Shown: piece by piece, positions 1-33,581 of the stretch
Layout of the letters: every line of letters starts with the position of its first letter
Position numbering within the stretch: position 1 is the first letter of the stretch
The notes under the pieces: generated by a model
Seen by the model: only the letters and a program-made list of their open reading frames with translations
Told to the model about the DNA's origin: nothing
The model's database searches: none
Assembly: GCA_023488565.1 (NCBI GenBank)
Contig: JAMDDZ010000086.1
Location: forward strand, 1 to 33,581
Source: Bacillota bacterium
Lineage (GTDB): Bacteria > Bacillota > Sulfobacillia > Sulfobacillales > Sulfobacillaceae
Length of the DNA: 33,581 nucleotides
Direction: 5' to 3'
Position numbers and translations under genes: made by a program

Positions 1-118
1 AACTTATATGGTCAATGCCCGGGGCCCCCCCATTAGCCACAACGGCCGCAACCGCCTTGGCCAAATTGCAGGGATCCCAGACTTTATCGGCCAGACTATA
101 CCATTTCCTTGTTTGCAT
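1..118 (-). CDS. ltrA: Group II intron reverse transcriptase/maturase, N-terminal fragment (continues off the left edge)
   Basis: ATG at 118 (minus) preceded by GGAGGAGACGAGG. Translation contains KVWDPxNLxxAxxxVxANxGAPGID, characteristic of group II intron RTs. Confidence 0.85.
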   Translation of the reverse strand, partial: MQTRKWYSLADKVWDPCNLAKAVAAVVANGGAPGIDHIS

Positions 119-1547
119 CCTCGTCTCCTCCACCTGTTACCCCAGGCGTCCCGTCCGGGACGCGGCTGTCTTTAGGTGCAAGGACCAATCTAGCCTTACC
201 AAGCGCAACAGTCCTGTTAAAGTCCTATTGAAGTGACCAGTCTTCGCATTCCCGCCGAGTTATGTTGTCTCGTGCGGTACTTCGCTACTATTCCGGCCTC
301 CGACTCCCTGTCCCACCCGTTGGTGGGGGTTTGGCGGTCATCGCATTGCCCTTCTTTTTGAACCACCGGACCAGACAGGGTCTCACCGGGTCAGTCGCCT
401 CTCTTTCTCTCGGTGCAATCCGTAACCACCCCCCAGGGGTCCGTTGCGGTGCTGCTCGTTCCAATCTCGCTCTCGGGAGTGATACCCTATTAACCGCCAC
501 GGCAGAGGGCTTCGCCCAGATCACGAGGGCTCGCCACCCACTGAAGGCCACCCCTGGTTCATTTGCATTACAGCCCCGAGATTTGCCTCAGTCGAGTAGC
601 TCACAGGCGCCGTGGTGTAGGTGACGCTCGCTCCGTTGGCCGTCCCTTTCGGTTGACGGTGCCTCAGCGCGTCCCCCTGCCCGATTTCCTGCAGGCTCTC
701 TAAAATTCCGTACGGTCGGTTTTCCCGAATACGGCTTCAAACGACCACTCCACCCGAAATCTGCCTCGTCGGGGCCAAGGCTTAAAGGCACCCGCCTATC
801 CGCCCCAGCCCGCCGAGTTGGTTCCGACCTACGGGTAGCCCTACGAGGCCGCGGTCCTCAAGCCGAAGCTTTTGCCACGACGGCGGGTACCATGGGTCGT
901 CCACGGGTCCTTTCCTCGCCGGCGGTTATGTTGTCCGCCGAGTCCTCAGTACTACAACCCGATGCGTCAGGCTCGACGCCACCTCCCGATTTCGCGCTCT
1001 ACGCTTATACGGGCGGCCATGCCTTTCGCGGGTGCTCCAAGCGGGCCTCGAGTCCTTCCCTGCTTTGCCAAGATGTCCTTACACCATGCCGCCTCCCTTA
1101 CGCCGGAAGGACCATCCGGTGCCCATTCCCATCGCTTCCCGAATGGTACCAGTCTTCGCCTGTGGGTCCGAGGCTCGACTCCCTTCATCGTTCCCGTTAG
1201 TCAGATTTCACGGGGAATCTTTCGACGCAGCAGAGATCACTTAATGGTACGGCCTGGCCTCTGGCTAGCCCCTCCGTCTGACCTCGCCTTTCAGCGAACA
1301 GGGACATTATCTTCGCGGCTTTCACCGGATGGGTCACCCCCTTCCGATGCGCGATTTGCTACGTGGCCGAATGGGAAGTTGCCACGGCCGGACTTGCGCC
1401 GGCTGGATATCCTAGGTTACAGGCTGCACGGCCCACCAGATTCCGAATTACTTCGGACACCCTACCACTATTGGCTACCCCACTTGAACGAGGAAACTAG
1501 CAGGGACTAGACTTTCACTTGCAAGAGAGGCGACCTGCCGGTCGCAC
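1..1547 (-). mobile_element. Group II intron, 5' portion (ribozyme domains plus start of intron-encoded protein), truncated by window edge
   Basis: Minus strand begins GTGCGACC (5' consensus GUGYGAC) at 1547. It continues with structured, ORF-poor GC-rich sequence and is followed by an ORF starting MQTRKWYSLADKVWDPCNLAKAVAAVVANGGAPGIDHIS, typical of LtrA-like IEP N-termini. Confidence 0.85.
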
Positions 1548-1550
1548 GTG

Positions 1551-1586
1551 GAAGCCCCGCCCTTTAGGGCTGGGGAGGACGTTCAC
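1551..1586 (+). repeat. IS200/IS605-type right-end-like hairpin (possible tnpB/omega-RNA 3' end)
   Basis: GAAGCCCCGCCCTTTAGGGCTGGGGAGGACGTTCAC: 8-bp stem with one bulge (1555-1575), then GAGGACGTTCAC. Resembles the terminal imperfect palindrome of IS605-family elements. Confidence 0.55.
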
Positions 1587-1982
1587 ATAACGCGAAGGGA
1601 GAGGGACAACTTACACCCGTGCCAAGAAATCCGGGGCAAGGCAGAGAGAAAGACGTGCAATGCGTCCGGGGCGTTTGCGCGTGATCAACTCAAGGCGTTT
1701 CATGGACGCCGCATCTATCACACCATCATTTCAACAGAATATCGCTGAGAGAATCCTGCGCTCTGAACACGCGGGATCAATCACAGAATACGGATAGCCA
1801 ATTAAATCATTCATCCTGTAGAGAACCGTTAGGAATTTTATTCATACCAAACGCCGAGAACTCCATAGGATGGGGTATGGGGGTTGATGTGTTTCAACAA
1901 TTTCATGGAACAAGTTACAAACGTTATATATAATTAGTAGTGACATCTATTTTTGTTGGTTCTCATAGGGAGGGGTGTCTTT

Positions 1983-4343
1983 ATGCATCCCAAAAAGGAA
2001 CAGTGGGGTTTGTCGGCTTATTGGTTCTCTCTTAACATGGAGGGTGCGGCGCTATTAACTATTTTAATACCTGTAACTTTAGTGCGTTTGTCGAGAGCGG
2101 GACATATTGGAGAACTAGCTCGATTAGCGAGTCTCGCTGCAATTTTAGCCATGCTTGTCCCTCCGATAGCAGGAGCCTATTCTGACCGGCAAAGACGCCG
2201 GGGAAAACCACGAAAGCCCATGTTGTGGTGGGGTACCACAGCCAATGTAGCAGGCCTGATCATTATCCCGTATGCGCGTTCCATAACGACGCTGACGCTG
2301 TTGTTTGTCCTGATGATTGCGGGTCAATCCGGCGCACAAAGTGCCTATCAAGCCATGATGCCTGAGGTGCTCCCGCAAAATCAATGGGGAAAAGCTTCCG
2401 GCTACATGGGTTTGGCAAGCTTGCTCGGTACTGTGGCCGGATTGGGATTTGCCGGATTTAGCGGTACCAATATTAGCTACCGGGCCATCGCGATGGTTTT
2501 GGTGGTTGGTGCTCTTTTCACCACTGCATGGGTGCGCGAGCCCAAAGGGACAGTAACACTCTCTGGCCCGCATGTGATGGTACGCAATCATCGCGATTTT
2601 GTGCGGGTATTTTGGGCGCGGTTTTTAGTGCTGTTGGGTCAGACTTTTTTGATGACGTTTATCTTGTATTTTTTCCGTGACGTGCTGCATGTTTCGTCGC
2701 CGGCGTCTCAAACGGCGTTAGTAGCAGGATTGGCTTTGGTAGGAGCAGCGGTTTCTACCGTGCTTATGGGACGTCTTTCAGACCGCGTCAGTCGTAAATT
2801 TATCGTGTTTTTCGCGGGTCTGCCCATGGCCATTGCCGCGTTGGGATTTGGGTTGGACCCGCGCTTATCATTGGTGGCGTTGTGGGCACTGCTGTATGGG
2901 GTGGGATATGGCGCATTTTTATCTGTAGATTGGGCTCTAGGGTTAGAGTCAATCCCTGATTTAGCTAATGTGGCCCGCGATTTAGGGGTTTGGGGAATTG
3001 CATCAAATTTCCCAGCCGTGATTGCTCCAGCCATGGGGGGTTGGGTATTGTTGCATGCCGCCGATGCGAAAAGTGGCTATCAATTTTTATTTCTATTGGC
3101 TTCTGGCACCTTTTTCTTAGGATCCGTGGCGGTGTTGCTCGTGGGACGCCGTCATACACCCAAAGCATGGTCGCCTATTCTGGCCTGGATTGTATCCGTT
3201 GCGGTCGGCCGTTATGTTAAATTGCGTTACCATGTGGGGGTGTTAGGCAGAATCCCCGCCTATCAAGGGGCTACTTTGGTTGTTGGCAATCACGGTCACG
3301 ATATTGAGGGGATGGCAATTCCCGTATTATTGCTACAATCGCGGCACTTTGGTAGTCGGGTCATCTCAGCTGGATCCCAACGCCTCATGGAACCGGGATT
3401 TCTGCCGACGCGTATGCCGCTGCCATGGGGACGTTGGCTATCGGGCGTTAATTTGGATGGACTGTTATGGACGTTGGGTGTACGCCCGATTGAAAACGAA
3501 CCATTATTTCGACCTATTTGCAGTTGGGGATACACTGTATTTAAAAGTAATGGCAACTTATCGCTGAACGATGTGTTTACCAAAGAGATCATCGAACTGC
3601 TGGCGCAAGAGAAAGAGCCTCCGATGTTTCTGCGAGATCTTTGGTCTCCGCGGTATGTGGCGGCAGCGGTTACGCCTCGGGCAGTAACAATATTGAAGGA
3701 GCCCTACCGCAGTTTTTGCAAAGATGACATTCGGCAGCACGTTCGTCGTCAAATGGATGAAATCCTTGCCTCAGTGCGCCCGGGTGATGTGCTATATTTG
3801 ACTCCTGAAGGCCGCTATACCGAAGACGGGCGTCTGGGTCGCTTTCGTCATTTTTGGTATGAGGCGGTACAGCGCATTCCGAATGTGGTTTTAGCTGCTA
3901 CATCTTACGATTTGTTACGCCCAGGGTCACTGCGCATGTGGGTTCACTTTTTTCCATGGAATCGTCACAATGATGTCTCTTGGGTGTTGTCCTCAGTACG
4001 GCCTATGACAGCAAGTCACTTGGTCGCGCATATTTTAACATGCCATCCGTTAGTGAGTTGGGACCAAGCGTTTGTACTAGCCATCCAATTATGGCAGCAG
4101 GACAAAGATAAGTTTATTTGGGCAAAGGATTTGGAGGAGAATACAGACACAGTTATTAAGCAAGCGTTGACTTTTATACAATCGAGCACTTGGCCAAAAA
4201 CTCAAGACCTGGGTGACCCACGGTTTCCATACGTGGCTAATCTGCTCGCCTATTACGAAAACCAATGGCAAGAAACCGAGATTGCCTGGCGCCGATTAGA
4301 ATTGGCAAGGACGGTGTCCGCAACGCCTGAAGTCGGGATTTGA
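1983..4343 (+). CDS. MFS transporter fused to C-terminal PlsC-like acyltransferase domain
   Basis: N-terminal ~400 aa multi-TM MFS-like (GAYSDRQRRRGKPRKPMLWWG, GRLSDRVSRKFIV). C-terminal VVGNHGHDIEG...LTPEGRYTEDGRLGRFRHF resembles PlsC motifs I and III. RBS AGGGAGGGG just upstream of ATG 1983. Confidence 0.8.
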   Translation: MHPKKEQWGLSAYWFSLNMEGAALLTILIPVTLVRLSRAGHIGELARLASLAAILAMLVPPIAGAYSDRQRRRGKPRKPMLWWGTTANVAGLIIIPYARSITTLTLLFVLMIAGQSGAQSAYQAMMPEVLPQNQWGKASGYMGLASLLGTVAGLGFAGFSGTNISYRAIAMVLVVGALFTTAWVREPKGTVTLSGPHVMVRNHRDFVRVFWARFLVLLGQTFLMTFILYFFRDVLHVSSPASQTALVAGLALVGAAVSTVLMGRLSDRVSRKFIVFFAGLPMAIAALGFGLDPRLSLVALWALLYGVGYGAFLSVDWALGLESIPDLANVARDLGVWGIASNFPAVIAPAMGGWVLLHAADAKSGYQFLFLLASGTFFLGSVAVLLVGRRHTPKAWSPILAWIVSVAVGRYVKLRYHVGVLGRIPAYQGATLVVGNHGHDIEGMAIPVLLLQSRHFGSRVISAGSQRLMEPGFLPTRMPLPWGRWLSGVNLDGLLWTLGVRPIENEPLFRPICSWGYTVFKSNGNLSLNDVFTKEIIELLAQEKEPPMFLRDLWSPRYVAAAVTPRAVTILKEPYRSFCKDDIRQHVRRQMDEILASVRPGDVLYLTPEGRYTEDGRLGRFRHFWYEAVQRIPNVVLAATSYDLLRPGSLRMWVHFFPWNRHNDVSWVLSSVRPMTASHLVAHILTCHPLVSWDQAFVLAIQLWQQDKDKFIWAKDLEENTDTVIKQALTFIQSSTWPKTQDLGDPRFPYVANLLAYYENQWQETEIAWRRLELARTVSATPEVGI

Positions 4344-4371
4344 TCGCGTTGTCCATCGCCATCGCGTTAAT

Positions 4372-5199
4372 TTAGGCATACCACGACGACATATCGTAAT
4401 GGGAAAATGCCCTGGCGAAGGCAATGGCGTAAGCGATTGCCATCGACACGCCCATAATTAGGCCGCCCAATTGTTGATCTGCTAAGGAAGAAAGGCCGAA
4501 TAAGTGCGGCATGCTTTGATAGACGGTATAAAAAGGAGAAGACGTGTCGATCACATAAATGGTGGGGGGCATCATTAGATCGAAATTAAGAAACCAATAA
4601 ATCATCTGAGCTTCAGGATTTAAGGGTCCTTCAATAGCTGGAGACAGTAATTGGCGTGCTCCTTGGGACTTTTTCCCCTTCGCTACGGTTAATCGGCCGG
4701 GAGCGTATACGGGCCACCATAGAAAAATAGCAGTAACCATTGCCAACAGTGTGCCAATGGTGTAAGGCACGTTGAACTGCAGCGTCCAATCCAGCAGAGG
4801 AGGGTACTGCCATGCCCACATGACCATGTTGAAAAGTAAGAGGGCTATGAGAGGGTGGCCGGCAATCCGCACAATTCGGCGTAATATGGGTACTGCGTAC
4901 CATGCTTCAAGTAGCCCCTTGGGAAGGCCCCGATAGATCAGCGGAGGCACTACCAGGGTTAGTAGCGCTACTTGGACCATATGAGCTGCGTATAAATCTT
5001 GGGTTGCCCAAATGTTGAGTGGACTACCCACGCAAAGAAAATAGAGGGACAATGCACTAAAGAAAGACATCTGTTGCGAGATCCGCGGTTGTTCCACAGC
5101 AACCGCCCATCGCAAACGAAGAGTCCCTGTCAAGGTGTGGTACAACACACCTAAAATGACGATGAGAACTAATATTGCTGGATTCCAAGACCACGACAT
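4372..5199 (-). CDS. ctaG: Cytochrome c oxidase assembly protein, CtaG/caa3 family
   Basis: Multi-TM protein with QQMSFFSALSLYFLCVGSPLN, ..AHMVQVALLTLVVPPLIYRGLP, MIYWFLNFDLMMPPTIYVI. Next to cox genes. Confidence 0.85.
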   Translation of the reverse strand: MSWSWNPAILVLIVILGVLYHTLTGTLRLRWAVAVEQPRISQQMSFFSALSLYFLCVGSPLNIWATQDLYAAHMVQVALLTLVVPPLIYRGLPKGLLEAWYAVPILRRIVRIAGHPLIALLLFNMVMWAWQYPPLLDWTLQFNVPYTIGTLLAMVTAIFLWWPVYAPGRLTVAKGKKSQGARQLLSPAIEGPLNPEAQMIYWFLNFDLMMPPTIYVIDTSSPFYTVYQSMPHLFGLSSLADQQLGGLIMGVSMAIAYAIAFARAFSHYDMSSWYA

Positions 5200-5444
5200 A
5201 CGTTGGCAGTCTCACCTTTCATTGGGGTCCCTGGATGTTGGGTATTATAGCATGGGCCATCGTGCTCGGGTACCGTTACGAGATAACTATTTTCGAATCA
5301 CGCCATCCTTTAACTCTTGTGCCATTGCCTTGGATCCCCTATGCTTTAATAATCTGAAAGAGATGGGATCAACATGACGGGCTAATAAATGTCCTTAGTT
5401 CTGAGGTGAACCCATCACAAAGGAAATTGAAGGGAGGAAAAGCC

Positions 5445-5543
5445 GTGGATTTTGTACGCTCGGTATTTCTAACGGAAGTGCCGTTATTTATTGTGTCTAT
5501 CATCATTTTGGCAGTGACCTTGCTTCATGACTATGAGTTTTAG
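5445..5543 (+). CDS. 32-aa single-TM small protein (candidate oxidase-associated microprotein)
   Basis: GTG start with strong RBS (AAGGGAGGAAAAGCCGTG). VDFVRSVFLTEVPLFIVSIIILAVTLLHDYEF. Below the ORF-track length cutoff. Confidence 0.5.
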   Translation: MDFVRSVFLTEVPLFIVSIIILAVTLLHDYEF

Positions 5544-5644
5544 TCGTCCCGGGCGTGCCCATCACGTCGTTCACCGATAGCAACAATGACGACAAGAATC
5601 AGAGCAATTACAAAAATTAGCGCGGCAATGAGAGTAAAATTCAC
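5540..5644 (-). CDS. 34-aa single-TM small protein
   Basis: GTG start, VNFTLIAALIFVIALILVVIVAIGERRDGHARDD. Convergent with the 5445 ORF, stop codons overlapping. Confidence 0.4.
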   Translation of the reverse strand: MNFTLIAALIFVIALILVVIVAIGERRDGHARDD

Positions 5645-5748
5645 GGGGGCTTCACTCGATTCTGTTTAGAGTAAACCACTGGAGTATTGCTATTGTAGCG
5701 TAGCACTACTAAAGATGCGAGCACAGAGTTATGGAAGGGCCGTGAAAT

Positions 5749-5979
5749 ATGACGTATTTGGTCATGACCTACCTTGGTCTCATAGCAGTTGCCATCAGCG
5801 GAGCCTTTGTGTTTTTTGGATTTGCACTATTCGGACCTTCTCGTCGCCGATCCGGATCGGCCATGGTTATGTTTCCGCGGGGGGGATTGCCCCTGCGCTG
5901 GGTTAGCCTTCATGTGCTTTTGGCTACGGTAACGCTGGTATTGTTCACACTGGCGATGATCCAAGGGCACTTTCGATAG
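5749..5979 (+). CDS. Two-TM small membrane protein
   Basis: MTYLVMTYLGLIAVAISGAFVFFGFALFGP...LRWVSLHVLLATVTLVLFTLAMIQGHFR. RBS-like GGAAGGG upstream. Confidence 0.6.
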   Translation: MTYLVMTYLGLIAVAISGAFVFFGFALFGPSRRRSGSAMVMFPRGGLPLRWVSLHVLLATVTLVLFTLAMIQGHFR

Positions 5980-6000
5980 GCCGGGAAAGGAAGTGCCGAG

Positions 6001-6291
6001 GTGGCCGACTGGATTTATGTGGCATATGTGGCGTATGTAGTAACGTATTTGACTGGGCTTACTTTTTACATTCGGTTTGATGTCCGGCGCCGTCCTTTGC
6101 GGCGAAGATTATTGGGTATCCATCTTCTAATGGCGGTTGTGACCTTTATCTCGTTAACGGCATCTATGGCTTTATATGGATTTCCAGAGCGTGCAGCTGT
6201 GCCTGAAACATCGCATCAGTCGACAATGTGGTACTATGTGCTGCAGCATCGGTCAGAACATTCGAAATCGCAAATTGCAGGACAACCGTAG
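6001..6291 (+). CDS. Small membrane protein, possibly paralogous to the preceding ORF
   Basis: GTG start. ADWIYVAYVAYVVTYLTGLTFYIRFDVRRRPLRRRLLGIHLLMAVVTFISLTASMALYGF. Confidence 0.6.
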   Translation: MADWIYVAYVAYVVTYLTGLTFYIRFDVRRRPLRRRLLGIHLLMAVVTFISLTASMALYGFPERAAVPETSHQSTMWYYVLQHRSEHSKSQIAGQP

Positions 6292-6320
6292 TGGGTACCC
6301 ATATCAAAATAGGGAAGAGG

Positions 6321-7091
6321 ATGGTTGTGAGCTCTACGTGGAAGCAGTCATGGGAAATGGCAAGTGAATATTGGCAGTCGAGTTGGAAGATGTGGTGGAG
6401 TTCCTTGGTGTTTGCCGTTATTATATTTGTTCTATGGACAATAGTGAATCCTTCCGTAGTGCCGTTTCTGTTGCTTCGGATTCAGCCATTTAATGATCCG
6501 GTTATCGGAATAACGTTTCATCATAATCTGAGCACGCTGTCAAAATCCCTGGTTCAATTAACAATCAGCAGTTTGGCCGTCGTGGTAATTACCACAACAA
6601 TAACGCGGCGTTGGGTGCCACCGTCGATTGGGTTAGGGTATATTTCCGCGGGACTTCTGGCATTAGTGTCCTTGGCGTTTATGGCTGTTGCTGGTGTTCC
6701 CATCGGACGAGGTAACGGAAATTTTGGGATTACCATGGCAGTGTGCTTAATATCGTTAGTGTTTTTGTTGCCCGTGATATTTTGGTGGTGGCCTTGGCGG
6801 ATGACATTCGCCAAAGCGTCATTTGGCGATTTTGTGAGTTGGCTTATACGCTCGCTATTAGAAAAAGCTCTTATCGCCTTGGCATGGCTTATTGGTTTGG
6901 CGGTGGCAGAAATGCTGGCGGCAGGAGTAGCCTGGGCTACATTTTCCCCGTTGCTTGGTATGGTCACCTTGGCGTTGCTTGCGATCATTGATGGCGCCCT
7001 GACTTGGGGAGCCGCGATTTTTTACGCTCGAAACTTCATTCCTCGGATAAATCCGTCCTCAAAGCCGATATTAACCCCGCCTACTCGGTAG
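6321..7091 (+). CDS. Polytopic membrane protein, unknown function
   Basis: Several hydrophobic segments with no recognised family. ATG 6321 with AGGGAAGAGG upstream. Confidence 0.6.
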   Translation: MVVSSTWKQSWEMASEYWQSSWKMWWSSLVFAVIIFVLWTIVNPSVVPFLLLRIQPFNDPVIGITFHHNLSTLSKSLVQLTISSLAVVVITTTITRRWVPPSIGLGYISAGLLALVSLAFMAVAGVPIGRGNGNFGITMAVCLISLVFLLPVIFWWWPWRMTFAKASFGDFVSWLIRSLLEKALIALAWLIGLAVAEMLAAGVAWATFSPLLGMVTLALLAIIDGALTWGAAIFYARNFIPRINPSSKPILTPPTR

Positions 7092-7461
7092 TCTTCAGCA
7101 GTGTTTTACCAGGGAATCCGTAGTGTAGGGAAGGCGATTCCCCTTCACAGAGTACAGCATCCTTGTCGTTCAATTACTTATTGGAGCCTAAATAACGGCT
7201 CCTATCTTATCAATGATTGTGAAATAACGAACAAACCAACTAATATCAGTCCGGGATGCAATCCAGACGTTGTCACAACCTCCTTGATATAAATGATGCC
7301 CTCACCCTATGTGTGCAATGCAAATGAACTATATGATAAAGATCATGATTCGTAAACAATTAAAATTTCTTCAGCAAGTTGAAGGAGTTTAAAACTTCCT
7401 GTCGAATACCAATGTCTGTACCTTGTCCCAATTATGGGAAAGGGAATTTATTACTGTGTTG

Positions 7462-8121
7462 ATGAAGGGGGTTAACCCATTGGATGAAGCCCTAGACAAG
7501 ACTCCGGGAGGGCCCGAGGAAGAATTGCCAAATTGGAGCCGCCGACAGTTTTTGCTAGGCACCACTGGACTGGCGGTGGCTGGGGCCGCTGCGCTGTGGA
7601 CACGTACCCCGATTGTCGATGCGGCGCGGGCCATTTTCGGGTCACCAGTTGATACGGGACTGGTTCATGTGTACCAAGAAGATTTTTATTTTGTGCCTAA
7701 TTACATGACGTGGCGCGTAGGGGACAAGATGACCATGCGGTTGCAAAACATGAGCTTGACGCGTTACCACGAAATGCAAATTGGCCGTCACGTGAGTCGT
7801 GAACAGACAATATTTGGCACACTGACCGCTGACGGTTTTACTGAAGATTTTTGGGACGGGGTTCCTGTGACATTCAGCAATCCCTACAAGATGGACAACC
7901 TGGTTTACAGCAAGGCAATCCCCACCTTTATCGGTCCAAAGTCGGATTATTTGATCGAATATGGAGGGGCATTGAGTCCGACCCTGAAACCGGGTGGCCA
8001 TATCGATCTTACCTTTGTGGTACCTGACAAGCCCGGAATTTGGCAATATGGGTGATTTGTTCAATATGCCGCCCATTGGCGGTTTGGGATGCGTGGCGTC
8101 CTAAATGTGATTAAAGCGTAA
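7462..8121 (+). CDS. Tat-exported cupredoxin-like protein with in-frame TGA at 8053-8055 at the expected Cys ligand
   Basis: Tat signal SRRQFLLGTTGLAVAGAAAL. His ligand region LTRYHEMQIGR. ...PGIWQYG-[TGA]-FVQYAAHWRFGMRGVLNVIKA* gives His and Met at X-X6-H-X4-M. No other Cys in the ORF. Confidence 0.7.
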
Positions 8122-8187
8122 ACCAGTATAAGGAATTTCAACAGTTCATCGGTAGCGGAAATATTCAGTGGGGAGGGAGTGCCTCCG

Positions 8188-9009
8188 ATGGGAAGCGTGT
8201 TGGTGTTTGGGCTATTATGGGTCGTCATTTCTCTATTAGGGGAATGGGGGGCTACAACCTGGATTAATTCGGCTCCTGATGGCACTGGACCATATTTTGG
8301 GACGGCTTCCAATCTTGGCGTTATTGGAGCCCATGCCTTCGATTTTCTTGTGTGGGTTGCCGTACCCATCTTTGTGTTTGTTGTATTGATGATTATTTTT
8401 GCGATGATTAAATTCCGCGCTAAGCGTGGAGAAAAAGTCATTGACGCTCCGAAACAAACGCGCAACAACAAAGTATTTGTCGGTTCTTGGATATTGATTA
8501 GTATTCTGGTAAATCTGCTTGTATGGCTGCACCCTAACGCAAGTGGGTTAGAGCAAGTATTCGCGGCGCAATTGCCGGCCAACAACCCCAATCCTTTGGT
8601 AGTCGACGTTACAGCACGCCAATGGGAATGGATATTCAGCTATCCACAGTACAACATTACGCAATCGCTAAACGCAAACGGACAGGATACTTTATACCTT
8701 CCGGTTGACCGGCCTGTCAAATTTGTACTACGGTCCTATGACCCATTTCACACCTATGATACTGCAATCGATGTCATTCATGGATTCTGGATTCCGGCAT
8801 TTGGGGTCAAATATGACGTGATTCCCGGCGAGACTCGGGTGATCTATATAACGGCTACCAAATTGATTTCGACTGAACAAAACCCTATGGCCCGGGTGCA
8901 GTGCTCCGAGGTGTGTGGGCCGGGACATCCATATATGGAAGCTAACCTACACGTGGTAACGGGCTTGGCGTTTGCGAAATGGGCCAAGCAACAGGCATCG
9001 AGATCGTAA
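8188..9009 (+). CDS. ctaC: Cytochrome c oxidase subunit II (CuA)
   Basis: CuA motif CSEVCGPGHPYM. TARQWEWIFSYP and DVIHGFWIPAFGVKYDVIPG. RBS GGAGGG before ATG 8188 (the ORF track begins at a GTG at 8179). Confidence 0.93.
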   Translation: MGSVLVFGLLWVVISLLGEWGATTWINSAPDGTGPYFGTASNLGVIGAHAFDFLVWVAVPIFVFVVLMIIFAMIKFRAKRGEKVIDAPKQTRNNKVFVGSWILISILVNLLVWLHPNASGLEQVFAAQLPANNPNPLVVDVTARQWEWIFSYPQYNITQSLNANGQDTLYLPVDRPVKFVLRSYDPFHTYDTAIDVIHGFWIPAFGVKYDVIPGETRVIYITATKLISTEQNPMARVQCSEVCGPGHPYMEANLHVVTGLAFAKWAKQQASRS

Positions 9010-9066
9010 TGCGACAGAAAAATCGAGACAATTATCCAATAAGTTTCATTAAGGGAGGATTAGGCG

Positions 9067-10944
9067 ATGGCACAACCCTTGCCCAAAGGTCAAATGGCGT
9101 CCATGCCAAAACGGATCGCCCCATGGCCTCCGGTATTAAGAGCCTTTCTGTGGGCAGGCATTGGTTTTGTGGTTTTAGCGGCAATCGCCGCCTGGCTTGA
9201 TCCCAGTCCCAATAGTCCTTATTTAACTGCAGTGGGATCCGTCGCTGGGTGGTTTGGGGCTTTGATCGGATGGCTTTTAGGAATTGGGGGCTATGATTAT
9301 ATTGTGCGTCCAATGATGGGGTACCCCACGCCTCGAGTACGAACGTCGGGCTGGCGGAGATATTACGAGTATGCCTTGGATCATAAGGTGATCGGCCTCC
9401 AATACTTAGGGGCTTCCACCGGGACTTTTTTGGTTGCGGGTCTTATCGCGATGGCCATGCGGTTTCAACTGATGAACTATCAGCCAACGTTATTTCATTA
9501 CCCCGAGGATTACCTCAACGCGGTGGGGATTCATGGTACTTTAATGATGTTCACAGTGGCTACCGTTGCCATGGTAGGCGGACTGGGAAACTACTTCGTA
9601 CCGTTGATGATTGGTACCCGCGAAACCATGTTCCCCAAAGCCTCCGGAATTTCTGTATGGCTGGTTCCCATTGGGGTGCTTACGATATCCATGTCGCCGT
9701 TGCTGGGACAGTGGAGCACGGGGTGGCGCGGGTATGAACCCTTGGCGGCCTCGGACGGCAGCGGGTTGCTTTACTACTATCTCGGGGTGTTTGCCCTAAC
9801 CACCTCTTCATTGATTGTAGCCATTAATCTTACCGCAACAATCCTATTTAAACGAACCAAAGGAATGACATGGAATCGGTTGCCCTTGTTCGCTTGGGGC
9901 ATTTTAACCGTGTCCCTTCTCAACATTATCTGGCTGCCAGAAATACAGGCTACGTTCATATTGGGAATGTTGGACAAGGTGATGCCACTAAACTTGTTTA
10001 ACGTGTTTGGGCAACCTCTAGGGTATGAGTACTTGTTCTGGCTATTTGGCCACCCTGAAGTCTACATCGTCGTGATTCCGGCTTTGGCTATTTGGAACGA
10101 GATCCTGCCTGTTATGGGCCGGAAATCCCTATTTGCACGCCCCATTGCGGTGCTGGGGCTAGTGTTCGTTATGCTATTGTCAGGGATGGTTTGGGCGCAT
10201 CACATGTTCACAATGATGCGTTTTAGCGAGATGCTGCCATTCTCGTTTTTTACCGAGATGATTTCAATTCCGACGGGATTTGCTTACTTGGCTGCCATCG
10301 GAACACTATGGAATTCCCGGTTGCGGATCACAACACCAACCCTCTTAGTATTGATGAGCATGTTTAATTTCCTGATTGGTGGCCTTACCGGCTTATTTCT
10401 TGCGGACGTTCCGGCTAACCTGCAACTCCACAATACATTTTTTGTGGTGGGCCACTTTCACTACACCATTATAGGCGGTATGGTGTTTAGCTGGATGGCG
10501 GCTATGTATTACTGGTTGCCCAAATTCTCCGGGCGCACTTACAGTGAGTTTTGGGGCAAATTGGGCGCAATTTGGGTATTCATTGCTTTTAACGCTACGT
10601 TTCTTAACTTTTTCATTCTGGGATTGCACGGCATGAACCGATGGGTTAGTGCCTATCCCAAATATCTGCAACCGGAGAACTTTTGGACGTCAATTGCGGC
10701 ATTCTTTTTGGGTGCAGGTTTTGGGATTAACATCATTCACATCGTGTGGGCATGGATCAAAGGTCCAAAAGTTAAAGAAAATCCTTGGGATGCCAAGACC
10801 TTGGAGTGGCAGACGAGTTCTCCGCCCCCTGCCAAGAATTTCGATGTATTGCCTGAAGTGGTGGGGAGTTTCTACACCTATGGTGATAATGTTCCCGATC
10901 CGGTAGTTATTCCCTCGGTGCAGGAACAAACGCCAGGACTGTGA
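9067..10944 (+). CDS. ctaD: Cytochrome c oxidase subunit I
   Basis: Heme/CuB motifs GIHGTLMMF, GHPEVYI, WAHHMFT, VVGHFHYT. Confidence 0.95.
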   Translation: MAQPLPKGQMASMPKRIAPWPPVLRAFLWAGIGFVVLAAIAAWLDPSPNSPYLTAVGSVAGWFGALIGWLLGIGGYDYIVRPMMGYPTPRVRTSGWRRYYEYALDHKVIGLQYLGASTGTFLVAGLIAMAMRFQLMNYQPTLFHYPEDYLNAVGIHGTLMMFTVATVAMVGGLGNYFVPLMIGTRETMFPKASGISVWLVPIGVLTISMSPLLGQWSTGWRGYEPLAASDGSGLLYYYLGVFALTTSSLIVAINLTATILFKRTKGMTWNRLPLFAWGILTVSLLNIIWLPEIQATFILGMLDKVMPLNLFNVFGQPLGYEYLFWLFGHPEVYIVVIPALAIWNEILPVMGRKSLFARPIAVLGLVFVMLLSGMVWAHHMFTMMRFSEMLPFSFFTEMISIPTGFAYLAAIGTLWNSRLRITTPTLLVLMSMFNFLIGGLTGLFLADVPANLQLHNTFFVVGHFHYTIIGGMVFSWMAAMYYWLPKFSGRTYSEFWGKLGAIWVFIAFNATFLNFFILGLHGMNRWVSAYPKYLQPENFWTSIAAFFLGAGFGINIIHIVWAWIKGPKVKENPWDAKTLEWQTSSPPPAKNFDVLPEVVGSFYTYGDNVPDPVVIPSVQEQTPGL

Positions 10945-10982
10945 TCTTCCGGGGTCTGGGGGAGAGAGGAAAGGAGTAATGC

Positions 10983-11552
10983 GTGGTGTCGGTAAAGGGC
11001 GGTTCGGTGAACGGAGAGAACGGAGTTGGCGTTAAGCATTACCGCGCCGGATTCAGTCTATTTTTGATTAGTCAAGCTGTAGTGTTCATGGTGTTGATAG
11101 CTGTGCGCTATTTGATCGCCGGGAGTAAAGTGGGACCTTACAGCCAATCTTTGGGTGTAGTCATCACTGTGGTGATGCTCATTAGTGCCTGGTTAGCCTA
11201 CAGCGCTCGAAAAGCTGCAGAACACAACAATGGACAAGCCATACAAACCCGATTGACGGGTGCATTCTGGCTAGGGGTATTGGCGTTTGCGCTGGTGCTC
11301 ATCATGTGGACCGTAGTTAAAAACGCAGGATATAGCGTGACGATGCCCTCTCTTGAAGTGTTTTGGGTTGGAACCGGATTTTGGTTAGTCTATGTGCTCT
11401 TAGGTTTGTTCCTCCTATTTGCGGCTCGTTCGCGGGGACGCCTAGTGGGATACACGCCAAACCAACACTGGGATCTGGAAGCCAGCTCCCACTTCTGGAA
11501 TTTGGTAACGGTCGGATGGATTGCTCTGTGGATCGTGTTCTTTATACTTTGA
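10983..11552 (+). CDS. ctaE: Cytochrome c oxidase subunit III-like protein
   Basis: Multi-TM, ends HWDLEASSHFWNLVTVGWIALWIVFFIL (COX3-like C-terminus). Position after ctaD. Confidence 0.75.
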   Translation: MVSVKGGSVNGENGVGVKHYRAGFSLFLISQAVVFMVLIAVRYLIAGSKVGPYSQSLGVVITVVMLISAWLAYSARKAAEHNNGQAIQTRLTGAFWLGVLAFALVLIMWTVVKNAGYSVTMPSLEVFWVGTGFWLVYVLLGLFLLFAARSRGRLVGYTPNQHWDLEASSHFWNLVTVGWIALWIVFFIL

Positions 11553-11594
11553 TCGGATACGCGGGTTAGAGCTTTTGAGAGGAGGAACATTGGG

Positions 11595-11813
11595 ATGAAG
11601 GGATTTTTTCCTAGTCTTCCGTTTGTCATTCCGCATTCCCCGGGGATCGCTCATTGGTGGGATATCTTTTGGTGGATTTTTCAACTGGTGGTTATGACAA
11701 CATTGGTCTTAGTGCTACGCCACTGGGCTATAAGTTTTGATCGGGAACGCTCACCCGACATGAAACAAACCGGAGTCTCAGCACCATCGCAAAAACCGGG
11801 AATACCTGGTTAG
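11595..11813 (+). CDS. Small membrane protein, oxidase operon
   Basis: GAGGAGGAACATTGGGATG RBS/start. One TM, lies between ctaE and ctaB. Confidence 0.6.
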   Translation: MKGFFPSLPFVIPHSPGIAHWWDIFWWIFQLVVMTTLVLVLRHWAISFDRERSPDMKQTGVSAPSQKPGIPG

Positions 11814-11824
11814 GGGAGGATGTC

Positions 11825-12745
11825 ATGCAAAGTGCCCATGTCGTTCGAACCAAGGATGTGAATATCGACCCCAGACATACTCAATCGACGTGGAGCGATA
11901 TTTTGCGGGCTTATTTGGCTTTGACCAAACCAGGCATTGTCCTTTGGCTCATGATTACGGCATTGTGTGCGATGACGGTGGCTGCCCACGGAGTGCCCCC
12001 GCTGATTACATCGGGAGCCACTTTGCTGGGATTGGCCTTTTCGGCCGGTGGAGCGCATGCCGTTAACATGTGGTATGACCGGGATATTGATCAGGTAATG
12101 GAACGGACCAAACATCGCCCGGTGGCTGTGGGGCGTATACCACCGGTGAACGCCTTGGTTTTTGGAGTGGCAGCCGGCGTATTCTCGTTTTTTTGGTTAT
12201 TCTCTATGGTAAATCTGTTGACGGCATTGACCTGTTTATCAGGATATCTATTCTATGTTTTTGTTTACACCATCTGGCTCAAGAGGCGGTCGCCCCAAAA
12301 CATTGTGATAGGGGGTGCTGCCGGCGCGGTACCGCCGTTGGTGGGGTGGACAGCGATAACAGAACATTTGGGAGTTACAGCATGGCTTATGTTCCTGATT
12401 GTCTTTCTATGGACGCCGCCTCATTTTTGGACACTGGCGTTGTACAAACAGGACGATTATCGGCGGGCCAAAATCCCGATGATGCCTATAGTACGGGGTT
12501 CGCGGGCTACGACTGTGCAGACAATGGTTTATACCGTTTTAGTGATCATAACCTCTGTGGCATTGTATCGAGTGGGACACCTTAACTGGGGATATTTGCT
12601 TGTGGCGATTATCGCAGGGACGGTATTTTTAGGTTATCAAGTGCAGTTGTTTCGAAATCAAAATGCTGATAACCGCTCGGCAAAAAGAGCGTTTGAGTTC
12701 TCCTTGATTTATATTGCCCTCTTGTTTGCGGCCATGACGCTGTAA
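11825..12745 (+). CDS. ctaB: Protoheme IX farnesyltransferase
   Basis: NMWYDRDIDQVMERTKHRPVAVGRI motif and WTPPHFWTLALYKQDDYRRAKIPMMP. Confidence 0.93.
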   Translation: MQSAHVVRTKDVNIDPRHTQSTWSDILRAYLALTKPGIVLWLMITALCAMTVAAHGVPPLITSGATLLGLAFSAGGAHAVNMWYDRDIDQVMERTKHRPVAVGRIPPVNALVFGVAAGVFSFFWLFSMVNLLTALTCLSGYLFYVFVYTIWLKRRSPQNIVIGGAAGAVPPLVGWTAITEHLGVTAWLMFLIVFLWTPPHFWTLALYKQDDYRRAKIPMMPIVRGSRATTVQTMVYTVLVIITSVALYRVGHLNWGYLLVAIIAGTVFLGYQVQLFRNQNADNRSAKRAFEFSLIYIALLFAAMTL

Positions 12746-12764
12746 CTGACTTGTTTCTGTTCAC

Positions 12765-12798
12765 AAAGGCGGTGATGCTAGCGCATCGCCGCCTTTTT
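12765..12798 (+). terminator. Rho-independent terminator of the cox operon
   Basis: AAAGGCGGTGATG-CTAGCG-CATCGCCGCCTTTTT: 10-bp GC-rich stem plus A/T arms. Confidence 0.85.
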
Positions 12799-12838
12799 AT
12801 CTGCGGGTTTTTCGCTGTTGTCGGACATTGTTTTGTCG

Positions 12839-13440
12839 CTAGACGACGTTGGCAGCTTCGTACAGGTAATATGGAAATGGTTCGCACATGCGTGCGGGTC
12901 CTGACGATGACGTGTTAAACGCAAAAGCAATAGGAAATCTGTAGAACAGTTCCCCCCTTTGCAACCGTGTTTGGTCGGCCCGATGACCCGGGAACTTCAC
13001 GTGAAAATTCGGATCCATCCGCATTCCTTCAGCAGTAATATCGCCCTTAAACATGACTCCGGGGATTCCTTCGGGATAAAATTGATCATCCCCAGAGGAA
13101 ATAGAAGGAATTGGTTTCATAAAGTCGTTTGCCATCCCTACTTAACTCCAACATTTGCGTTCCGCCGACAAAGGGTGTTCCATCGGGCAATGGAGTAAGC
13201 CGTGCCGTGCCTCCTAACTCAATGTGGTTTGCCAAAACCGAAATGAAACGGATCAGACACGTCATATTCCCCGATTCTCCATAGCGTCGCATACAAGTAA
13301 TGGTGGGCCAAAATGTTTACCGCTAAAATGGTTCTTTTGTAGATTGAGGCTAGGCAGTATAGTGCGGTCGAGGCACTGGACGCCGGGCACCCCAGCGGAC
13401 GGGAACCTCGATGGCCCCGACCACTCCCAATTGATTAATT
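12839..13440 (-). pseudogene. Degraded selenium-binding protein/methanethiol oxidase (SBP56) C-terminal remnant
   Basis: Frames together give LGGTARLTPLPDGTPFVGGTQMLELSRDGKRLYETNSFYFLWG / DDQFYPEGIPGVMFKGDI..GMRMDPNFHVKFPGHRADQTRLQ (SBP56 family), split by frameshift with no N-terminus. Confidence 0.75.
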
Positions 13441-14489
13441 TACTCGGATTCCCTGTAGAGCGACAAGGCTTTAATAACCGGCCTATCGGTAAATGAAAAC
13501 AGAATCGCAGGTTCATCACCAGGATTCACATGTCGATGGTGCCACCAAGAGGGTACGACAATCACATCGTGGGGCTCCCAGTCAAAGGCCTCGCCGTTAA
13601 TCTCAATTGTACCGTGACCTTCCACACCCAGGTACACGGACGCACTGGTGTGGCGGTGCGCCGTGAGGGTACTGTGAGGAGGAATCCATTGCAAAAACGC
13701 ATCCATAGTCGGCAATACCGCGCCGCCAGTAAGCGGGTTAAGGTATTGAAGTATATGCCCGTCGTGTGGATTGACGCCATCGTTGTGGGCCATCCTGGTT
13801 AGTAATTCACGTGCATCACGGTAGGGGTAACTGACGATGGGGGAAAAGTGCGTGGCGGCGCTATCGTAAGCTGGACGAAACCCTCGACCATAACGAAGGG
13901 TGGAATCCCCCAATGGCCGCATCACCGGCTGTTGCCGTTCCGGGTATTTTTGGTAAAACACGCTGGAAAGCGTAGTAACCAGAGGAAGGTCCAGGCCGTC
14001 CAGCCAGACTACAGCCTGGTCCGATTCGTTGCCATGGTCGTGCCACACCCATGTCGGCGTGGTTACGAAGTCCCCTGGATTCATCACGGTACGCTCGCCA
14101 TTGACCGCAGTAAATGCCCCTTGACCCTCCATTACTAACCGGATGGCATTGGGAGTATGACGGTGGGACCTTGCCACTTCGCCAGGCAAGATAATTTGGA
14201 GGCCTGCGTATAAAGTCGGAGTGATGGCTGACTTTCCCCTAAGCCCAGGGTTCAAAAGCATCAAGACGCGCCGCTCCGCTTCGTCAGTAGGAACCAACCG
14301 CGCGGCTTCATAAAGCAACGGCCGCATGTGGCTCCAAGACCAGAGGTATGGCACTTCCCGGGTCACTGGTTCCGAGGTCAAAGACTCGGCGTATACATCC
14401 CACAAGGCTCCTAGGTGATGACCGGGCAATGCGGAAAAGAGTCGTTCCCGATCTTCATGGCGCCGAGTTTCTTGAACATCAGATGCCAT
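13440..14489 (-). CDS. Gentisate 1,2-dioxygenase-like bicupin
   Basis: HRHTPNAIRLVMEGQGAFTAVNGERTVMNPGDFVTTPTWVWHDHGN...VWLDGLDLPL. Second cupin HRHTSASVYLGVEGHG. Confidence 0.85.
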   Translation of the reverse strand: MASDVQETRRHEDRERLFSALPGHHLGALWDVYAESLTSEPVTREVPYLWSWSHMRPLLYEAARLVPTDEAERRVLMLLNPGLRGKSAITPTLYAGLQIILPGEVARSHRHTPNAIRLVMEGQGAFTAVNGERTVMNPGDFVTTPTWVWHDHGNESDQAVVWLDGLDLPLVTTLSSVFYQKYPERQQPVMRPLGDSTLRYGRGFRPAYDSAATHFSPIVSYPYRDARELLTRMAHNDGVNPHDGHILQYLNPLTGGAVLPTMDAFLQWIPPHSTLTAHRHTSASVYLGVEGHGTIEINGEAFDWEPHDVIVVPSWWHHRHVNPGDEPAILFSFTDRPVIKALSLYRESE

Positions 14490-14549
14490 TGTCGATCCTC
14501 CTCTAGAATATTTCCGGTTTTTAAGGCAATATATTATATACCACTTTAC

Positions 14550-14885
14550 TCAACACATCGTTTCGTCTAGTGTTTCGGGGGTCAGATGCTCGGCTGCACG
14601 TCTGGTGGCCAATTCTTCAAGCGCCGAGCGAATTTCGAAAATCTCCCGCAGGTCTTGCGATGACACTGGAGTGGTGATCGCACCCACGTGGGGAGTAATG
14701 GTGAGTAATCCACTCGAAGCTAATTGGTTGATGGCCTCGCGCACTGGAATCTCACTGGTGCCAAATTCCTGTACAAGTTGCCGAAATTTCAGGCGGTGGC
14801 AAGGTTCATACTGGCGATCTAGGATCTTTTGCTTGACGTGTCGAAAGACGTAGTCTTTTTTAGTTTCAAATTCCAATAGTGGCAT
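14550..14885 (-). CDS. GntR-family regulator, truncated after the HTH (FCD domain nearly absent)
   Basis: HVKQKILDRQYEPCHRLKFRQLVQEFGTSEIPVREAINQLASSGLLTITPHVGA..IFEIRSALEELATRRAAEHLTPETLDETMC*. About 111 aa versus ~220 expected. Confidence 0.7.
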   Translation of the reverse strand: MPLLEFETKKDYVFRHVKQKILDRQYEPCHRLKFRQLVQEFGTSEIPVREAINQLASSGLLTITPHVGAITTPVSSQDLREIFEIRSALEELATRRAAEHLTPETLDETMC

Positions 14886-15035
14886 ATTTGCACTCCCATC
14901 AACGGCTCCTGATATAATATCACATTTATTGTTTTTGAAGGTTTGCCTTGTCACAGGCAAACGGGATTGGCATATCGATTGGCATTACGGACCATTCCAA
15001 CCCCACTAGCAAAGGGTTGGCATCACGCAATAATT

Positions 15036-15581
15036 TCAGTGGATATCCTTACTGCCTAACGTACTTTCACTGCCGAATGGGGAACGCTCGTGAAAATGCC
15101 CGTATTGGCCCCGATAAAATACCAACGGTTTTTTGGCATGATTGACTTTCATGTCGACTACGCGCCCTATGAATAAGGTATGGTCACCTCCTTCATATTG
15201 CATAGTTTTTTCGCACCAGAGAGCGGCCAAACTTCCTTCAATACTTGGCACCGGACTTTGGGGTATCCTCGATAGCAGGATTCCTGAGATATCGTTTTGA
15301 GGTTTGGAAAAGAGGGAGGAAATTTCTCTTTGGTCATCGGCTAAAATGCATACTGAAAATTGTTGCGAAACTACGAGTTTAGGGTGGGTGTTGGCGATCT
15401 TGGCAATACATACCAGAATTAACGGAGGATCCAGGGACAATGAACTAAATGAATTAACGGTTAACCCGTGAATTTCTCCGTCAACCTCTGTTAAGACGAC
15501 GGTGACTCCGCTTACAAAGGTTCCTAATACCTGCCGAAACTGTTTTTGATCCAGGGGAAAGTACGTGTGGGGGGTACTCAT
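15036..15581 (-). CDS. Flavin reductase-domain protein
   Basis: QFRQVLGTFVSGVTVVLTEVDGEIHGLTVNSFSSLSLDPPLILVCIAK..HTLFIGRVVDM. Confidence 0.88.
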   Translation of the reverse strand: MSTPHTYFPLDQKQFRQVLGTFVSGVTVVLTEVDGEIHGLTVNSFSSLSLDPPLILVCIAKIANTHPKLVVSQQFSVCILADDQREISSLFSKPQNDISGILLSRIPQSPVPSIEGSLAALWCEKTMQYEGGDHTLFIGRVVDMKVNHAKKPLVFYRGQYGHFHERSPFGSESTLGSKDIH

Positions 15582-15592
15582 CGTCTGTTGCC

Positions 15593-16333
15593 TCACTTTC
15601 GGTACGCCAAAAGTCTTGACATGGTTGCACAAGTGTTCAGTAGGGTGCGGACCACGGATGAATCGGGATGGGTTTCCAAAGAACCTTGAAAACCCACCAC
15701 CGTCAAAGCGGCTACCAATGTGCCGTTAGAATTCAATACGGGAGCTGACACGGCTGAAAGTCCGGGTAAATATCCTCCTTCGGTGCAACTGTAGCCGATC
15801 TGGCGGACCCGATCACGAACCGTTTCTAATTCCGTTAGATCGAATTGGTCTGTGTGAGCATTGACGGAACACAAGAGAGCCCAATCGGTAAAGGCTGTGA
15901 AGATCTCACCCGTCGCACTTTTTAATAAGGGGAGTACCGTGCCAGCCCGCACGCCAACATTAACCACATTATTCCCTTCCAGCCACTGTACAAAAAACGG
16001 ACCGTGTATACCCCAAATTGCGACGGCCACAGTTTCTCCGGTAGCCCCGCGAAGGGCTACTAGATGCTCCTGGACTATGGTTTGTACACTTAACCGAGCT
16101 GATGCCTCCAAGCCTAGATGAATTAATTCTGACCCTAAGCTCCACCGACCAGCCAGGTCCTTTTGTAAAAAACCAGTTTTTTGCAGGGTGACGAGGTAGC
16201 GGAATAATTGACTTCGCGACATGCCGCACTTCGCGGCAATCGCCGTCATTGTCATAGGAGACGGATGATGTGCTACCGCATTTACAATGGAATACGCGGT
16301 TTCCACGGAATGGATTCCTTCTGATTCAGCCAT
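15593..16333 (-). CDS. IclR-family transcriptional regulator
   Basis: N-terminal HTH (IAAKCGMSRSQLFRYLVTLQKTGFLQKD) and IclR effector domain (GYSCTEGGYLPGLSAVSAPVLNSNGTLVAALTVVG). Confidence 0.88.
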   Translation of the reverse strand: MAESEGIHSVETAYSIVNAVAHHPSPMTMTAIAAKCGMSRSQLFRYLVTLQKTGFLQKDLAGRWSLGSELIHLGLEASARLSVQTIVQEHLVALRGATGETVAVAIWGIHGPFFVQWLEGNNVVNVGVRAGTVLPLLKSATGEIFTAFTDWALLCSVNAHTDQFDLTELETVRDRVRQIGYSCTEGGYLPGLSAVSAPVLNSNGTLVAALTVVGFQGSLETHPDSSVVRTLLNTCATMSRLLAYRK

Positions 16334-16342
16334 GGGTTGAAT

Positions 16343-17410
16343 TTACTCCTCGTTAAAGTGAGGTAAAATATATTTGGCGACGTTTTCCATTGAGGTAACC
16401 GTCTCCCGGTGACTTAACCCACCAAAATTTAGGTAGAGAATCACTTCGTCAACCCCAGCCGCCTCTGCCTTTTTGAGTGCCGTGACGCAGGTTTCCGGAT
16501 CACCCACAATAATCGTCTGGTCGCTTAAATCTGTGGTCTGCATTGCTTTTAGTTTTTCGACGATATCGACGAAATAGCGAATGTGAGGGGGTGCGGTGGT
16601 GGGATCCGATGGGAAGGCTGGGAGTATCCCGTGAAAGTATTTCATCATCCGTTGTTTGGTCTTTTCTTCTTCGGATTTGTTTTCTACCACGTTGAGGAAA
16701 TATGATATTTTTGTCTTTTTGTTCAAAAAGCCATGAGCTTGTGATTCTGTTTGAAAGGTCTCAACTGCCTTAGCGACGCTACCGAATACCATACTGGCGG
16801 CAAATGGTGCAAAAATGACGTTTTCTCCCATTTCTGCAGCTTTTTTAATAGTAGGGCCACTGAATGCTGCCAGATAAATCGGAGGATAGGGATGTTGCAC
16901 AGGTCGAGGTACGATAGTAGTTTCGGGGATGTGGTAGAAACTTCCTGAATGGGAATACGTGGAATTGGTCCACAAACCTTTGATTATTTCCAATTGCTCA
17001 AAAAAAATGTTCCGACTTTGTTCAAAATTTGTCTCAAAGACATCGTATTCTCGCTTGTCATAGCCTCGGCCGGCGGAAAATATGGCACGCCCATCACTCA
17101 AAACGTCAAGCAAGGCAAATTCCTCAGCCATACGAACGGGGTGGTTAACGGGGAGGAGCACGGTGGCCGGAGCTAGCCGTAGACGTTTAGTACGGGCAGC
17201 GACATATGCGAGCAGTAGTGATGGTGAGGGAAGCACTCCAAGTAACGCAAAATGGTGCTCTGGCACCCAAAACGAGTGAAATCCTAGTTCTTCAGCTAAC
17301 ACTCCTTGTTCTGCCAACTGCTTGACCATGAGGTTTGGGTCTTGACGCGAGCTGCCATAGGCTGGAGGATTGTCGGTTAAGGTGAAGAATCCGATTTTCA
17401 TCACGTTCAT
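16343..17410 (-). CDS. LLM-class flavin-dependent monooxygenase (bacterial luciferase-like)
   Basis: AEELGFHSFWVPEHHFALLGVLPSPSLLLAYVAARTKRLRLAPATVLLPVNHPVRMAEEFALLDVLSDGRAIFSAGRGYD. Confidence 0.9.
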   Translation of the reverse strand: MNVMKIGFFTLTDNPPAYGSSRQDPNLMVKQLAEQGVLAEELGFHSFWVPEHHFALLGVLPSPSLLLAYVAARTKRLRLAPATVLLPVNHPVRMAEEFALLDVLSDGRAIFSAGRGYDKREYDVFETNFEQSRNIFFEQLEIIKGLWTNSTYSHSGSFYHIPETTIVPRPVQHPYPPIYLAAFSGPTIKKAAEMGENVIFAPFAASMVFGSVAKAVETFQTESQAHGFLNKKTKISYFLNVVENKSEEEKTKQRMMKYFHGILPAFPSDPTTAPPHIRYFVDIVEKLKAMQTTDLSDQTIIVGDPETCVTALKKAEAAGVDEVILYLNFGGLSHRETVTSMENVAKYILPHFNEE

Positions 17411-17413
17411 CCT

Positions 17414-17440
17414 TTCACTTATCGTGAAGTGAATTCACTT
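17414..17440. promoter_or_regulatory. Triple half-site operator candidate upstream of the LLM gene
   Basis: TTCACTT-N6-AAGTGAATTCACTT: perfect 14-bp palindrome (17427-17440) plus a third half-site. Confidence 0.5.
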
Positions 17441-17456
17441 ATTGTTAACAATATAT

Positions 17457-17485
17457 AGTATAATATAATTGTTTCTGTTTGTCAA
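17457..17485 (-). promoter_or_regulatory. Sigma70-type promoter for the LLM gene
   Basis: Minus strand TTGACA-N17-TATACT. Confidence 0.65.
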
Positions 17486-17521
17486 TGAATACGAAATAAG
17501 GGGTGTACTTCAACTTTGTGA

Positions 17522-18821
17522 TCAGGCCGCAATCCGTCGTTTGTCTGAAACCCTTTGCCAGATTGACTGAGCGTGCCAAAACGCACCCCACTGACCCGAG
17601 CGTTGTAATGTGCGGAGGCGCTTCGCGTTTATGCCATCGCATACCGCAGGCACTTTCCCGCTGGTTGAGCACCGTTTTACACGCGCTTCGATGCGGGTTT
17701 CATGATACCGAATATATTGTTGTTCTCGAATGACGACGGTTTGAAGCGTCGTCATTAAGGTCGGAAGGGTAGCCCACGCCATCGCCAGATCAGTCGGCCC
17801 GCGGTGCCTGAGCTGATCGAAGGACTGTGCTACCCATGAAGCTGACGCAGACTCGGTATCCCAGACCGCGTGCGCCAAGTTCCACAGATGCTCACTGGCG
17901 TGATAGAAATCAAGGATTTCCACTGCGAGCATAGTTCGAAGCCGACACAAAACTCGGCGGGTCCATATCGGGAGGATTCGGGCGCCAGCATAACGGACGT
18001 TATCGGCTGAGGATCGAGACGCCCACAGACATCGACTTTCCCTTCGTGCTAGTCCCCGTCCATAGGGTCATCGCGCCAGCCGACGATACGACGAGACTCG
18101 AGGGGGCCCGGTACCGACGCCTGCGGCGTCACCCCGTCCACAAGCGGAGGTCCTAAGTTTTCGGACACCTGTCGCCCCATTTCTCCATCAACTGGGATTT
18201 CGAGCGTCCGATCGACGACATCAGACACCTGGTCAAAGGGCGTTTCCACCGCCAATCGAGCAAGAATGGCACTTAGGGTTGGCGACGCCTTGCCGGGTCC
18301 CATGGCCGACTCGGTCGGTACGGCACTTCCCTGGCCATTGGGCAAAGAATGACGACGCCCGCCCACGTATAGTCTCCAAAAATCTCCCGCACTGGACGTG
18401 AGCGATGGCCGTCGACCTGCCGGAGCGGCGTATGACATAGTCGACAGGAGGAAGCGTCCCCTAAGTCTTCCGGCGCTGTGACTAAGATTTGCATCAGCGC
18501 TTGGCCCAAAAAGTACTGGACGCCCTCCTCCGTCTCTTGGATCGTAGTCATCGACCGGCCAACGGCAGCCGGGCATCGGTCGAAAATCATCGCGACAATG
18601 TCAGGAACGACATCCGCACTCCACTGCGACTCCGTTGATGACCCAGAATTGCCAACCCCAGGGCTTTCCGTTACGACATCCATTTTGGAGGAGTTATTCG
18701 CTATCCATGGCCCAAAGTCCTGGGCAAAGTGTGGATCACAACTCCCGTGTCCATCCGGAATAAGGAGGGAAGCCATAGATGAAAGTAAATGGAGATAAGT
18801 ATGACGAAAGGTTTGGTGCAT
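17522..18821 (-). pseudogene. Degenerate ISKra4-like transposase
   Basis: ORFs in different frames: N-terminal ..CRLCHTPLRQVDGHRSRPVREIFGDYTWAGVVILCP, C-terminal ..EILDFYHASEHLWNLAHAVWDTESASASWV. Confidence 0.65.
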
Positions 18822-18956
18822 GAAAATAGTGGGTGTTTACGGTGGTTTTAGTGTCTTAGTCCATCCGCATATATAACTACGGCTACTCCTTGGTAATGCG
18901 TGGATAATCGGATTCGGTTTGTTTTTGCTGTTTTGCAAAAATATTCTATCAGAGAA

Positions 18957-18986
18957 TTGACAACGTAACAATGTATTATATATGAT
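18957..18986 (+). promoter_or_regulatory. Putative promoter of the catabolic operon
   Basis: TTGACA-N18-TATGAT before the gene starting at 19009. Confidence 0.45.
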
Positions 18987-19008
18987 ATATTTCAGAGGGG
19001 ATGGTGAC

Positions 19009-20388
19009 ATGAGTATTCCCGAATCGCGGTATTGGAATCACTGGGCAGAAACTTTAAATCGAGAGGCGATCGATGCCTTGCATTTTAAGCGATTGAAATT
19101 GCTGCTGGATTATGCATACACGCGTAGTGCGTTCTATCGTGATTATTGGAAACGTGCAGGATTTCATCCTGATATGGTTCGGTCCCTTGAGGACTTTAAA
19201 AACCGGGTCCCATTAACCGACAAGAAAGACTTTTTGCAACTCCAGGAAGATTTTCCGCCTTATGGACCCACGGTGGCCGTAGGAGAACAAGATATTGCGC
19301 ATCACGCCGAGACATCGGGGTCAACTGGACTCCCGCTGAGAATTCCTTTTACCGATTATGATACCGAGCGTTACGGTGAATCATGGATTTACGGGTGGTG
19401 GGCGTTGGGAATCCGTCCTCAGGACAGCTTCTATTTCGCCTTTAATTGGGGCAACTATGCAGGATTTTGGAGTGCTTATTGGGGTGTGCGGCGTTTCGGG
19501 GCCAAGCTCTATTCGGGTGGCGGTCAAACGACAGAACAGCATGTGCGTAATATTCTTCGCCTCAAGCCAACGGTGCTGATTAGCACGCCGAGTTACGCGT
19601 TAAGGATTTTGGAGGCGGCGGGGCAGATGGGGGTAGATTTAGCGTCCTCTTCCCTTCGGTTCACATACCATGCCGGGGAGCCGGGACCTTGCTCGCTTTC
19701 CTCTGTACGTAAGAAGTTAGATGAAGGATTTGGTGCGATTAGCGGAGAGCTCTTGGGAATCGCTGAGGTGGATGCCGTTGCTCCCGGGTGTCGATTGCGC
19801 CGTGGAGTTCACATGTCGGAGATGTCAAATTTTTCTTGGTCAATGGACCCCGTTTCTGGAAACGAAGTGGGGGATGGCGATATTGGGGAGAATGTGCTGA
19901 CTACTTATGCCAATAGTGCGCAGCCCCTTATCAATTATCGTACCCACGATTTGGTGCGAGCGTTTAACCGTCCGGTTTGCGGATGTGGTTCGACTTGGCG
20001 ATATTTGGATGGAGTGGTCTTAGGCCGCAGTGACTACATGATCACCATTAAAGGAACTAATGTATACCCAGCCGCAGTCGAAAATCTGATAAGTGATGTT
20101 CCCGGGGTCAGCCCTCATTTTCAACTGGTGCTCAGTCGTGAAGGTGCATTCGATAATTTATTAATTCGCATAGAGCCCGAGGCCCACTGGGATGTATCAC
20201 GATGGCAGGGCATCGCTGACGAAGTGGTGCAGCGTATCAAGGATGTGGTCGGTGTTCGACTTAATGCTGAAATTGTTGAAGTCGGAACCTTGCCTAGAAC
20301 GGAATTAAAGGCTAAACGGATCGTAGATACCCGGGAACTTGAATTTCGTCGAGAACTCGACCGGTCAGGGGGGTGGGCACACTCATGA
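19009..20388 (+). CDS. Phenylacetate-CoA ligase (PaaK)-like adenylate-forming enzyme
   Basis: HHAETSGSTGLPLRIPFT, YRTHDLVRAFNRPVCGCG, LGRSDYMITIKGTNVYPAAVENLI. Confidence 0.88.
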   Translation: MSIPESRYWNHWAETLNREAIDALHFKRLKLLLDYAYTRSAFYRDYWKRAGFHPDMVRSLEDFKNRVPLTDKKDFLQLQEDFPPYGPTVAVGEQDIAHHAETSGSTGLPLRIPFTDYDTERYGESWIYGWWALGIRPQDSFYFAFNWGNYAGFWSAYWGVRRFGAKLYSGGGQTTEQHVRNILRLKPTVLISTPSYALRILEAAGQMGVDLASSSLRFTYHAGEPGPCSLSSVRKKLDEGFGAISGELLGIAEVDAVAPGCRLRRGVHMSEMSNFSWSMDPVSGNEVGDGDIGENVLTTYANSAQPLINYRTHDLVRAFNRPVCGCGSTWRYLDGVVLGRSDYMITIKGTNVYPAAVENLISDVPGVSPHFQLVLSREGAFDNLLIRIEPEAHWDVSRWQGIADEVVQRIKDVVGVRLNAEIVEVGTLPRTELKAKRIVDTRELEFRRELDRSGGWAHS

Positions 20389-20600
20389 TAGAATATGAAG
20401 ATAAGCCCTTGGAAATAGCTGAGATCTATTTAGCGACTAAAAGGTTATTGGAAAGAACAGAAGTCCCCGCTATCCACCAGTGTTTACGTATTGCGGTAAA
20501 TAATTTGCATTGGGCATTGTGGTTAACTGGACAAGAATCGGATTTTGTCCCACCCTACTTTTCGACTCCTCCATTGGATACGGAGCGTGGTTCCTTGTGA
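20385..20600 (+). CDS. Small unknown protein, translationally coupled on both sides
   Basis: ATGA overlap with upstream CDS and TGATG overlap with downstream CDS. MIEYEDKPLEIAEIYLATKRLLERTEVPAIHQCLRIAVNNLHWALWL... Confidence 0.55.
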   Translation: MIEYEDKPLEIAEIYLATKRLLERTEVPAIHQCLRIAVNNLHWALWLTGQESDFVPPYFSTPPLDTERGSL

Positions 20601-21433
20601 TGCGCTTAGTGGATACCACCTGGGTTGATCTGGAGTCCGTTTGTCGCGAGACGACGCTTCTAATGATGGTAGTCGGTCCCACGGAACAACATGGGCCGCA
20701 TCTTCCATTAGGCACCGACTTTATGGTGGCTAAAGAAATGGCTCGCCGCATGACACAGGTTGTAGAAGAGGAATGTGGATGGCTCGTCATGGAGGTGCCG
20801 CCAATTTACTATGTTCCTGCTGTCTTGTCGCGCGAGTATCCAGGATCCGTCTCTATTCGGAAAGAACATTATCGCAATTATTTAATGGACGTGATGGAGA
20901 GCTACGCCACTAATGGTTTTTCCCATGGCATTTTGATTTCGACTCACATTGATCCGCCGTTTGTTATAACGACACAATCGGTCCTGATGGAAATCAACCT
21001 TCGTTATGGGACGCGGTATATTCACGGCTACGAGCGATTTCCAATGGAAGATGTCCTCAGTGGTCGGGCGCCGGAAATTTTTGGGTATCAACTGCCCGGT
21101 GATGTACATGCAGGAATATTGGAAACATCATCGATGGCAGTAGCTCGACCAGAACTGGTTGATTGGGCAAGGGCAAAATTACTGGAGGACCAACCCATAG
21201 AGTTTCAGGATTTGGCCAAAACGCAGTCGTTTCTTGAAGTGGGCAATGGACTCGGATATACAGGATATCCGCGGCTAGCGTCGGTAGAATACGGGCAACT
21301 TTGGTATCATCGATATGGTCGAATGCTCAGAGATGTTTTGATAGCGTATTGTCGAGGCGATGATGTGTTCGACCGACTAAGCCTAGACATGTTAGTCAGG
21401 CGATCTGAGGAGTTGGAGGATGCCAAGGAATAA
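20600..21433 (+). CDS. Creatininase-family amidohydrolase
   Basis: GPTEQHGPHLPLGTDFMVA and GDVHAGILETSSMAVARPELVD. Confidence 0.85.
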   Translation: MRLVDTTWVDLESVCRETTLLMMVVGPTEQHGPHLPLGTDFMVAKEMARRMTQVVEEECGWLVMEVPPIYYVPAVLSREYPGSVSIRKEHYRNYLMDVMESYATNGFSHGILISTHIDPPFVITTQSVLMEINLRYGTRYIHGYERFPMEDVLSGRAPEIFGYQLPGDVHAGILETSSMAVARPELVDWARAKLLEDQPIEFQDLAKTQSFLEVGNGLGYTGYPRLASVEYGQLWYHRYGRMLRDVLIAYCRGDDVFDRLSLDMLVRRSEELEDAKE

Positions 21434-22007
21434 AAAGATGGACCGTGATGATTTGCTATCGAAGGCTACGGCGGTGATTCGGAAAAATGGGTATCGGGAA
21501 ACATCGTTAGATGAGTTGGCCAAGGAATTCCACTTTACAAAACCCGCATTGTATTACTATGTGGATTCCAAAGAGGCGCTACTCTATGAGATTTATGAAA
21601 AGACCATCCGTGAGTGGTTGGCGCGCATTCGCCGGATCGCGTCCGACAAGATCCGCAACCCAGAGGAAAAAATTCGTGAGGTAGTGCGACAGTTTATGCA
21701 TCTTTGTGTAGAACATGATGAGATGGCAATTTTTTTTGAAGAAAAGTCATATTTGGCTGATGAACATTTTCAAGCTATCTCCGCGAAAGAACGAGAAGTA
21801 ATCGAGATTATTGCTGGCATCATCGAGGAAGGGATCGCATTGGGAGTAATGAAGCCTGTGCCACCAAAAGTTGTGGCTTACGGTTTGGTCGGAATGACGG
21901 CTTGGAGCTACCGGTGGGTTTCTCTCGAGGGCCCTTTGACTATCGACAGTTTGGCCGATACCTACTACGAAGTAGTGATTGGGGGGTTGTTGCAACAAGG
22001 TCTTTAG
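21420..22007 (+). CDS. TetR-family transcriptional regulator
   Basis: ATAVIRKNGYRETSLDELAKEFHFTKPALYYYVDSKEALLYEIYE. Confidence 0.9.
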   Translation: MPRNKKMDRDDLLSKATAVIRKNGYRETSLDELAKEFHFTKPALYYYVDSKEALLYEIYEKTIREWLARIRRIASDKIRNPEEKIREVVRQFMHLCVEHDEMAIFFEEKSYLADEHFQAISAKEREVIEIIAGIIEEGIALGVMKPVPPKVVAYGLVGMTAWSYRWVSLEGPLTIDSLADTYYEVVIGGLLQQGL

Positions 22008-22044
22008 TCAAAAGTTACTGTATGGTTAGTAAGGAGGAGATAGC

Positions 22045-22983
22045 ATGATATCTACTGACGCATTGATCGAGAAGTTGGATAGTGGTTTTGTCGTGGAGTC
22101 GGAAACAGACATGTCGGAGGACTATAAGCGCCTATTGATTCAAACCCTGACTATTACCGCCGACACCGAGCTTATTAGTATCTTCAGTATTCTAGATGCC
22201 TTGCAATATGTTCCGACCTTGAATCGCCGGATTACCGAGCTGGCGATTGTCCAAGATGAATTGGGTCATGCCCATATTGCCTATCGCCTGTTAAAACTTT
22301 TAGGCGTAGATGTTGATGATCTTATCTATCGGCGTGACGCGAGTGAATTTCGCAATCCCTATCTCATGGATTTGAAGCTCAAAAACTATGCTGAACTTCT
22401 CACGTTACACGCCCTGTTAGACCGTGCCGGGTACGTTTTGCTTGGGGATATTTTCCACCACACGTCATATGGTCCGTGGAAGCGGGCCTTAGTCAAAGTG
22501 GACGCTGAAGAAGGTTTTCACGTCCGCAACGGCGAGTCTGGGATCCGAGCCATGGTTCAGACTGACGAGGGCCGCCGTATGGTTCAAGACGCTGTGGATT
22601 GGATGTTTGTGATGGGCCTTGACTTCTTTGGAATGGCAGATCATTTGAAAAAACGGTCTTTGCAACTCGATCTTCACCTCAAGGGAGAAACCAACGACCA
22701 GATGCGTCAACGATGGATGAAATCCACCATGCAATTTCTCGATTCGATTGAAATTCATGCGCCGGTGCACTGGGATGGTGAACAGCAACAGTATGTCTAC
22801 GATTTTCCCTACCCGTGTGAATGGGATGAAACTGAGCGGCGTTGGAGGTTTGATCGTCCTGTGGAATGGACCGACGTCTTGGCACGGTTCAAGGGACACG
22901 GTCCTTATCGACAGGAATATGTCAAGATGCTGCGCCAAGGGCGCGAGACCTACCTAAAGTTATTGCACGATGAGGTGGTTTGA
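22045..22983 (+). CDS. PaaA-like di-iron oxygenase catalytic subunit (ring 1,2-epoxidase family)
   Basis: Ferritin-like Fe-binding motifs IVQDELGHAHIAYRLL and VDAEEGFHVRNGE. Followed by PaaD/B/C-like genes. Confidence 0.85.
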   Translation: MISTDALIEKLDSGFVVESETDMSEDYKRLLIQTLTITADTELISIFSILDALQYVPTLNRRITELAIVQDELGHAHIAYRLLKLLGVDVDDLIYRRDASEFRNPYLMDLKLKNYAELLTLHALLDRAGYVLLGDIFHHTSYGPWKRALVKVDAEEGFHVRNGESGIRAMVQTDEGRRMVQDAVDWMFVMGLDFFGMADHLKKRSLQLDLHLKGETNDQMRQRWMKSTMQFLDSIEIHAPVHWDGEQQQYVYDFPYPCEWDETERRWRFDRPVEWTDVLARFKGHGPYRQEYVKMLRQGRETYLKLLHDEVV

Positions 22984-22984
22984 C

Positions 22985-23296
22985 GTGGTCACAGAAGAAG
23001 AGGTAAAGAAAGCGCTGGAATCCGTCTGCGATCCAGAAATTCCCATCAGTGTGTGGGATTTGGGCTTAGTGACGGGTATTCAACTTAAAGAAGATGCGAT
23101 TAATGTGCAAATGACCCTCACATCCCTCGGTTGTGGTTGCGTTGACTGGATTGTTGGTGATGTTGAGGAGGCATTACAACGTCTGCCGGGTGTTGCAGCG
23201 GTCCACGTCGAGGTTGTGTGGAATCCCTCCTGGAAGAAAGAGCGGATGACCGCCCGAGGCCGGATGAAGTTAGAAAAATGGGGGGTAAAGTCATGA
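22985..23296 (+). CDS. PaaD-like DUF59/MIP18 domain protein (no zinc ribbon)
   Basis: VTEEEVKKALESVCDPEIPISVWDLGLVTGIQLKEDAINVQMTLTSLGCGC. Confidence 0.85.
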   Translation: MVTEEEVKKALESVCDPEIPISVWDLGLVTGIQLKEDAINVQMTLTSLGCGCVDWIVGDVEEALQRLPGVAAVHVEVVWNPSWKKERMTARGRMKLEKWGVKS

Positions 23297-23520
23297 CTCT
23301 ATGGAGGGAAGACGAGTTCGAAGTGATGGCCCAACATCGGCGGGGAGATCCTGTACACGTTATTGGGAGTGTGTGGGCACCCAATTCGATATTGGCCGGC
23401 TTTTATGCCGCGACAACCTATGATGAACAGCGCTGGCATACCTTATACGCGATAAAAAGATCGCAGAAAATACCTGTGATCATTGATGGGCGGACATTAA
23501 TCGGAGAGGAGCGGGTTTAA
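23293..23520 (+). CDS. PaaB-like subunit
   Basis: WREDEFEVMAQHRRGDPVHVIGSVWAPNSILAGFYAATTYDEQ. Overlaps neighbours (ATGA, TAATG). Confidence 0.75.
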   Translation: MTLWREDEFEVMAQHRRGDPVHVIGSVWAPNSILAGFYAATTYDEQRWHTLYAIKRSQKIPVIIDGRTLIGEERV

Positions 23521-24116
23521 TGGAACAGGCACCGGTAGGGGTCCGCCCAGCGTTACTAACCTTGTCACGACTAAAGTACTTGATTGGGGAACAGTTGGTT
23601 AAAGTTGGGCCCGTGGCACCCGACCTAGCCGCAGCGATTGCGAGCGTAGCGGTAGCACAAACCAATTATGGTCAAGCGCGCTATTTTTACAATTGGTATA
23701 CCGGAGAAAGTCGAGCCGCGGATACGGAGCTTAAAGTCGACGAAAGTTGGAACAAAGAGACCACTTTGCTGAATTTTAATAAATGGGCCACGTGGCCACA
23801 TTTAATCACGGTAATGTGGTTGGTCGACGAGGCCATATTGACTCTCATCCATGACTGGAGCCGAGAAGACCCTGCGCTTAAGCCGAATTTAGAGAAAGTG
23901 AGGGAGGAACTGACACAAGCCTTACCCTTTACTACCGAATGGGTGCGAATTTTTCTCCAAGATGGACGAGGAGTGGGTCGGGCGTCTGCTGCTGTGGCGG
24001 CCCAATTAGGTCCGCTTCTTACCCAATTCTTGATGAATGCTGGTGCGATGGCTTACTTACCAGAATTTCAGGACCGATGGACCCGCGTGGTTGGGGGGGA
24101 TATTTCGTGGCGGTGA
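23520..24116 (+). CDS. PaaC-like structural subunit
   Basis: Ferritin-like helical protein lacking canonical Fe ligands. KWATWPHLITVMWLVDEAILTLIHDW. Position in the paa-like operon. Confidence 0.7.
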   Translation: MEQAPVGVRPALLTLSRLKYLIGEQLVKVGPVAPDLAAAIASVAVAQTNYGQARYFYNWYTGESRAADTELKVDESWNKETTLLNFNKWATWPHLITVMWLVDEAILTLIHDWSREDPALKPNLEKVREELTQALPFTTEWVRIFLQDGRGVGRASAAVAAQLGPLLTQFLMNAGAMAYLPEFQDRWTRVVGGDISWR

Positions 24117-24259
24117 CGTGCCCTTTTTGCCATGCATCCGATACGGCGCAGATCGTCAACTGGGGTTCGCGCCTACTCACCCAACAATGGTGGTGCAATT
24201 CGTGCCAATCCCCATTTGAATGGATTCCCAGTCTAAGTCAGGAGGCCCTTCATGAATGA
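24107..24259 (+). CDS. Stand-alone PaaD-type C-terminal zinc ribbon
   Basis: GTG start overlapping the paaC-like stop. VAVTCPFCHASDTAQIVNWGSRLLTQQWWCNSCQSPFEWIPSL: CPxC..CxxCxxPF as in the PaaD C-terminus. Confidence 0.65.
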   Translation: MAVTCPFCHASDTAQIVNWGSRLLTQQWWCNSCQSPFEWIPSLSQEALHE

Positions 24260-24998
24260 ACTTGCCATTGTAACGGGTGGTGGGCGCGGCATTGGAGCGG
24301 CCATCGCTGAGGGGCTCGCCCGCCAGAGTGCCCACGTCATCATTGCTGGAAATATGCCCGAACAGCAAGAGAAGCGGGCAGCCGAATTACGCGGGTTAGG
24401 GTATAGCGCTGATGCGTTAGTCCTCGATATCGCTCAGTTTGATTCCGTTGACGAGATGGCCCAAACAGTTTACTCACGGTGGGGGGCACCGTCCATTCTT
24501 GTCAATAACGTGGGAGCGGACAGCATCAAACCGTTCTTGGAAACGGATGAGGGAGAGTGGTGGGAGACTCTAAATGTTAACCTTCTCGGGGCTATGCGCT
24601 GTTGCCGGGTCGTTGTTCCGCTGATGCAACGACAGCATTATGGTCGGATTATCAATATCAGTTCGGATGCGGGACGCGTGGGAACGAGTGGACAAGTCGC
24701 TTATTCGGCAGCCAAAGCAGGTTTGATTGGGTTTACCAAAGCCTTAGCCCGGGAAATGGTCCAAGAGGGTATCACACTGAATGTTGTTTGTCCCGGTCCT
24801 ACGGACACACCTTTGGTGGAGGAAATTCTTCAAGGCCCGCACCCGAAACTTTACCAAGCGCTAAATCGCGCCATTCCAATGAAGCGTTTTGGCCGGCCAG
24901 CAGAGATGGTACCAGCGGTATTAATGTTCGCCAGCCGCGAGGCTAGCTATATGACCGGGCAAACCGTGAGTGTGAGTGGCGGGCTAACCATGATTTAG
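24252..24998 (+). CDS. SDR-family oxidoreductase (FabG-like)
   Basis: VTGGGRGIGAAIAEGL, LVNNVGA, YSAAKAGLIGFTKAL. Confidence 0.93.
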   Translation: MNELAIVTGGGRGIGAAIAEGLARQSAHVIIAGNMPEQQEKRAAELRGLGYSADALVLDIAQFDSVDEMAQTVYSRWGAPSILVNNVGADSIKPFLETDEGEWWETLNVNLLGAMRCCRVVVPLMQRQHYGRIINISSDAGRVGTSGQVAYSAAKAGLIGFTKALAREMVQEGITLNVVCPGPTDTPLVEEILQGPHPKLYQALNRAIPMKRFGRPAEMVPAVLMFASREASYMTGQTVSVSGGLTMI

Positions 24999-25026
24999 AA
25001 ATCTTTGTGAGTTTATTGAATCCAGA

Positions 25027-25836
25027 ATGGGGAGAGTGACAACTGTGTCGGCAGAGACTACATCAATTTTATTGGAGCACGAAGGTGCAGTGGCAAAATT
25101 TATCCTCAATCGTCCACCGGCTAATGCATTGGATGTGTCGACGAGCAGACTTTTGTGGGAACTAATGGAAAAGGTTGCCCAAGATCGGAGCGTGAAGGTT
25201 GTCGTTATCGAAAGCGCTGCTGAGAAGATCTTTTGTGCAGGCGCGGACGTATCCACCGTTGATGCTCATGACGTGCCACTAATGGATAATTTAGGGAAAA
25301 CATTAAAGGACACATTTCTCTTGATGCGGTCTATGCCGCAAATAGTAATCGCAGCGGTCAACGGCCATTGTTTGGGCGGCGGCTTGGAACTGGCTCTTGC
25401 TGCCGACTTTCGTATAGCTAAAGATGGGCCGTCAAAATGGGGCCTCCCAGAGATCAATTTAGGACTGTTTCCGGGTGGGGGAGCGGTTGCGATGATGAGT
25501 CGGTTGGTTGGTTCACAAAGAGCCTTTCGTCTGGCGCTGTTAGGTCAGAGCATCTCAGTGCAACAGGCTTTCTCATGGGGATTAGTGGATGAATTAGTTG
25601 AAGCTGAGAAATTTTCCGAGAGCGTCGACACAATGGCCAAGCAAATTGTTCAAGCGCCATTTGAGGCCGTCACAGATTTGAAGCAAGCAGTGTGGCGAGG
25701 AATAGAAATGCCGCTTTCAGCGGCCTTTGACTTTGAACGAGTGATGCATCGCGACCTGGTTCTAACCTCGGATTGCTACGAAGGTGTGAAAGCCTTTAAA
25801 GAACGGCGAGTTCCCGAGTTTGGAAAGGAAGGATAA
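25027..25836 (+). CDS. Enoyl-CoA hydratase/isomerase family protein
   Basis: FILNRPPANALDVS, KIFCAGADVS, AAVNGHCLGGGLELALAADFRIA, GLPEINLGLFPGGGA. Confidence 0.93.
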   Translation: MGRVTTVSAETTSILLEHEGAVAKFILNRPPANALDVSTSRLLWELMEKVAQDRSVKVVVIESAAEKIFCAGADVSTVDAHDVPLMDNLGKTLKDTFLLMRSMPQIVIAAVNGHCLGGGLELALAADFRIAKDGPSKWGLPEINLGLFPGGGAVAMMSRLVGSQRAFRLALLGQSISVQQAFSWGLVDELVEAEKFSESVDTMAKQIVQAPFEAVTDLKQAVWRGIEMPLSAAFDFERVMHRDLVLTSDCYEGVKAFKERRVPEFGKEG

Positions 25837-25840
25837 CGCG

Positions 25841-26708
25841 ATGAAAGTCGCCGTGTTTAACGACTCGCGTATCGGTGTTGTTCAAAACGATAAGATCATT
25901 GATGTGACAGATACCTGTCCTTACTACGCGTCTACTTGGCCGCCGACCTTTATGTTGTCGTTTATCGAGCACTTTGACACACTGCGCCCGCAAATCGAGG
26001 AGTTAGTGGAGGAGCAAGCTGTCACCGTCCCCCTCAATCAAGCTATACTTCATCCTCCCATTCCCATTCCCACGAAGATCTTGGCGGCACCCGTCAATTA
26101 TCGCTTGCATCAAGAGGAGATGACGGTGAAGGGTGCGGTGTATGAGGGTATGGCGCTGCACACCATTGAGCAATATGGAGTTTTTTTAAAACCGCCTTCT
26201 TCGTTGATTGGGTCAGGGGGAAGGGTGGAACTTCCCTTCCCAGACCGAAGGACAGATCATGAAGGAGAAGTGGGGGTTGTAATTGGGAAAAAGGACGTAA
26301 TATCCCGCGAGACAAGGCTAAGGATTATATCTTTGGCTACACCGGCGTGATGGACATCACAGTTCGCGGTTACGAAGACCGCACTTACCGGAAGGGATTT
26401 GACTCCGTGTGGTAACCAAAGATGAGCTGGTGTGTGAAGAGGATATTTCTTTCGAACTAACGGTCGATGGGATCACTCGGCAAAAATCCACTACCCGCCA
26501 ATTGATTTTTGATATACCTCGCCTAATTGAATTAGCGTCCTTTCAAATGACTCTCTACCCGGGAGACATCATCTCCACTGGCACTCCAGATGGCATGGGT
26601 CCTATCGTCCCGGGAAATGTGGTTAGCCTCACCGTAGAAGGGATTGGTACGTTAAGTGTGACAGTGGCCCATGCTCATCCGGGGACACGACGGGGACTGG
26701 GGAACTAA
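25841..26708 (+). pseudogene. Fumarylacetoacetate hydrolase-family protein (fumarylpyruvate hydrolase-like), two lesions
   Basis: LAAPVNYRLHQEE..DHEGEVGVVIGKK, then shifted frame GRNIPRDKAKDYIFGYTGVMDITVRGYEDRTYRKGFDS, then third frame VTKDELVCEEDISFELTVDG..YPGDIISTGTPDGMGPI. Confidence 0.8.
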
Positions 26709-26772
26709 GATCCCATATTTGGATATAAAAAAGGGAAACAAAGCCAGAAGGTAAAGAAAGGGATGAAAAGTT

Positions 26773-28308
26773 ATGAGTGTCCAATGGGCGTTTGCTGCTG
26801 CATGCGACCGTACGCCCAATCGTCCGGCCGTTGTAGAAGGTTCGGTTCAGTGGTCATATCATGAATTGTACCAACGGACCTTGGCCACGGCTCAAGCACT
26901 GCATGCAGGGGGGCTAAGACCCGGAGATCGCATCTTGGTAGGACTGCGGAACACCAAGGAGCACGTCGCCTTATTTCTTGCAACCCAATTGAGTGGGATA
27001 GTGTACGTGCCGATTAACTTTCGTGTCCATCCTCATTCGGTGAGATATTTTTGGGACTATGTAGGGACTAGCTGTGCGGTTATGGAATCTGACCTTATCC
27101 AAGGGCTCCTCGGAGCTGACCCTTTATGGCGTGAGGTCGAAGCGGCGGGACGACTATGGCCAGGTGATAATCGCTTATGGGATCGGGTTGCGTCGGCGGC
27201 ATCCTCTTCGTCCTCATTGACCGAGGTGAAAGATGGGGATTTGTCGATGGTACTCTTTACCTCTGGCACTACTGGTAATCCGAAAGGGATTCCCTTGACG
27301 CATCAGAACGTGGTGGCGCGCACTATGGGACCTTCTTTAAATTGGGGCTGCCCGCATGACGGTCAAGAGCATGTCATTGGACTCATGCCGCTTTATCACA
27401 CCATTGGGTTACAAGGTTGCTTATTGTATGCGTTATTGCTTAATAATACCTATTACGCGGTCCCCCAATTTTTACCCAAAAGTACATTAGACTTGATTCA
27501 GACAGTGGGTATTACGCATCTCTTCGGTACTCCTACCCACTTATATGCACTTGCTACAGAACCGTCAGTTGCATCTTATGATATGTCCTCATTATCCCAC
27601 GTGCTCTATGGGGGAGCTCCGATGAGCCCCCATGTCATTAAACAATGTGCGAAAGTATTGTGCCCCCGGATTACGTATGTATATGGGAACACAGAAACCT
27701 ACAATGCCTTATTTCATCGGGAAGCTCCGCGAACCTTGGAACAATCGCACACTGGCGTTTACCATCGCGTGCGCGTGGTGGCGATCGGCGGGGGGCCAGA
27801 TGACCTAGTGGCGGTCGGCCAAGAGGGCGAGCTTATTATCGATACCCGCTCGCCGGAATCATTTCAAGGTTACTGGAATTTACCTGAAAAAACCCGAGAA
27901 CGTGTTCGTGAGGGATGGTATTTTACTGGGGATAGCTGCCGATTCGAAGGAGAGAATGAGTTTCATGTGACGGGTCGCGTTGATGACATGATTATTAGCG
28001 GAGCGGAGAATATCCAACCGGTGACGGTAGAAAATGCTCTCTTAGGGCATCCGGATATTTTGGATGTAGCGGTCGCAGGCGTACCGGACGAACGGTGGGG
28101 ACAGGTGGTTAAGGCTTACGTCGTAAGCCGTTCAGACACATTGACTGCCTATGACATTGACCAATGGGTCAAGAACTGCTCGACGTTGGATCCCTATATG
28201 CGTCCACGACAATACCTCTTTTGTCACGAGATTCCGCGCAATCCGAGTGGAAAGATCTTGCGTCAATCTCTCGCAACATTAAAGGAGCAAACCATAGGGA
28301 GGTCTTAG
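26773..28308 (+). CDS. AMP-binding acyl/aryl-CoA synthetase
   Basis: MVLFTSGTTGNPKGIPLTHQN, YVYGNTETYN, GWYFTGDSCRFEGENEFHVTGRVDDMIISGAENIQP, PRNPSGKILR. Confidence 0.92.
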   Translation: MSVQWAFAAACDRTPNRPAVVEGSVQWSYHELYQRTLATAQALHAGGLRPGDRILVGLRNTKEHVALFLATQLSGIVYVPINFRVHPHSVRYFWDYVGTSCAVMESDLIQGLLGADPLWREVEAAGRLWPGDNRLWDRVASAASSSSSLTEVKDGDLSMVLFTSGTTGNPKGIPLTHQNVVARTMGPSLNWGCPHDGQEHVIGLMPLYHTIGLQGCLLYALLLNNTYYAVPQFLPKSTLDLIQTVGITHLFGTPTHLYALATEPSVASYDMSSLSHVLYGGAPMSPHVIKQCAKVLCPRITYVYGNTETYNALFHREAPRTLEQSHTGVYHRVRVVAIGGGPDDLVAVGQEGELIIDTRSPESFQGYWNLPEKTRERVREGWYFTGDSCRFEGENEFHVTGRVDDMIISGAENIQPVTVENALLGHPDILDVAVAGVPDERWGQVVKAYVVSRSDTLTAYDIDQWVKNCSTLDPYMRPRQYLFCHEIPRNPSGKILRQSLATLKEQTIGRS

Positions 28309-28311
28309 CCA

Positions 28312-29361
28312 GTGAGCCAGGAGGATTACTACCAGGACGTACGGGAGCACCATTTGGAACCGCTTTGGACGATTGGTGACTGGTTTTTATCCAACGAACC
28401 CTTGAGAGTGTACCGTCCCTATCAATGGCATTGGAGTGACGTCTATCCGCGGTTGATGGCGGCGGCCGACCATATGGTGCCAGGTCAGGGGGGAGCGCGT
28501 CGTGTCCTAGTCTATGCGCACCCGGACCTAACCCAAACGCTCGGGACTACACATACCTTAAACGTCGCCATGCAGATGATTTTGCCCGGTGAAGAAGCCC
28601 CGGCCCATCGGCATACACCGTTAGCGATTCGTTTTATCATCACTGGTCAAGGAGCCTCGACCACCGTGAATGGCGAACGGATGGCGATGGGATCCGGCGA
28701 CTTTCTGGTGACACCGCGCTGGGCTTGGCACGACCATCGCCACGAAGGAGAGGGCCCGATGGTTTGGATGGATGGGTTAGATATTCCTCTGACACGATGG
28801 ATGGGGGGAATGTTCGTGGAGCCGTATTCCGCATCTATGCAAGAGGAAAGTGTGCCGTCGCAACAATCCGCCAAGGTGTTCGGCACAGCCGGTATTTATC
28901 CAAAGGTCAGTGAAGACTTCAAGACCGCGAATGGCTCGCTAATGGTCTATCCATGGGAAGCTACTCGAAAAGCGTTGGAAGCGGTTCGTGAAGTCGCTCT
29001 TAATCCCTTTGACGGAGCCATCGTAGAATATCGCAATCCGCGATCCGGCGGTCCAGTTTTGCCGAGCCTGGGTGCGACGATGCAATCCCTGCAACCGAGG
29101 GAGACCACGAAAACGCATCGTCATACCTCAAGTGTGGCTTATTATGTCTTTCGAGGAGAGGGTTGCACAGACATTGACGGCCAGATGTATGACTGGAGTC
29201 AAGGGGACGTAATCGTGATTCCACCATGGCATTGGCATCGGCATCGCAATATGTCCTCCACCCAAGAGGCGCTGCTGTTTGCAATAAACGATGAGCCGGT
29301 AATGCAAAACTTGGGACTTTACCGAGAGGAGGGTTTGCCGAGTGAACGTGACGCGGACTAA
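28312..29361 (+). CDS. Gentisate 1,2-dioxygenase-like bicupin (second copy)
   Basis: HRHTPLAIRFIITGQGASTTVNGERMAMGSGDFLVTPRWAWHDHRHEGEGPMVWMDGLDIPL. C-terminal cupin with HRH and HWHRHR. Confidence 0.85.
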   Translation: MSQEDYYQDVREHHLEPLWTIGDWFLSNEPLRVYRPYQWHWSDVYPRLMAAADHMVPGQGGARRVLVYAHPDLTQTLGTTHTLNVAMQMILPGEEAPAHRHTPLAIRFIITGQGASTTVNGERMAMGSGDFLVTPRWAWHDHRHEGEGPMVWMDGLDIPLTRWMGGMFVEPYSASMQEESVPSQQSAKVFGTAGIYPKVSEDFKTANGSLMVYPWEATRKALEAVREVALNPFDGAIVEYRNPRSGGPVLPSLGATMQSLQPRETTKTHRHTSSVAYYVFRGEGCTDIDGQMYDWSQGDVIVIPPWHWHRHRNMSSTQEALLFAINDEPVMQNLGLYREEGLPSERDAD

Positions 29362-30571
29362 GGAGTGCCAAAGGGCAGCAGGACCTCTTGAGGGTGTCAC
29401 GGTTGTTGAACTGGGGAGTCTGATTGCGGGACCGTTTGCGACGCGCTTATTAGGGGATTATGGGGCGCGGGTGATTAAGGTGGAGGCACCTGATGCCCTG
29501 GACCCGATGCGGGACTGGGGACACGTCACGTATCGCGATCGGCACTTATGGTGGCTGACCCAAGCTCGGAATAAAGAACTCATTACTTTGAATCTTCGCA
29601 CGCGCAAGGGCCAAGACCTGTTTCGGCAATTGGTGCCGCATATCGATATCGTGGTCGAGAATTTTCGGCCCGGCACGCTTGAAAAATGGGAACTTGCCTG
29701 GGAAACCTTACACGCGTTGAACCCACGGCTGATACTGGTCCGCGTTTCTGGATTTGGGCAAACAGGTCCCTATCGCGAGAGAACCGGATTTGGTTCGGTG
29801 GCAGAAGCCATGGGAGGGCTTAGGTATTTGAATGGGTTTCCGGACCGCCCGCCAACCCGCTTTGGCATTTCCCTGGGGGATTCTTTGGGCTCGTTGTATG
29901 CAGTAATTGGAGCTCTTGCGGCTATCCATGCCCGGGAGAAGACAGGGGAGGGGCAGATGGTGGATTGCGCAATAACCGAAGCCGTGTTCAGCCTCTTGGA
30001 AAGTGCGGTCTCCGAATATGGATTAACTGGGTATGTGCGGGAACGGCAAGGCAATATTCTGCCGGGAATTGCACCGTCGAATACCTACCGAACTAAAGAT
30101 GATCAATATCTAGTCATTGGAGCCAATCAAGACCGCGTCTTTCAGAGACTCACAGAGGTCATGGGAGCACCGAACTTGGCGTCTGATCCAATGTATCAGA
30201 CGCATCAGGCACGGGCCACGCACCAAATGGAGTTGGACCGGATTATTGAATCATGGACAACTCAACACACGCTTGAAGAACTGGCTGCCTGGTTACATGA
30301 GGCTGGAATTCCAGCTGGCCCAATTTATTCCATCGAAGACATCTTTTCCGATCCTCAATTTCGAGCTCGAGAAATGATCTTGCAACAGGAAGCACCTTCT
30401 CTCGGATCTGTCCCGACGCCGGGAATCGTGCCTAAATTTTCTGGGACGCCAGGACAAATCCGGCATTTGGCTCGTGAGCATCCTGGCCAGGACAATCATC
30501 GGGTGTATAGTGAATGGCTGAATCTCTCCGACCGGGATTTGCGAGATTTAGAAGAGGACGGAGTGATTTAA
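29342..30571 (+). CDS. CaiB/BaiF (class III) CoA-transferase
   Basis: GPLEGVTVVELGSLIAGPFATRLLGDYGARVIKVEAPDALDPMRDWG..LNLRTRKGQDLFRQLV..VVENFRPGTLEKW. Confidence 0.93.
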   Translation: MNVTRTKECQRAAGPLEGVTVVELGSLIAGPFATRLLGDYGARVIKVEAPDALDPMRDWGHVTYRDRHLWWLTQARNKELITLNLRTRKGQDLFRQLVPHIDIVVENFRPGTLEKWELAWETLHALNPRLILVRVSGFGQTGPYRERTGFGSVAEAMGGLRYLNGFPDRPPTRFGISLGDSLGSLYAVIGALAAIHAREKTGEGQMVDCAITEAVFSLLESAVSEYGLTGYVRERQGNILPGIAPSNTYRTKDDQYLVIGANQDRVFQRLTEVMGAPNLASDPMYQTHQARATHQMELDRIIESWTTQHTLEELAAWLHEAGIPAGPIYSIEDIFSDPQFRAREMILQQEAPSLGSVPTPGIVPKFSGTPGQIRHLAREHPGQDNHRVYSEWLNLSDRDLRDLEEDGVI

Positions 30572-30588
30572 TGGAGGGAGGAAAGGAC

Positions 30589-31476
30589 ATGGAGTCCGGA
30601 CAAGTTACGTTGGTGGATGTAACATTAAGGGATGGGTTACAAGACCAACCTCGGGTTGTCTCGACTGAGGATAAGGTGATGTTGGCAGAACTCTTGGTTC
30701 AAGCGGGATATAGGGAACTCGAAGTAACCTCTTTCATGCGTCCGGATTGGATTCCACAAACGGCGGATGCCGAAAGGGTTCTGAAAGGGTTTTCCTCAAG
30801 GCCAGGAGTTCAACGACATGTGCTGGTGCCTAACCGCCGCGGGCTAGATCGGGCGCTGACGACGGATGCGGAGGTGTTAACGTTTGTAATATCCGCAAGC
30901 ACCGCACACAATCAACGAAATCTCAATCGCACAACGGACGAGAGTTTGGCTCAGGTTGCTCCATTAATTGAGGAGGCTAAGAGAGCCGGAAAATGGGTGC
31001 GGGGAACGGTGTCGACTGCTTTTGGCTGTACAATCCAAGGCCCGATTGCGCCAAACGCCGTGTGGATGGTTGTTGATCGCTATCTCGAGGCTGGAGTCGA
31101 TCAGGTATGTCTTGCCGATACCGTCGGGTTAGCGACGCCAAAGGGTTTTAACGAAGTGATGGAGAGGGTGTTGGATGGCCTGTCCCCCGGGATGCTAGGC
31201 CTACACCTTCATGAAGGTGCTGCGGTCTCGATTTTAACCATTGTTCAGCAGGCGCTCGACATGGGCTTACGGGTTTTCGATAGTGCGATTGCAGGGTTGG
31301 GCGGCTGTCCTTTTGCCCCCGGTGCAAAAGGCAATCTTAAGGCTGAACGGTTGATTCCATATCTTGAAGCTCGCGGATTTGCCACCGGTATAGACTCGGG
31401 GCAGTTACCGACCATTGCATTAACGCTGGGGATGGCTTTAGGCGATGGACCTCTAGTGACACGCCGTACGTCCTAA
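30589..31476 (+). CDS. HMG-CoA lyase-like (DRE-TIM) enzyme
   Basis: VTLVDVTLRDGLQDQPRVVSTEDKVMLAELLVQAGYRELEVTSFMRPDWIPQTADA..CLADTVGLATP..LHLHEGAA..DSAIAGLGGCPFAPGAKGN. Confidence 0.9.
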   Translation: MESGQVTLVDVTLRDGLQDQPRVVSTEDKVMLAELLVQAGYRELEVTSFMRPDWIPQTADAERVLKGFSSRPGVQRHVLVPNRRGLDRALTTDAEVLTFVISASTAHNQRNLNRTTDESLAQVAPLIEEAKRAGKWVRGTVSTAFGCTIQGPIAPNAVWMVVDRYLEAGVDQVCLADTVGLATPKGFNEVMERVLDGLSPGMLGLHLHEGAAVSILTIVQQALDMGLRVFDSAIAGLGGCPFAPGAKGNLKAERLIPYLEARGFATGIDSGQLPTIALTLGMALGDGPLVTRRTS

Positions 31477-31574
31477 CAAATCACATGAGCATAACCTAAA
31501 AGCATTTCGCTGATATCTGTGGCGCTTAGCCTACGAGGGCATAAGCGTCAAGCCTACTATTCCATAAGATGAAC

Positions 31575-31594
31575 CGAGGGAACTAGTTCCCTCG
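31575..31594. repeat. Perfect 20-bp palindrome
   Basis: CGAGGGAACTAGTTCCCTCG. The 3' arm can also pair with CTACGAGGG at 31531-31539. Confidence 0.8.
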
Positions 31595-31699
31595 TAGACA
31601 CGCGAAGCATTCCATCCGGACATACGCGATGCCGCACGGTCACGGCATCTAGACTAATCATAAAAAAATCCCTAGCCCAATAAGCTAAGCGACTTTGAA

Positions 31700-31774
31700 T
31701 GGTGGGCACGACAGGTATCGAACCTGTGACCTCTTGCGTGTGAAGCAAGCGCTCTACCACTGAGCTACGCGCCC
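31700..31774 (-). tRNA. tRNA-Val (CAC)
   Basis: Cloverleaf on minus strand GGGCGCGTAGCTCAGTGGTAGAGC..CTTGCTTCACACGCAAG..GGTTCGATACC..CCA encoded. Confidence 0.95.
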
Positions 31775-31796
31775 ATTTTGGTTTGCGGTACACGGC

Positions 31797-31871
31797 TGGT
31801 GGGCCCAGAAGGATTCGAACCTCCGACCAACCGGTTATGAGCCGGCAGCTCTACCGCTGAGCTATGGGCCC
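31797..31871 (-). tRNA. tRNA with CAT anticodon (Met or Ile2)
   Basis: GGGCCCATAGCTCAGCGGTAGAGCTGCCGGCTCATAACCGGTTGGTCGGAGGTTCGAATCCTTCTGGGCCCACCA. Confidence 0.93.
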
Positions 31872-31879
31872 AAAAATAA

Positions 31880-31956
31880 TGGCTCCTCGAGCAGGACTCG
31901 AACCTGCAACCACCCGGTTAACAGCCGGGTGCTCTACCAATTGAGCTATCGAGGAG
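31880..31956 (-). tRNA. tRNA-Asn (GTT)
   Basis: CTCCTCGATAGCTCAATTGGTAGAGCACCCGGCTGTTAACCGGGTGGTTGCAGGTTCGAGTCCTGCTCGAGGAGCCA. Confidence 0.95.
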
Positions 31957-32110
31957 TGTTCCGACAAATGACATCTTAGCAGGCTCGAGCCTTAGCGTCA
32001 AGTACTACTGCCGTGTTTTTAATGGTATTGTACCCGGTAAGTTTTAAGTTATGCAGTAGGAAATTAGGAGAAAGCGTCGAATTCGTATTTAATAGACCAT
32101 TTTAGGGAGG

Positions 32111-32713
32111 ATGCTTGTGGCGGGCAATATTAAAGTGATTACAGGGGAAATGTTTTCTGGAAAATCCAAAGAGTTGTCTCGGCTCATAGAGCGGGCTTTA
32201 ATCGCAGACCTTACAGTTGATGTGTTTTATCCTGTTTTTTCTTCTCGTGACAGTTCACGGGATATAGAGCGCCGGGTTGCCGAATTGCGTGGCTCATTGA
32301 CCATCATGGGGGTGCCTGATGGTAGCGCTCGAGCACTTATCACTCTGATTAATCCTGGAGCCGATGTAGTGGCTATCGATGAAGCCCAATTTTTCACCCA
32401 TGATTTGGTTGATGTGGTAAAAAAATTGAGGCACGATGGAAAGCGAGTCTTGATCGCAGGATTAGATTTAGATTACCAGGAAAACCCGTTTGGGTGCATG
32501 GGGGCTTTGATGTGTATAGCTGACGATGTTATGAAGGTCCATGCGGTATGTACTGCCTGTAAAAAGTCTGATGCTTTTATTTCCTATCGGCTATCTGCTG
32601 AATCTGGCCAGGTAGTGATTGGCGAGAGCAACTATACGGCGCTTTGTGTGGAGTGTTATGATCATGTTATGATGGGCAAACAGGAGAGGACGACGGATTA
32701 CCAGACCGCTTGA
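32111..32713 (+). CDS. tdk: Thymidine kinase
   Basis: GEMFSGKSKELSRLIERA, AIDEAQFF, GLDLDYQENPFG, C-terminal Cys motifs. Start may be GTG 32117. Confidence 0.93.
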   Translation: MLVAGNIKVITGEMFSGKSKELSRLIERALIADLTVDVFYPVFSSRDSSRDIERRVAELRGSLTIMGVPDGSARALITLINPGADVVAIDEAQFFTHDLVDVVKKLRHDGKRVLIAGLDLDYQENPFGCMGALMCIADDVMKVHAVCTACKKSDAFISYRLSAESGQVVIGESNYTALCVECYDHVMMGKQERTTDYQTA

Positions 32714-33329
32714 AAATCGATTGCAGTTGCTAAGCCAATGGTGCAGACCATATCCTCGCGTGGCGGATATCGGTGCCGGTAGCGGGCGTTTAAGTCTTGA
32801 TTTGATTGGTAAAGACCACGATGTGATAGCCACGGAGGCAAGCGCCAAAGGCCTCGACGAATTGCGACGGAGAACCGCTAACCGAGTGATAGGTTTGTTT
32901 GGTGATGGACTTCTACCGTTAAAGCATCAGATGGCGGTTGATGCGATTGTGGTATCGGGAATGGGCAGCAATCTAATCGTACATATTTTAGGGCAAAGAC
33001 ACCTATTGCCTTATAGTCCGGTGTTTTTGATTCAGCCCGTCCAGGGTATATTAGCGGTGCGCCGTTATCTATACGAAAATTTGGCCAGGATTCATCGGGG
33101 TCTCCTTGTGGCGGATCATACTCGGATATATGCGTCATGGGAAATTTCCTTCGATGGTATCGGAGCCCAAATGCCGATGTTTGACGAATTCTTTCAGGAT
33201 CCTTTGTTTCCGGAACTTTGTTCTCGGGAACAACAATTTAGGAGACACAAACTGACTTTCCCATTGTCGCAAAAGGAATATGAGAAGACATGGGAAGAAT
33301 TGGGATATTGGGATACGATACGAAGTTGA
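32697..33329 (+). CDS. trmK: TrmK-like tRNA (adenine22-N1)-methyltransferase
   Basis: RLQLLSQWC..VADIGAGSGRLSLDLI..VDAIVVSGMGSNLIVHIL..LIQPVQGILAVRRYL. Probable ATT start at 32697 (or TTG 32721). Confidence 0.8.
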   Translation: MTRPLENRLQLLSQWCRPYPRVADIGAGSGRLSLDLIGKDHDVIATEASAKGLDELRRRTANRVIGLFGDGLLPLKHQMAVDAIVVSGMGSNLIVHILGQRHLLPYSPVFLIQPVQGILAVRRYLYENLARIHRGLLVADHTRIYASWEISFDGIGAQMPMFDEFFQDPLFPELCSREQQFRRHKLTFPLSQKEYEKTWEELGYWDTIRS

Positions 33330-33357
33330 ATACTATACCAGGCAGAGGATATCACTG

Positions 33358-33581
33358 ATGAATAACACGGAGTATCAGGTATATACTGATGGGGCGTGCA
33401 GCAACAATCAGGCACCCGGAGGGCAACCCGGTGGCTGGGCCTGCGTATTTGTTGATGGGCCGAGTTTCTCCGGAGCGGATCCCGCAACTACTAATAACCG
33501 GATGGAAATGATGGCGGTTATTCAAGCGTTGCAGAACACACCAAAAAACTCTGCAGTCAGAATTTGCACTGACTCTGCCTA
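33358..33581 (+). CDS. rnhA: Ribonuclease HI, N-terminal part (runs off the right edge)
   Basis: YQVYTDGACSNNQAPGGQPGGWACVFVD...TNNRMEMMAVIQAL..ICTDSA. Confidence 0.9.
   Translation, partial: MNNTEYQVYTDGACSNNQAPGGQPGGWACVFVDGPSFSGADPATTNNRMEMMAVIQALQNTPKNSAVRICTDSA

Follow-up and report, generated by a model that had tools for sequence, protein, structure and literature searches.

A candidate selenocysteine form of the cupredoxin AcoP encoded beside cytochrome oxidase genes in the Sulfobacillaceae

Introduction

A contig of a Bacillota bacterium from the family Sulfobacillaceae (JAMDDZ010000086.1, whose 33,581 nucleotides we refer to as the window) carries, next to genes for a cytochrome oxidase, a cupredoxin-like frame with an in-frame TGA at the codon where a copper-binding cysteine would be expected. 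Does this codon end the protein, or is it read as an amino acid? A first-pass annotation, made from the sequence alone, had proposed a selenocysteine (Sec) or otherwise recoded blue-copper protein, and had named as checks the state of the codon in homologs, the presence of sel genes, and the presence of disabling mutations in relatives. We have followed up that proposal by comparative analysis of the gene, its relatives, and the Sec machinery of the genomes that encode them.

Results

The reading frame and its product

Translation of the frame confirmed that the annotated ORF stops at TGA 8053-8055 and that the same forward-strand frame runs on to TAA 8119-8121, with the TGA as the only stop before that point (context PDKPGIWQYG-TGA-FVQYAAHWRFGMRGVLNVIKA; Table 1). 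Read through, 7462-8121 encodes 219 amino acids with the TGA as residue 198. The protein has no cysteine anywhere, and relatives have cysteine at the aligned position, so that the TGA does lie at the copper-ligand cysteine, as had been proposed. Gene finders that treat TGA as a stop will truncate such a gene, as happened in the plain ORF list here, and it is therefore easily missed.

Table 1. Features of the acoP-like locus and of the remainder of the window
Feature	Positions	Strand	Basis
Group II intron D1-D4-4, near the window start	1242-1405	-	Rfam match, 68.6 bits
Gene for an AcoP-like cupredoxin, 219 aa if TGA is read as the predicted Sec198	7462..8121	+	AcoP homolog (PDB 7z3b, E 3.5e-26)
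Twin-arginine-type N-terminal signal/anchor WSRRQFLLG..., W25-W46	7534..7599	+	Motif and Tat model matches
His103-Glu104 (CAC GAA); His103 is predicted to be the N-terminal copper ligand	7768..7773	+	Invariant in 21 aligned members; aligns with AcoP His
In-frame TGA where the type-1 copper ligand Cys is expected; predicted to encode Sec	8053..8055	+	TGA in 5 assemblies; TGC/TGT in other members read
Hairpin 1, GCCGCC-CATT-GGCGGT (alternative register TGCC-GCCCATT-GGCG)	8068..8083	+	TGA genes show constraint at synonymous sites
His205, equivalent to AcoP H166; predicted to bind copper	8074..8076	+	Member alignment and AcoP alignment
Hairpin 2, GGGATGC-GTG-GCGTCCT, candidate SECIS	8086..8102	+	Loop 8093-8095, 37 nt after UGA; in all TGA genes
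Met210, predicted axial copper ligand (= AcoP M171)	8089..8091	+	Member alignment and AcoP alignment
coxB, in the same cluster; subunit II (CuA) of the cytochrome oxidase	8179..9009	+	Locus gene list
ctaD/coxA (cytochrome oxidase subunit I)	9067..10944	+	Locus gene list
Three-gene tRNA cluster	31703-31955	-	

Searches of the protein against Pfam and NCBIfam returned no cupredoxin match, the NCBIfam hits being Tat-signal models only. The N-terminal WSRRQFL is nearly invariant in the alignment of 21 members; the Pfam TAT match to this region is weak, and for the NCBIfam Tat model TIGR01409 the G007 ortholog (L003) scores above the cut-off and the window protein below it. The relationship to AcoP was found through a sequence search of the PDB and a fold search. 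A profile of the 21 members matched AcoP of Acidithiobacillus ferrooxidans at E 3.5e-26 over two aligned stretches, and its Cys-X6-His-X4-Met segment aligned with 'GCFLQTGQHFMNGM' of AcoP. An AlphaFold model of moderate confidence (mean pLDDT 71.7) gave best PDB fold matches in Foldseek that were all AcoP (E 4e-11, TM 0.78 by target).

The ligands proposed for AcoP, H85 and C159-X6-H166-X4-M171 (PMC4059628), have as their equivalents in the window protein H103, position 198, H205, and M210. These four positions are invariant in the alignment, with UGA at 198 in five TGA genes. The C-terminal ligands that the first-pass annotation had recognized are thus present, and their spacing is adjusted to Cys/Sec198-X6-His205-X4-Met210, which is the spacing of AcoP. 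From the sequence and fold matches we assign the protein as a homolog of AcoP, a single-domain cupredoxin of the kind associated with cytochrome oxidases. The label "blue copper" is too general for an AcoP homolog, given that the AcoP of A. ferrooxidans is a copper protein of the green type; it maintains the activity of cytochrome c oxidase and may be an electron carrier (PMC4059628). The window gene resembles AcoP (PDB 7z3b/7z3f) in sequence, fold, ligand set and spacing, and placement in a cytochrome oxidase cluster, and differs from it in having UGA for the ligand Cys codon and a Tat-like N-terminus. Cys-type AcoP homologs adjoining oxidase genes in Sulfobacillus have already been listed (PMC4059628).

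As had been noted from the sequence, the gene is directly upstream of coxBA, and at every ortholog locus examined it is followed closely by coxB, ctaD, a subunit III-like gene, and ctaB.

TGA and cysteine codons among relatives

We searched 34 genomes of the same family and 154 genomes of the class, and found ten orthologs and many paralogs. Five of the orthologs have TGA at this codon (G000, which is the window genome, G005, G023, G025, and G026), and the other five, close relatives among them, have TGC or TGT (G031, G007, G008, G029, and G021); all paralogs that were read have Cys at the aligned position. The TGA form spans three genera of the family, namely that of the window and two more. 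It is found in a cultured type strain, Sulfobacillus harzensis DSM 109850 (G023; NZ_JABBVZ010000001.1, with a coverage of 111 given in the contig name), and in the metagenome assemblies JAJZZA, JAJZBJ, and JAJZAN (G005, G025, and G026). Full-length orthologs and paralogs from the family and class searches had no stop at any other codon, and the check for disabling mutations in relatives likewise found none. Recurrence of TGA at one codon in five of ten orthologs, with no other stops, is far beyond chance. No further TGA members came from a wider search across 399 genomes belonging to the phylum.

In a protein tree built with this codon masked, UGA genes and Cys genes are intermingled, a pattern often seen with selenoproteins, and at least four changes are counted, at least two of them forced by well-supported branches, in an unrooted count that carries no direction of gain or loss. 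The Cys gene of G029 is placed among UGA genes of the same genus and retains both hairpins described below; it looks like a recent return to Cys from UGA.

Four of the five TGA genomes, all but that of the window, also carry a Cys paralog, and because of this the TGA gene need not be essential there. At three loci (L137, L138, and L194) a Cys acoP paralog was seen besides the UGA acoP-cox cluster, and at L137 and L138 it is accompanied by its own cox genes. With two acoP-cox sets, the choice between oxidases is possibly selenium-dependent.

Selection downstream of the UGA

The codons after the UGA are under purifying selection, like the upstream part of the gene: among UGA genes pN/pS is 0.178 downstream and 0.189 upstream, as low after the codon as before it, and the downstream part is therefore unlike sequence that follows a real stop. 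Synonymous divergence over the 18 codons after the UGA was 0.386 in the TGA genes against an upstream mean of 0.725, with 0 of 156 upstream windows lower, whereas the same 18 codons in the Cys genes gave 0.718 against 0.821 upstream, with 4 of 156 windows lower; given overlapping windows and related genes, these and the following window figures are statements of rank and not formal probabilities. Codon identity at sites with the same amino acid was 0.731 after the UGA in the TGA genes, compared with an upstream maximum of 0.643 (0 of 157 windows), and was 0.421 after the aligned codon in the Cys genes. Codon choices that are invariant after the UGA in UGA genes include GCC (codon 5), GGG (11), CGT (13), and GGC (14). 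This synonymous constraint, present in the TGA genes only, is in agreement with a SECIS.

Candidate SECIS hairpins

Published rules for bacterial SECIS elements specify a loop of 3-9 nt, a stem of 4-16 bp, a G in the first two loop positions, a distance of 16-37 nt from the UGA, and an MFE <= -7.5 (PMC13188914). The hairpin CCGCC-CATT-GGCGG that had been noted at 8069-8082 is present and can be extended to 8068-8083 (hairpin 1), but a stable second hairpin (hairpin 2) had been missed. In the alternative register of hairpin 1 that is common to all UGA genes the loop lies 15 nt after the UGA; set against the rules, the hairpin is 1 nt too close and lacks a GG/GU loop. Hairpin 2 (GGGAUGC-GUG-GCRUCCU in the UGA genes), with a GUG loop, 6-7 bp, a distance of 37 nt, and -8.7 to -10.8 kcal/mol, falls within all of the rules, its spacing being at the far limit. 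In the TGA genes it is stabler than most synonymous recodings (one-sided p 0.003-0.08 per gene), and it is absent from three of the five Cys orthologs (G007, G008, and G021).

By sequence and predicted folding, neither hairpin appears to be a textbook SECIS, and hairpin 2 fits the published rules better than hairpin 1. A SECIS role would rest with one of these two candidates; our guess is that hairpin 1, if folded, would shorten the path to hairpin 2.

Selenocysteine machinery and tRNAs

The sel genes were found in all of the TGA genomes, in differing completeness. G005, G023, G025, and G026 have the full set of selA, selB, selC (tRNA-Sec(UCA)), and selD. In the window genome, which is 71.5% complete, selB and selD were found, and this selD carries an in-frame UGA of its own, within the motif KSG-U-GCKLGPEDL; for UGA calls in selD we used only rows with the motif KSG-stop-[GA]CKLGPE, out of fourteen loci. 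Rfam and direct DNA searches of this 71.5% complete assembly for tRNA-Sec found no intact selC, and selA was not found in it. Its contig C100 has 71 nt from the 3' part of a tRNA-Sec, with the 5' half missing; this piece does not fold as a tRNA and was therefore not counted as selC. Fragments of this kind, 71-72 nt long, were seen at L243:1501-1571, L251:1501-1572, and L244:1501-1571, and G031 has both a 3' piece and an intact copy; the fragments probably mark attachment sites left behind by elements that insert into selC. Two genomes of the window's genus, G030 and G032, have selA, selB, and a UGA-containing selD, and tRNA-Sec was not found in them at 93-94% completeness, reflecting either an assembly gap or an element that interrupts selC. 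Two assemblies have two different tRNA-Sec(UCA) genes each (G029, L035 and L082; G026, L048 and L084), which would be either a second selC or contamination.

Because a UGA-containing FdhA gene with an E. coli-like hairpin and a GGUCU SECIS loop is present in G005, G023, G025, and G026, as well as in three Cys-form genomes, this clade does make use of Sec decoding. For S. harzensis, a tRNA census that is close to complete gave about 61 predictions, and 63 tRNAs are reported in the species paper (PMC8489842). The sole UCA anticodon in the census belongs to tRNA-Sec, all tRNA-Trp have CCA, and tRNA-Cys has GCA; no tRNA-Cys with a UCA anticodon was found in this one genome.

Many genomes of the family also have long, tRNA-Sec-like tRNA-Cys(GCA) genes of the selC* type (L054, L055, L083, L085-L091, L093, and L094), which in S. 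harzensis stand beside a normal tRNA-Cys. The hosts of selC* tRNA-Cys have been described as anaerobic bacteria (PMC7609411), unlike the family genomes here, which are those of aerobic acidophiles.

Alternative explanations

We consider insertion of selenocysteine at UGA 8053-8055, yielding a selenoprotein form of AcoP, to be the best explanation and a highly probable one. The original proposal of a Sec cupredoxin is supported by the recurrence of the UGA, the Sec genes, the absence of disabling mutations, and the purifying selection downstream. An ordinary Cys cupredoxin would be made if Cys were inserted at the UGA by a specialized tRNA-Cys(UCA), an opal tRNA of the selC* type such as is known from other bacteria (PMC7609411). 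Long tRNA-Cys genes of this type do exist in the family, in the same genomes as the TGA cupredoxin, but every one that was read differs from the opal form in having a GCA anticodon, and because of that anticodon they do not decode UGA; the only UCA tRNA found in S. harzensis is tRNA-Sec, and a constrained region resembling a SECIS is present in the UGA genes. We regard decoding as Cys as very unlikely.

The TGA could also be a nonsense mutation in a gene that is decaying or yields a truncated product, with a Cys paralog doing the work. Outside the window genome, every UGA genome does have such a paralog, and in the two that were examined it is accompanied by cox genes of its own, yet the stop occupies an identical position across three genera with no other lesion, purifying selection acts on the codons after it as strongly as on those before it and synonymous sites there are under extra constraint, and truncation would cost two copper ligands and the last strand; we judge this very improbable. 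A sequencing or assembly error might be suspected from the fact that, of the five UGA sequences, four come from draft assemblies (the window is one of these four, and the other three carry the label MAG). The TGA is no base-call error, however, because the same codon is present in five separate assemblies, one of them of a cultured type strain at about 111x, and this recurrence rules the idea out, the chance that we would still assign to it being negligible. Global reassignment of UGA, for instance to Trp or Cys, had been thought unlikely from the outset and is refuted, its remaining probability being just as minute: UGA terminates family genes of the clade, such as the G029 ortholog and several paralogs, the aligned residue is Cys and not Trp, and tRNA-Trp in S. 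harzensis is CCA only.

Discussion

We propose that the gene encodes a selenoprotein AcoP which would be Tat-exported or membrane-anchored and would act as the partner of the adjacent aa3-type cytochrome c oxidase. The UGA would be read by the standard bacterial route, in which SelA and SelD make Sec-tRNA-Sec and SelB would deliver it at a SECIS hairpin just downstream. Because position 198 corresponds by homology to the residue that supplies the copper thiolate in AcoP, a copper-selenolate site is predicted: the selenolate of Sec198, in place of the usual cysteine thiolate, would bind mononuclear copper together with His103, His205, and Met210, and the protein may then serve as an electron carrier or as a stabilizer of the oxidase. 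Taking these elements together, we think it likely that the family has a natural copper-selenolate type-1 site in a respiratory cupredoxin, that related species switch between Sec and Cys, that one cell can hold both forms for two oxidase clusters, and that the availability of selenium could decide which of the oxidase partners is functional.

The case resembles the bacterial selenoproteins FdhA and SelD, UGA forms of which occur in the same clade, in that an in-frame UGA stands against Cys in relatives, hairpins follow directly downstream, and the genomes have Sec machinery. It differs in its unusual candidate SECIS, with two hairpins and a GUG loop at 37 nt, and from FdhA in that the metal is Mo/W in an enzyme there, whereas here mononuclear copper in an electron carrier is predicted. 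Replacement of the type-1 copper Cys by Sec in azurin, achieved through protein chemistry, gives a working copper site; Sec azurin is artificial, whereas here Sec is predicted from a genome-encoded UGA. To our knowledge no natural selenolate-copper cupredoxin has been known, Sec as a type-1 copper ligand having been made by chemistry only. Our searches of the open-access literature, deep-Sep included, turned up no natural Sec cupredoxin, although an earlier report that we did not see is possible; NCBIfam has no model for one, and a 2026 review of prokaryotic selenoproteins does not mention cupredoxins.

If the proposal is correct, this would be the first natural Cu-Sec electron-transfer center known to us, and would add a cupredoxin to the selenoproteome. 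The presence of the gene in a cultured organism would then open the question of why evolution would place selenium at an electron-transfer copper site, and, in these biomining acidophiles, it would make the effect of selenium on redox potential and acid stability one that can be asked about.
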